A stretch of 64,000 nt of DNA, from the NCBI RefSeq assembly GCF_040183065.1, contig NC_091132.1, forward strand, positions 162,574,102-162,638,101, written 5' to 3'. Below, one piece after another: positions 1 through 64,000 of the stretch. Origin of the DNA: Periplaneta americana (Eukaryota; Arthropoda; Insecta; Blattodea; Blattidae). The translations under genes were made by a program, and so were the position numbers. The stretch's first letter is position 1; the number at the start of each line of letters is the position of its first letter. Below the pieces are notes generated by a model. The model had not been told where the DNA came from, searched no databases, and saw only the letters and a list, made by a program, of their open reading frames with translations.

Positions 1-133
1 AGGGATTCGAATATACAAAACGTCAGAAAAATTTACACCTAAGTAGCATTTGTGCTCATCTACAGTTAAGAAAGGGATAGTAGTATCATTGGATATGTTA
101 GAATGATTTGAATGACATATACCGCGAGAAAAA

Positions 134-385
134 TAATAGTACAGATTTGAATTTACACAAGTAAGGTCAGATTCAACAGTGTTCATAAATTATATCTTTG
201 TATGCTTAATATCTCATTTATGAACACTGTTGAATCTGACCTTACTTGTGTAAATTCAATTATGGTGACTAGTGAAGAAGAAAATTTGGTCAACCAGTAC
301 CACGACATGCGTCTTCAAATAGAATCAAAAAGTGTTCATACAACTGTAATAAATTATATCTTTGTATGCTTAATAGTACAGATTT
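134..385. repeat. Foldback with duplicated loop and flank
   Basis: Arms 149-189 and 217-257 are a perfect 41-bp inverted repeat around a 27-base spacer. A 26-bp segment spanning the end of the left arm and the spacer (185-210) recurs as a direct copy at 349-374, and the 15 bp before the left arm (134-148) recur at 371-385. A template-switch event or a small foldback element would explain this. A 64-codon open frame at 202-396 overlaps it but matches nothing I recognise. Confidence 0.8.
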
Positions 386-742
386 ATTGGCATTGATATC
401 TAAACCAATCAATAGCCATAGGTTATTATCGCAGCGATCTCATGGTTAACATTCGGCAGGTCTTTGAGCAGCCTCGTGCATAACAATCGGCAGGTCTTTG
501 AAATTTAATTGCATTATTGTTTTCAATTTCTTATGTCACCGCTCCAATCACTCGCCTCAATTTCAATATTGCAACCAATAAGCTGCTTCCATTATTAAAT
601 GACACCTACTTGTCTAATCCACGTGGACTAAAACCGAGGTTGCAATGTCTTGTGCTGAGGACGAACATTAAGGTATGTGATTAAAAATTATTATTAAAGA
701 GTTATTATTAAGAGATAAGAATGTGAACGTACTCATATATGA
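386..742. other. No gene seen
   Basis: AT-rich sequence with a short direct repeat (an 'atcggcaggtctttga'-like phrase near 453 and 488). No coding or transposon signature was recognised. Confidence 0.5.

Positions 743-796
<54 letters not shown>
743..796. repeat. (TAA)n microsatellite
   Basis: About 18 uninterrupted trinucleotide units. Confidence 0.97.
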
Positions 797-797
<1 letters not shown>

Positions 798-942
798 GCT
801 ATTTAACAATATGACAAACTAGTGCTTATTCTTATTGAGGAAGTAGATGTGACAACGTGACGCTTAGAGTGAAACCTACAGAGCAACAATCGGTCGGCAA
901 AATTATGTTTTAAAAGCACACCGCACATTATTGTATGATGCC

Positions 943-1238
943 GACATGTTTTTTAAGTCTTTTTTTTTTTATTTTTTACTTATTTATTATTTTATTTGTA
1001 TTCTTTTCTTTTAAGTTTAAGTTTAACGACGCTGTATCAACTACTAGGTTATTTAGCGTCGATGAGTTTGGTGATAGTGAGATGGTATTTGGCGAGATGA
1101 GGTCGAGGATTCACCACAGATTACCTGGCATTCACCTTACGGTTGGGGAGCGAGGATCGAACCCGCGCCCGAACGCAACTTCAGACCAGCAGGCAAGCGC
1201 CTTAACCGACTGAGCCACGTTCGTGGCTCGGACATGTT
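943..1238 (-). mobile_element. tRNA-derived SINE, family B, with target duplication
   Basis: The tRNA-like head lies at the right end: an A box in 'gactgagccac' read in reverse and a B box read from 'gatcgaaccc'. The conserved tail begins near 1020, followed leftward by a T-rich stretch that is the A-rich tail. It is flanked by the 8-bp duplication 'gacatgtt' at 943-950 and 1231-1238, so it is a complete insertion. Other family B copies lie at 4.7, 22.5 and 49.6 kb. Confidence 0.88.
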
Positions 1239-1961
1239 AACCATGAGAGCGCAGTGATAATAAGATAACTTGAAATTTTCATTATCACTTCCATACAAAT
1301 GATTTCTCCATATCTGAACCGATTCTTTGAGGGCACTAATGGCTATTTCCTTCACATTGCTGTGTTAGCCCCAAGTTTTTACATTTGTTGGCAAAGAAGG
1401 AGGGTATGGTACCACGTGCTCCCACCATCAGACCTATTACATCAATGTGGGACAGGCTATATGTGAATAATATAATACTTATTGTATGATACAGATATCA
1501 CATCAGCACTGTACCTTTGTGGTGTGCAACAAGAAAATTAAATACCTAGATAAATGCAATACAGAATTATTAATATATAATAGGCCTAAGTAGATTACTT
1601 TTATTTAAAGCATAAACAGTTCATCATTAGAAGGAAGAAATTTTGTTGATTCCGTTCAACACTTTTTCTCTTCACCCATCAAAACATTAAGATACGAGTA
1701 ATTAGGGAATGCATTAAGATTGTATTTCCTTTCATAACAGCTGAGACTAACAAAGGTGAAATGGAGACCTTATTTGTGTCTCGAATTACAATTATGAATG
1801 TTTTTTTTCAGTACAAAAAGTGTCTTCATTCTTAACATGAATCATGATCAGGGAAAGACTACTCAAAGTAAGGTGAAAGTTTCTTAATTTTGAAAAATCT
1901 TTTACAGAATGTCCTTTTATGCACACCTGCCTATCATTATCCTTAAGGTTTTCTTTTGTAA
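1239..1961. other. No gene seen
   Basis: A minus-strand open frame (1137-1355) runs from unrecognised sequence into the SINE head, so it is at least partly chimeric. Nothing else in this stretch has protein or repeat structure that I recognise. Confidence 0.5.
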
Positions 1962-2162
1962 TACAGTGCTCTCATTTTACGAGGAAATTTTACATCATTC
2001 TGCCGCCATCTTCCTGCTCTCTTGACTCTTGTGGACTTATTTTATTCTGTAGTTAATGTCTTGACTTTCCAGTAGTAACAGAACATGCCCCCCCCCAAGC
2101 ATGACACGCAAGAAAGTGTACACCGGGATAATCTAGTTTCCTCGTAAAATGAGAGCACGGTA
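1962..2162. mobile_element. MITE with TA target duplication
   Basis: The ends at 1964 and 2160 are 25-bp inverted repeats with one mismatch (starting CAGTGCTCTCATTTTACGAG / CCGTGCTCTC...). The dinucleotide TA flanks both ends. Length 197 bp, no coding capacity: a Tc1/mariner-type non-autonomous element. Confidence 0.85.
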
Positions 2163-2359
2163 CAATGAGACAATCTATGTTTATATCACCACAATCACAA
2201 ATTATAGGCCTAAAGTCTTTTTAGTAATTAATCTAAGTTTGATATATATTTCATATCACCAACTGGCGCTCTACAAACACATAAGAGAATAAATTTTTAT
2301 AACTGACCATCAATTTGAATGCTACAAATGTCTTATATTTATGTACAGTGAAAGCTAAC

Positions 2360-4094
2360 CTCAATTGCTGTTACGCCTTCTGATGGAGATGGCATGGATA
2401 TTTCACAGAGCTGAAAGTTAAAATACATAATTAGTGCTGTGTAAACGTCGCAGTTTTTATAATTCTAGTAATTTACACGAGATATTATGTAGCGACTGAT
2501 AACTGCGTGGGTTTATATCAGATGTTTGAGGTCTGGTTTTCCTATTAGGTAGCCTAATTGCTATTAACTTTGATCCGACCTACATGATAATTTTACTCCA
2601 AGGGGGCTATATTTAATATAATTAAATATGTACCAAATCTATATGCACATAGAATTATTCCAATTCAGAAACAACTAAGTAAACTAAAAGAACTCCAAAA
2701 GGAAATAACATTCAAATGGATACCTAGTCATTGTGGTATACCTGGAAACGAAAAAGTCGATAATATTGCAAAACAGGCAACATATTTGCAACCAAGACCT
2801 CTTCAAGTGATATCTCTATCCAGTGCTTTTGCTTCAGTAAAGTCTCATTTTAAAAATCTATGGATCAACAATTGGCTCTCTTCTGACAAAGGAAAAATTT
2901 TACAGTCTGTATAAAAGAAACCTGGAAATGTACAAAAACTTGCCCAGTCATGTTCAAACATTTTTAACAAGAGCTAGAACAGGTCACATTGTCACACAAA
3001 TGTACGTACCTACACTGATTTCACATTTCTGATAATCCTACTTGTCTGTGGTGTAATAATCATAATGAAGATTCTGGAACACACTGTCCTATACTGTCCA
3101 TCCATAAACTACAAAAGAAGTAAATTAAAATCATCAGTAGACCTACCAGTTGCAGAAAACACAGCCCTGCAGTATATACTGACTACACCCCAACTCTGGC
3201 TACTAGCAACAGGCATCTATAATGAACACGATCAAAATACCCCTCATTTCTCGTGAAAAACAACAACTGAATAGACTGCAGTGGACTTTATGTTGTCAGT
3301 AAACAGCTGGATACATTAAGAAGATAGATTGATTGATTAATACACTTTCACATTATTGTGAATTACATTCCCGTTTTGTAGGCCTATAAGTACTACCATT
3401 ATCAGTCACATTTATATGCGTTTTGTTATTTGTCACATTATGTACTATGTGTCCAATATATCCGTGAGTGATATAATCATTCTGAAACCACATTTAAATA
3501 AAAACATTTACCAGAAAATAATATTCCACAAAATTAAACATGTAATAAGGATAAAAAAGGCGAACCTCATATTGTACTTGTGCATCGGAGTCAAATTCTG
3601 CGTCATCTTTAGCAAGTTCATGCGATACAGATGTGACAACATCCCATTTCATGTCATCGAGCGTTACATCATCACCAGGACATCCTTCGTCAGTTGTTTT
3701 TGTGTACTCCTTTTGCTAATAAACAAATACAAAAAATACTGAATCAGAACGAATTCGTTCTTTGAAATCCATCATTTCGTTATTATAGTTAGACCTAACT
3801 TAAAATTATTGTAATAACGTTTGTACTTACTTTTTGGACATTGCATTTAGCATTTGTTTTTAATCTCTTCCACTGCTCCTTCAAGCGAAGAATGCTGCGG
3901 TCCCCATCACCGAATCTGGCACAGAATTCCTTATGTATGTCCTTCCATGCTTGTTCTTTCCTTGCGTTCGTATTAGTAGTAGTACATTTATTATCTATAA
4001 TTGCAATTCGTTTTTGGATTAATGTAAATAGTAAATTTTTTTCTTCTTGAGTCCAATTACCCGCACGCTTCCTTTTACCAGATCCAATTTCCAT
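2360..4094 (-). CDS. SANT/Myb-like DNA-binding protein, three exons, 3' incomplete
   Basis: Exon 1 is 4094-3831 (88 codons). The start ATG has a good context (A at -3, G at +4). Residues 10-75 form a Myb/SANT-like helix set: W at 14, the phrase EEKNLL, then KEQAWKDIHKEF and RLKEQWKRLK. The donor GTAAGT follows a complete codon. Exon 2 is 3715-3566 (50 codons, very acidic) after a TTATTAG acceptor. Exon 3 is 2410-2360 (17 codons) after TTTCAG and before GTTAGC. All junctions are phase 0 and the 155 codons are open throughout. The family (Myb/SANT domains of apontic/MSANTD type) binds DNA; the target is unknown. Later exons and a stop were not found between 1 and 2359. Intron 2 holds a LINE in the opposite orientation. 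A domesticated Harbinger-type Myb protein is the main alternative. Confidence 0.75.
2632..3345 (+). mobile_element. LINE fragment, RNase H and C-terminal part
   Basis: The plus frame encodes the end of an RNase H domain (WIPSHCGIPGNEKVD, near 2716-2765), then after stops and frameshifts a Cys/His segment near 3040-3095 and the C-terminus to 3256. It ends in a short GATT repeat (3322-3340) that looks like a LINE 3' tail. The RNase H plus C-terminal CCHC layout is typical of I/R1/LOA-type non-LTR elements. It lies antisense inside intron 2 of the SANT gene. Confidence 0.8.
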
Positions 4095-4694
4095 TTTGCT
4101 TTTATTACCACAACACAATTTGTAGGCAACGGTAAGTTCCTCCAGAATTTGTAGGTAAATGGCGACTGCAGTAAACATTCGACAATCGAGCATGACCGAG
4201 GCCAATATAATACGCGAACTTACGTAATCATTGTTTAATCGGCGTCTATGAATACGAACAACTCGGAGCAGGATCATGGAGGTTGTGAAAAGGCTATGTA
4301 TAGGCTGTTAAATTACAAATTGTGCATGCCGGGCATCTCATGCACTGCCAGTGGGATCCTAAATGGGATTTACTTCATGCGAGTAAGCAGAATTTTGTTA
4401 TTCGAATTCTGTTTATCTACTTTGTGTATATTTACATATGAATATACGAATATGCCTCTAAATGCAATTATGTAACTGGTTCGAAAGTCGGTGTATTTTT
4501 ATTCCTTAAAGAAGAAGATTTACGCCGGAAATATATAAAGGCCATAATTTTATCCCAACTAAATGTGAAGTAAATATTTAGGACTAGCTGGTACAGTAAT
4601 TAATGTTTATAACATATATAAACAAATAATATAAGCTACGTATATGATATTGTGCAAACATAATTTAAAACCTCTATCTTGTAAATAGTATTTT
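4095..4694. other. SANT gene upstream region
   Basis: The frame of exon 1 stays open upstream to 4277, but the internal ATG with the better context was preferred, so this is probably 5' UTR and promoter. No TATA box can be singled out with confidence. Beyond 4280 nothing was recognised. Confidence 0.35.
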
Positions 4695-4966
4695 AATAAG
4701 TTCAGCCACCGGCATAGCTTTGTCGGCTAAGGCGCATGCCTACAGATCTGGAGTTGCGCTTGGGCGCGGGTTCGATTCCCGCTTGGGCTGATTACCTAGT
4801 AGGGTTTTTCTGAGCTTTTCCCCAACCATAAGGCAAATGTCAGGTAATCTATGGCGAATCCTCGGCCTCGTCTCGCCAAATATCTCACTATCACCAATCT
4901 CATAGACGCTAAATAATCTCATAGTTGATACAGCGTTGTTAAATAACCAAGTAAAAAAAATAAGTT
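4695..4966 (+). mobile_element. SINE family B with target duplication
   Basis: The tRNA-like head starts near 4703 (A box 'ggctaaggc', B box 'ggttcgattcccg' at 4769-4781). The body ends in 'gttgatacagcgttgttaaataacc' split over 4924-4949 and an A-rich tail. Direct repeats 'aataagtt' lie at 4695-4702 and 4959-4966. Confidence 0.88.
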
Positions 4967-5007
4967 ACGTAACATAAACTGATATGTTGTATAACTTGAG
5001 AAAAAAG

Positions 5008-5032
5008 ATCATCATCATCATCATCATCATCA
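5008..5032. repeat. (ATC)n microsatellite
   Basis: Eight units next to a LINE 3' end. Confidence 0.9.
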
Positions 5033-5252
5033 ATAACTTAAAGGTTTAGGCCGATGGTCTGTTCCGCCACCAGAATTTTATCCGTCAAACTAGTCTCTCC
5101 AACGTCTCTTTGGTCTTCCCACTCGCCTTCTTCGTGTAGGTCTGTAACACCATGTTCTAAAAGGTATCCTATCATTGGGCATTCTTGTTATATGGTCGTA
5201 CCAGTTATTTCTATATTTTTCAATTATAGTTGTTATACTCTCGATATTGAGT
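5030..5252 (-). mobile_element. LINE 3' coding remnant (RTE-like C-terminus)
   Basis: The minus frame reads a typical end of an endonuclease/RT polyprotein: EKYRNNWYDHITRMPNDRIP, then RRRVGRPKRRWRD, near 5220 down to 5080. This basic GRP-RRW motif marks the C-terminus of several insect non-LTR families. It is truncated upstream and ends at the ATC repeat. Confidence 0.75.
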
Positions 5253-5470
5253 TCTTGTGGGGGGACCTTGTAACCCTATCAGTCGCGTCCCTCAGCCGTC
5301 AGATGAGGGCGGTCCGAATAACTACGGGAATAAGGACCCGTGGACCAACAAGGAGCCCAATTTCTGCGGGCTTTAAAATACTGGGACACCCTCTCTGCAG
5401 GGGACATAAATATGGAGGGCCCAAGCCTACGGTTAGAGGTTACCCTGCGCAGTGCCTGTAACACGGCCAG
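5253..5470. repeat. GC-richer dispersed repeat of unknown type
   Basis: The block from 'gtggggggacc' to 'cacggccaggg' has base composition clearly above its AT-rich surroundings and no stops in two frames over 180 bp. It resembles a dispersed repeat, but I cannot assign a family. Confidence 0.4.
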
Positions 5471-5539
5471 GGAACATTTACTTTACTGAGAACCTCCAGA
5501 ATAAAAAAAAAACTAATGAGTATTATCTGTCTGATTCCA

Positions 5540-6293
5540 CAGTCTTTCTCAGTATCATAACGTAAATACTCGGTCACAATATGATAACACGCTAGAAATA
5601 CCACTCCACACATCATCTCTTTATTCTTCATCTTTCACTGTTGCTACTTCTCGTCACTGGAATTCTTTGCCGCCTGAAATCAAGGACTGCCGAACTTTAA
5701 TTTCCTTTAAATGTAAATTAGAAAAATATCTTATGATGAGTGCCAGACCTAACGTGTTGCAAATATTTAATGGAATGTGTTCCACTGTATTTATTTTTAT
5801 TTTTTTTGTTTCTTATTTTTATTGTGTAATCATGTAAATCGTGTTTATTTATCACTTAACGCCAATATGTATTCCACTGTGTTGTTTTTTGTTATTATTA
5901 ATCTATTTTTTTGTGTACATTTTATTCAATTGTCGGTTTCTGGTTTAATTATGTGAATCCTATTTAATTGTAATCTAATACCAATATGTACACTAATGTG
6001 TTTATTTTTATTTCTACTGTGTACATTTTTTATTGAATTATTGGCTTCTGTTTTTATGTGATTCGTATTTGATTCTAACAATATTAATATGTATTCCACT
6101 ATGTTTATTTTTATTTTATGAGATAAATTTTTATATAACTACCTCTTTTGATCTCATTATATACCTAAATTGTATCAGTATGTAATTACTTAATTCTGAT
6201 CCAGTTTTATGTTCAACTATGTAAGCAAGTTTTAATCCTGGTTGAGTGTAAGAGAATGCCTTACGGCCTTAAATCTGCCAGGTTAAATAAAGC

Positions 6294-6349
<56 letters not shown>
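5540..6349 (+). mobile_element. LINE 3' end (CR1/Jockey-like) with (ATT)n tail
   Basis: From 5580 to about 5810 the plus frame encodes a C-terminal motif of insect LINEs: FTVATSRHWNSLPPEIKDCR, then a lysine-rich KLEKYL segment. A long AT-rich 3' UTR follows, with the end 'ggttaaataaagccatt' and 18 ATT units (6294-6349). The tail stops 13 bp before a splice acceptor of the downstream P-element-like pseudogene, so this LINE landed at the end of that intron. Confidence 0.82.
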
Positions 6350-6351
<2 letters not shown>

Positions 6352-6532
6352 TTGTTTTGCAGGTATGCGAGTTACATTTTGAAATCCAGAATATTAATAG
6401 TGAAGCATCAGTATATGATTCGAAGACTGGGAGATTATGAACAACAATTATAATGTCTTAAGAAAGGTAAGTTGCAATTCGAGAGAAACTGATTGGGCTA
6501 CATAAGCTGTAATAATTTCCTATAAGCTAATG

Positions 6533-7013
6533 TACCGTAAACTGGGGATACTTGAACCACCTCAGAAAGTTTCATTAACTCCTAAAAAAACGTATACCTT
6601 GAGAAACTTTCATTGCTCTCCTATATGTTGAATCTTGTGACATACAAACCATAGGCAAGCAGCTTTATTGCATTGTCACTATTGTTATGTATTTATTTAT
6701 TGTTTTATTAGTGGCTCAAGTTACCCAGGAAATGGGTATACTTGAGCCACCCATTTAAAAATGCTATGTGGTGCAAGTTAAACTTCATATGAGGTTACTT
6801 GAGTTAATAAAACCTTAAATGAAAACATTTCATAGATTTGGGTACAGTATATATGTAGTTTATTATCTTTAGCTATATTCTATAATTCACTGAGATAATA
6901 TGCACACATAATTTTCTTTTCTTTAATTCCAAAATTTGAATTAAATAATTACAAAAATCACAGAAACGAAAACATCTAAATACTTGTCTAAAGTAACCCC
7001 ACCTTACCCGGTA
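6533..7013. mobile_element. TIR element inside the pseudogene intron
   Basis: The ends share 'taccg' and 'ggggNtactt' in inverted order (6533-6560 and 6988-7013), and the internal phrase 'tacttgagccacc' recurs near 6570 and 6738. No coding frame survives. Probably a non-autonomous DNA transposon; the borders are approximate. Confidence 0.5.
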
Positions 7014-7555
7014 GTTTGTTAGTACAGTATTGTGACTTGCTTACATTCTCAAAGATTCAAAATTATGATTTCCTCCAGGTTTGAGGTTATGACCTCAGCA
7101 CTAATAAGTCACATTGTTTTTTTAATTGTTTACGTTGCTTACATTCTGTAAGCCATCTTGAAATAAGAATATCATAAAATCTTCACCACAATCTAAAATA
7201 GATTTCATATGTAAAATTTATTTCAGATACTGTTCCCTCAAAATTTCCTGGCTGTCCTTCATATCTTTCTGAAGCATCATCGTCCAGGGAGAATCCTGAT
7301 GATCGTAGGGAACGTCTAGAAAATAACTTCCTTATAGCTTCAATGGAGGAGAGTTTATCTGTGTATAATAAACAAATGGAAATCATATCATTTAATTCTT
7401 TAGATGAACTTACTTCTAAATTGAAATTGAATTTGTGAAGTTCCTCACCCAGAATTCTGTGTTACGTGGTTATTGATAGTGATTTGTTATTAACAGAGTA
7501 TGTGAAGGATACACAAGTAAGGAGAGCCAATGCAACTCTTCCAGTCATGGTAAGT

Positions 7556-8543
7556 GACATAAATAATACATCTCGATAACACAACTTTTAACGCTGTTTC
7601 ACTTCGGAATATTTTCTAGGCGTCACAATAACAAAAGTAGACAACAAACACACATTCAGAGTATACAGAACGCCAACAACAACAACAACACACACAACAC
7701 ATCCAATCACCCCACACAACACAAACAAGCTGCATTCCGAACAATGGTACACAGACTACTCAACGTACCAATGAACCAACAGGATTACAACGAAGAACTA
7801 AACACAATCAAATACATAGCATAAGAAAACGGATACAACCCTAACATAATAGACAACATAATACGTAAGACAAAACAAAACCACAAAAAACAGAAGAATA
7901 CAACACAAACACAAGAACACAAAAATACATCGCACTAACATACGAAAACAAAAACACACATAAAATTGCAACCTCATTCAAGAAATTAAACCACGACATC
8001 GCATACAGAACAAATAACACTCTACAAAAACATCTCAACACACAAACAACACAAACAAACAAATACAACCACACAGGCATATACAAACTCAAATGTAACA
8101 TCTGCAACAACTTCTACATAGGGCAGCCAGGCAGAACATTTCAAACACGTTACAAAGAACACATCACAGCCATAACAAAATTACAAAAACACCTCCACAT
8201 GTGCAGAACACATCACAAATGCCAACCACATCTACAGAGACATCAACACAGACATGGAAATACTGCATATCCAACCAAAAAGCCAGAAACTCAACACACT
8301 AGAACAATATGAAATATACAGACACACGAAAACACACCCCAACGATATTCTCAACACACAACTCAATTTCAAAACACATACTCTTTGACTCTACACTACG
8401 AACGCACCCACACAGGAAACGTGAGGCGCCAAGACCAGCAACGACCAGTTCCGAAGATGACCGAAAATAGGTCGAAATATGTTAACAATTTACGTTAAAA
8501 TTTAACACAAGAAGTTCTTTCATACATATTCCGACATAAATAA
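7556..8543 (+). mobile_element. Penelope-like element, 5'-truncated, with 11-bp target duplication
   Basis: Direct repeats 'gacataaataa' at 7556-7566 and 8533-8543 flank an A/C-rich insert. Its broken plus frames read the end of a Penelope reverse transcriptase (KQAAFRTMVHRLLNVPMNQQ at about 7727-7786) and then a GIY-YIG endonuclease: GIYKLKC, two cysteines, NNFYIGQ at about 8075-8130. RT followed by GIY-YIG defines Penelope-like elements. Several frameshifts and stops show it is dead. A terminal-repeat remnant at 8430-8532 matches that of the copy at 16.8-17.4 kb. Confidence 0.88.
8444..8490 (+). ncRNA. Decayed hammerhead-ribozyme-like motif in Penelope terminal repeat
   Basis: The order is stem I strand ACCAGTT, core CCGAAGA (C-C instead of the C-T expected), stem II GACC/GGTC, then GAAAT. 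The same region in the second Penelope copy keeps CTGACGA and GAAAC. Probably a mutated copy. Confidence 0.35.
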
Positions 8544-8810
8544 GTTAAGCACTATACTGAATGAAATTAGTGTTAGATTTAAACATTGAGAATATGCAGT
8601 TACCTACTGACAAACTTGAATTAATTCAAGACTTGATTGTGTACTGATCTGCCAGAACAAGAGAGACAATTAGTGACATAAATAAGTTAAACACTACACT
8701 GAATGAAATTAGTGTTAGATTTAAAAATTGAGACTATGCAGTTACCTACTGACAAACTTGAATTAATTAGACTTGATTATGTACTGACCTGCCAGAACAA
8801 GCGGAGACAA
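8540..8810 (+). repeat. 135-bp tandem duplication in the transposase pseudogene
   Basis: 8540-8675 and 8676-8810 are near-identical, both carrying 'gaatgaaattagtgttaga' and 'tgacaaacttgaattaatt'. The duplicated segment includes the target sequence of the Penelope insertion. Confidence 0.85.
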
Positions 8811-9648
8811 TTAGTTTGCTTGTTCAATAGGTTTCTCAGTTAAATTGTAACAAGCCCAGCATGAGGTATTCATGTAAGTTAATAGTTTTCTGGTCACTGG
8901 TACAATCTGTATCCCCACATTGTTATGGATACATAAGAAGCAATTCAGGTTTAACTTATTGTTGTCTTGTGAAATTACATTAGGTAGGGTCTGCAACAAT
9001 TTTTCCATAAATCCAATAATAGATCAACAATTTTCAAATTTCTTAAATTACTTGTCCAAGAAAGTATCATTTCTATAGGAGGAAAATAAAAATTTCTTAC
9101 TGCTCGTGGATGAAATTCATTTGCAAGTCCAGTTTGATTACAAGATTAGGAATATAATAGTTGGTCAGGCAGAAGGAAATTCACAGTTTGCTTCTACTGC
9201 ATATGTTTTTATGGTAGCCTATACGAAATTATTTAGATGTAGCAAGTATTTTGCCTGTTGCAACCATAAAAGCTGAACATTTGTTTTGTTTGTAAGAGTA
9301 TTATTTTAAAGCTGGAGGAGATAGGTTTTTGGCATTGTCTCAGATAACAATGCTATAAACAGAAAGACTGTTTCATTATTTAGTAACACGCAAGGGCTGA
9401 AAGTAAAATACTAACTACCCAATATTCAATGTTAGAGAGCGACTCCTGTACTTTATTTTTGACAGTGTACATATTTCAAAGTATGTCAGAAATAACTGGC
9501 TGAACCAAACAGCTGAGTTATTAGATTTAAATGTTTCAGTGGTGTTATATGGGGAAGGAGAGGCTTCTTTTGCTGCTCTTAAAGCCCTTCATGTCGTAGA
9601 GAAAGACAATTTATTGAAATATGGTAAACACTGACGTGTTAAATTACA

Positions 9649-11735
9649 CTGGTCAACAAAATTAAACATATTTTTTGTTAAAAGATAAAGAATCGGTGAT
9701 TCTTATAACATTTTTCGTGCTGATTTCAGATCTATTTTCAAAATTTTGCTATCATCCAGGGTATTTGAGTAATAATATAAAATGTATTTCAGACTTTTCT
9801 AGTATTGCTACCTTGTAACATTTTACCTAAAATCAATTCATTTATCTAAAATGTGTGTGAAATAGATTTTAGGCTATACTTCTCTTGAGAAACATCCTTT
9901 TCAGTGGCCAGCAATAGTCTGACAGAATATTTGGGCTCCATTTTTCCTGGTAGCGCCTTTCCATTTCAGAAAAATCCTGATGAAAATACTCCCCATGTTC
10001 GTCACTTACTACCCGAAGGTTTTGAGGAAAGAAAAAAATAGATGAGAATTCAAGAAGTTATTTTGAGAGATACATGACAACCCATCACGTTATAGTTCTG
10101 AATCAGTGCTAACAAGTTCTCTGCATCCTTCTGATCTGTGGTTCCTAGAAAGTAACAGTCTATTGAATGTCCTTAGGTTCCTGGCACATCATTGGAGCTG
10201 GAAAAGGCATATGACGAGATCCTTCTAGTTAACCAGGTATAGAATTAAATGGAGAACAACACATTTCAGGAGCCCAGTTCCTGTCCTATCTATTCTGCAA
10301 TCAAAAGAACATTCGTAAGCTCTTTTAGTAAAATTAGCCTGTGTGCTTTCAAAGTTAATTAACCACAAACGTAATAAGACTTGTTTGTGATTTACACAGT
10401 ATTTCGAGGTATGTTCACTTTATAAGATACTTTTACCACATTTAAATTAGGAGAAAGAAAATACGGATTATGAAACTTGTTTCATGATTGTAAGTTCCAA
10501 CTCAACTGATAATACCAGCTCTCGCAGTCTTATGAAGAATAAAATTAATTTTTATGAATTCTGACTTCACAGGCAACAATGGAAGAGTTGAAAATAATTT
10601 ATTGATAACACTGGTCAACAAAATTAAAAAGATAAAGAATGGGCGATTCTTATAGCATTTTCCGTGCTGATTTCAGATCTATTTTCAAAATTGTTCTATC
10701 TCCCAGGGTTTTTGAGTAATAATATGAAATGTACTTCAGACATTTCTAGTATTGATACCTTTTAACATTTATTATTATTTATTTATCTAAAATGTATGTG
10801 AAATAGATTTTAGGCTATACTTGGCTTCAGAAACATCTCTTTTGTGTGTCCAGCAGTAGTCTGACTGAATATTTGGGCTCCATTTTTCCATTTCAGAAAA
10901 ATCCTGATGAAAACGCTCCCCATGTTCGTCACTCACTACCCGAAGGTTTTGAGGAAAGAAAAAATTAAATGAAAATCCAGTAAGTTATTCTGAGAGGTAC
11001 ATGACACCCCATCACGTTATAGTTCTGAATCAGCTCGCTGACAAGTTCTCTGTGATCTTATAATCTGTGGTTCCTAGAAAGTAACAGTCTGTTGAATGAT
11101 CCTTAGTTCCCAGCATATCAATGGAACTGGAAAAGGCATATGACGAGATCCTTTTAGCCAACCGGTTAGGCTAATAGAATTACATGGAGCACAACAGATT
11201 TGAGGAGCCCAGTTCCTGTCCTATCTATTCTGCAATCAAAAGAACACTCGTAAGCCCTTTTAGTAAAATGAGCATGTGTGCTTTCAAAGTTAATTAACCA
11301 CAAATACAACAAAACTTATTTGTGATTTACACAGTATTTCGAGATAAGTTTCACTTTATAAGATACTTTTACTACACTTAAAGTTAGTACAAATAAAACA
11401 CGGGTTATGAAACTTCTTCCACGATTATAAGTTGCAACTCAACTGAGAATTAATACTAACTCTCGCAGACTTATGAAGAAGTCAGAACTTCCCAGGCAAC
11501 AAAGATATAAAGTTAGCCTATAGATCAATTGCTGAAGCAATGAAATGAAATATTTGAAATATTTTCTTTCCATTAGCATGTTAAGGACTGTATATAGCAA
11601 TAAAAATAAATGATTTTTTTTTTAGATTACAAAAAAAAAAATGGTGGTTGGTAGGACAAATCTGACTTCATTTTTGGAATCAGCAGAAAAACCAGCAGAA
11701 ATTGTATATTTAACAAAATTATTGTTGACCAGTGT
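9649..11735 (-). mobile_element. Head-to-tail dimer of a TIR transposon with a conserved orphan protein
   Basis: Two related units (9649-10606 and 10607-11735) each begin with 'acactggtcaacaaaatt'. The right end of the second unit is its inverse, 'ttgttgaccagtgtt'. On the minus strand both encode the same block: LRVVSDEHGE, then FHQDFSEME and SDYCW; unit 1 at about 10015-9905, unit 2 at about 10945-10850, where RRYQE is deleted. This block occurs in many arthropod transposon-derived proteins, but I cannot name the superfamily. Both units have stops. Unit 1 lacks the 150-bp right end, which suggests an unequal exchange or tandem insertion. Confidence 0.75.
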
Positions 11736-11833
11736 TATTAGTCGTTATTCAGCAGTGTTTTCCATTAAATCATTAACATGTGCATAATATAAATATGTTA
11801 CAGGAGGCTATTATAACACTTAAAAGTTAAAAT

Positions 11834-12060
11834 TTGTGTTATCTGGACATGTTTCAGGACTTTACCGTCCTATCCTCAGTAGCTATTGAGCCAGATCAGC
11901 TGTCGTTCTTGTTGACGTCTGGTGCCTATGTATATTTCTGGAGTCAGCCAGCGAGAAACACGTACCAGGAACCAATGACAGCAAATTATCGCAATATTAC
12001 AGAATTTAGGACTCGCTTTTCTGTGTGGTTGAGCGAAGGAATGACAGGTTTCAGTACGTA
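11834..12060. mobile_element. Penelope-like terminal repeat fragment, second family
   Basis: The layout 'acatgtttc-stem-tcctcag' (11849-11879) matches the terminal repeat of the Penelope-like copies in arrangement but not in sequence. An open frame over 11834-12061 has no recognisable domain and is probably spurious. It lies inside the P-element-like pseudogene. Confidence 0.45.
11841..11896 (-). ncRNA. Hammerhead-ribozyme-like motif
   Basis: Minus strand: core CTGAGGA (11879-11873), one unpaired T, stem II AGGAC/GTCCT with a six-base loop, then GAAAC (11855-11851), AT, and GTC as a candidate cleavage triplet (11848-11846). Stem I is weaker: CAGAT after the triplet can pair with ATCTG at 11896-11892 across an internal loop. 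No folding was run. Confidence 0.45.
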
Positions 12061-12439
12061 GTCATCATTGTATCACACAACAGTTGCCTTGATTGATTTA
12101 TCTTCATTGGATCGACATAATGCATAAGAACTATTTTTTAACTGATGGGGTGCAAACAGATGAACAGGAAGATAGATTTGGTAACTAACATCAAATGAGT
12201 GGTGGGAATTATCACATATCTGTCAGACAGGTTTATGAAACAGAAGCAAAATAACAATACAAAGTTATCTGCAGTTAATTCTGAGGTCGAACAAAATAGG
12301 AAATTTCAGAAAATGAAATCTATGTAAATGATTCAATGTCAAAGGAGGTAAATGATGTACCTCATGAAGTCAATGTTACTGTAACGGAGGATGACATAGA
12401 TGATATGGATGAGAGTACTTTTGTTGTATATTAGTGCCT

Positions 12440-13030
12440 ATTGTTCTTATAGAATAGTAAAAAAGTTAAAGTATGGTTATTGTAAGTAGTGATGATAATG
12501 AAACTAGAGATGCAAGAAATAATTTATTTATTTTGGTAGAGTTAAGGCCATGAGGCCTTCTTTTCCACACTACCAGAAGTGAAATACATAATGAAACAAT
12601 GATAAAATAGTAAAATCAAACAAATATAAATATGTCAGATGAACAGAGGTCAATTATGTTTCCTAGTACAGATGTTGTAACATGTGTGTCTTATATTTTT
12701 GTAATTACTCAGAAAATTCTGGGTCACAACGAAGAGCTTTTTATAACAAGAAAATTAGCGAAAGGTTTTGTCCAGAATTTCTATATACAATATACCATGC
12801 TGGAACACCGTAAAAATGTGGACATATTGCAGGAACTCAAAATGGATCCTATAGTTAATTTTGTTCAACAATATCGACTTCAGTGGAAAAAACATGTCGA
12901 AAGGATGGATTGCACTAGATGGCATAAACAGATTCTTACTTATGTACCAAGAGGAAAGAGGAAATTGGGAAGACCACAAAAGCGCTGGCATGAGACCGTA
13001 ACAGATCCTGTAGGGTCTAATACGTGAGGG
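12440..13030 (+). mobile_element. LINE C-terminal remnant
   Basis: A repeat border near 12535 ('agagttaaggccatgaggcc') precedes an open frame. Its last 90 codons read the basic end of a non-LTR polyprotein: LQWKKHVERMD, then GKRKLGRPQKRW near 12950-12990. Residues upstream of about 12780 in that frame are unrecognised. Confidence 0.7.
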
Positions 13031-13445
13031 ATATGATGATGAATATACCATGTAATTTATTATGAGCTCTTCATTGTACAGTAGGTCACAGTGCAAAGGA
13101 TATTGTCCACTCTATTATATCCCCTTGGACAGGTTTTAAAAATAACATAGAATAACGTCAAGGTTTTAAAATAAAAAAAAATTGAAAATAGAGAATTAAT
13201 GAAGTTATTAAAGTATTCCGATAGCTGTATTTGTAAATGTTCAAAAGATAATTGACTTTATAAATTGGTAAACTTCTATATTTTAAATTCAACAAGAATG
13301 CATTTATAATAAATATATTAGTCATCATAATTAGCAATGAATTGAAAATGAGTGCATGTGATACAATGATGAAACTGTATTGAGGTTAATGTTTAGGTGA
13401 GGGGTTTGGACTTTTTCCATTGCTGTTGTCACAATCAAAAATTAA

Positions 13446-13490
13446 GACACAACGTTTCGAACGGTGGTTCTCCCTTCGTCTTCAGGTGGA
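13446..13490 (-). ncRNA. Hammerhead-ribozyme-like motif, third family
   Basis: Minus strand: stem I strand CAC, core CTGAAGA (13485-13479), a 20-base stem-loop region with GAA/TTC pairing, GAAAC (13458-13454), GTT, then GTG, which pairs exactly with the CAC before the core. It lies in an otherwise unrecognised repeat (about 13390-13600). Confidence 0.45.
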
Positions 13491-13599
13491 AGGAAGTAGA
13501 GAAAGGAAAAAACCTACTGTTGGGATCGTTACGTACAGCTATTCTGTATGACTGCATTGAGGTTGATTATGTAAGCAACTTGTGAAGTGTGTGTTTAAA

Positions 13600-14700
13600 C
13601 AGGTATGCCATAGTCTTCATAGAAGTTACGCAAACGATTCTGCTGACAATAAAATAGTGCAAGAGTAAAGATTAACCTACAGATTGAATGTACCGATTCA
13701 GCTATTTCAGGCTTATGACTTTACAGTATGTCGACATCTGCTCACCTATTTGAAATAATAAGTTATTATGTAAAATAAGACCTGAAAATTAAACATAAAT
13801 ACTGGATAAATAGAGCAACAGGAAAGATTGATGTACACTTGTTTATTGTAGAGTTAAAAAATTAAAAAAGTAATATGTAAATAAGCTTTAAGCTCTTTTT
13901 TTGTTTCAAATAAATGCGCTTGGTTGAAACTTGCACTAAAACTAGACGTAAGTGTAAGTTAAAGCCAACATATACTGAAATAGATATAGGATGGAAAATA
14001 AGGTATTATTTATTGCGTATAATTGCTATTCGTGTACCTATATGTTAATTGTAATTTATTAAGTTCATGTACTTTTTGTGAACCATTATTAATAAATATT
14101 CATATTATATCCCCTTGGTATTTACTTACTTACTTATGGGACATTTAATGTAATGGTCAACCAGATGATGCGATTTTGAATTGTTTAATTTTTTAACGAA
14201 AAACATAAACATAAACATTCGTAAATATTTATAATAGGCAATGTAATAAGTCTTCATTATTGGCACTTTATGTTAATATAATAAGCATTGTGTAATAATG
14301 TTGTAATCACAGTGTGTGTGTCCGAGACATTTCTGTATGTGTGGCCGTGACAATAAATATTAATCGATTACAATGTACACAAACGATTTTCAGTTTAATG
14401 CCTAGTACCTAATAGTGCCTTGTTCAGTGCTGTATAGGGTAGTACTGTTAATAAATAAACATTGTTATTAAATTCACGGAAAACTTTCATTGCTCACAAG
14501 AGTTACACAAATTTACTCTGTGTAACATGTGTCCGTGACAGATATATTAATCCAAATATTTTAAATTTACACTTGATTATAAACCATGAAATTTTACTCA
14601 AAGAAACTGTTATATGTAATGATTTGTTCTGTTATATCTTGAACCTGAAAAAAAGCCAATGAATTTAAGTAATTGTAATATGAAGTGTCTAATGTGTGTC
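13600..14700. other. No gene seen
   Basis: Very AT-rich. The phrase 'tgtgtccgtgac' occurs at about 14525, 14694 and, slightly changed, 14340, suggesting a degraded short repeat. No coding region was recognised. Confidence 0.5.
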
Positions 14701-15640
14701 CGTGACTAAATGGAATAGCCCTTATGGCTTTTAAGGAACCAGAGGTTCATGGGTGCCCTACCCTAAGCAAGAGTTAGTTAATGGGGTTTAAAAAGGGCGC
14801 GACAGCTACTATGGCTATTTGCGCCCTTATCTAAAATCTTTCACTAAACACAAACACAATACAATAACCAGAATGCTTAAAAGAACTAAAAAGCGTTGTC
14901 ATGGTTAAAACGAGGCAAACAAATGCAGTTTCAACAAGGTGAAGCATAAAAACCATAAAAGTGAGAAGTTCTCAGACCCTGTGTAGTATTTAAAAAGAAA
15001 CAACAAAACAATAAAACAAATGCCACCAGAGATAAATTATCTAGCGCATTTATAAAATGCCCGAATGTAAAAGGTCCGAATGTCAAATTTGTTAAAATCG
15101 TACACTAAAAAATGTAACCTCCGGATGTAAAGAGTCTGGAGGATAGGTAAAACAGGTCATTAAAAACTACATCACCTTGTCAAGTCCTGTAAAGGTAAAG
15201 GTAAAGGTATCCCCGTAACATGCCATGAAGGCACTTGAGGGGGCATGGAGGTAGAGCCCCATGCTTTCCATGACCTCGGCACTAGAATGAGGTGGTGTGG
15301 TCGGCACCACGCTCTGATGTCCTGTATTCGATAAAAATCTCAGAACTGCACTTGTACAATTAAAATCATTTCCAAGAGCGTCACGTGGAGATGGCCGAAT
15401 TGCATACTGCCGACGGGCACGGTCGTATTTTCTACACTGTAATAAAAAATGTTCCACGGTCAGTGGAACATGGCATAGATCACACTCCGGCTGAAGCTCG
15501 CCACATAGGAGATGCCCATGCATCTGATGACAGTGGCCAATCCTCAATCGGGTGAGTAAAACTTCTTCATGTCGTGACGCTCTTGTGGACGAATCCCAAA
15601 AGCGAACAGTATTCTTTATTCTTCGTCCTAAGCAAGATTA
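14701..15640 (-). mobile_element. LINE 3' end, RNase H-class C-terminus
   Basis: The minus frame over 15547-15167, with an upstream continuation to about 15630, reads the C-terminal Cys/His segment of I/R1-type elements: RIGHCHQMHGHLLCGE, CDLCHVPLTVEHFLLQC, RKYDRARRQY. This is the zinc-knuckle-like region after RNase H. Below 15160 the sequence becomes non-coding and includes twin 'ccgaatgt' phrases (15060-15090); it is probably 3' UTR. A second tail-like block ('cccttatggcttttaaggaacc') lies at 14717-14740. Confidence 0.75.
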
Positions 15641-15795
15641 ATCCAATGTCAGTTGTCTCAGGTACGCCGAGAAGAGTTTTGCGACCTCAGATACCACTCC
15701 ACTGAAGATGTCTGCCGCAGTTGCAGACGAAACGTCTGGTAGAAAATCAACCAACAAACCACGGCCTCTCAGCCCGGAAAATGAATCTAGATGCT
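15640..15795 (+). repeat. Dispersed repeat carrying a hammerhead-like motif (copy 1 of 3)
   Basis: This shares the body 'tgtctgccgcagt...gacgaaac.tct' and the end 'ccacggcctctcagcccggaa' with copies at 21825-21905 (minus) and 24115-24240 (plus). It looks like a small mobile repeat or a Penelope-type terminal repeat. No protein. Confidence 0.7.
15692..15741 (+). ncRNA. Hammerhead-ribozyme-like motif, best example
   Basis: In order: stem I strand TACCACTCCA (15692-15701); core CTGAAGA (15702-15708); one T; stem II GTCTGC/GCAGAC, a perfect 6-bp pair with a seven-base loop (15710-15728); GAAAC (15729-15733); GTC (15734-15736); then TGGTA (15737-15741), which pairs with CCA next to the core or with TACCA further out. 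Core, stem II and the GUC triplet fit the hammerhead consensus with a very short stem III, except for the extra T after the core. Confidence 0.6.
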
Positions 15796-16309
15796 AGAAT
15801 TATTATATCAGTGAAAATAGAATGCTATGCACAAAATAAAAAAGTTTAAAGGAACTCAGTTATAATAGGCCTATATACATCATACAATATAGAGCTGTAG
15901 CAATATTGAAACTTGTGTTGTATTAATTACAAAACTGAAAATATTTAGGCCTATAAAGTGTGCAAGTGATCTCAGAAGACATGGATATTTAGAATTTGTG
16001 AATTTGGCTGCGTGAAAATCTCCCTCGTATGACTGGATTTCTGTGGCTCAAAGACTGTCTTGTGAATGTTTTTTTTTTTTCTTTTTAGCAGTGAACCTTA
16101 TCTTCTTATCTATGTTTTGATTGCTCGATATGTTTAACTTCTGTTGAATTGAACTGCTACTACATTTAGTTCATATATTATTTTGTCTAAGTAGGAAACA
16201 ATTTTGCTTCTGGATTTATCAGAGATTTCTGTCCTTTGACTTAATCCTATAATTAGTTCAAATTTTAATTTGATTTCAGTATGGACATTAGAAGGTTAGC
16301 AGCTTCTTC
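15796..16309. other. No gene seen
   Basis: AT-rich. No coding or structured repeat was recognised. Confidence 0.5.
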
Positions 16310-16625
16310 AGAAATTTCGATGGGAAGTGTTTGAACACCCGGCACATAGCCCTGACTTAGTGCCGAGCGACTTCCATTGTTTCCCTGAACTGAAGAAGTG
16401 GCTAGGAGGGCAGAGGTTCCATACTAATGAGAAGCTTAAAAACAACGTTAAGGCCCATCTCAACTCACTGGTGGCAACATTCTATGAAGAGGGGATTGGA
16501 AAGCTCATCCACAGATATGACACATGTCTTCACAGTGATTATGTGGAAAAGTAACCATGTTTGTACATAACTTTTGGTAATAAATTCATTTTGTTATTTA
16601 CACTTGTCTTTTTTTTTTATGAACC
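16310..16625 (+). mobile_element. mariner transposase C-terminus, truncated element
   Basis: An open frame of 75 codons (16327-16554) reads the mariner (irritans-type) end: FEHPAHSPDLVPSDFHCFP, containing the third catalytic Asp region, then KKWLGGQRF and IHRYDTCLHSDYVEK. Downstream 'tcttttttttttatgaacca' resembles a mariner 3' inverted repeat. The N-terminal two-thirds are missing. Confidence 0.87.
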
Positions 16626-16736
16626 ATCGGAAGTTGAAAAAAAAAAACAGCCCTTGTAAATTTGAATTGTTACACTCTTGACGTCTAAAAATTTATATCG
16701 TATAAACATTAGTTATTTTATACATCTTGATTACAA

Positions 16737-17440
16737 AACTTTTAACACTGTATCACTTCGGAACATGTATGATAAGACTTTCTTGTGTTAAATTCTAACG
16801 TACCTTGTTTACATGTTTCGACCTATTTATGGGTCATCGTCAGAACTGGTCGTTGTTGGTAAAAAAAAATTGCAACCTCAATCAAGAAATTAAATTACAA
16901 CATCGCATACAGAACAAATAACACTCTACAAAAACATCTAAACAAAGAAACAAACATATACAACCAACAGGCGTATACAAACTAAAATGTAACACCTGCA
17001 ACAATTTCTACATAGGACAGACAGGCAGATCATTTCAAACACGTTACAAAGAACACATCACAGCCATAACAAAATTACAAAACACTCCCATATATGCAGA
17101 ACACACCACAAATGTTAACCACACCCACAGAGACATCAACACAGAAATACTACACATCCAACCAAAAAGCCAGAAACTAAACACACTGGAACAATATGAT
17201 ATATACAGACACACGAAAACACACCCCAACGAAATTCTCAACACACAACTCAATTTCAAAACACACACTCTTTGAGTCTACACTATACCACACGAACGCA
17301 CCCTCACAGGAAACAGAACAAGAGGCGTCAAGACCAACAACGACCAGTTCTGGGTATGATCCATAAATAGGTCGAAACATGTAAACAAGTACGTTAGAAT
17401 TTAACGCAAGGTCTTATCATACATATTCCGAAATTAGTTA
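16737..17440 (+). mobile_element. Penelope-like element flanked by inverted terminal repeats
   Basis: From about 16960 to the stop at 17276 the plus frame is open and encodes a GIY-YIG endonuclease: GVYKLKC, C, NNFYIGQTGRSFQTRYKEH, then a long basic tail ending NFKTHTL. Upstream coding (16870-16960) is one frame off. The coding part lies between inverted copies of about 105 bp (16757-16860 and 17331-17434); complex terminal repeats in direct or inverted order are known in Penelope-like elements. Much shorter than a full element, so an internal deletion is likely. Confidence 0.85.
16802..16850 (-). ncRNA. Hammerhead-ribozyme-like motif in Penelope terminal repeat
   Basis: Minus strand: ACCAGTT, core CTGACGA, one T, stem II GACC/GGTC with an eight-base loop, GAAAC, AT, GTA, then AACAAGGT. 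Stem I pairs GTT with AAC and ACC with GGT around a small internal loop. The opposite terminal repeat (17343-17390, plus strand) has the same layout with a damaged core (CTGGGTA). Hammerheads in Penelope terminal repeats are established; this instance is inferred from sequence alone. Confidence 0.6.
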
Positions 17441-17636
17441 TTTGCTCGATAAATTCAGGCATAAATTTAGAATGTTAGCCAACGTAGTCACATATGAATT
17501 TATAAATATTACCAACTGTATTTCAAATGATAAGATTGAAGACAAATCCGTTAATACATTACGGGATATCCAGTGGCTAACAATCAATTTCCACAAACTT
17601 TGCACTTATGAATAAAGTGATAGAATTTTATATTTT
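17441..17636. other. No gene seen
   Basis: Short AT-rich spacer. Confidence 0.4.
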
Positions 17637-17886
17637 AGTAGGTTATATTACGACGCTTTATTAACATCTCAGGTTATTTAGCGTCTGAATGAGATGAAGG
17701 TGAAGGTGATAATGCTGATGAAATGAGTCCGGGGTCCAGCACCGAAAGTTACCCAGCATTTGCTCATATTGGGTTGAGGGAAAATCTCGGAAAAATCCTC
17801 AACCAGGTAACGTGCCCCGACCGCGAATTGAACCCGGGCCACCTGGTTTCGCGGCCAGACGCGCTAACCATTACTCCACAAGTGTG
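17637..17886 (-). mobile_element. SINE family A
   Basis: tRNA-like head at the right (B box 'gaattgaacccgg', reversed), tail 'acgacgctttattaacatc' at the left. No clear target duplication was found. It lies 75 bp past the stop of the zinc-finger gene. Confidence 0.82.
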
Positions 17887-17961
17887 CACTAAAGGAGAGA
17901 TTTGCATATAAATTTTCGAATTAATTCAGACGTAATTTACAAAGACAATTCGTATATTATA

Positions 17962-20900
17962 CTATCGCTGGCGTGCGTGCAGGTGTATATGTCTTTTTAG
18001 GATAAACTTAATCGCGAAACATTTTCCACACAAATCACATTTGAAAGGCCTTTCGCCTGTGTGTACCAATGCATGGTTCTTCAGATGTGCGGATTGAGAA
18101 TAACACTTTCCACAAACAACACATTTAAATGGTCTCTCGCTTGTATGAAGGCGTTTATGCGTTTTGAGTCCTCCAACAAACGAAAAACTTTTTCCACATA
18201 GATCACATATAAATGGTCTTTCTCCAGTGTGTAGACGGGAATGATCTCGTAGATATCGCGATTGTGAGAAACACTTTCCGCAGATATTACATTTGAATGG
18301 CTTTTCGCCTGTGTGTAGGCGTTCATGTGTTTTGAGAATTCCTGCATCCCAAAAATACTTGTCACATACATCACATTTATATTGTTTCTTGTCTGTGTGT
18401 AAACGTACATGTTGTCTTAAATTTCGCGATCCTGAGAAACACTTTCCACAGACATCGCATTTGAATGGCCTCTCGTTTGTGTGTATGCTTTCATGTTGTT
18501 TTAAATTTCGCGATGCTGAGAAACTATTTCCACAAACATTGCATTTGTATGGCCTCTCCCCTGTGTGTATGCGGGAGTGTTTTATTAGTTGTCCCGAGTT
18601 ACATAATGCCAATTTTTCTTCATCACCAATAATCTCGTCGCTTTCTGATGACTCACTCTTCTCAACATTATCCACAATCCTGAAATGAAAATTTATCAGT
18701 CTACACAATACTCTCTGTTGTGAAATCAGAATATATCAGCATGCATAAGGGTATAGAAATATGAATTCAATCAGATTTATCGCCAGATAATAATAGTATC
18801 TCCGTGATTAGACCCTCTGACCTGGGTTCGATCATAATCTGGGTCACAAAGCGAACACGAGGAGTTTTATTTGGGGTTTTTCCCGTCTCTCCTCTTCTTT
18901 GTCATCATTTCTCCAATATCCCACAATCACTCACTCTGCAAGGTCTCGAGCTAAGACTAAAGAACAAACAGAAAATGGCTGAAATCTGTACACATTTATG
19001 TTTAGTAAAAATTATTATAGTTGTATATTTTGAGGTTTCCCTCTCTGCGAAACATAATATGAATATAATTGTGTCCGCAGAAATATTCCGGGTTTATAAA
19101 CTGCTATAGCGTCACTGTCAGTTGCCGGATTTATACGAAACTGCTATCATTATTTACTTACTTACTTACTTATGGTTTTTAAGGAACCTGGAGGTTTATT
19201 GCCACCCTCACATAAGTCCGCCATTGGTCCCTATCCTGAGGAAGGTCAATCCAATCTCTACCATCATATCCCACCTTCCTCAAATCCATTTTAATATTAT
19301 CCTCCCATCTACGTCTCGGCCTCCCCAAAGATCTTCTTCGCTCCGGCCTCCCATATAACACTCAATATGCGTTTCTGGATTCGCCCATATGTGCTACATG
19401 CCCTGCCCATCTCGAAAGTCTGGATTTAATGTTCCTAATTATGTCAGGTGAAGAATACAATGCGTGCAGTTCTGTGTTGTGTAACTTTCTCCTATAACTT
19501 TATCCCTCTTAGCCCCAAATATTTTCCTAAGCACCTTATTCTCAAACATCCTTAAAATATGTTTCTTTTTCAGAGTGAGAGTCCAAGTTTGACAACCATA
19601 AAGAACCGGTAATACAGGGACATCATTTTATTTTTACTTCAATTTTTATTGTACCTGAGTTTTTGAATGTACTTCACTCCCACTCCCTCTACTAGTAAAC
19701 TTCCAACCGTTCTCCACACAGAACCAAGCGTATACAGTCAAAGTCGCCCTACGGTTATAGTAAACACAAACAGTACTGAGTTAGTGAGTATAGTACGTCC
19801 CACAAATATGTTCGCTTTCAATATTGAATCATATTCTCGCAAAGGTACTGTCGTCCGTTTGCCTACGTCGCATCTCAGTTTCCCCCACTCACTTCTGCCC
19901 GTCCCTTTGTGGCTGGGCTGTCTTAGCTCTTTTCTGAAAACAATTTCTGTTAGGAATTGGACGTCTACGTAATATTATACAACTGTTTAAAATAACTTAA
20001 ATAAAAAGGCCTCGTTAAGTAATTAACTGTCACGTGATTCTCCCCCTTTCTACGACCCTGCGACAAAACCACTTGGACGGACAGTAAATAGCTTGTCTGA
20101 GTAATTTTATCTTTTCGGATCGGGCAGAAGGGAAGATTGAATTTACAGTACGTAAGGTACTCTTTTATAGGGTAGGTGCAGAATTATTTCAACATGAGTT
20201 ACTATTACGAAAGACGAAACTGGTAATTGGGATTAGATGCAATAGTCTATAGTGTGATAATATGCACAAAAGAACTGAAACCTGTATAGAAATGAACGGC
20301 CATCATTTTGAAATATGTGTTTAAATATCCATATTACGATTATTTTTCAATTTAACTTCATTCTCTATATTGTATGCTAATGTGCTGTAGATAGTATAAT
20401 ATACACTGCATAATGAATACGTCCGAATGGGAAGCTCAGTTCGAGAGTAAAAACGCTTATTGTTAATACAGTACTGTATATTGATTAAACAAAAACCTAA
20501 TGAAAATTATCAAACTCAAAATCGCGATATTTCCTACTTTACGTAAATGGATGAACTAATTTTCATCCCTCCTATACCAAGTAAAGTGATTTGTTTGTAT
20601 CTTACACCAGTATCATCGAACTCCAGTCGTGGAAGGGGTTAGCAAACGGTGTTTCCGGTTCACAACTTTTAAGCCAAAGGTATAGGCAGGTTAATATTAG
20701 AAATGTTAGTAAAAATAAAATGATGTTCCCGTACAACTGTTTTATAAATTCTAACATTCAAATTTTTTGACAGCAGACTGGATGACAAAAGCTTCTCAAC
20801 CGAATAATAACAGGCATTTCCCATATTTATTTTGTGTTTAATTTCCTCCCGAGTATCATTTATATTTGTTGCTCCCAGGTATTTGAATTTTTCCACCTCT

Positions 20901-23900
20901 TCAAAAGGGTAAATTTCCAATTTTTGTATTTCCATTTCGTACAATATTCTGGTCACGAGACATAATCATAGACTTTGTCTTTTCGGGATTTACTTCAAAA
21001 CCTATCTCTTTACTTGTTTCAAGTAAAATTCCCGTATTTTCCCTAATCGTTTGTGGATTTTCTCTTAACATATTCACGTCATCTGCATAGACAAGCAGCT
21101 GATGTAACCCGTTCAATTCCAAACCCTGTCTGTTATCCTGAACTTTCCTAATGGCATACGCTGTAGCCAAGTTAAAAAGTAAAGGTGATAGTGCATCTCC
21201 TTGCTCTTTAGCCCACAGTGAATTGGAAATGCATCTGACAGATACTGATCTATACGGACTAAAGAGAAACTCAAACATTGTTTGTACCTACCACAAAGAC
21301 ATTCGATGTGTGCTCCACGTGTCAAGCTGCAGACATCAAGGCGATATTCCCACTCGTCATTAGTGTCAATAAATGTTCACAGAAAACACGTCTTTTGCAT
21401 GGTCATCAGGTTTCAACTTATGCACTAATTGCAGTTTGTAGGGGTGAAATCGCAGACGAAAACGTAGGACCTTGGAAACGGTGGATTTAGAAATGTTTAA
21501 CTGCAGGCTAGCTCTAAACACAGACTTTCGAGGACTATGTACAAATGCCTTCCGCACCTGTTCTACAGTTTCCACACAGACAGGCCGTTTCCCTACAAAA
21601 TCTAATATTCAGATCATTTAACGCAATTTGCTTATATCCAACAATGCCTTAATGACGAGGAAAACAGCGGAAACGGCGTTTTTTCTTTCTTCTTGTGCTG
21701 CCATCTCCTGTTTCGGTCAACAATGATCAATTACGCATTTCCTGAAATTCTTTGAGCTGTTCTTTCTAATGACATCGGTATGAATTTCGTAAAACACATA
21801 GTGACAGAATTATAGCAATTGATATGGAGCTTCCCGGCTAAGCCGTGGTCTACAGGTGTAAATATCCCCAGACGTTTCGCCTACTACTGCGGCAGATTAG
21901 TGTTGGCTACTGAGTGAATGTTTCGAAACAGTGAGTCGACACACTTAGATGTTCTGTGATTCGAAACACTTGGACTTGAATAATTCGATACAGTAACTGT
22001 TTCAGTTTCACCAAGGTTTGATGCTGTCTATCGACTGTATTCTGCAGTATCGAGCATCGAGTGTATGTAAGAGAAAAGAACGAATGAAAAAGTTAATGTT
22101 TCGAAACATTGGTTGAAAGCGAAAGCGCTTCAGGGCTGCATCCTGTCTCAAATAAACTGCTTCACGAACGGAAGTTTGCCAATATGCTTTCAAATCAAGC
22201 CGAGTAGCTATATCCGAAGAAATAATAATAATGATAATTATAATATTTGTTTATGAATTGAAATAACTTTAATAGCCTGAATACTACTTATTGCTTGAAT
22301 TTTCTATATATATCAACAATGTTATTAAATTTTATGTTATTTTTTCGACGGCCCCATGAAAGTCGATGTTAAATATGACAGAAATAACCAATATTGACTT
22401 TAGAAGATGCAATTTTAATATTATACATGCATGTTTGATAGTATTAATTTTTATTCTTTTTTTTTAGTTGGTTATTTAACGACGTTGTATCAACTACTAG
22501 GTTATTTAGCGTCGATGAAATTGGTGATAACAAGATGATATATGGCGAGATGAGGCCGAGGATTCGCCATAGATTACCTTGCATACACATTACGGTTGGG
22601 GAAAACTTCGGAAAAAACCCAACCAGGTAATCAGCCCAAGCAGGAATCGAATCCGCGCCCGAACGCAACTTCAGTCCGGCTGGCAGCACCTGAACCGACT
22701 GAGCCACACCGGTGGCTTTTTTTTTATTTATTTATTCTTTTTTTTAATAATTTAAAGTCCATTTGCCCATTGTTAATATAGTCTTTGTTTTTCTCCTGGT
22801 TGTGAAGGCTTAAACTTTGGTAAATATCGGTCAAAGCAAGTGGATTTGTATACTTATGACTCATGAGCAAATACATACCGTACATACATTAATTATAAAC
22901 TTATTTAGTGGTTAATAAACATCACATTTATTCTGTACTAGTAGATTAAACTCATAACTACGTTTGGAATCTGATAGCTACTTCAAAATGACGTGACAGT
23001 AGTAAGTACATTTTTAATGTAGACGTGATTACTAATACATGTTCCTACTTACGCTCGAAACATCAAGTACTGTACCGCAAGGTTCTCATGTGTCGTATCT
23101 TGTGTACAGAGTTTCGAATCAGGGCATCTGACAGCAAACGAATCTGCAACACAGTGCTAGTCGACACTTTACCTCCTAGTAGATGTGTCGTGATTCGACA
23201 CAGTGTTTCGAAACATTTCACTGAGTCGTTTCGAAACAGCTGGATGTGTCACTTCTCCCATGTCTACGGCAGACATCTTCCCCGGCTCTATAAATAAGGA
23301 CAGGCAAACAGTCAGGGTATCTGTTGCAGTGTTGCCAGGTCTCCGGAAATTTCCGGAAATCTTCGGAATTTTTTAACTTCCCGGAAAAATAGGAAATAAA
23401 GTTGTAATCTCCGGATTTTTTAATGTAGGAAATTATTTATTTATTTTTTTTTTAGAAAAACCAATCTCTGGCATACATTAAAACTGGTAGATGAACATTA
23501 TACAGTTAAAGTTTTGTTAATATTTTATAGCTTGACTACTAATGCTTCCCTAAATATAAAATATTTTTTTATTTATTTTATTGGGTTATTTTACGACGCT
23601 GTATCAACATCTAGGTTATTTAGCGTCTGAATGAAATGAAGGTGATAATGCCGGTGAAATGAGTCCGGGGTCCAGCACCGAAAGTTACCCAGCATTTGCT
23701 CGTATTGGGTTGAGGGAAAACCCCGGAAAAAACCTCAACCAGGTAACTTGTCCCGACCGGGATTCGAACCCGGGCCACCTGGTTTCGCAGCCAGACGCAC
23801 TGACCGTTACTCCACAGGTATGGACCAATATAAAATATGTAACGCGCATAAAAACGTACATATCTGGTCTGGAGAAATATCTATGAGAGGAAGGTAGTGA

Positions 23901-26900
23901 CTACTAATCAAATTGGTGAGTAGAAAAATTAAAGTAGAAATCTTTTTATTATAGATTCATGTATTGTAATTGTTAGAAGGTTATAGTAACATTTTATGTG
24001 ATTTTCGAAAGTGCCTTCGGAAAATGTTGACAAATCTCCGGATTTTTTTCATTATGACCTCCGGAAATATTTTTTCAAGATCTGACAACACTGATCTGTT
24101 GCTACATGTACCCCGAGCAGAAGACTTAGACCTAGGATACTCACCACTGAAAATGTCTGCCGCATTAGTAGACGAAACATCTGAGAATATCTACACCAGC
24201 AGGCCACGGCATCTTAGTCCGGAAGCTCATATCAATTAGACACCGGCCGTGAAAACCTATATGCTAAGAATTATAGCAGTTTATAACCCCGGAATGTTTC
24301 TGCAGACACACTGTATTTCCTATCTGTATTATCAGCCACATAATTATTCAAATCAAGATTTCAGGTATAACTCCCTGTAAAGTTGATTTGAATAATTTCG
24401 AGGGAAAAATTGTTCCGGAGCCGGGTATCGAACACGGGACCTTTGGTTTAACGTACGTACGTATTTTCCCTCGAAATTATTCACATAATTATTGTTCAGT
24501 AATCAACATCAGCATGCATTGTATACTAAGTCGGTTATATTATGCTTGACTGAAATCCAATAATTACTGAGTGACTAGATTATCAGAGAAGTGGCAGAAA
24601 GCAAAGGCTACATATACCATGGAGTGTATGATTGAAGCCATCTGGCAACACAAAATTGTGCTGTTCGTGGTTCTGCAAATGATAATATACACATTAGAGT
24701 GTTTGTTTACTAAAATACAGTTGAGCATGACTGCATCATCATCAAAAACACTAAAGATCTAATGTCGAAATAAATTAGGGTAACTACAAAAAAATTAAAT
24801 CAATTAATTATTTATTTTACTAATAATTGTAACATAAAACGTAATATAAACAGGAAAACTTTAGCTCGCTTCTGAATGAGTACAACTCGTGCTCAGGGGC
24901 GGATTTCTGAATTGAAATTAAGAAGTATATGATACAAATTGTCTTATATCTACTACTACGAAATAAGTATATATAAATTTAAATGTACAGTTTTTTAATT
25001 TTTATAAAATCCATACATAACTTTTTAAATTTATTACTAGAACCATTAGAATTGACGAGATTAGGATATTAAATATTGTAGCAGTGTTGCTTTTTAATTA
25101 AAAAAATCTTAAAAAATTCATACCTTTTGTTTCATAACTATGAGAATACAATTCAAAATTAAGTTATTTCAATTTTTATGTATGAATTTGTTTTATTTTA
25201 AGAACATTAAAGTCTAAAAACAATTTTTGAGATGGAAAATCAATAGGTTTATGAAGACATATTTTAATTATTTTCTTCTGTAATAAATAAAGTGGGATAC
25301 AATTGGATTTAAATAAGCTACCTATAATTCCATACATAATTATCGATTGAAATAAAGTTTAGTATGTTGTGCATAATAAACTTATTGACAAGTAATTCCT
25401 CAATAAAACAAAATAATATATTATTTTACGTAATTTATTACAAAGGTAATTAATGTGTTGGTTCCATTTTAAATGTTTGTCGAAAATTATGCCTAAATAC
25501 TTAACTTCAGAGGACTCCTTATTAATCGGACATTTACACTGTATATGCAACAATTAGAGAACACTTCAACACGCTTAAAAAATAAATACTTACACATTAA
25601 GTAGATCTACTTTGTAATTCTATACAGGCCTAGGCCTGTAACTAGTTTAAATACTTTCGGTCTTACTAATAAATCGTGTATAGTTTTTTATACGAGATTT
25701 ATGCAAAACGTTACTAATGAACCATGCATAAGCAGTGGATGTATAAATAGCCTGTAACTATACTCGTGAATTGCTTTGCAGTAGTTATATACACGAAACC
25801 CCTTGAGGTCGAGAAATAATTATCGAATGACAGCAAACATTCGTCAAGATCAATTAAAATTATGAGAAAAGTATTAGCACTCGCTGTATTATATAAGATT
25901 ATTCTCTCCTGCATTATCGATATTAAAACTTCTTGAGGATCGAAAAAGATAATGGGCTATATTTTGTCTTTCTTTCATAAAGTTATAAAAATTATTTAAG
26001 CGTTGTATATAGAGAAAAAATGGCTGCCCATCTAACAGCTGTTCGTACCAACCAATTGTCATTTTATGATGATGGATGCCTTGTGAAAACAGATCGCGGT
26101 AATCGATTGGTCGCAATTGTACTATCGATACTTAGTGCGGCACACTAGCACACTCTATCAGATGCAATAGAGAAACTCAAGATATTCTATTACGTTTCGT
26201 AGTGAGTGACGAAACTATGACATGACTGTGTAATAGCTGTACTGTTATACACGACGTATGTAGTGATAATTAGTAAGAAATTTACACATGACTTATAAAC
26301 GAGCTATTCATTGTGTAAGTATAAGATAAGTAAACGTCTGTATAAGAGTTTTTATTAGTAGAACCGTTTATGTTTTTTATTACCTGTAAAACGTTTTTTC
26401 TAGACTTTTTTCTGTTACTTAAATGTTGCAAATGTTTCAGTCTCTAATCTATGGACATAAAGGCGATATCGAGAAATGGGTTGCAGTGCTGTATTCCCTC
26501 TCGGCTTACTTCGAACACGATAGCATCAAATTGGAAATCCCGAACACAAACTGATTTTCGAGCTCTATCTGTAGTGCAAAGGACAAACCTCTGCCCCCAG
26601 GCATATGGACGGTAGAGGCCGGCAAATTTTCAAAAAATGATCATTTTGACCTTCCATACCAGACTTTTGTCTACACAAGGAGAATGAAGGGGCTCAGAGA
26701 CCAGCTCTTTTCACTGTAGCATCTCTGCATGGCGTTATAATAAAACTATAAACATTCACTAGTACTCAGGACAGTAATGTAAACAGTTTGTATAAAATTA
26801 TTTGTATTTGCATAAGAGTTTTCAAAGAGATTGTAACTGCATTCTATTCTCTATTTTTATTCAGATTTTGGCTCAGCCCCTTCCTTTCTTTATAATTCAA

Positions 26901-29565
26901 AACTCTGTTCTCCATTTTATAATAAAAGGAGCTATTTCAGATGTAGTTGGTAGCATTTCATAGTAAGAAAATGTGATAGGAAACATAACCTAAAAATGCA
27001 GTGAAGTATGAACAGGGAGATCAAAGTCTCTAGCAAAACTGCGGCTGCAAAATTATCGCAACCTGTATGTACATGTACATACCCGCAGAAACTTGTTGAA
27101 ACTTTCACAGTACTCGAAATGGATGGCACAGAAAGTGGCCAACTAGCACGACACACAGGGATTGCAGCTGCAGTAGAAATGTTGCCTATCAAAAGTAGTA
27201 ACATGTGAACATACGGTGAAAGAAATCATGGTTCTCAAAGGAGAGAAGAATAGTAAAGCAGCAGATATTGTAGAAGTTGTAGTATCTTCATTGCAATGGT
27301 AATGATAATTTTGATTAATTTTATGTAATTTCATTACTGAAATATATTGAGGCGAGAATAGGTATCTCAGCTTCACCAATATGTGTCCTGTGTAATGATC
27401 CAGCAGAAATGAATGAAGATCACTTGAAGACCTGTGAAGCATTAAGATCAGAAGAAACTACAGTTCAAAAGTAATGGAAAGCACGACTGCTAATGGCTTC
27501 ATTGCCAGATGCAAGGCACTAGACGACGACGACGACGACAACATCAACAACATATATTGAGGCGTCAATATCAATAACCACAAATATATTTAATACAAAC
27601 TGATATTATAAATTAAACAAATGCTGTCAAATAAAGCTGTAAAAGAAGGGAAGAAGTAAAACCAGCACACTACACTCACCTCTCAGTCAACATTTCATCC
27701 TCCTCTGAAGATACTTCCAATTTCTGTTCCTGCTGAACTCTGTCCCGATCGAACAAATCTTCCTGGAAAAGCCAATCAATATTGAAGAGAGCTTTAGTTG
27801 ACTATTTAGAATCACGTTTAAATCTTAAAAACATGTGCATGTGATGTATGAAGATTCTGCAAAATATCTAACCGAATTTGTTAGGATATTGAGTAAAAGT
27901 TTATACAATAATGCTTGTATCTGACGCTATCAACTGTATACAATGCAAGCTAATAACAATGAGAAAGAAAAGCTTCTGATGTGTGTTATCTGTGAATTTG
28001 AAGACAATGATCTCGTTTATAAGATATTTGTACTGAGTTTAATTTGTAGACTGTTATCTGTAATAATAATAATAATCCGTGGCGCTACAGCCCACGAAGG
28101 GCTAAGACCGACCAGCCGACTGCTGGCCTCACGGCCACATGCCGAAGCAGAGGTGGACGATCATCCAACCAGAATGGAGGTATCGTGTGGTTAGCACAAT
28201 GAGCCCCCCAGCCATTATAGGTGATTTGCGTAACCGGATTTCACTACCTATCATAGCTCCCCAAGTGCATCACGATGCTGGGTGGGCACCGGTCCAATAC
28301 ACTGGCCGAAATTGCATGAGAAAATGTCTTCCCCCACGAGGACTCGAACAAGTGCGCATTCCGTAACACGAGGTCCTAGGCAGGATGCCTTAGACCACGA
28401 CGCCATGGCGCGGGACAGACTGTTATCTATAGCATTCTAAAATGTTTAGCAAATACGAACAAATATGCTTAATTGAAATTCAGATTGCAAGAGGCAAGAA
28501 TGCTAGACAATGCCATACAGCATTACTGGAAGCTTGTGGTAGAGAGACTTCACTAGGTGGGTGCATGCATTTCGTTAACAGGAGGGAAGATGTTCATCAG
28601 AAACGTTGAGCTGGCAGACTGTAATCAGCAAGTGAATGCTGTAAGAGTGCTGCTGGAAGAACACCGTTGTTGGTTATGATTTTAAACGGAATCCTTCTCA
28701 CTCAGTCACTTCCTGTTGGAAATCGTGTGAATGGTGCATAGTACAGTTACTTTTTGGAACACGATTTACACCCAGCGGTGTGGCGTAAACATCCAAATCG
28801 TCTGAATTCTCATCCTATTGTGCTACATGATGGTGTTCACTCTCACATAGCTGCCCCTATGGTTAATTTACTTCGCAATCGGAACTGGGACGTTCTGGAG
28901 CATTCTCCATACTCTCCAGATATGAGTCCACGTGATTTAGACCTTTTCCCAAAAACGGAATTACCACTTAGAGGAGTTCGCTTTAGAACCAGACAGGGAA
29001 TTATAGCAGCAGTAGAGCAGTCTGTTCGAAGATCAGTACAACAAGATGCTGTGAATGGCATCCGTCGTCTCCCTGAGGTGTGGAGGCGGGTTCTTCATGT
29101 TGGAGGAGATTACTTCTGAGCACTGCAACAATGTGACTGTTCCAAAAATGATTTCTTTGTTGTTAATTCAAATGTTGCCAATAATTATTGAATGACCCAT
29201 GTATATTGAAACATTAATACAGTTTACTGTATATATTTCATTGCTGAAAGTTTCATTTCCTCCGAATTGCACACTTTCTAATACAACTTGTTCTTTTCAG
29301 ATAAGGTAGCATTTGCCACAACACATACAAACTGAACATATTCAATTTTATTATAAAATAATAACCGTAAGTAACACAAATTGTTCCAGCTGCTTGAGAT
29401 AATTCATAACTTGAAATGGATTGAAGTATGAAACTTGAAATTTTTCGCCATTATGAAAGCTTGTGAAAATATTTGAAGAGAGGGGTTCTGTGGCAGATAA
29501 GATCGTTATGGCAGGTCAAAGTCCTTAGTAAATGTTGTTGCTGATTTTATAGCTGTAAGTCCATG

Positions 29566-29616
<51 letters not shown>

Positions 29617-30779
29617 CAAATAGAAATTCGGATTATGGAACATGCAGCATGCAGTGTGAATCAAGTTCCAAGGGGATAGTAGATGAGCAACTTAATATTG
29701 TGGCATATTTTCACAGACTTCATAGCAGAATAAACCCAAATATCTCATAAACAAAACTATTATCATTTTCTATAAACTTTTAACAAGTTTTGAGGACTAC
29801 AATTCTTTCGTGACTTTTGAATAAACACATATGGGACATTTCATATGAAATCAGACAACAAAAAACCTTACAGCTATGACGTGATTCCTCGAAAAAAATA
29901 TACAGTGAAACCTCTCCTTACGGACACCTCCAAGATACAGACACTCCTCACATACGGACAGATTTCTATGTCCCAACTAAAATAATATAGAAATAATGAT
30001 AAATTTAACTCTCGTTTACGGACACTCTGAGACACGGACACGGACAGCTGTTTCACAGTCCTAATGCTTACTTAACCTCCTGACTGTGGACGAAACTTGT
30101 TACAAAAATAGAAAATTTAGTTTTGAGAACTGTACAGAAATTCCTTAACATGAAGGAAGACAGTAAGAGTCTCGTACTCTACCAATCGCCCAGCAGGTTA
30201 CCCCTCGTTAGCTGGAAGTGGGTGGATAAACAGTCATAAAATTTAACCTGTCTGATGGGTCCAAGGTTTTCGCGATCGTGAAATTGTATTCGACACATGA
30301 TAGGGTTAGTAGGATTATTCTCTTCACTTCAATCAGTTGTTCTGTTTCGAGAGACATGGCACCTGAACGTAAAGATTAAGTTGAAAACTGTAAATTACAG
30401 TACTACTTAACTGTAGACGTAGAATAAAATTGCATGACACAGTACTGTACTGCATTTTCCTTTTTCTGTCTTATCTACTGTAGTTCAAAGTTGCAAAGAA
30501 TTTACTGTAGAATACTGTATTTAGAATTAAACTATGTACAGTAATACATTCATTTAAAGCATGAAGGGATACATAATGCATATTATAAATTTACTGTTAG
30601 ATTTGGGAGCCTCACTCCCAATAAAGGACACCTCCCAGATGCGGACAGATTTTTACGTCCCTTCGATGTCCGTAAATGAGAGGTTTCACTGTGTGTATAT
30701 ATATAAAATCAGTGGCGACTCCTAATATTTTTTGTTTGTAGGATATGAGATTGACGACTGATGACCAAGACAGAAACTA

Positions 30780-30860
<81 letters not shown>

Positions 30861-33372
30861 GAGCATGCGCAATTAATTTCTTGCTACAGTTAAATTTTTC
30901 TAAATGATCAAATACAACTTCAGATATTCTTTTGGCAGTGTCATCTGAAAGTCCTGTTAATTTTTGTATTTATTACAGCTTATTTTATTTATTTTTATTT
31001 AATTTTATTTTTTATTCATTTTATTTTTTATATTACATAATTTTAAATTATTTATTATTTCGTTTATACTATTCTTTTAAAATGACCAATGAACTGCAAT
31101 TAAGGAGGCTACAAAGGTACTTGAAAATTCGTACTGTAGTCTCTGACAGAGTTTCCACACCACCACATAGAAAGAGGGGTCGTAGTATTAGGATATACGG
31201 TCATATCCTCAAACGCGGTTTACGTCAAGCCATACCCCTCCCTCCGCACTCACCCCTGTCCATAACTTCACTGCTAGAAAAAACCGTTTGCTGTAAGATA
31301 TTTGGATAGTTCCTTGGAAAGTATTCCTAAGGTCTGAGATGTGCAGTGGCGACAACTCACGACAGAAAGTGGCAGTTTGAAGAAAATTATTACATCGGGA
31401 TCATTAAAAATAAAATCTGTAATGAAAATGTTTTCTATTTTCAGAGGCACGAAATTAAACTGTAGGATCATCCTCATATCCTTCATGAAGGCATCGCCAC
31501 TGTATATAATATATAGTGAGGCAGGACATACTTTATTGTGTCAAGTCTGTTCTTTATATTCATTAGTTTTCTTATTTTAATGCGTTAAATCTATCGTTCC
31601 GTAAAAATCTCCATTTCAAAGGGCATAAACTGGAACAACTAACGATACATATTCAAACATAAGTTCATATTACAGCTGAGAATACGATTTTCATAACTAT
31701 GCTTGCACCACATTTTATATTAATATTTACCAGGGGCATAAGTAGATATATCGATATTTGTTATTTTCCATGGAAAACTGTGAAATAAAAATATCAACTG
31801 ATTCCTCTTTGTCTGAAGAAATAATACTCATTTCAATTTTGATTACTATAAAGAGTACTTCTGTAAAAACATAATTTCATTAAATAATATTAGCTACACC
31901 CAAGTTCCGAGTTGGGTGATGGTGCGCGAAGTTTTTGCTTCTGTATGCGTGACGTAAGCAAAAATTACCTGGACTGCTAGCAGAATAGCAGAGTAGTTTG
32001 TCTATGTGGGCACCTTCACCCGACTCGGGACTTGGGTGTAGCTAATATAATTGAAGGGTTCAGAACCATAGTGGGCCAAGCGCCATTTACTAAAACCATG
32101 GAAAACAAGGGTTAAAATGAAGTTATCACCATAATTCAATGGAAACATATAGCAAGTAATATAAAGTATATACATTCACACTAAATGATATGTCAATCTT
32201 CATTAAACTATGGTATTCACTTAACTTTAACCCTTGATTTCTCCGTTTTTAATAAATAGCACTTGGCCCACTATGTCTCTGAACCCTTCAATTTAAAGAA
32301 ATTATTTTTTTTTACAGGAGTGCTTCATTATGCTAAATCGAAACTAAAATTGATACAATATCTTCAGAGAAAAAGGAATCAGTTGATATTTTTATTTAAA
32401 TTTTTTCCGTGCAAAAGTTAATCAAACATCGATATATCTACTTATGCCTCTGTTAAATATTAGTATAAAATATGGTGCATGCACAGTTATGCAAATCGTA
32501 ATCTCAACTATGAACTTTGGCTGGAATGTCCATTCTAAGTCCTTCCACATTTATGCCCTTTGAAATTGGCGATCATTTACGGAATTAAGTCGCCCTTGGT
32601 AGTGTAGTTGGTATAGCGCTGGCCATCTATGCTCGAGTTTGCGGGTTCGATCATGGCCGAGGTCGATGCCATTTAAGTGTGTTTAAATGCGATAGGTTCA
32701 TGTCAGTAGATTTACTGGCATGTAAAAGAACTACTGTGGGACAAAATTCTGGTACACCGGTGACGCTGATGTAACCTCTGCAGTTGCGAGCGTCGTTAAA
32801 TAAACCAAAATTTAATTTTTTCGGAATTACGAAAAAATTTAAAGTATTATAACAAGAAAACTAATGGACTTCAACGAGAACAGACTTCGCATCATAAATG
32901 AAGGGCTCAGATCCATAGCGGGCCAAGCACCATTTATGAAAATTGGAGAAAGCAAGGGTTAAAGTTAAGTGAATACCATAGTTTAATGAAGATTGACATA
33001 TCATTTAGTTTTAATGTGTATACTTTAAATTACTTGCTATATGTTTCCATTGAATTATGGTAATAACTTCATTTCAACCATTGTTTTCTACGGTTTTAGT
33101 AAATGGCGCTTGGCCCACTATGGTTCTGAACCCTTCAAATTATCTCCTACATGTAGTTTGGTTTTTCGAAGAATTACATAATTATATGATTTTTTGCTGT
33201 TCGATGTCACATGGAATGTTCCATATATGAGTTTGAACACATATTATCTCAATTGCTACGATGGTAATTCTTACACCAGTAACAACAAAATAAAAATTAT
33301 GTAAAGTTAAAGTGAAACCTTATTTCTAGGCAAAACTTTCTCCATGTATTAGAGATAATTTTTTCTTAACTT

Positions 33373-33411
<39 letters not shown>

Positions 33412-36400
33412 TAGGTCATTTTACGACTCTTTATCAACATCTTAGGTTATTTAGCGTCTGAATAAGATGAAGGTGATAATGCCAGTGAAATGGGTCCAGG
33501 GTCCAGCACCGAAAGTTACCCAGCATTTGCTCGTATTGGGTTGAGGGAAAACCCCAGAAAAAACCACAACCAGATAACTTGCCCCAACTGGGAATCGAAT
33601 CCGGGCCACCTGGTTTCGCGGCTAGATGCGCTAAACGTTACTCCACAGGTGTGTGTGTGTGTGTGTGTCCATAAATGTGGAAGCGTATTCCTGACACCAA
33701 AACATAACAAAATGTTCATATGAACATGGGTCCGCAAACCCTTCGTTAGGGAGTTATGAAAGGAATTTCCTGTAGTGACCCCAGATTATGTAATTCACCT
33801 CAAACTTGCATTTTTCCCACTTTCTTCATTACAGTTGGTCATGGCATTTGTTTTGTTTCGTCTGATTGTCTTTTGTTCTGTTTTGTGTTATTCACAGTAA
33901 CATTCATCACATCACAAGATGTATTCAGAGAGAGAAATGACGGATATGCTCTACGTTTATGGCCTAGCAGATGGGAATACGGTACCAAATTTGATCAAAT
34001 CTGTAACACCCCAGCACATTTGCACAGAGTACAGCAAAGCATGGAACGCAGACTCAGGGCATGAATCAAAGCAGGAGGAAGTCACTTTGAGCAATTTTTG
34101 TAAATGTGTGTTGTTAAATGTATCATATGTACCATTACCGATAAACCCATAACTCTCTAACGAAGGGTTTGCGGACCCATGTTCATATGAACTTTTTTTT
34201 ATGGTTTGGTGTCAGGAATACGCCCCCACATTTATTGACATATATAGTTACACCCTGTATGTATACAGTAGAACTCCACAAATAGACACACTCTCGTATG
34301 CTTCACGATACAAGGTAAGTCAACACATCCTGTCCCGTGCTGCACAAGGCTAACCAGTTGAACCAATGCAGTAGTGTGCAGATACTCGTACACGTTGGCA
34401 GCAAGGCAGGGAACAAAAAATATTGTTGTTGTTTTCTAATGCCAGGCATTTGACAATAAAGTCATTTGACCTCTTGCACTCCAATATTTTTCAAAGATAT
34501 TATCATGGCCAGCCACTGAAGCACAGATTTTGAGGTGTTCCGAATCCATTTCTTGGTTTGAGTTGCACAATGGGCAGTTAGGGGACTGATATATTCCAAT
34601 TCTATGCAGGTGTTTGGCCAAACAATCAATCATGGCTGTTGCCAATCTAAATGCATGTTAAATGGCAAGTTGTAGCCGATTTAAGTGAACACCATATTTT
34701 AACGTTTTGGTGGCTACTTCATTCACACACAACCCCCAGAATGTCTGGAGGACCACATCTGCTGATGGTTGACGGGTCCATTGGACCTAGCTGGGAGATC
34801 TTGTTGATCACCAGCTTTCCCTCCTTAAGCCACTGGAGGACGATTTTAGTGCCATAGCAGGTCAGCACTAGGAACAGAAAAGTAGAAAGAGGAGGAAGGA
34901 AAGTGAAATGAACCCCTAGGCCTCGAATGCTCTAATGCCGTTAGGGTCTAAAAAAGTAAGAGTTCAGTCAGAGGACTAGATAGGAAAGGGTAAAGAGGGA
35001 ATTAGGTATTGGATAGAGAAAAATTATACCAAATTCAGTCATTAACTCATCAAGCTGACCAGTGCTAATTGATGAGTAGCCCCTCCCTTTAGTTCAGCTC
35101 GTAAAATCATGCTTACTAACAGCTGCACCACGGGAAGGCAGGGATGGGACATTGGGTATTTGTCCAGGTTGGTTCCTTAAAGCCTTCAATGGGAAGGATT
35201 AATGGCTCTACCCCCTATATCCGACAGATACCCTTTTGCAAAATGTGTACTTATGTTGAAGCAGTAGTTACAAATATTGGAACGGTTTAAAAAAGGTGAA
35301 TCAATCAGAGCCATTGCTCAAGAATGTGACATTTCGATCAGAACAGTGCATAGGATAAAACAAAATTCATCTAATTACGAGGCATTTTGTAGTGATTATA
35401 AGAAGCTTAGTTATTACCAGTTCACTGTAGGATGAAAACACAGCTTATTTTGTATATTTCCTAAATTTAATCAATAAGGATGATTTATGTTCTCACTTGA
35501 AGGGTATACACCATTTTAAGATAACTTAATACACAAACACAACTATTACAAGAAATGCTCAATAAGTTTTTGTAGCTTTATTCTCTTCGGCTCTAATCAA
35601 CGATAACAAAAATGCAGGTTGCCAGGCGACGATAGAAAAGAAAAGATGCGAAAACGAATGTGGTGTATAAACAATTGAATGCTCTTTCATATTCAAGTAT
35701 AAAAATATAGGGGTGCCATTTGAAATTTCAAAATGGGAGTGGCTGGGGGTGGGAGGTGAAATCTAAAATGCAATTAAGCCTTGTTTAAGACTTCCCCCTT
35801 CATATCTAAATTTACGTGTTTTTTGGTTTAAATTGAATTCAATTTAATCAACTAGTTATTTAGAGTGGGAAGTTTTGAAATGAAAGCCCTGTATGTAGAT
35901 ATATTTAGAGAGCTTTTCCTCTAGAAGTTTGTTTTATGTTTCAGATGTATCACGTATATATTATACTTAATCACGGATTTGTTTTGTTATATTTTATTTT
36001 ATTTATTTTATTGGGTTATTTTACGACGCTGTATCAACATCTAGGTTATTTAGCGTCTGAATGATATGAAGGTGATAATGCCGGTGAAATGAGTCCGGGG
36101 TCCAGCACCGAAAGTTACCCAGCATTTGCTCCAATTGGGTTGAGGGAAAACCCCGGAAAAAGCCTGAACCAAGTAACTTGCCCAGACTGGGATTCGAACC
36201 CGGGCCACCTGGTTTCGAAGCCAGACGCGCTGACCGTTACTCCACAGGTGTGGACATTTTTGTTATATATTTTCCATATACTACAATATATTATGTAAAA
36301 TTATATACGTTAATTATTTATGTTTCGGTCCGCACGCTATAAAAAACATTGTACAGACCTTATGTTTACCAATGTCCGCAATACTCCGTAGAAAGACAGC

Positions 36401-39400
36401 GTTCGTACCTCGTCTCGCACACGGACCATTGCTGTGTCTATTTGTGGAGTTCCACTGTACATGCAAATTATTATTTCATTTCAATTCTGAAAATGAAATC
36501 GGTCTACATTGAGAAAATATTGGAAAAAGAGAAATCAGGTAATATTATTCGAGAGTGTTAATGGCTTAGATATTCGTAAAATTCATTACCAGTATATCTG
36601 TATATTGATAGTTAACCACTTACATCATCTTCAGTTTTCAGCATAGGAAAGCTGATAGGCACTGGAGAGTCTTGAACTTTTATCTCTGATGTGAGGTCAT
36701 AGCTGTGATCCACGCATTGTGTCTTCATGGCCGTCACTTCCAGATGCGATAAAATCGCTTCCTACAGAATATAAAGATATCGTGAATAATTTTATTTCGC
36801 TATTTTTTAAAGTTGAGTTCATGTGTAATAGCCGATAACTTGGTTATACATAAAAGTTATTAGTTAACTCCCTCAACTCAAGAAACAAATTAGAGAAGAA
36901 AATGTAAGGGAGAATAGAACGTGACCTTGAGGGAACAGGCAATCTCTGATATTAGGCCTGATGTTCCTTCCGAAAATTATTTACATTCTGTAATAAGTGT
37001 AAAAGAAGCTCACTTATATTCTACACAATGTGTGCCCAGCGAATAGGGATTATAAAGAATGGACACTTCGCGTCGGTACCTTTGATGTAGCCGGACTGAT
37101 TTCAATGACCTTCAAGCCACTAAAGCGTCAGATTCTGCTTCTCCCTAGAGTTGGCGCTGACATCACACCAGCTAGCAGTCGACACAGTGGAAATATAACA
37201 CATACAATTAATACATCTAGGTACATTATATACTCAAATAAAATAAGTCCTACATTAACTGCGATGTCTAGACTCTAGAGTTCCTTTATAATGAGAGTTG
37301 AGACGTTGACCCCAACAATAATTAAAATATGTAATGATTTGATAGCGCTGAAAATGGAAAAACAAAACTCTTACGAGAAGTAAAACCATATACCTATATT
37401 ATATTATATTATTATACAAATATTAAACGAGTTCGATACTTAATTTTATAATGTATTATATTATTTTATAATATAATGTATTATATCTGAAATATAAAAT
37501 ATTATTATTACAACTAGTTTGTCACTGAGAAATAAGGAAAAGCTGTTAACTTTAATTTATTTGTAGCAAAGTGTTACTGGATTATGCAATAAGGTAGGTG
37601 ATGTTTGGATCCTGTGCCTTAACTCTATTCTCAATTAATTATGTTGGCATATGCTCGATTACACTACCTCTAGCGCTTGAAAGTGGAACTAGCCGCTGGC
37701 GCACAGAGAAACAAAACACAGGAAAATTCGCTCAGTGTCCATTCTTTATAATCCCTATTCGCTGGTGTGCCTATGTATTTTCGGGTAGGATATTTTATTA
37801 CTCAGGAAAATATCAAAATGGCATTATGAAACACATAAAAAAACAAGCATTTAAAATATCCAACATCATTTTTATTCAACATAAAACATGCAATAGTTCT
37901 GGCTTCTATATAAACCTACTTCAGATGATAGGCCTACATGCAAATATCAGCATTCAGATTGTTTGCACTGTTTATCCTACAAAAACTTCTTATTAATAAT
38001 AATAATGATGTCTGTTTGGAAAAAAGTTAAAGTTTGGCTCCATAAAGTCAGGAGCAATACTGTAAACTCATAACTGTAAATTTTATAAGGGCCTTTATAG
38101 AAGGCAAACATGATTTGATATTGTAAACAACCAGAAAACGAGAGAAGTAACTTGTATGGAGGGTGGGGGAAAAAAAGGACATGTTTTGATGATATAGTTT
38201 TAAACACTGTTTATTATTAACGGAGAAATAAATAATACACAAAACAGAGAATTCTGTTGGCTTAAAAATTAATATCATATAGTTTTAAACAATTTTGAAC
38301 ATTTATTAGTGGACAAAAGCACTTAACGAAATAAAGTAATTATGTAGAATCGAGACAGAGCTATGTGGGTCAGCTGAGTGATGGAAGACCAAAGACTGTG
38401 ACAAAGTTAGAGCACAGTCTAGTATATACAGTCACGAAGCTCAATACGTAGTAAATATGCATCCATAGATAGTTGCTAACAACTAGGATCGCTAATATCG
38501 CCTCATTACAGACAATGTGAAATAGTCCGGCACAGTCTATTGTTCCTAGCACCCTCACAACTCAAGCTTCGTGATTGTACATACTAGACTGTGGTTAGAG
38601 TGCGTTAGATGAGGAAATAGCTAAGTACAGGAGACAGAGGTTATTATTGCTTTCTGCTCAATTTCAGTAGTTTCTACGTATCTTCCAAGACGATTCACAA
38701 AGTTTCAAACAAATTTCGTCGAGAAACACACCATCAGTTAATGTAAATATTTACAGTAATTTTTAATATACTCTTAATAGCACACAACCTGATTTAGACG
38801 TCATAGCAAACAATACCTAATGTCAAGAATGATACAGATTGTATAAAATTGTTAAGTAATGCCTTAGTAGTGACGCAGGATTTGCTTCCTTTGTTTCTGT
38901 GTAAAGCTTCGGGTAGGCTGTGGGAAGTCTTCAATATTTACTATGGAAATGGATTCCCCATATTGAACACTTAAAGCTAACAACTATCAAATATCGTAGC
39001 AGTGTAACTTTCTGTATTCGTGTAGTAATTAGTAACATAAGTATGATGGAGTAGACAAGGGGGTAAAAGCAGGGCCGCCGAGAAGGGGGTGCAAAAGGGG
39101 CGAGTGCATATGGACCCGTGAGCAATAAGAGGCCGTCAGATTAAGTGAGTCTGATTACTTTTTATTATCACGAATAATTATTCGTAGATACATACGGCTA
39201 CCATAAAATTTCTTAAGAATATTTGTTACATAAATCTGACATATTAACTCAACAATAGTAGAATTAATACAAATTACCACTTCATATGAAAATATTTAAC
39301 TTTTATATAATAGAAGATCAATTTCCCTCATTAACGTTCACTGACACGACAATTGAGGGCCCCGGCACTTGTACCGAACACGTTCAATTATTTATTGGCT

Positions 39401-40408
39401 TGTCCTTTTTAGCTATCAAACCCCCGTTGGCCTATCACAATATGCTAGTGGACTCTCTCAAACCGAAGTCACAGGATACGTTTCTTTTTCAGTACACTGT
39501 ATGTTTCGTGTCGAAACTTTCGCCTTTTCAGTGTCGTTTGTCTAGTAAATTCTGTTCATTAGTGTTACTGGTTATAGTTTAACTGCAAGTACAGGCATAA
39601 GTCGGGAGCTGAGAAGCACAAGAAGAGGCAGAAAAAATTGGAAGATATTAATATGGGTGCTAGACTGCGTGAAAAATATTATGAAGATATTAATAAAGAG
39701 ATCAGTGATGAGCCGAAATATTTAAAATCAATTCATGGCTCGAATTTAGGGTCAACCCCACTGAAACCTATGAATCTCGTAAATAGTCTGAGGGAATTAA
39801 AAATGGATACTTTATTTCCAAATATTTGCATAACCATTAGAATACACAATTCCTGTGACAGTTGCTAATGCTGAAAGATCCTTCAACAAAATGAAGGAAA
39901 TAAAAAATGTATTCAGATAAACAGTGTGTCAAGAACGACTGAGTAACCTTGGCTCCTTAGTCTGGAGAGCAATCTTGCTAGGTCTTTAAATTTAGATGAC
40001 ATAATTGATGATTTTGCATTAATGAAGTCAAGGAGAGTTTTTTGTTGATGTTGGACTGCAAGTTAGAAAATACAGGTGTTTAAGAATAATGTTTTATGAA
40101 TATAATATATTGTGCTAATATGAAGTTTTGCTAAAAGTTTTCAACGTAATAAAAGTGTATACTTTTAAGTTCGTATCTGTGTATGGAGTTATCACTTATT
40201 TATTTTGCAAATAATGTTATTTGGTAACTTGTAATTGTTACTTTTTTCAACTGGGGTCCGAGTACAGTATTGCATAGGGGCCCATAAATTCTGTCAGCGG
40301 CCCTGGGTAAAAGTGATCTTACATCTGGTGACGAATATGCCTCTTCATCACATGAGTGCACCATCAAATCGTCGACTTCGGGTTCCCTCTTCATAACATC
40401 CATTACAT
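17962..40408 (-). CDS. C2H2 zinc-finger protein, four coding exons, 339 residues
   Basis: Coding exons: 40403-40323 (27 codons, start ATG five bases after a TTTCAG acceptor at 40410-40409, so an upstream 5' UTR exon is expected; donor GTAAGA), 36761-36624 (46 codons, GTAG acceptor, GTAAGT donor), 27762-27680 (27 codons plus 2 bases, TCCAG acceptor, GTGAGT donor) and 18679-17962 (TTTCAG acceptor, stop TAG). Phases are 0, 0 and 2, and the whole is open. Exons 1-3 give the acidic leader (EPEVDD, CVDHSYDLTSEIKV, VSSEEDEMLTE) that I associate with a large cockroach zinc-finger family. The last exon has half a finger lacking its cysteines, then seven complete C2H2 fingers joined by H-T-G-E-R-P-type linkers; the linker after finger 2 is unusual (TDKKQ). 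Predicted nuclear, sequence-specific DNA binding; target unknown. The introns carry the transposons listed below. Confidence 0.88.
18680..19149. other. Intron 3 start, no further feature
   Basis: A phrase near 18830-18890 ('cctgggttcgatcataatctgg') resembles a decayed tRNA-like SINE head on the plus strand, too degraded to assign. Confidence 0.35.
19150..21290 (-). mobile_element. RTE/CR1-type LINE, RT to 3' end, split by a DNA transposon
   Basis: RT piece 21278-20734: VRIDQYLSDAFPIHCGLK and GDALSPLLFNLA in adjacent frames, then the catalytic LLVYADDVNML, then NPEKTKSMIMS and the thumb region. The second piece, 19614-19150, starts at LYGCQTWTLTL and ends with RRSLGRPRRRWEDNIKM and DGRDWIDLPQDRDQWR. 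The tail is a TAAG repeat (19153-19168). The two pieces join exactly at a TA dinucleotide. Frameshifts show it is inactive. Confidence 0.88.
19613..20733. mobile_element. 1117-bp non-autonomous TA-inserting transposon nested in a LINE
   Basis: The ends at 19615 and 20731 are 24-bp inverted repeats with 22 matches (CAGGGACATCATTTTATTTT against CGGGAACATCATTTTATTTT), flanked by TA at 19613-19614 and 20732-20733. Removing the insert restores the LINE reading. The 101-codon open frame inside (19667-19972) has no known domain. Confidence 0.92.
21285..21600 (-). pseudogene. Internally deleted mariner-like transposase
   Basis: The helix-turn-helix part (ETVEQVRKAFVHSPRKSVFR, then ISKSTVSKVLRFRLRFHPYK) at 21575-21366 is followed within 10 bp by the family's C-terminus (EYRLDVCSLTRGAHIE, about 21355-21300). 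The whole DDE catalytic region is missing, so this is a deletion derivative. Confidence 0.75.
21825..21905 (-). repeat. Hammerhead-like repeat, copy 2
   Basis: Inverse copy of the 15.7-kb repeat: it keeps GAAACGTCTGG and the 'ccacggcttagccgggaa' end, but the CTGAAGA core is lost. It appears to continue, after a transposon-rich interruption, in sequence near 23250-23318. Confidence 0.6.
21905..23250. mobile_element. Possible TIR element with repeated GTTTCGAAAC palindromes
   Basis: The palindrome GTTTCGAAAC occurs at 21920-21929, 22098-22107, 23205-23214 and 23228-23237, with a near copy at about 21959. The outer copies lie in inverted contexts with 'gtgagtcgacac'-like and 'gtgtcgaatcacgacac'-like neighbours. 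No transposase was recognised. A SINE (22467-22731) sits inside. Confidence 0.45.
22451..22746 (-). mobile_element. SINE family B with target duplication
   Basis: Tail at the left ('gttatttaacgacgttgt'), head at the right (B box 'ggaatcgaatccgcg'). The duplication is 'ttattctttttttt' plus 'ta', differing by one T between sides (22451-22466, 22732-22746). Confidence 0.85.
23319..24101. mobile_element. hAT-type element with 8-bp target duplication
   Basis: Terminal inverted repeats start CAGTGTTGCCAG at 23327 and CAGTGTTGTCAG (inverse) at 24093. ATCTGTTG flanks both ends (23319-23326, 24094-24101). Near each end the interior carries 'ctccggaaat' phrases. No transposase; a 260-bp SINE has inserted in it. 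Confidence 0.88.
23553..23838 (-). mobile_element. SINE family A inside the hAT element
   Basis: Complete copy with B box 'gggattcgaacccgg' (reversed) and a 12-bp duplication 'aatataaaatat' at 23553-23564 and 23827-23838. It is younger than the hAT insertion. Confidence 0.93.
24102..24245 (+). repeat. Hammerhead-like repeat, copy 3
   Basis: Matches copy 1 from 'actcaccactgaaaatg' to 'ccggaagctc'. Core CTGAAAA (one change), stem II halves mutated, GAAAC kept, triplet ATC. The hAT element split this copy: its left part lies at about 23250-23318, including a TATAAATA phrase at 23290. Confidence 0.6.
24384..24483 (-). mobile_element. Truncated SINE family D with foldback ends
   Basis: 24389-24408 and 24464-24483 are a perfect 20-bp inverted repeat. 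Between them lies the B-box part of the family D head ('ccgggtatcgaacacggga'). The A box is gone. Confidence 0.7.
24484..24949. other. No gene seen
   Basis: An open frame at 24571-24762 has no recognised domain. Confidence 0.4.
24950..25555 (-). mobile_element. LINE RT C-terminal remnant
   Basis: The minus frame 25553-25359 reads EVKYLGIIFDKHLKWNQHIN, a hallmark after the RT palm of Jockey/CR1-type elements. It continues in broken frames to about 24950 with LYLLQKKIIKICLHK and FKKLCMDFIK-like segments. Very AT-rich and degraded. Confidence 0.75.
25556..27344. other. Intron 3, no gene recognised
   Basis: Open frames at 25714-25914 and 25889-26116 (minus) and 27008-27208 (plus) are short. The last (REIKVSSKTAAAKLSQ) vaguely resembles a Tc1-type helix-turn-helix but is not firm. 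Confidence 0.35.
27345..27555 (+). mobile_element. LINE C-terminal fragment, RNase H class
   Basis: Reads ICVLCNDPAEMNEDHLKTCE, then WKARLLMASLPDARH, the same Cys/His end as the pieces at 34.4 and 45.8 kb. It ends in a GAC/AAC repeat (27523-27550). It stops 125 bp before exon 3 of the zinc-finger gene. Confidence 0.8.
28048..28428 (-). mobile_element. SINE family E, full length, with target duplication
   Basis: Minus strand: tRNA-like head (A-box region 'gtggtctaaggc', B box 'ttcgagtcctcg'), a long GC-rich body, and an ATT tail at 28060-28076. The 12-bp duplication 'agactgttatct' lies at 28048-28059 and 28417-28428. The ATT tail resembles that of the LINE at 5.5-6.3 kb. Confidence 0.92.
28441..29190 (+). 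pseudogene. mariner-like transposase, internally deleted
   Basis: The N-terminus at 28441 reads MFSKYEQICLIEIQIARGK and runs to a stop at 28608. The C-terminal half is open from 28754 to 29119: IVLHDGVHSH (second catalytic Asp), EHSPYSPDMSPRDLDLFPK (third), ending LPEVWRRVLHVGGDYF. The middle has stops and a deletion. A candidate 3' end lies near 29190-29200. Confidence 0.85.
29191..29902. other. No gene; (AT)n at 29570-29614
   Basis: AT-rich sequence with about 22 AT units in the middle. Confidence 0.6.
29903..30691. mobile_element. pogo/Tigger-type deletion derivative
   Basis: Terminal inverted repeats begin CAGTGAAACCTCTC at both 29903 and 30691, followed by tta-cggaca in each. A start-like MAPERKD with an immediate stop at about 30357-30378 resembles the beginning of Tigger/jerky transposases. 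Flanks are TA on the left and TG on the right. Confidence 0.78.
30781..30860. repeat. (TAA)n microsatellite
   Basis: About 27 units, uninterrupted. Confidence 0.97.
30861..31607. other. No gene seen
   Basis: The open frame 30932-31309 is low-complexity at its start and not recognised. A short run 'ctgtaagatatttggatag' near 31290 has no clear role. Confidence 0.4.
31891..32044. mobile_element. MITE 1 inside the palindrome
   Basis: Inverted ends of about 35 bp starting TAGCTACACCCAAGT, 154 bp in all. Confidence 0.82.
32051..32291. mobile_element. MITE 2 inside the palindrome
   Basis: Inverted ends start TTGAAGGGTTCAGA and continue 'agtgggccaag'; 241 bp. A related copy lies at 32899-33137 in the opposite orientation. 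Confidence 0.85.
32580..32829 (+). mobile_element. SINE family C with target duplication
   Basis: Head A box 'tagtgtagttggtatagcg', B box 'gggttcgatcat', tail 'gagcgtcgttaaataaacc'. CGGAATTA lies at 32580-32587 and 32822-32829. Confidence 0.9.
32899..33137. mobile_element. MITE 2, second copy
   Basis: Same terminal phrase (TGAAGGGCTCAGA) and interior as 32051-32291, reversed. Confidence 0.85.
33378..33669 (-). mobile_element. SINE family A between (AT)n and (TG)n
   Basis: The SINE occupies about 33409-33650 with head at the right ('gaatcgaatccgggcc'). An AT run (33378-33407) precedes its tail and a TG run (33647-33669) follows its head. It probably inserted in the left terminal repeat of the next element. 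Confidence 0.8.
33676..34257 (+). mobile_element. Internally deleted transposon with DUF4817-like transposase ends
   Basis: Inverted repeats of about 85 bp (33676-33760 and 34143-34232) share 'ggtccgcaaacccttcgtta'. The right end continues to 34257 ('gttacaccctg', next to TA). Inside, MYSEREMTDMLYVYGLADGN (N-terminal helix region) is joined after a few codons to the C-terminal phrase QSMERRLRA plus KAGGSHFEQFL in a second frame. The catalytic core is absent. Confidence 0.8.
34436..34660 (-). mobile_element. LINE C-terminal fragment, RNase H class
   Basis: Reads DCLAKHLHRIGIYQSPNCPL, then CNSNQEMDSEHLKIC and KYWSARGQM, as in the 45.8-kb element. The tail is an AAC repeat near 34420-34437. Confidence 0.8.
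35982..36268 (-). mobile_element. SINE family A with target duplication
   Basis: Complete copy 35993-36257; 'ttttgttatat' repeats at 35982-35992 and 36258-36268. Confidence 0.92.
37031..37770. mobile_element. TIR element with 32-bp identical ends
   Basis: 37036-37067 is repeated exactly in inverse at the other end (about 37734-37765), starting CCAGCGAATAGGGATTATAA. Second inverted phrases ('agctagc', 'ggcgc') lie inward. No transposase. It sits in intron 1 of the zinc-finger gene, 270 bp upstream of exon 2. Confidence 0.8.
37771..38405. other. Intron 1, no gene seen
   Basis: Short open frames only. Confidence 0.4.
38406..38600. mobile_element. 181-bp MITE with 7-bp target duplication
   Basis: Inverted ends CACAGTCTAGTATATACAGT / CACAGTCTAGTATGTACAAT at 38413 and 38593; GTTAGAG at 38406-38412 and 38594-38600. 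A second copy is at 56894-57083. Minus-strand open frames in both copies are by-products of the shared sequence. Confidence 0.9.
38601..39061. other. Intron 1, no gene seen
   Basis: Nothing recognised. Confidence 0.4.
39062..40313 (+). mobile_element. hAT element with ZMYM1-like transposase remnant, 8-bp duplication
   Basis: Ends CAGGGCCGCCGAGAAG (39070) and CAGGGCCGCTGACAG (inverse, 40305); GGTAAAAG at 39062-39069 and 40306-40313. Interior plus-strand pieces: KSGAEKHKKRQKK near 39610-39650, then LFPNICITIRI and VTVANAERSFNKMKEIKN (dimerisation region) near 39810-39910, with frameshifts. The right end lies within 10 bp of the exon 1 splice donor of the zinc-finger gene. Confidence 0.92.
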
Positions 40409-40410
40409 CT

Positions 40411-41069
40411 GAAAGAATAGTGTAAGAAAATTACCCTTTTAGTGTTCATGAACTATTAATACAGTTCTCCCCAACAAAAGCGCAGCAACTGCAGGAAAAA
40501 TGAAAATTGGGTTATACATGTCAAATTGCTCAGCTCGGTGAGCTGTAACTAATCCACTTATTGAAAACACAATTGGCCTATTGTCTTAAAAGAAAAAAAG
40601 GCAATCAGAGCTGTGAAATGCAGCAACTACAAATATTTCTATCAATAGCATAAACGCAGAAACTCAATGAAGCTAAAAAAAGAATGCAGCAGCTTCGTTG
40701 AAGATACTGCACTGTTTCTCAGCATGAAGTATACAATTTTACTGCTGAAGATTTCTATAAAATGTTTATGAATTGTTTACTGCGCTTTTGGTAAGGATTT
40801 TAGCGATTTAATACTGTAATGCGTCTATCACCCAAATCAACAGATATCTGCTGGAAAGAGTATAAGTCAATTTTCGTCAGCGCTTTCAACAATGCGTCAA
40901 TGCAGACGGACATCACATACCAAACGTAATTTTCCGCTCATAATTCAAATTATATGTTCTCACAAATGTTGTTCTATCAATAAATTGTGTTGAAAACAAA
41001 AACTATTTTATGATTATTTTAAAAACTCTTGGTTTCCATGCCCCACCCTTATAATACGATTGACTGCAT
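40411..41069. other. No gene seen
   Basis: Upstream of exon 1; a 5' UTR exon and promoter of the zinc-finger gene are expected further up but were not identified. 'gcagcaactgcaggaa' and 'gcagcaactacaaat' are partial repeats. Confidence 0.35.
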
Positions 41070-41350
41070 CTGTAAAAAAAGGGTAATTTCCTAGAAGACG
41101 GGCAAAACCCAACATGGCTGACGAAAACTACCAAAAACGTTCTGCCAACTATGAAGTCAAATGTCACCAAACATGGCAAAATCAAAGATGAAAAATCAAA
41201 TATATATATTCATATTTTTAAAGAAGAACAAGCCCTCCAAAAAAAATTAAAATATATTTAATTTTTCGCCTTTGATTTTTCTGGCGTTTGGTGGCATTCG
41301 AACTTCATAGTTGGTAGTACTTTTCTAGCAATTTTCGTCCGCACTTTACC
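41070..41350. repeat. Foldback repeat
   Basis: 41145-41195 and about 41261-41315 are imperfect inverted copies ('ccaactatgaagt...ccaccaaac'), with further matching phrases outside. Confidence 0.7.
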
Positions 41351-41870
41351 CCCAAAAATCACTAAAACACAAAACATAATAATTTATCATCTTATCAAAT
41401 AAAATTAAATTCTCATCGACGTCTTCATCGACAACCACTTCACTTCCAGTACAAATGACACAGGCTTTAAGGCAATCTAAACTTAAACCATGCAGGGAGC
41501 AAAGAACTAAACCAACACTTTGTCATACAGTCAACTGTGCATAAATAAACCACGTGTTTACACTAAATGAAATTCTCTTCGAACACTTATTACACCTTAA
41601 CATCTACAGAAAATTCAGTAAATAATTCCTTTAAACCACAGAAAAACAGTTTTCTTCTCAACATTGAACACAATCCTTCTTCACCAGCGAAAGAACTAAA
41701 CCAAAATCGACACAAAATTTAATAGATAAATTTCAGAACACGGTTTCCTTTCTTTCCCTCTTACTTCAAAATTCCAACCTTGTGCACACAAAATAAATTA
41801 TTGGCACTGAAAAGTGGCTTTTCGTAAGCATGGTGATGCGCATTCGACAAATGCAGACAAATCTACAATG
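41351..41870. other. No gene seen
   Basis: The phrase 'agaactaaacca' occurs twice (41502, 41690), which may reflect an older duplication. Confidence 0.35.
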
Positions 41871-42145
41871 TAACACCACTCACGTCAAACAACCAAGAAC
41901 AACAGGACGTCATTATCCACGAAAAATTAATGAAAATTCTAGAATAAATGATAACTATAATCAATCAAATGAAAGAAAATCATAAAATGAGAAACTTTCA
42001 ACTTTAGTCATCAGACACAACATAACACCACTCACGTCAAACAACCAAGAACAACTGATAACGTCATCATCCATTCAAAATTAACGAAAATTCTAGAACA
42101 AATGACAACTATAACCAATAAAATTAAAAGAAAATCACGGCGACA
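41871..42145. repeat. Tandem duplication, period 152 bp
   Basis: 41871 and 42023 both start 'taacaccactcacgtcaaac' and run in parallel to the 'gaaaatca' phrase. Confidence 0.85.
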
Positions 42146-42724
42146 CCTAGTACAAAAACCTAGAACTAACATGTAAAAGTCACTAAAAGATCACTAACAT
42201 TTAACTCTGAAATAAAGAAGTTGGTAATACTTACTATATTCAACCAAGTGCCCGTCTTCTATGAAATTACCAAAAAAAGAAAAAAACCCTTAGAAATTTA
42301 ACGATTTTCACTTCCGAAATCACCAGAATTACCTCAGTGCTTGTTTTACCCAAAACCTTTCAATATTCACGGCTACATAGGCTACTTTGGTCAATCTAGA
42401 GCATCCAATAGCCACTGAACGAATATTGCACACTTTTATCACTGTCAATATGGTACTATAAACTAATTTCCAATAGGCCTACTTTTATCACACCCACAAC
42501 ACATTTCAAATCTTATTGTACCATATATATAGAATTATTACTACATTAACACATTTAGTATATCACGAAACATGTAAAATGTAATTATTATGAAAGTCGC
42601 CATATTCTTCTTAGAATTAGTACAATCCACTTCCACTAGATAGCAACCGACACGATTGGCAGAACCGGCAATACTTAATAACGAAATGATACTAAATGTG
42701 AGAAATGTTACTACAGGTGTGCAG
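42146..42724. other. No gene seen
   Basis: Block 42600-42740 resembles 50630-50760 ('gaaatgttactac.ggtgt'). Confidence 0.35.
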
Positions 42725-42860
42725 TATTATGGGACAGGTTAGGTTAAGTTTGATTAGGTGTGTAATGTGTGGCAGGTTAGGTTAGGTTACATTAGGTGTA
42801 GGCCTATAGTATTATGAGAGAGGTTAGGTTACCTTTGATAAGTTGTGCAGTATTATTACT
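42725..42860. repeat. Short TTAGG-like tracts
   Basis: 'aggttaggttaag' and 'aggttaggttaggttac' units occur next to 'agtattatg'. TTAGG is the usual insect telomere unit; the tracts are only two to three units long. Similar phrases occur at about 53960, 57180 and 58440. Confidence 0.5.
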
Positions 42861-43656
42861 ATGTTGGCGACACTGAAACCCAGTGTTACATTAAAGAAAT
42901 ATGGCGGTATTCTTTGTTCACGCACGATGATTTTCGTATATAAATAAGGTACATATTTAGGGCGAGTTGCACTGCGAAATGACACAGTTCCTTTCAATGT
43001 GCAGATTTACACCAGTCATTTTTCCTCGTCCCGTGATCAAATTGATCACATTTCCGTCCCCTCGCGTATGTGGTACCAAAGAGGTTACGTCATTTTTCGG
43101 TTTTTCCCCTTCAAAATTTTCTAGAGTTCCTTCAGTGGAGCAGCGTAAACTGGAGTGAGACAAGTGGCCAACAGGCTTGGAGCTCACATATTTAGTTTCT
43201 TTCAGCCCCGAACCCCTTGCAAGGACGTGTTTTGCGTACCTTTTAAATTACTCCTCCCACTTCTCTTTCAATTCAATTCAATTCAATTCAATAGGGCGAG
43301 TTGGGTGGGCTTACAGCTCTCCCAGTGATCACATCAATTTCTACTAATCAATATTATAAATCCAAGGCATTTTATCAAGTTTCTATAGTGGCTGTAACAT
43401 AAGAAAGATTCACCCATACTTATAGTCCTCTATAAATTATTGATATATACTCACTTCCACATTCAGAATGTAGCACAGTAAATCATTCGAAATTCTGAAA
43501 TCACGATCAAACGAGCCGTGACCAAGAACCCCAAATAACCAGATTTATTAGAAATTACAGGGGATTTACAAACTTCCCATTATTTGATCACTATTATCTG
43601 CGATTTAATTGCATATAATTTTGTTATATTTCATAATTTTAGGAACTACATTACTT
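42861..43656. other. No gene; CAATT run at 43266-43291
   Basis: Open frames at 42957-43187 on both strands overlap each other and show no domain. Confidence 0.4.
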
Positions 43657-43832
43657 CTAGGGCCGTATTCATAGACATTTTTAGCACGGGCTTCTGGTGG
43701 ATGATCAGCGTTTTTCGTATTCATAGGGATAGGATATGATTTGAATTCTGTACTAGTAACCAGTGGATAGCCGGGGCTAGCTTAGTACGCTCGTAGCGCG
43801 TGCTGCGAAATGTCTATGAATACCACCCCTAG
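43657..43832. mobile_element. MITE, 176 bp
   Basis: Inverted ends CTAGGG..GTATTCATAGACATTT at both sides, the inner parts sharing 'gcacg'. Confidence 0.8.
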
Positions 43833-44147
43833 TGTTTAATATTACAAAATGTTGAATTTAGACCTGAGTCGAGATTTCGCCTAATTTGCTATTTGTGAGT
43901 TTCGATACTGACAGTGCTTGATTTGGTTTCGCCCCCCCCCCCCCACTTTATTGCTAAAATTAATGTTTTCCATTTATTCTCTGAATGTTCTTAAACATTT
44001 CGCTCAAAAGTAGTCCAAAACATCCCAGTTGTAGATTCTGCAGGTTCATATGCTGCCACTAGATAAGTCTCTCCTAAGCCCTACATCTTTCGTAACTTAA
44101 ATAAAAACATCATGGTGTAGTATCATGAAAGTAATATTTGCTTATTT
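43833..44147. other. No gene; poly-C at 43931-43943
   Basis: Nothing else recognised. Confidence 0.4.
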
Positions 44148-44376
44148 GTAGTAGTTTGTTTTACAACTGCTATGGTTATCTAGCGTCTGAATGATATGAA
44201 GATGATAATGCCAACTAAATGGGTCCAGGGGCCAGCGCCAAAAGTTAACCAGCATATTATTTTAATGGGTTCAGGGAAAACGCCAGATAAAAACCTCAAC
44301 CAGGTAACTTGTCCCAAACAGAATTTGAACCCAGACCAGCTAGTCTGACGATCAGACATGCTGTTACTCCACAACA
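44148..44376 (-). mobile_element. SINE family A, diverged
   Basis: The order tail-body-head is intact but mutated throughout ('gtccaggggccagc', 'aatttgaacccagacc'). Confidence 0.75.
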
Positions 44377-44454
44377 GTAGACAACAATTATTAAAAGTTG
44401 TATGTTTATTATTATCATTGTTAACTTAAGAGTCTTAAAGACCAAATACCTGAC

Positions 44455-44672
44455 TTGCAAGAAAAGTATGGTAGTAAAGGCGTTGTTTTTTTTTTTTCTT
44501 TGTACAGAGGAGGAACCCGAAGGCTTACACTGCAGCCAGAGGCTTATTGTGCTTATCACTCCTATTCTGTGAATGATTGGGTAGCCAAACTGCTGCACTC
44601 TTATACAAGTACAGTATGCAGCACCGTGAACGTAACCCGAACTATTGTATGGATGATGATTAATGATTAATT
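44455..44672. repeat. Probable dispersed repeat
   Basis: The block 'acactgcagccagaggctta...gtgaacgtaacccg' has repeat-like, less AT-rich composition; class unknown. Confidence 0.35.
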
Positions 44673-44675
44673 AAT

Positions 44676-44827
44676 GATGGCGAAATGAGTCTGAGATCCA
44701 AAGATGAAAATTACGTAGCAATTCTGCTTCAATTGGTCGAAGTAAAATCCTGGAAGAAACCCCAACCAGGATTTGACCCGCTCGTTTCATAGCCAAATGT
44801 GCTGACCATTACTCCACAGTGATGGAC
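44676..44827 (-). mobile_element. SINE family A, 3'-truncated and diverged
   Basis: Keeps 'gaaatgagtctgagatcc' and the head 'cattactccacagtg'; the tail is missing. Confidence 0.7.
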
Positions 44828-45173
44828 TAGTAAAGGCATTACTGAAAATCACAATTCACATTATGTCGATAATAATATAGAACTACCACATACATATGTA
44901 AGGAAATATGAAGAACCCTAATTTAAAAAAAAAGAAACATAAATGATATGAATATTAATTTTATGACAGCAAGCGAAATAAAAGTACCAAACGAAAGTTG
45001 CAACCACAGAGGCCTATTACTTAAGAATTTTTAGAAGCAGTCTCTGTTCAGTAGAGAATGCTGAAATGGAAATGGAAATGATATTTGGAATAAATCCAAT
45101 GCTTGTATTTAACATAGGGAAGATATGGGTATAGTAGTACACTTTTTTATTTTTTATAGTATCTTTCAAACCT

Positions 45174-46010
45174 TTGGTTATATTTCAAAAAGCCCTCAAA
45201 TATTATCTACATCACTATTTGACCATGTTTTACATTTACACTGATGGATCTCTCATGGATCAAAATGAAGGAGCTGGAGCAGGAGCTACTTGCCAATACT
45301 TTTCTCTTTATAAAAATGTTGGCAAGTACACAACAAATTTTGATGGCGAAGTTGAAGCCATTTATGCATCACTTCAAAATGTATTTGTATGGCTAAACCA
45401 GTGCAAAAACATAGTCATCCTGTCTGACTCCAAAGCTGCAATCCAGTCCATCAGTTCAACTACATCCCCTAAAATGGAAAAAGTAAAAGAAATTCATTGC
45501 ATGGTAAAACAAATTCAAATGCTAAATAAAAAAGTGGTCTTCTAGTGGATCCCGGCCCACTGCGGACTGAATGGTAACGAGAAAGCAGATATGTTAGCAA
45601 AGAAAGGAACTTATATCAACTTAAAAACAAATTTCAAGTTCCCATATGAATCAATAAAGTGAGTCATAAAAAGAATAAGTTACAGCGAACAGGCAAAACA
45701 TCAAAATTCAAAATGGAAAGAATCATTCAAAGATCCAAAACTAATTCCTGATCTAGCTCGAAAATCTGCCGTGGCCATGTTTAGATTGATTACTGGTCAT
45801 GATTGCCTCAGTAAACACCTCCATCGTATTGGAGTACTGAATTCACCTAAATGCTTACTGTGCACCAGAGAAGAGGACATGGAGATGGAGCACCTGGCTA
45901 ATTGTGAAACTCTTACGACATTTGTGGACCTTCCATCAAAATATTGGGAAGCAAGAAGGATGATGACTTCATTGTTAAATCCAGAGCATTAGATATACAC
46001 ACACAATTAT
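45174..46010 (+). mobile_element. LINE fragment: RNase H and C-terminal Cys/His domain
   Basis: RNase H: YTDGSLMDQ (first Asp), GEVEAIYASL (Glu), VILSDSKAAIQSI (second Asp) at 45230-45450, a stop at 45543, then WIPAHCGLNGNEKADMLAKK (His and last Asp) to 45604. The C-terminal part 45771-45992 reads CLSKHLHRIGVLNSPKCLLC, EHLANC and KYWEARRMM. The upstream RT is absent. Same family as 27.4 and 34.5 kb. Confidence 0.9.
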
Positions 46011-46450
46011 TTATACTTCCTGTAATATTCCAGTATTATATGCAAATGTGAAACTAGAAAACACCTACACCTGTTCCAACTTGAGGATACAGTGGAACAC
46101 TCATTAGGCTACACTGGTACACCCGTTATTTTGTCACAAATATTTAATAATAAATCCTGAAAATAATTAGAGTTCTTATAATTTGTACAATATAGTACTT
46201 TCTACTGCTTGTACATCTTATTCATTTTGGACTGCATCACTTTATGATTATTCCAATTTAGAGTCGACGGCAATTCGGAAGGCGGTAATCTGCCAGCGTT
46301 TGCATCGAGAGACAAATAGAGAGAGCAAGGCAGCCTACAACATTGCCACATCGTACTTCACGCGTACATGCAATACAAATAGCGCAGGAGAGAATTTAAA
46401 TTATCAAAAGGCAATAATGAACTTAGCTGTTGATTACTTTAAGCATGATA
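46011..46450. other. No gene seen
   Basis: Possibly the body of the element to which the next feature belongs; nothing recognised. Confidence 0.35.
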
Positions 46451-46690
46451 TCAAACAAACCCTCTTTCCTTCACTAACAGTATTCTTTGCACTGTTCTCA
46501 ATCCCACACCACATGCTTCTGCAGTCGTTTCTTGCGTGTTGGCAACGTTGCAGCCAGCATCAAGGTTGCTAGCAGCATTCTGCTCGTCAACGTTTTTAAA
46601 ATAATTATACGACTTAAACACTATTTTCCACGCCTGCCTGTGCAATACTCGTCTTCTTACAGTCTGTTCTTCCATTTATTTATCTTACAC
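46451..46690 (-). pseudogene. Tc1/IS630-type transposase N-terminus
   Basis: Minus frame: RRVLHRQAWKIVFKSYNYFK, then ETTAEACGVGLRTVQRILL, a helix-turn-helix like that in insect Tc1-type elements. Only the N-terminal 75 residues remain. Confidence 0.6.
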
Positions 46691-46862
46691 ACATACAGTA
46701 AATGTTAGTTTTACTTATTCAGTGTATTGAAACACTCACACGTGAACAAACAAACTCGGAAAGTACTTGTTACAGACTGATTCTGATTGGTTCTACTGCA
46801 CAAGCTTGTGATGTCACATACCAGAAATGCTACGGCGCATATAGCAGCTACCGCCTTCCGAA

Positions 46863-47518
46863 ATGCCGTCTAGTCTAGTCAATGTTGAATGTGGAGTTCC
46901 TCAAGATTCCATTTTGGGAGCACTCCTATTCTTGATTATGGTGAATGACCTTCCAGAAAATGTTAGTTGTAAATCTGTATTATTTGGAGATGACACAACT
47001 CTTTATTCATCACATACTAATATAAACATTTTAAATTCAGCAATGAAAAAATTATAGTAAGTTGGTTTCGGGTGAATGGTTTCAGTTTAAATTTAGATAA
47101 AACTCAAAATATAATATTTTCGTTGAAAAATACATCGAACGCCGAAGCTCGGTCATAGGTAAAATTGTTAGGGCTTGTATTGAATTCTAAATTAGCATGG
47201 GATGAACATATTAATTTGTTAAGTATTAAGCTGTCAAGAGTAATTTACTTATTAAAATATTTAAAATCTTTAATACCAAAATTCTACCTCATAAATTCAT
47301 ATATATTTTATTTATTTTTATTACGACGCTGTATCAACATCTCAGGTTATTTAGCGTCTGAGTGAAATGAAAGTGATAATGTCGGTGAAATGAATCCGGG
47401 GTCCAGCACCGAAAGTTACACAGCATATAAATTCATATTACGCCTTTTCAATAGTATATTATCATATGGTATTTAGATTTGGGGAAATAGCAGTAGTATA
47501 TCCAAGATTCTCATTCTA

Positions 47519-47557
<39 letters not shown>

Positions 47558-47638
47558 TACGCATTTTAACAGGGTCTGCACATTATGACGCTCATTGTAG
47601 ACCAATATTTATTCAAGAAAAAATGTTAAATGTCATAA

Positions 47639-47678
<40 letters not shown>

Positions 47679-48014
47679 CAATGTCTAATGGAAATTAAGA
47701 AAAAACCTTAATACTTATCACCATAAAACAGAAGTTCATCACTATAACACAAGGTACAATTATTGCCTTTCAGAATCTAGAGTTAGATTAAAAGTCCAAA
47801 AAATGGTTCAATTCTATTGTTATAACAATGTTTAACAAGTTACCACAAAATGCATATGATGCAACTTATATACAATTTAAATCTATTTTGTATAACTGGT
47901 AAATCAACCATCCATTCTATAGTATTAGTGAATTTCTTGACTCCACTGTAAATATATTGTAAATTTATAAGCTGCATTGCTCTTTATTATTACGATTATT
48001 ATTAGTATTGGTTA

Positions 48015-48062
<48 letters not shown>

Positions 48063-48181
48063 GTATTGTATTTCATTTGTATTACTGTATTCATCTGTTT
48101 TTATATTTTATATCAAATATTATTTTATTTTATGTCTATTGCAACAAACTGTTGCTCATGACATTAATAAACGATTGATTG

Positions 48182-48219
<38 letters not shown>

Positions 48220-48222
48220 ATA
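46863..48222 (+). mobile_element. CR1/Jockey-type LINE, RT to 3' end, (GATT)n tail
   Basis: RT begins at the GVPQDSILGALLF motif; the YADD-equivalent is FGDDTTLYSS (Y or A replaced by G, so the catalytic box is altered). Then WFRVNGFSLNLDKTQ, LGLVLNSKLAWDEHI and LKSLIPKFYLINSY. A SINE (47303-47426), a 34-base A run (47520-47553) and an AT run (47640-47676) interrupt the frame. An ATT run (48014-48058) and a GATT tail (48171-48219) close it. Confidence 0.88.
47291..47438 (-). mobile_element. 5'-truncated SINE family A inside the LINE
   Basis: 'ataaattcatat' at 47291-47302 and 47427-47438 flanks a 124-bp tail-plus-body fragment lacking the tRNA head, as expected of incomplete reverse transcription at the target. 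Confidence 0.92.
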
Positions 48223-48702
48223 TGAATTTAAACATCTCGAACTAAAGAAAACTATTCAGACCTTTATTCAGCTGTTACTTTCTCACAAATATTCAATAAT
48301 GATTACAGATGCAATGAGTAACAGACCTAAAGAATAACACTGATAATTTTTAAATTTATTTACATTGGACATAGAATCAATTTAAGTATGAGAAATTTGA
48401 CAAATTTCAACTGAATACTAAAACTTCAGACTTGCTTTTTGTTCCACTTGAAAGTAAGGGTAGCTTCAAAACAATATGTTTCAATTGTTTTAATTAATTT
48501 CATTAAAGGATTCAGTCGTTTCATATAATTCACCATAATATTATCTCCTAATCATCTCTTGCTTCTCCAGTAGAAAAGATTTTGGAGCCTTATATATCTT
48601 GACCTTCCTAAGTAACACAAAAGAACCAATAGTAGACGTTCATCATTGTTATCATTCTCTTCTTCAGTGTTCGATGTAATCTCACTATAATATACGCTGT
48701 CA
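48223..48702. other. No gene seen
   Basis: AT-rich; nothing recognised. Confidence 0.4.
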
Positions 48703-49600
48703 TTAGATTCGCTTCGACCGTATATAGTCCATACTACAGAACGTCCATAAGGTCCAAATGTCCATACGGTGAAAATGTCCGTGTACTAAATGTCCATACG
48801 ACAGAAAGGCCATATGATAAAACGTCCGTTACGTCAAAATGTCCATAGTGTCAAACGTCCATAATGTCCAAGTTCAAAGGAAAATTCTGCTTGAATAGAA
48901 CACAATAAATTTTATTCTATAACTCGTATAAATAAGTTATTAGTCATGGGGAACCGGAGCCCCACTTTTAAGATGGTAACTAATACTTTTAAGATTTAAG
49001 AGAATTTCTCCTCTTTCTTCGTACCTGTTGCAGTTTCTCACAATCTGGAGAATTTGTCTTTGATTCGTCAAAATATACCATTCATTCCCGGCTCTTTAAT
49101 TTGTGTATGCCTCACTCTTGCTTGCAATATTTGTGTCCAAACTCCATTTTCTTCGCGCTTTAGTCACTGTATAAATCGTCAAGTGGATGGATGTACAGTC
49201 ATCATGCGTTGAAGAAGATTGTGCCAGTCTTCTACCGCGTTGTTTGTGTGCTGCATGCCTCTCAGGCTTGGGAGGTTCATGTTCCTGTATCACCAAGAAA
49301 GAAGTGATGGCACTAACTAAGGATTTCATTCCGTCTTTAAAAAATTCAGTTCTGATTAGTTCTGCACTTGAAAATTTTTACATAGGTTACTATAACTACC
49401 ATGAACAATGGATATAGTGTACATTATAGAGCTATGGACATTATGACTGGACATCAGAGTGAAGTGGACATTATAGAACTATGGACATTTTGACTCTGGA
49501 CGATTTAACATGGACATTTTCAACGTGGACATTATTCCATGGACATTTTGAGGTATGGACATTATAATCCTGGACTTTATGTGTGGTAACCTTAGATTCG
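48703..49600. mobile_element. Mutator-like element with 9-bp duplication and inverted ATGTCCA arrays
   Basis: TTAGATTCG at 48703-48711 and 49592-49600. The left end holds at least six 'tgtccata' or 'cgtcca' units (48728-48870); the right end holds about eight in inverse ('tatggacat', 49432-49575). An internal minus-strand open frame (49329-49096) shows no domain that I can name. Confidence 0.7.
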
Positions 49601-49870
49601 GCAGCAACCGGCGTGGGTCAGTCGGTTAAGGCGCTTGCCTGCCGGTCTGAAGTTGCGCTCGGGTGCGGATTTGGTCCCCGCGTGGGCTGATTACCTGGTT
49701 GGGTTTTTTCCGAGGTTTTCCCCAACCATAAGGTGAATGCCAGGTAATCTATGGCAAATCCTCGGCCTAATCTCGACAAATACCATCTCGCTATCATCAA
49801 TCTCATCGACGTTAAATAACCTAGTAGTTGATAAAGAGTCGTTAAATAACCAACTAAGAGAGATTCGGCA
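49594..49870 (+). mobile_element. SINE family B with target duplication
   Basis: Complete copy 49604-49860; AGATTCGGCA at 49594-49603 and 49861-49870, overlapping the duplication of the Mutator-like element, so it is the younger insertion. Confidence 0.94.
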
Positions 49871-50737
49871 TACTGAATAGCAGCATCACAATCTGAGAAA
49901 TCACTCATACTGTCAATAACTAACTCCGCCTACATGATTTTCTTTGTGCAGCTTTTAAATATGTTGTTCTCTGTATTCTGTCAGTCTTGTAGCTCAGATA
50001 GGTTTGTCTTTAACTGGTGTTGCTGTGAGGACCTGACTTTTGCTCTTTCTTCTGGATCTGCCCCCTGTCTTACTATGTGGATGTTTGGGAAGTGGACGAG
50101 AACAAACTACTGTAGTTGATGTAGTTTGAGTGTCTTCTTGTTTTTTCCAGAGGATGTGGTCTGTTTGTCCACCAGATAATGTAGGTCCTTCAACATCTGG
50201 TAGCTCTGTGAGATGGTGATCTGGTGTCCGTAGGTTTTTCAGAGTGGAGTTTATTGTCTTTGTTGTTTAGGTGTGACCTATCAGTAACATATGAAGATAG
50301 GAGAAACTCATATTTTGAACATATCTGTTTCAGGGCCAAATGCCAATACATTGTACCTTCCAGTGTAAAGGCTTTCAAGTAACTATTTCCAAACAAAGTT
50401 CCTATATCATAAATAGAGTAGTTTGGCCTGGATTTGAGAGCATCAAGTCATTGCATTGAAATTAGTTTTCAAGGATTTAATTAACAACAAAGGAAGAGCA
50501 AAAGCCAGGTCCTCATAGCAATACAATCAACATTGATTATTGCACAAAACACGCACTTAACGCAAAAAAATGTAATTATGAGCAGTTAAGAGAGTCACCA
50601 TATTCCCTTCCCAGTATCACGCGGCGTTTTCTTCTTCCACTAGGTGGCACCCACCTTGGCGTATAGCAGGGACGACATCTGCAAACAAAATTATACAAAA
50701 CGTGAGGAATGTTACTACTGGTGTATAGTATTAGACA
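49871..50737. other. No gene seen
   Basis: Open frames (49934-50119, 50190-50396) show no domain. Confidence 0.4.
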
Positions 50738-51718
50738 GAGTGACCTGTCCTCTTTTGTCCGGACATGTCTTCCTTTATAGGCCTTTGTCCGGGGTCAGGG
50801 CGGATTTTTGAAAAGTCAAGAAATGTTCTACTTTTCGTAACTTGTATGTCTGATATTTTGAAATTATCAGATTTGACGCCTTTTTCAACTAATTTTCCTG
50901 TAGGTAGCAGCAGAATCGACAGAATATACTCTTTGCCAAAGATCATAACTCTCTTTGCATACAAAATAATATTAAATTTACATTATGTGCTGTCTTTTTT
51001 ATCTATTTTGATAATAATTATAGGCCTAGTTCCCTTGGCTTTCATATGTAGTTAACTGTAAAATCATTTTATATTAAGTTTTATAATAAATATACTGTAA
51101 TGAAATAAATATTAACATAATTTTAAGTATAATGTAGGCCTAAGCCTAAATATAAACAAGGTAGATATTTTCTGTCCTCTTCAATAATTCTAGTTCCCTT
51201 GACTTCCATATGTAGCTAACTGTAAAAGTATTAATATTAAGTTTTATCATACTGTAATTATATTTGTAATATTAACATACTATTAAGTATGATATAAGCC
51301 TAAATTTGTACTGTAAATATTTTGTAAGAAAATAGACATTGACGTAATTTGAAGTATAATGTAATGTTTATGTTATGTTTTATTTAACGACGCTCACAAC
51401 TGCAGAGGTTATATCAGTGTCGCCGGATGTGCTGGAATTTTGTCCCACAGGAGTTCTTTTACGTGTCAATAAATCTTCTGACATGAGCCTGTCGCATTTA
51501 AGCACACTTAAATGCCATCGACCTGGCCCGGGATCGAACCCGCAACCTTGGGCATAGAAGGCCAGCGCTATACCAACTCGCCAACCAGGTCGACAGTATA
51601 ATATAGGCCTAAGCCTAAATCTAAGTACATATTGTCTGTCCTCTTTTTTCGAACAATGTCCTCCTTTTTGAAGCTTTGTGTCCTCTTTTCTATCGATGTG
51701 AATCTGGTTACCGTACCC
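50738..51718. mobile_element. TIR-like repeat 'tgtcctctttt', copy 1
   Basis: Starts 'gtgacctgtcctcttttgtc' and ends in inverse 'ctttt..atgtgaatctggttac'. The body shares 'ggtcagggcggatttt' and 'cagaatatactctttgcca' with the copy at 58.9 kb. A SINE sits inside. Confidence 0.75.
51353..51602 (-). mobile_element. SINE family C with target duplication
   Basis: Head at the right (B box 'gggatcgaacccgcaacc'), tail at the left ('tttaacgacgctc'); AGTATAAT at 51353-51360 and 51595-51602. Confidence 0.92.
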
Positions 51719-52039
51719 TAGTATTAGATATTTTCCCAGATATTCTACACCAAAAGAAGCTATACTGCTTTTTGCTGATATATCGTCGCTTATCTGACGA
51801 AGTGACGTAAGCGCCAAAACCAAACATTTGGAGATACTTCGCCAGCACACTTCGTTGGACCATATCTATATTCTGACGAACTGGCGTACATCCATCTCTA
51901 ATGGTTACTTGGCAGTGAACATCGTGTTATCGTCGTAAACGCCATTGCTCTTTCATTCTTTTTCAGACGAACTGGCGTATCAGATTCGCAAGTCGCTTAC
52001 GTCTCTTCGTTAGGTATTACCTTTTTTAAAACTGGTCGT

Positions 52040-52462
52040 TACGTCTATGTGTGCAGTGTATTGCTAGGCTCCCTATAATCAATGGTTTGCCACGTGATGC
52101 CAAAAATGAACATTTATTTATAAATTCGAGCAAACTAACTATTTCGACATTATTAAGCTGCCTAGAGTATGAAATTGGCACAAAAAGAAACACATTGGAC
52201 TACAGTCAGAGAAGTCAGAGTGACCAAAGACGACCCTAACTGCGTTTTTGTAAAAACCAGTCATTTGGACGAACATTATGAGCAGCTATCTCTGAAATCA
52301 CGGAATATTTCTGAAATTTTGAAGCTTCCTCTGCCTCTTCTTAATGTCACCTCTCCAAAGATTTCGGTTGAGAAGTACAACGATTTGCAGCAGCTATGCA
52401 AAGGGTCAACACCAGTAATAAGAGATGTTTATAAAACGTTCTACAAGGAACTCCCATATTAA
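52040..52462 (+). pseudogene. Orphan protein remnant in the TIR transposon
   Basis: Two overlapping frames (52051-52239 and 52169-52462) appear to be one broken reading: first LPRDAKNEHLFINSSKL, then VFVKTSHLDEHYEQLSLKSR and ISVEKYNDLQQLCKG, ending FYKELPY. It probably derives from the element's own transposase; I cannot name the family. Confidence 0.5.
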
Positions 52463-52542
52463 TTCTAGGGTACAATAATTATTATTAACCCATGAACATT
52501 TTCAATACTTGTTTGTGTTTCTTAAAATTGTTTGTAAACAAA

Positions 52543-53235
52543 TAAATACATTGAATAATTTCAAGGGAAAAATTGTTCCGGGGCCGGGTATCGATCCCGG
52601 GACCTCTGTTGAACGTACCAGCGCTCTGCCAACTGAGCTACCCGGGAACTCCACCCGACACCGTCTCAATTTTTCCCTTTATATCCACATAACTCGCGTG
52701 GGCTGACGAAACGCCAGAGACCCACATCGAGTGCACACAATCTCTGTGTGACTTGAAATTGTGGTTTTCTGTTAACGTACACAGTAACGTATATATTATG
52801 CAAATCTAATCTTTCAGGTAAAGCTCCCTGTAAAGCCGATTTGAATAATTTCAAGGGAAAAATTGTTCCGGGGCTGGGTATCGATCCCGGGACCTCTGTT
52901 GAACGTACCAGCGCTCTGCCAACTGAGCTACCCGGGAACCCCACCCGACACCGTCTCAACTTTTCCCTTTATATCCACATCGAGTGCACACAATCTCTGT
53001 GATTGTGTGCACTCGATGTGGGTCTCTGGCGTTTCGTCAGCCCACTCGAGTTATGTGGATATAAAGGGAAAAGTTGAGACGGTGTCGGGTGGAGTTTCCA
53101 GGTAGCTCAGTTGGCAGAGCGCTGGTACGTTCAACAGAGGTCCCGGGATCGATACCCGGCCCCGGAACAATTTTTCCCTTGAAATTATTCAAATCGGCTT
53201 TACAGGGAGCTTTACCTGAAAGATTAGTTTTGCAA
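52543..53235. mobile_element. Cluster of three family D SINEs, two direct and one inverted
   Basis: Copies at 52555-52842 (minus), 52843-53000 (minus, deleted) and 53001-53232 (plus). The plus head has A box 'ggtagctcagttggcagagc' and B box 'gggatcgataccc'. 52975-52995 and 53001-53021 form a perfect 21-bp hairpin with a five-base loop. Confidence 0.88.
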
Positions 53236-53671
53236 ATAAATACATTATTCATTAATTTTATGTAATTTAAAAAATTTCTTGAATTTGCTTTATTAAAAAA
53301 GTTTATAATCCTCTTTATTTCATAGACTTTCAAATAATTATAATGTATAATAAAAATAAAAAATAAATAAAATTAGTCAAAAAATAAATAAAGAATAATA
53401 CAACTCAAAGAATAGCATAAATTAGTATTATACGATCAGTCATGTGTATGGCGTAAGTGCCTTCCTATTATGAGTGAAATCTTTCGAACAGACGTATCTC
53501 CAATTAAGGCCTAAAATTTTAGAGTTTGCCATTAGTCCTTATTAAGAGAAACAATAAACGAACTGAATCAATGTATTATCTTTGACGTGTCAATTTATTA
53601 CTTTGAGTTGTAGGTCCGCATATAAATACACTTTTCTTTCAACTGCTCTCCTGTAAAATTACACATTTGTC
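53236..53671. other. No gene seen
   Basis: Interior of the TIR transposon, AT-rich. Confidence 0.4.
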
Positions 53672-53705
53672 GCTTACGCCACTTCGTCTTTTTAGCGACG
53701 ATATA

Positions 53706-54056
53706 TTGCGTGACTTGCATACAGTAATAAACAAGTGGTTTCACGTTGCAGCAACATATACTTTCCACGTAATTATCTTTTGTTACTTGTCTGTAGAATC
53801 ATATGGAGTCTGAACATACTGACACCATTTTGCTCCCGTCCAAACATGGCTCCGTCCATGTCTCTCGTAAGCAACGGACAGAACACAGCAGTCAGTAAAG
53901 ATGGCTGTGCTATATTACATAGTTCAGTTAATACACCTCGCATTTACGAATCTGTGACAGGTTAGGTGTGGTTAGTTTAGGCATTTTTTATGCCTTGCAG
54001 ATTCGAAAAAATTCACCTTACATCCCTAGCGCTCTATACACAACCATTAAAGTTTA
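53706..54056. other. No gene seen
   Basis: The open frame 53735-53965 ends by a short TTAGG-like phrase at 53958; no domain. Confidence 0.4.
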
Positions 54057-54305
54057 CCGCTGTGGAGTAACGGTAGCCTGCCTGACCGTAAAACGAACGG
54101 GTCCGAGTTCAAATATTCGTTGGGACAAGTTACCTGGTTCAAGTTTTTCCAGGGTTTTCCCTCAACGGCTTAACCCATCAAGAGCAAATGCTGGGTAACT
54201 TTCGGAGCTGCCTGGACTCATTTCGCCAGCATTATCACCTTCACATCATTCAGACGCTACATAACCAAAGCAGTTAATAAAGCATCGTAAAATAACCTAC
54301 TTAAA
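54057..54305 (+). mobile_element. SINE family A
   Basis: Head 'gctgtggagtaacggtagcc' at the left, B box 'gagttcaaatattcg' degraded, tail 'catcgtaaaataacctac'. The only plus-oriented family A copy here. Confidence 0.82.
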
Positions 54306-55489
54306 GAAATTAAAAAAAAAAAAATCCATTAACCGCAACATATGCGAAGAAATTCCCATGTACAAAACTGCGTGTTAAATTTGTACACCCACCTCTTACG
54401 AATTCCTAATGAAGTCTTACTACAATTAGCATATTTAAAATTTGTTCCGCCAGATGGCTCGATTGCGAGATCGTTAAAGTTACATTCTCACAATAGCAAA
54501 ATAGCAATGTCGCTGGATCGAAACCACACAAGGTAAGTTGTACATTAAGAACATGTCGTAATTACAGGACGTAATAGAGAAGAAACACAGAAGAGGTACT
54601 TGAAGATGACGAAGGAAGGACTGTGGAAGGAGAAAAAAGAAGAAAAGAGTAAGCTAAGACTAGAGAGGAGAAGGGAGAAAGAAAGTAAGAGAGAAGAGAC
54701 ATCTATCAGCTAAAGTTTTAATCCCGCAACTACTCCGTCATCTAGTGCTCCTTACAATAACCATCCACGATGTCGCCAACTATCTTCCCAATCTCTCCAC
54801 AATGTCTGTTTCTCCCAACCCTAATATCCCCTCATAACCCACAAGCCCAAATGCTTCTTGGGATGGAGGAAGAAGCCGAGCATAGGTGTAGTTTCAGGAG
54901 TATTACCTAGTATTATGTGATGGGTTTTGTTAGGTACTGTTATTGCAAGTTATCTTGAACCTTACATTTCCTAAGTCAGTCTTTCGAACTGCTCGGTACG
55001 GCATGTATTCATCAACGTAACGACACGGCAAGGATGCCCCTCCCTCGGGTAACGTGACTCTTTTCAGAAAACATTGGTTCTTTCACTTTATGGTTGTCTA
55101 CTGTAAAAGAAATTAGTTCAATATAGACATCATCATCTCACGACACTCGGTTTTGAGAGGAGAACATGGTTTTGTAGCAGGGTTTAATTAACCTGTAATG
55201 ATTAAGTATTCAAATATAATTGTGTGTACACTCCTCCTCTCTCATCTGGGCTGGGGACGGCAATGGCGGAGTTACTACAGCTATTTCTATACATTATATA
55301 GGCCTACATGACTTACACCTACAGCTGATATGTACATATTATTATAACAATATTTTACAGGCTTATTATTTGAATTTACATTAATTTACAATTTTACACA
55401 ATCAATATCTCTATCACTGCTGCCATTATCATCATCGTCTTCATTGCTTGGTCCAAAATTAATTATTATTTCGTCAATGGCATCATCCA
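54306..55489. other. No gene seen
   Basis: A purine-rich stretch (54590-54700) and unrecognised sequence. The open frame 54342-54536 shows no domain. Confidence 0.4.
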
Positions 55490-56110
55490 TTCGGAATTAT
55501 CTTCTTAATCGTAGATACTACTTTCTGAACAAGATAGAATTCTTCGATTGTATCCCGAATGACATGTTGATCGAAGTCGTCCACTTCAACTTTACACAAG
55601 TCCTAATTCTGGAATGAAATAATACGTTTTGTAGAACTATAAGAGAATAATAACTTACAACAGTAATTCATTATGTCGCTTACAGTACATACACTATTGT
55701 GCATAACTATTATAGCAATAATTTCTAAACATTAAATACCTATTCTTTCCTGGAGTAGTGTGAGGTTCATTCGGTTGTAAGTCAACATTATTCTTAATTC
55801 TCTTCACGGAACTAATACTTTTCCCAGACTATTTAGCCGCTCTCTCTTATTCCTTTTCAAGAGGTTCTGGCAAACATTTGTTTAATTTTTCTTCCTCGCA
55901 ACATTCAATTATATTTGCGATAATTTCTCTTTCTCTGCTGTGGATAACAGCGTTACTTTTTCTCCGCGGTGGTGTGATTTCACCATAATTACTACCCTGT
56001 GGTTGCTGCTCCATGTTAACACTACTGGTACGCAGTGAAGGAAATAGTTCTATGTTTCTTGAGAAGAGATTATGATGCGGAGCATGCGCAAACAACTCTC
56101 TTGACTCCAC
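55490..56110 (-). pseudogene. Insect Tc1/IS630-like transposase N-terminal exons
   Basis: Exon-like piece 56110-55760: GEITPPRRKSNAVIHSRERE, IIANIIECCEEEK, a stop, then SVKRIKNNVD and PHTTPGKNR. A second piece after a TTAG acceptor near 55602 reads VEVDDFDQHVIRDTIEEFYL and VQKVVSTIKKI. No catalytic part is left. Confidence 0.7.
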
Positions 56111-56272
56111 CCACGTTACGAGCTTCCTTCCCTCTGTCCACGCTCAGGAAGTTCAAAATAACTTGCAGTAACAGTATATACAGTGAGATCACAAAGTGGG
56201 CATATCCCCAAATGAATTACGATACTAAGAAGGGTATGGTTGATTGATTGATATGGACATGTACCTGACAGT

Positions 56273-56700
56273 TTAACGATCCAAGACATCGATATGAAAA
56301 CCTTCATTTTCACAGCACACCTGAATTCTGCGCCATGACCTCTCAGATGTTTTGCGAAGATAATCAAAAGTCACTTTGTTGAAGGCATCTTCCACCGCTA
56401 CTCGTAATTGTGCCATTGTGTTATAGCGGTGATTTCGCACTTTGTCCTTTATGAACCCCCAGAGAGCATTATCAGATGTTGTGAAGTCGGGACTTAGTGG
56501 AGGCCAACCAAAGAAGCTTGATCGTCTGCAGATCCTCTTCCAAACCACAGGTTGGGGAAGGTCGTATTCAGGTATCGGCCCACTTGCAATACTAAGTGTG
56601 CTGGCGCTCTGTCCTGTTGTAGCTTCCATACCAGCTTGATGCAACTGTGACACCAACCATTTACTAAGCATGTCCTAGTAGGCTGGCCCATTAACGGAAC
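56273..56700 (-). pseudogene. Tc1/mariner transposase C-terminal half
   Basis: QQDRAPAHLVLQVGRYLNTT (second Asp region) at 56650-56580 in one frame, then WPPLSPDFTTSDNALWGFIK and ending RRIQVCCENEGFHIDVLD in another. A frameshift near 56560 separates them. Confidence 0.82.
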
Positions 56701-56893
56701 CTTGGAAGAAAAATAAAGGACATTGTTGGCGGTTTCACACCAAAGCAGTCACGAAATTTCATCTTCACTGTTTCTACCGTGTTGACAGTATGACATCTTT
56801 AATGAAGCCAAACTGTTGTCACTAAACTTTGTTCGATGGTGAATGGACAATGATCAGCCATGTTTGTTTATAAGTGCACAGTTACCGTTGTAC

Positions 56894-57083
56894 CACAGTC
56901 TAATATATAGTCACGAAGCTCAATACGTAGGCAATATGCATCCACAGATAGTTGCTAACCACTAGGATCGCTACTATCACCTCATCACAGACAATGCGAA
57001 ATAGTACTGCACAGTCTATTGTTCCTAGCACCCTCATCATCTGAAGCTTCATGACTGTATATAGCCTACTAGACTGTTGTGGT
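56894..57083. mobile_element. MITE, second copy of the 38.4-kb element
   Basis: Ends CACAGTCTAATATATAG and, inverse, 'cagtctagtaggctatata'; interior about 90% like 38413-38593. The target duplication is unclear. Confidence 0.88.
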
Positions 57084-58068
57084 AGCATGGTACCAGCTAA
57101 ACATGGGAGTACCAACATTCACAAAGAAAGTGAAATAATACGCCCACTCTGTGCTCACTGTAGTATTATGTGAGAGATTAGATTAGGTTAGCTTATGTGT
57201 ATAGTATCGTCATCATTCACATTACAATGTAACAACTGTCACCACACATTCTTAATTATGCAGTTCCTGATTTTAATAAATATTTTCATTTGATAAAGTA
57301 TTTAATTGTCCAGTAGAAAGGGTGAAAATAGATGTACAGTTACTCATAATTTATTAAAAAGGAAAAAAACAAAGTTAAATGTAGTGTCGCTCACATTACA
57401 AGACAAGACATACATATAGCATGTATACACAATAATGGGAAACTTTGCTTTTCTAGAAACTGAAAAAATAAGGTTTCTTCTGTTGGACATCACATCATAA
57501 GATTTTTTCTTTGTTCTTAATTTCCTGACGACATTATCTCTACCAGTTTAAATAAATTAACACTAAATACTACATAAATACTATAATAGTGATAACAGAG
57601 TGGGAATAAAATTCCTGTAGAATATGTTTAAATTTGGAAAAATCTGCTGTATTTGTGCGACTCACATTATAGTTGTCTGTCACTTATATTACTTGGTCAG
57701 AATTACGTAGTAGAAAAATTATTTTCACGTATAATTTATGCTTAGAAGACACTGAAATGTATCATTAACACATTATAAAATGAAATGCAAAAGAAAAAAA
57801 ATCATACAATTTATAGTACTTAAGATATATGTATAATGTCCGTCTTAGTATGAAGTTACCAATTATATTATATAACTGAGGGCTTTATAGAAGCCAGATC
57901 TTAAATGAATTTACTCATATAATGATATAAGAAAGGAAAATAGGCTACCAACTTTAAAAGCAATGAAATTAGCATGAAAAAACAGCAATTAAAGATATCT
58001 TGAAGCTAAGTTTCATAAGGAAAATAGTTTCTCACCATAATATCCTCATAAATAGGAAGTACACGGTA
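57084..58068. other. No gene seen
   Basis: AT-rich; a TTAGG-like phrase at about 57178-57196. Confidence 0.45.
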
Positions 58069-58344
58069 TAGGCAATGGTTTATTTATTTTTGTAGGTTAT
58101 TTTACGACGCTTTATCTACATCTTCGATTATTTAGCGTCTGAATGAGATGGTGATAATGCCGGTGAAATAAGTCAGAGGTCCAGCACCGATAGTTTCCCA
58201 GCATTTGCCCATATTGGGTGGAAGGAAAACCTCGGAAAAAACCTCCACCAGGTAACTTGTCTCGACCGGGAATCGAACCTGGGCCACCTTGTTTCGCGGC
58301 CAGACGCGCTAACCGTTACTCCACAGGTGTGGACTAGGCAATGG
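58069..58344 (-). mobile_element. SINE family A with target duplication
   Basis: Complete copy 58079-58334; TAGGCAATGG at 58069-58078 and 58335-58344. Confidence 0.94.
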
Positions 58345-58602
58345 GTACAATAAAACTTCCACCTCGTCTCATAATATTAAAATTTTGATGAAATGTCCCA
58401 CTTCTGAAGGAATGACCCAGTAGTATTATGTGAGAGGCGAGGTTAGCGTTAGGTTAGATGTATAGCATTACTTACCCGTTAATGTGCCTGGTGGGTAGAT
58501 CAGTACCGTCCTTTTGAAGAATTCACACAACACACGGGACCTGGAGTAGTTCGACTTGAAGATGTGCTCTGCAAAGTAGCCATCGACGTGCTGCTTTTTA
58601 GA

Positions 58603-58905
58603 TCAAATACAGGAATCGAGTATTTGAAGGAGAGCCACTTCCTCTCGATGTTCTGAGTGTGTCTCGACAACTGTTGTCTGATTAAGCGTATAAAGTTCTC
58701 TATGTGAATCTACGAGCTGGCGGCCATAACTACAAACTCCACAGAGATGCACGAAGCCTTCATTCTGCAATGAGTTACCAGTATATGCTTTCCAGCAGTT
58801 TGACACAATTTTCGTCCCACTGACGAACATTTCTAGCAAAGTTTCTGCGTTACGGTTCCCTACAGGCACCAGAATGCACTGAGACTTGCCAACTGTACAC
58901 GACAC
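58603..58905 (-). pseudogene. Merlin (IS1016/ISXO2-type) transposase fragment
   Basis: Reads CILVPVGNRNAETLLEMFV, then GTKIVSNCWKAYTGNSLQNE, matching the middle catalytic segment of ISXO2-like DDE transposases (the usual S-D-C-W has N for D here, so a catalytic Asp is lost). Downstream residues are frameshifted. Confidence 0.75.
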
Positions 58906-58911
58906 TCCACT

Positions 58912-59501
58912 AGGGTGATCAGACGTCCTCTTTTATCCAGACATGTCTTCCGTTTTAGGACTTTGTCCGGGGTCAGGGCGGATTTAAAAAAAAATCAAGA
59001 AATGTCCTAATTTTCGTAACTTGTATGCCCGATATTTTGAAATTATCTACTTTGAAGCCTTTTCAAGTAATTTGCCTGTAGGTGGCAGCAACATCGACGG
59101 AATATACTCTTTGCCACAGGTCATAACTCCCTTTGCTGTTCCTTGCTATGGCGTTGCTCAGAGGTAGCCCAAATAGAGGTGCGAATGTAAATATAAATAG
59201 ATAATCCCTATTCTCTTTAAGTACCAGGAACTTTCATATGTAGCCAACTGTAAAGTCATTATTATTAAGTTTTTTCATTATTATTTTTAATAAAATAGAC
59301 ATTAAGACACTTTTAGTATGATATAAGCCTAAATCTGTATTGTAAATATTTTGTAATAAAATAGATATTGACGTAATTTAAAGTATAATATAAGCGTAAG
59401 CCTAAATCTAAGTAGATATCTCCTGTCCTCTTTTTTCGAACACTGTCCTGTTTTTAATCCATGTGAATCTGGTCATTCTATACTCCCCATAAGAATAAAC
59501 T
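58912..59501. mobile_element. TIR-like repeat 'tgtcctctttt', copy 2
   Basis: Ends TAGGGTGATCAGA and, inverse, TAGAATGACCAGA. The body matches 50738-51718 without the SINE. It abuts the 3' end of the second zinc-finger exon. Confidence 0.78.
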
Positions 59502-60610
59502 TTGAATGGCGTCAGGTCAGAATGCGTAAGTGCGTGCACTGTGTTACCACAAGTCTTTACAAAGATTACACACAATCATCGCACTTATATGGCTTCTCGA
59601 CAGAATGCGGACGTGCTTGTCCCTTCCGAGGTTCAGAGTATATAAAACATTTTCCACAAGTATCACATTTCAATGATTTCTCGCGAGAATGTGTGTATGC
59701 ATGCCTTTTGAGATGTATAGACTGTACAAAATCTCGCCCACATACGTCGCATTTAAATGGTCTTTCACCAGAATGCGTACGTGCATGAACTGTGAGATCA
59801 CTAGACTTTACAAAACATTTTCCACAAACATCGCAACTGAATGGCTGCGCTTCTCCCAAATGCTTACGAACATGGCCTGTAAGATAAGACGAATCTGAAT
59901 AACCTTTCCCACAAATATGACATTTGTATTGCTTTTCGCCGGAATGTGAACGGACATGCACTGTGAGACGACTACACTGTACAAAACATTTCCCACAAAT
60001 ATCACATATGAACGGTTTCTCGCCAGAATGAATACGTTTATGGATTGTCAGATAACTTGAATCTGCAAAACTTTTCCCACAAACTTTGCATTCGTAGGGC
60101 TTTTCCCCAGAATGCATTCGTGCATGTACTCTGCGATGACTTGAATGAAGAAACCCTTTCCCACAAACATTGCATTTGAAAGGCTTCTCCCCAGAGTGAG
60201 TACGTGTATGCACGATGAGCTCGCTAGACCTTGCGAAACATTTCCCACAATCATTGCATTTGAATGCCTTCTCTCCGGTGTGCGTAGGTAAATGGGCTTT
60301 AAGGTGTTCTAAACGTAGAAAATATTTCCCACAAGTATCGCACTGATATCTCCTCTCGGCGGTGTGAGTTCGCAAATGCTTTTTCCTACTTTCGAGACTC
60401 CGTAACAACTTGCCACAAATATTACACTTAAAGGAACCTTCGTCTGTATAACAGTCTAATTGTGATTCCAACTTTTTCTTCTTTTTAAACCCGTGATCGG
60501 ATAGCTGGAGTTCAGCAGTACTTTCTCTCACAACACTTTGTGGGTAGAGACAATTTTCAGTTCTTCCGCATTTCACCAAGAGCGCTTCATTCTCTTCAAT
60601 GTCAGAGATG
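59498..60610 (-). CDS. C2H2 zinc-finger exon of a second gene, last finger frameshifted
   Basis: The exon probably starts at 60610, after a GATTACAG acceptor in phase 2: the residues that follow (ISDIEENE) parallel IVDNVEKSE at the same place in the 18-kb gene. An ATG at 60630 and the longer open frame to 60744 are less likely. Counting from the exon start there are nine intact C2H2 fingers with H-S-G-E-K-P linkers, a tenth with its first His changed to Gln (KGQARPH), and an eleventh that stops after CDDC at 59566. The rest of finger 11 (TCGNTVHALTHS) is readable in another frame down to about 59515, so a small deletion has truncated the protein. Predicted nuclear DNA binder. Upstream leader exons were not found. 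Confidence 0.82.
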
Positions 60611-60744
60611 CTGTAATCAAAAGATTTCATTCGTAATAGCAAATAGCTTACTACTACAATAGTGGAAAGTGACGATAAAAATTGGCGACATATTCCACAA
60701 CTGTCACCTAGCGGTTCGATAAGATAACTAACAGCAGCGTCCAT

Positions 60745-61060
60745 AGCAGTTGATATGTTTTGGTAAAAACGGTATTTTTCTTTTCTTATTTCTTATGTCC
60801 TGTAATTTAAGGAAATGGCTCAAGAGGTGTTATTTGTGCCATATGTGACTGTTTTAATTACCAGATTCAAATGAACGGAAATAATTGTCAGGTTTTCCAA
60901 AAACAAGGGATTGTAAGGACCATATAATGAGGTTATGATTGATTTGAATATTGTAGCTAATGATGAGAGGAATAGATGAACTCTCTCATCCATTAAAGCT
61001 ATTGTTGACATTCAACATAACATGGCCTATGTAAGTTGCACTGGATTTTTAGTACATTAT
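60745..61060. other. No gene seen
   Basis: Upstream of the second finger exon; no acidic leader exon was recognised up to the window edge. Confidence 0.4.
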
Positions 61061-61176
61061 GCAACGAGCCTATAATGGTAGTAATTAAGACGCAAGTATG
61101 TTTGTTTATGAAACTCGCTTGCGCTCGTTTCATAATTTTCATACGAGCGTCTTAATTATCATTATAGGTAAGTTGC
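61061..61176. repeat. Imperfect palindrome
   Basis: 61061-61100 and about 61141-61176 are inverted copies ('gcaac...cctataatg', 'taattaagacgc'). A second inverted pair, TTTATGCTCGACCAT at 61186-61200 and its inverse at 61653-61668, suggests a larger TIR element over about 61061-61670. Confidence 0.65.
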
Positions 61177-62460
61177 ATACGACTTTTTATGCTCGACCAT
61201 ACTTCTAACTTGAAAGTATTGAAAATTAGGTCTTCATATGGTTATGTGCGAACTGACCTGAATTGTGAAATGTGCGCAGACGCGAAAGTATTGAATTTTT
61301 CCGAGGCCTAATGTCATTGACCTTGGCACAGAATAAGATGAAAATTACTCTGATATAACCTGGAAACTGATTTAGAATTGAAAAACGAGATGACAAATTG
61401 AATTTATTTGGATATTATTTACAATTAACGCTAATTATTATAGTAACAGAACATAACCTTCTGCGACAGTATTGGATTTCCAGCCTCCGTGATTTTTTGC
61501 TAATTGTCTTTCGATTGCATATCCGAGAATAATCGATATAACGGTACAAAGCTTACTTGTCATTGGCTGAACACCAGAACTTTAATGAGTAGGTGTACTT
61601 TAATGACATGCATTAAAGGACTGCTACCAGGTGTATAATTACTACATTTCGGCATGGTCGAGCATAAACAAATTTATGTGCAGTGAAAAAGAATCAATGT
61701 ATCTTGACCGAGTAAAGTGAAAAGTGGAAATAAATTGTCCTGGATGTCAGAAACATTTGAAAATGATTTTCACAAATTTTCGTGAGAAAGTCTTCATGGA
61801 CTTAAAAGTAAGATAACTAATCCCTAAAAACGCACATGTAAAAAAGTAAACAATTCATTTGTGACTTTCAGAGGCTACAAAAATATAAAATGAAAGAAGG
61901 TAGCACACAGTTAATATATTAAACAAATCGTTTCTTTCAAATGACTAGATAATTATTATTTATTTTTCTAGTAATTTTCCTTCCTCCCATTTCCTTATTA
62001 AACTTCAGATTTTATTTCACAATTCATATAAATAACAGGGGTATAAGAACAAAAGGAAAGAGCTTTGAATTTATTTAGTTATTACGTTTTTTTAAATATG
62101 AAACTAACATTTTTCTCTTTAACTTTAAATATAGTCTATGTATTTGTTCTCATAGCGAGTCACTAGATGGCATTGGCGACACTGTCGCTAACCACATGCA
62201 CATTATTAATCATTACTTTGCACTACTGTAGTAGTAAGCTATTTGGTAATAGTTAAGAAAATCACTATAACAAAGTCTATCAACATCATCATTAAAGCAG
62301 TGCAAATACTAGCGAGCATTTACGCAGAATACCCGGTTAGGAATGTTGAACAGGTCTCGTGACAGAAGTCAGATCGGACAATTAATGCAAAATATAGATA
62401 TTTGTACGTAATTGCACAAGCTGAATAATGACATGCATATTCTGAAGTCCAAAAATGTGA
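61177..62460. other. No gene seen
   Basis: AT-rich, with the TIR-like pair noted just before. Confidence 0.4.
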
Positions 62461-62467
62461 AGGGCCC

Positions 62468-63215
62468 ATGGAAAATTATGGTCGTGATCATGAAATATGG
62501 AGCAGTAAGTTGGGCCCCATACAGACAAAACCAAATCGATTCAATAGAAAAGCTCCAATGCAGGGCTGGAAAATATATGGTGAACAGATAGTAAAAGACT
62601 TACGGTGGGAATTTCTCAAATCAAGCCGACGAAAAACAAGACTGACTGCATTGTTTAAGGCACAAATGGGACGCAAAGCATGGACAACCATCAATATTAG
62701 ATTAGTAACACCATCATACTTAGGCAGGGCTGATCATATTAGGAAGTTTAAATGCAGAAAACAAATGGACGTGGCAAAATTTTCCTTTAAACGCACAATA
62801 GTAGACTGGAACGGCTTACCTGCGGCGATCTTTCAGGGTGGTCCTCTCAAAATCAATACATTTAAGGAAAGGTTGAGAAGATTAGACTGAAAACGTAATT
62901 GTACATGCAGTGTAATTATCTAAATTGTGTCATATAATTAATTAAAGTTGATATGTAATTAATTAAGATGATATGTAATTAATAAGGTGATAAGTAATTA
63001 CTTAAGTTGGTAATAGTTGGGTTTAATAGAAGTTAGGTTTACTTTTGCTTATTGTAGGTGTTATTATAGCACAGTTTTTATTTATAGTCCTAGGTTTATT
63101 GCAGCTATTTAGTTATAGTTCGAATTAAATTTGCGTTTATTTTATTTTTTTATTGCTGTAATTATTGTAAATTTTATTAATATTTATTGTAATTATTTAT
63201 TATTTATTTATTATT
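62468..63215 (+). mobile_element. LINE C-terminus and 3' UTR
   Basis: A 140-codon open frame ends with the C-terminal block of insect non-LTR polyproteins: RRKTRLTALFKAQMGRKAW, then PSYLGRADHIRKFKCRKQ and VDWNGLPAAIF, ending ERLRRLD at 62890. A repetitive AT-rich 3' UTR with 'tatgtaattaatta' units follows. Confidence 0.82.
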
Positions 63216-63220
63216 AATCT

Positions 63221-63909
63221 GTGACTAGGAAATTAAGAGAGGAATTAAGAAATGCAAAATTCGAATCATGGAAAGTAATGCCTGGAAGAGGCAGAGGTGT
63301 AGAATTGTACAGCCAAGTACCTAAAGCCAACGCCTGGATTTTTAATAAGTCTGGACTATCTACATCTGAATGGGTAACCTGCCTCAAAATGAATGCCAAT
63401 TTAGCAGCAGTTAGAGGAGTACCTGGTCGCTCTTTGGACGGATCCTGGTGCAGACATGGCTGCCCGGAGACTGAAACCCTTGCCCACGTCCAAGGTCAGT
63501 GTAACAGAGGTTTACTCCTCCGAAATGCCAGACATCATCATGTTCGATCCTTAATTGCAACTGCTTTAAGAAAAAAGTCTTGGACAGTAGAAGAGGAAGT
63601 TTTTTGCCTTGCTACTAATGGCTCCTCTAGACGTATTGACATCATAGCGTATTCCCAGACTACCAAGAAAGGATATATAATTGATCCTACCATAAGGATT
63701 GAAATGGGGAGTAGCCAGCCGGAGGATGTCAATCAAGAAAAGATCAACATTTATCTGCCAACAGTTGATTACTTCAAAGCAAAATACCAGCTTGAAGACA
63801 TTGAGGTGATTGGTCTTCTTATTGGAGCTCATGGTGTGATTCCCAATTCTTTGAACGCTTCAGGAAGACTTTTGAACTACCACAGACACTTACTGCTGAC
63901 ATCATAACT
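63221..63909 (+). mobile_element. R2-like retrotransposon, restriction-like endonuclease part
   Basis: A 228-codon open frame. Zinc motif: CRHGCPETETLAHVQGQC (C-x3-C-x7-H-x5-C) at residues 78-95. Then RRIDIIAYS and KGYIIDPTIRIE, which match the catalytic Asp region of R2/R4-type restriction-like endonucleases. It stops at 63907. The RT is absent, so it is a 5'-truncated copy, but this piece is fully open. Confidence 0.85.
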
Positions 63910-64000
63910 TCAGTTTTGAAACGCTCTTGCCAAACTCTGAGTCATCATATTCACTCTGTTTAATTTTTTTTTATTTATTCACTTTCTATTCATATATGTT
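63910..64000. other. Window end
   Basis: Presumed 3' UTR of the R2-like piece; nothing else seen. Confidence 0.4.

Follow-up and report, generated by a model that had tools for sequence, protein, structure and literature searches.

The hammerhead motif at 15692–15741 (+) of the Periplaneta americana stretch analyzed here (64,000 nucleotides, C16:162574102-162638101; hereafter the window) forms the junction between two ORFs of a Penelope-like element (PLE) that has over a thousand copies. We think it likely that the motif is a small type I hammerhead of this retrotransposon, carried on a solitary 144-bp fragment at the border of two tandem frames, that its cleavage would be aided by a dimer or a protein, and that the fragment would have originated by the copying route proposed below. 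Our confidence in this explanation was lowered, and that in an alternative in which the sequence is conserved for coding alone was raised, because of contrary results for PAc, the Poseidon element of Anolis carolinensis. Judged from its sequence, the motif is a real hammerhead of the PLE kind, whose self-cleavage is predicted.

Architecture of the Hammerhead Motif

Both the window sequence and a descriptor show 15692–15741 (+) to be ordered as a type I hammerhead, with CUGANGA and GAAA segments, stem II between them and an NUH site with A15.1-U16.1. The central string, 15699–15739 (+), is CCA-CTGAAGA-T-GTCTGC-CGCAGTT-GCAGAC-GAAA-CGT-C-TGG. The 5′ strand of stem I (CCA, 15699–15701) pairs with TGG (15737–15739) and is flush with the core; a longer option, TACCA (15692–15696) with TGGTA, leaves CTCCA bulged. 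The core CTGAAGA (15702–15708, C3-U4-G5-A6-N7-G8-A9) contains a UGA stop codon at 15703–15705 and is followed by an extra U (T, 15709) between A9 and G10.1, which is the middle base of an AUG at 15708–15710. Stem II, in which all six pairs are Watson-Crick, has GTCTGC (15710–15715) as its 5′ strand, CGCAGTT (15716–15722) as its loop and GCAGAC (15723–15728) as its 3′ strand. It is followed by the GAAA core segment (15729–15732), a palindromic stem III, ACGT (15732–15735), and C17 of the GUC cleavage triplet (15736), so that the predicted cut, 15736/15737, falls 26 nt past the AUG. The initial annotation was correct about the hammerhead order, the perfect 6-bp stem II and the GUC site, and also in describing stem III as almost absent, as it is reduced to the ACGT palindrome; stem I, at 3 bp flush with the core, is at the level of shuffled sequence. 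With its diminished stem III and its association with a PLE, the motif belongs with the small PLE-associated hammerheads.

A strict descriptor (core, 0–1 extra base, stem II of ≥4 bp, GAAAC N0-4 GUH and stem I of ≥3 bp) matched the window only at 15702(+) and 16843(-), and a first-order Markov simulation of 564 Mb gave a single match (0.00011 per 64 kb). With stem I not required there were three window matches, every one with a single extra T. The Rfam covariance models, a search that the initial annotation had called for, gave no hammerhead in the window: Rfam 15 had 0 matches at gathering across its whole length, and hammerheads were absent both from the 18 window entries listed at E ≤ 10 and from 15550–15850. 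While the lack of an Rfam match would suit a resemblance to hammerheads that arose by chance, such a resemblance is vanishingly improbable in view of the single match in simulated sequence, the 1286 genome copies (control 0) and the covariation described below.

Genomic Copies and Assignment to a Penelope-Like Element

The genome searched comprised 3.23 Gb in 91 contigs, in which the exact motif pattern, CACTGAAGATGN{10,30}CGAAACGTC, had 1286 matches (647+639) and its reversed control 0. The three-copy repeat that was first described is therefore three-copy within the window but not genome-wide, and the notion of a small local repeat family is contradicted. A 161-bp query yielded 53 listed matches (40 scored of 1138 first-look candidates), 36 of which span exactly query 10–153, corresponding to window 15649–15792, at 95–98% identity. 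These boundaries delimit the whole PLE fragment of the window (144 bp, 15649–15792, +), which extends from TCAGTT, a putative initiator, to a tail ending in ...GAATCTAGAT. An unchanged 37-nt string (CCACTGAAGATG...ACGT) is present in 26 of 30 loci, the window included.

The 5′ ends of 30 copies lie 0–2 nt before TCAGTT in 8, 5 nt in 1, 9–12 nt in 10 (4 of which come from one duplicated segment), 22 nt in 2 and over 50 nt in 9; in the longer copies TATAAATA occurs ~30 nt upstream of TCAGTT. At the other end, 30 loci continue past ...CTAGAT for 0–8 nt (15 loci), 16 nt (1), 34–40 nt (10), 57 nt (2) or 120 nt (2, one of them the reference), with the values of 6 and 16 being too short because the extension was ungapped and L382 and L383 continue beyond a one-base gap. 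Orientation is strongly biased. Among the 95 places of the exact family on contig C1, 26 of 29 neighbors within 10 kb are head to head (-/+) with their tails outward, and the other three are one tandem array. For the listed extra-T places of both sequence classes described below (3760 and 9369), neighbors at ≤2 kb have -/+ to +/- ratios of 23:1 and 19:1, respectively, and same-strand neighbors number 4 and 11, mostly in arrays.

According to the available portion of PMC11167929, PLEs combine RT with GIY-YIG, occur as tandem copies and carry a tail that extends past the ORF start. Inverted and tandem copies and such a tail were all found here, and on this basis, together with its RT and GIY-YIG content (see below), the element is Penelope-like as judged from sequence. 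The window copy is probably inert because it starts at TCAGTT, and so is without the TATA box of the element, and has no partner nearby. Relatives of the PLE endonuclease were confirmed in 0 of 179 stretches of viral contigs and in 0 of 62 stretches of other genome contigs, and a 30-base repeat pattern had 0 matches in other genome contigs.

Stop and Start Codons Within the Core

An endonuclease search of the genome gave 152 matches, from which 12 loci were fetched and examined. In 12/12 of these the UGA within the core CUGA terminates the endonuclease frame. The next frame opens with an AUG made of A9, the extra U and G10.1 in six of the twelve; in the other six (L417–L422), which form one near-identical group (98–100% identity), ACG replaces the AUG and the extra base is C. 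The window copy retains both codons. Upstream of its junction are the last 18 codons of the endonuclease frame and the UGA (SVVSGTPRRVLRPQIPLH*, 15649–15705, +), in the same frame that ends the endonuclease ORF at the 12 loci, and downstream, as deduced from sequence and from frames at other loci, are the first codons of the next PLE ORF (MSAAVADETSGRKSTNKPRPLSPENESR, 15708–15792, +), truncated by the end of the insertion.

The identity of the frame was deduced from several loci. The L365 ORF upstream of the motif has a Pfam match to GIY-YIG (25.4 bits, cut-off 22.6), and a 119-aa end piece from L362 had no GIY-YIG match on its own. The tandem locus L429 has the motif at 2194 and 4809 (+) and at 420 (-), and the frame between the + motifs runs from ATG 2200 to TGA 4810–4812 (2613 nt including the stop), so that the 2615-bp unit is one frame of 871 codons including the stop plus two bases. 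Pfam identified RVT_1 at E 7.9e-16 in a 350-aa piece of this frame and nothing at E ≤ 0.01 in the following 282-aa piece; the end of the frame is ~90% identical to the L365 endonuclease in the endonuclease search. RT and GIY-YIG endonuclease are hence in one frame, as in PLEs, with the RT seen in L429 and the GIY-YIG assigned by likeness to L365. At the second tandem locus, L436, the frame opens at the AUG and ends ~115 nt short of the next motif (spacing 2763), so a clean one-frame tandem unit is shown in one of the two tandem loci. A stop-start overlap of this kind was not found in the available portions of the literature on Penelope-like hammerheads with start or stop codons, PMC11167929 and PMC10085705 included.

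The coding sequence on both sides of the core raises the alternative that this sequence is conserved solely as the end of the endonuclease and the start of the next frame (DETSG codons) and has recently spread, its hammerhead shape being no longer, or never, used. In agreement with this, 36 of the 53 listed copies match the full length of the window copy at 95–98% identity, which means that little divergence has tested structure within the exact family. Predicted folds also agree, as a competing hairpin is calculated to fold better: free folding of 15690–15748 did not give the hammerhead, CAGACG/CGTCTG rivaling stem II, and the best computed dimer was another duplex at -27.0 vs. -18.1 for the double hammerhead. 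Stem I, compared with shuffled flanks, was not significantly stronger in any of six motifs (lowest fraction 0.124; 0.128 for the 15.7 kb motif). We nonetheless regard conservation for coding alone as unlikely, on account of the comparisons between families that follow and of the cleavage of PAc RNA.

Covariation of Stem II

Stem II is supported by covariation. In 66 distinct stem-loops, drawn from the first 100 listed places each of the 3760 and 9369 extra-T matches (one long insert omitted), pair 2 is paired in 65 (A-U, G-U, U-A, G-C, U-G; shuffle mean 42.1, maximum 51), pair 3 in 57 (shuffle mean 45.5, maximum 56) and pair 4 in 56 (shuffle mean 36.9, maximum 45), with the counts inflated by relatedness among the stem-loops and with pair 1 fixed by the search pattern. 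The same core is carried by six unlike stems: GTCTGC/GCAGAC, GACC/GGTC, GGCC/GGCC, GGAGG/CCTCC, GGGGG/CCCCC and GAGGA/TCCTC. At the fifth pair of the exact family, 95 places have G-C in 52, G-U in 37, A-U in 5 and G-G in 1. The covariation in core-keeping copies to which the initial annotation had looked is thus present across families (66 sequences), while within the exact family it is mostly limited to one pair, as G-C/G-U/A-U. Covariation of stem II between families is contrary to an explanation by coding alone.

The Extra Nucleotide After the Core

The core plus an extra base, placed before N8-34 and CGAAACGTC, was matched in the genome by 3760 places with an extra T (control 2), 117 with an extra C (control 1) and 42 with an extra A (control 6), as well as by 21 with none (control 8), part of the extra-A, extra-C and no-insert lists having the appearance of point changes of extra-T families. 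A second class (ACATGT), which ends in CGAAACATGT, has 9369 exact extra-T matches (control 0) and keeps the core, the extra T and the site, bringing the extra-T core to over 13,000 exact genome matches (3760 + 9369). This class is further evidence against the coding-only alternative, since in one of its variants, ATGACCCATAAATAG, no long frame follows the AUG. The view that the extra T deserved attention has held up.

Two simpler accounts of the extra base were rejected. Use in a start codon is not a general reason for the extra T, as the ACATGT variant stops after four codons (in the window ACATGT motif, ATG ACC CAT AAA TAG) and the 11.8 kb motif is without an ATG. Nor is the extra base always T, as shown by the extra-C set (117 matches, control 1), which includes GAAGGG...CCCTTC, resembling the window motif at 13485(-).

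A GGC-stem pattern was found in viral contigs at at least 120 loci with an extra T, at least 120 with no insert, 4 with an extra A and 4 with an extra C. Both stem I and stem III are complete in 68 of the 98 distinct viral sequences with an extra U and in 72 of 109 without an insert; when the downstream flanks were dealt out at random once, these counts were 13 and 5, respectively. In the viral set both partners differ among sequences at several pairs of stems I and III, and inspection by eye of 25 printed cases showed a sequence complementary to loop II beyond stem I in ~22. Since complete extra-U hammerheads exist, we did not take zero spacing between A9 and stem II as defining. Rfam identified a hammerhead in 0/11 viral extra-T loci at gathering, 7 of which (L057, L067, L073, L092, L108, L114, and L119) belong to the complete viral sets, and in 0/3 complete extra-U viral loci at E ≤ 10; three of five no-insert viral controls had an Rfam match at E ≤ 1, all below gathering. 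Covariance model R1, which is derived from 44 extra-U viral 5′ halves and has its stem II constrained to GGC by the search pattern, placed the window motif second of six (9.3 bits, E 0.61), below position 28125, which is unrelated (10.7 bits, E 0.27); neither the 11.8 kb nor the 16.8 kb motif was in its list.

The viral extra-U hammerheads, such as L191:4893-4930(+), L145:1985-2022(-), and L057:6157-6194(-), are abundant, complete and phage-type, with a likely pseudoknot between loop II and the 3′ flank. The L057 stretch has 83–87% matches to three phage records (two of Faecalibacterium phage FP_Brigit and one of a Flavonifractor phage), and the same kind of search gave no phage record for the L191 stretch.

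An extra base between A9 and stem II is a recurrent natural variant. Its role in the start codon of the 15.7 kb PLE family, and its retention elsewhere without a long frame, suggest a structural trait that was reused.

Other Hammerhead-Like Motifs in the Window

Two diverged relatives of the 15.7 kb motif are present in the window. That at 24147–24181 (+), identified by sequence comparison, has a single core change, G8 to A (CTGAAAA), and GAAACATC, and retains stem II with one G-U pair. The relative at 21817–21896 (-) is 5′-truncated within stem II. Both had been described as decayed copies that lost the core. At 21.8 kb homology does not begin until TCTGCC, so the missing core is better explained by loss of the 5′ end than by decay.

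The descriptor identified a hammerhead of another PLE family at 16804–16860 (-), CTGACGA-T-GACC..GGTC-GAAACATGTA. A second arm, head to head with it and with a mutated core, was found by sequence comparison at 17333–17389 (+), and between the arms is a PLE endonuclease-like frame (16922–17275, +; GIY-YIG 17.8 bits, below the cut-off of 22.6). A further copy of the 16.8 kb family with a mutated core (CCGAAGA) is at 8451–8483 (+), behind a second endonuclease-like frame (7869–8312), for which there was no Pfam match and a PDB search gave only intron endonuclease 1 (E 0.14). The motif at 11840–11879 (-) is hammerhead-like by descriptor, with an extra T and an A-U first pair of stem II (AGGAC/GTCCT). 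The descriptor confirmed that the extra T is common to the 11.8 and 16.8 kb motifs, as had been proposed. The hammerhead-like motif at 13443–13485 (-) has an extra C, CTGAAGACGAAGGG...TTCGAAACGTT, and resembles the genome extra-C set.

Other repeats and genes were noted in passing. The segments 17701–17892 and 23637–23828 are a 90% identical repeat, probably a SINE, the latter overlapping a tRNA-like match (23749–23821, -) below gathering. Long near-perfect inverted repeats at 158–249 and 31898–32037, whose microRNA-precursor scores are below gathering, are probably pieces of foldback transposons. Two open frames, one of 257 codons at 17962–18735 (-) and one of 408 codons at 59566–60792 (-), hold C2H2 zinc-finger arrays, which were named by eye.

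Hammerhead arrays occur elsewhere in the genome. C1:18458142-18462574 is a tandem array of a minimal extra-T hammerhead with 11 listed units (-), mostly 343 bp apart, and is retrozyme- or satellite-like. L413:1489-1713, a candidate natural cis-dimer, has a 56-bp unit of this hammerhead class repeated four times in tandem and lying between ATT repeats. Such arrays lend some credence to the idea that the 15.7 kb motif is part of a non-autonomous hammerhead retrozyme that moves through a small circular RNA. We consider this very unlikely, however, as the 15.7 kb motif is in a solitary copy of a coding element rather than in a tandem non-coding repeat, and its family has RT and endonuclease frames.

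Comparison With Known Hammerheads

Small PLE hammerheads have already been published, and it is the overlap of stop and start in the core that is unusual. Those reported by Lunse, Weinberg, and Breaker in 2017 are type I variants with nearly no stem III that reportedly cleave as dimers, and the 15.7 kb motif resembles them in type, in its near-absent stem III and in its association with a PLE. A viroid hammerhead studied by De la Pena and Flores in 2001 reportedly has an A as its extra base between A9 and G10.1. In the available part of PMC11014351, an extra nucleotide in the viroid hammerhead core weakens cleavage; a one-base insertion is common to the viroid and the 15.7 kb motif, but in the present element it characterizes the whole family and is mostly U. 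Minimal PLE hammerheads (Cervera and De la Pena, 2014), as portrayed in the excerpted text of PMC6155905, are without helix III and the usual tertiary contacts, as is the 15.7 kb motif. The portions of Perreault (2011) that were available (PMC3088659) describe weak stems III as very common, like that of our motif, and draw an Aedes aegypti hammerhead as a dimer (Fig S8); the accessible text of its section 8 lists insertions within GAAA and following A6, mentions viroid variants without describing them, and names no insertion between A9 and stem II. Double hammerheads require a palindromic stem III and tandem motifs, according to the part of PMC6466107 at hand.

The closest comparison is with PAc, for which we draw on the available portion of PMC11167929. 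PAc is a GIY-YIG PLE in tandem whose ORF begins at stem II and whose cut lies 26 bp past the start codon, the same AUG-to-cut distance as at 15.7 kb. It differs in having a pseudo-LTR between ORFs, whereas here the upstream stop is inside the core and two bases are off-frame in one tandem unit. PAc RNA was cleaved at the corresponding place, only with protein and dependent on C3 and G8 (PMC11167929), which is contrary to conservation of our motif for coding alone. In the same source, PAc insertion in vitro was unchanged with ribozyme mutants, RNA that had not been processed was taken to be the main substrate, and RNA-seq reads ending at the cut site were absent. That PAc insertion did not need its ribozyme supports the coding-only alternative, and these results argue against cleavage being required to make the template. 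Both DNA strands were cleaved and extended, and reverse transcription began at two adjacent internal sites (PMC11167929).

Proposed Mechanism and Implications

In our preferred explanation, a small PLE hammerhead at the border of two frames, the upstream RT-endonuclease frame of the element ends at the UGA in CUGA and the next begins two bases later at the AUG. With stem III consisting of the ACGU palindrome, a single RNA would hardly build the active site alone; two copies, either in tandem on one RNA or on two RNAs, or a bound PLE protein would assemble the site and cut after GUC. The earlier suggestion that a dimer is needed for cleavage is plausible from published relatives; the computed dimer energies, the flush stem I at the level of shuffles and the PAc insertion results given above speak against this mechanism. 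The cut would leave a unit-length RNA with a frame that lacks its start codon, and uncut RNA would stay translatable.

Reverse transcription could produce the short copies by starting close to the RNA 5′ end, within ~85–120 nt of the beginning of the frame, and then running off that end, with transcripts beginning near TCAGTT as the 5′ ends of copies suggest. The head-to-head pairs with outward tails would accord with target-primed synthesis that starts on each side of a break. The 5′ ends and the head-to-head neighbors together are consistent with reverse transcription primed on both break sides and running off transcripts that start near TCAGTT.

As neither the window motif nor any of the 14 extra-U viral loci scanned was flagged by Rfam, ribozymes of this kind may be under-annotated. 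A more speculative reading, which we find doubtful, is that the core, serving as the stop of one frame and the start of the next (CUGAAGAUG) with two bases per tandem unit off-frame, works as a hinge by which tandem RNA becomes either translatable mRNA or start-less unit-length RNA; it was given a lower weight because PAc insertion in vitro did not require its ribozyme. If this reading is true, translation across the junction and ribozyme cleavage would be mutually exclusive. The nine bases common to the stop codon, the start codon and the catalytic core make competition between ribozyme and translation in PLEs testable.
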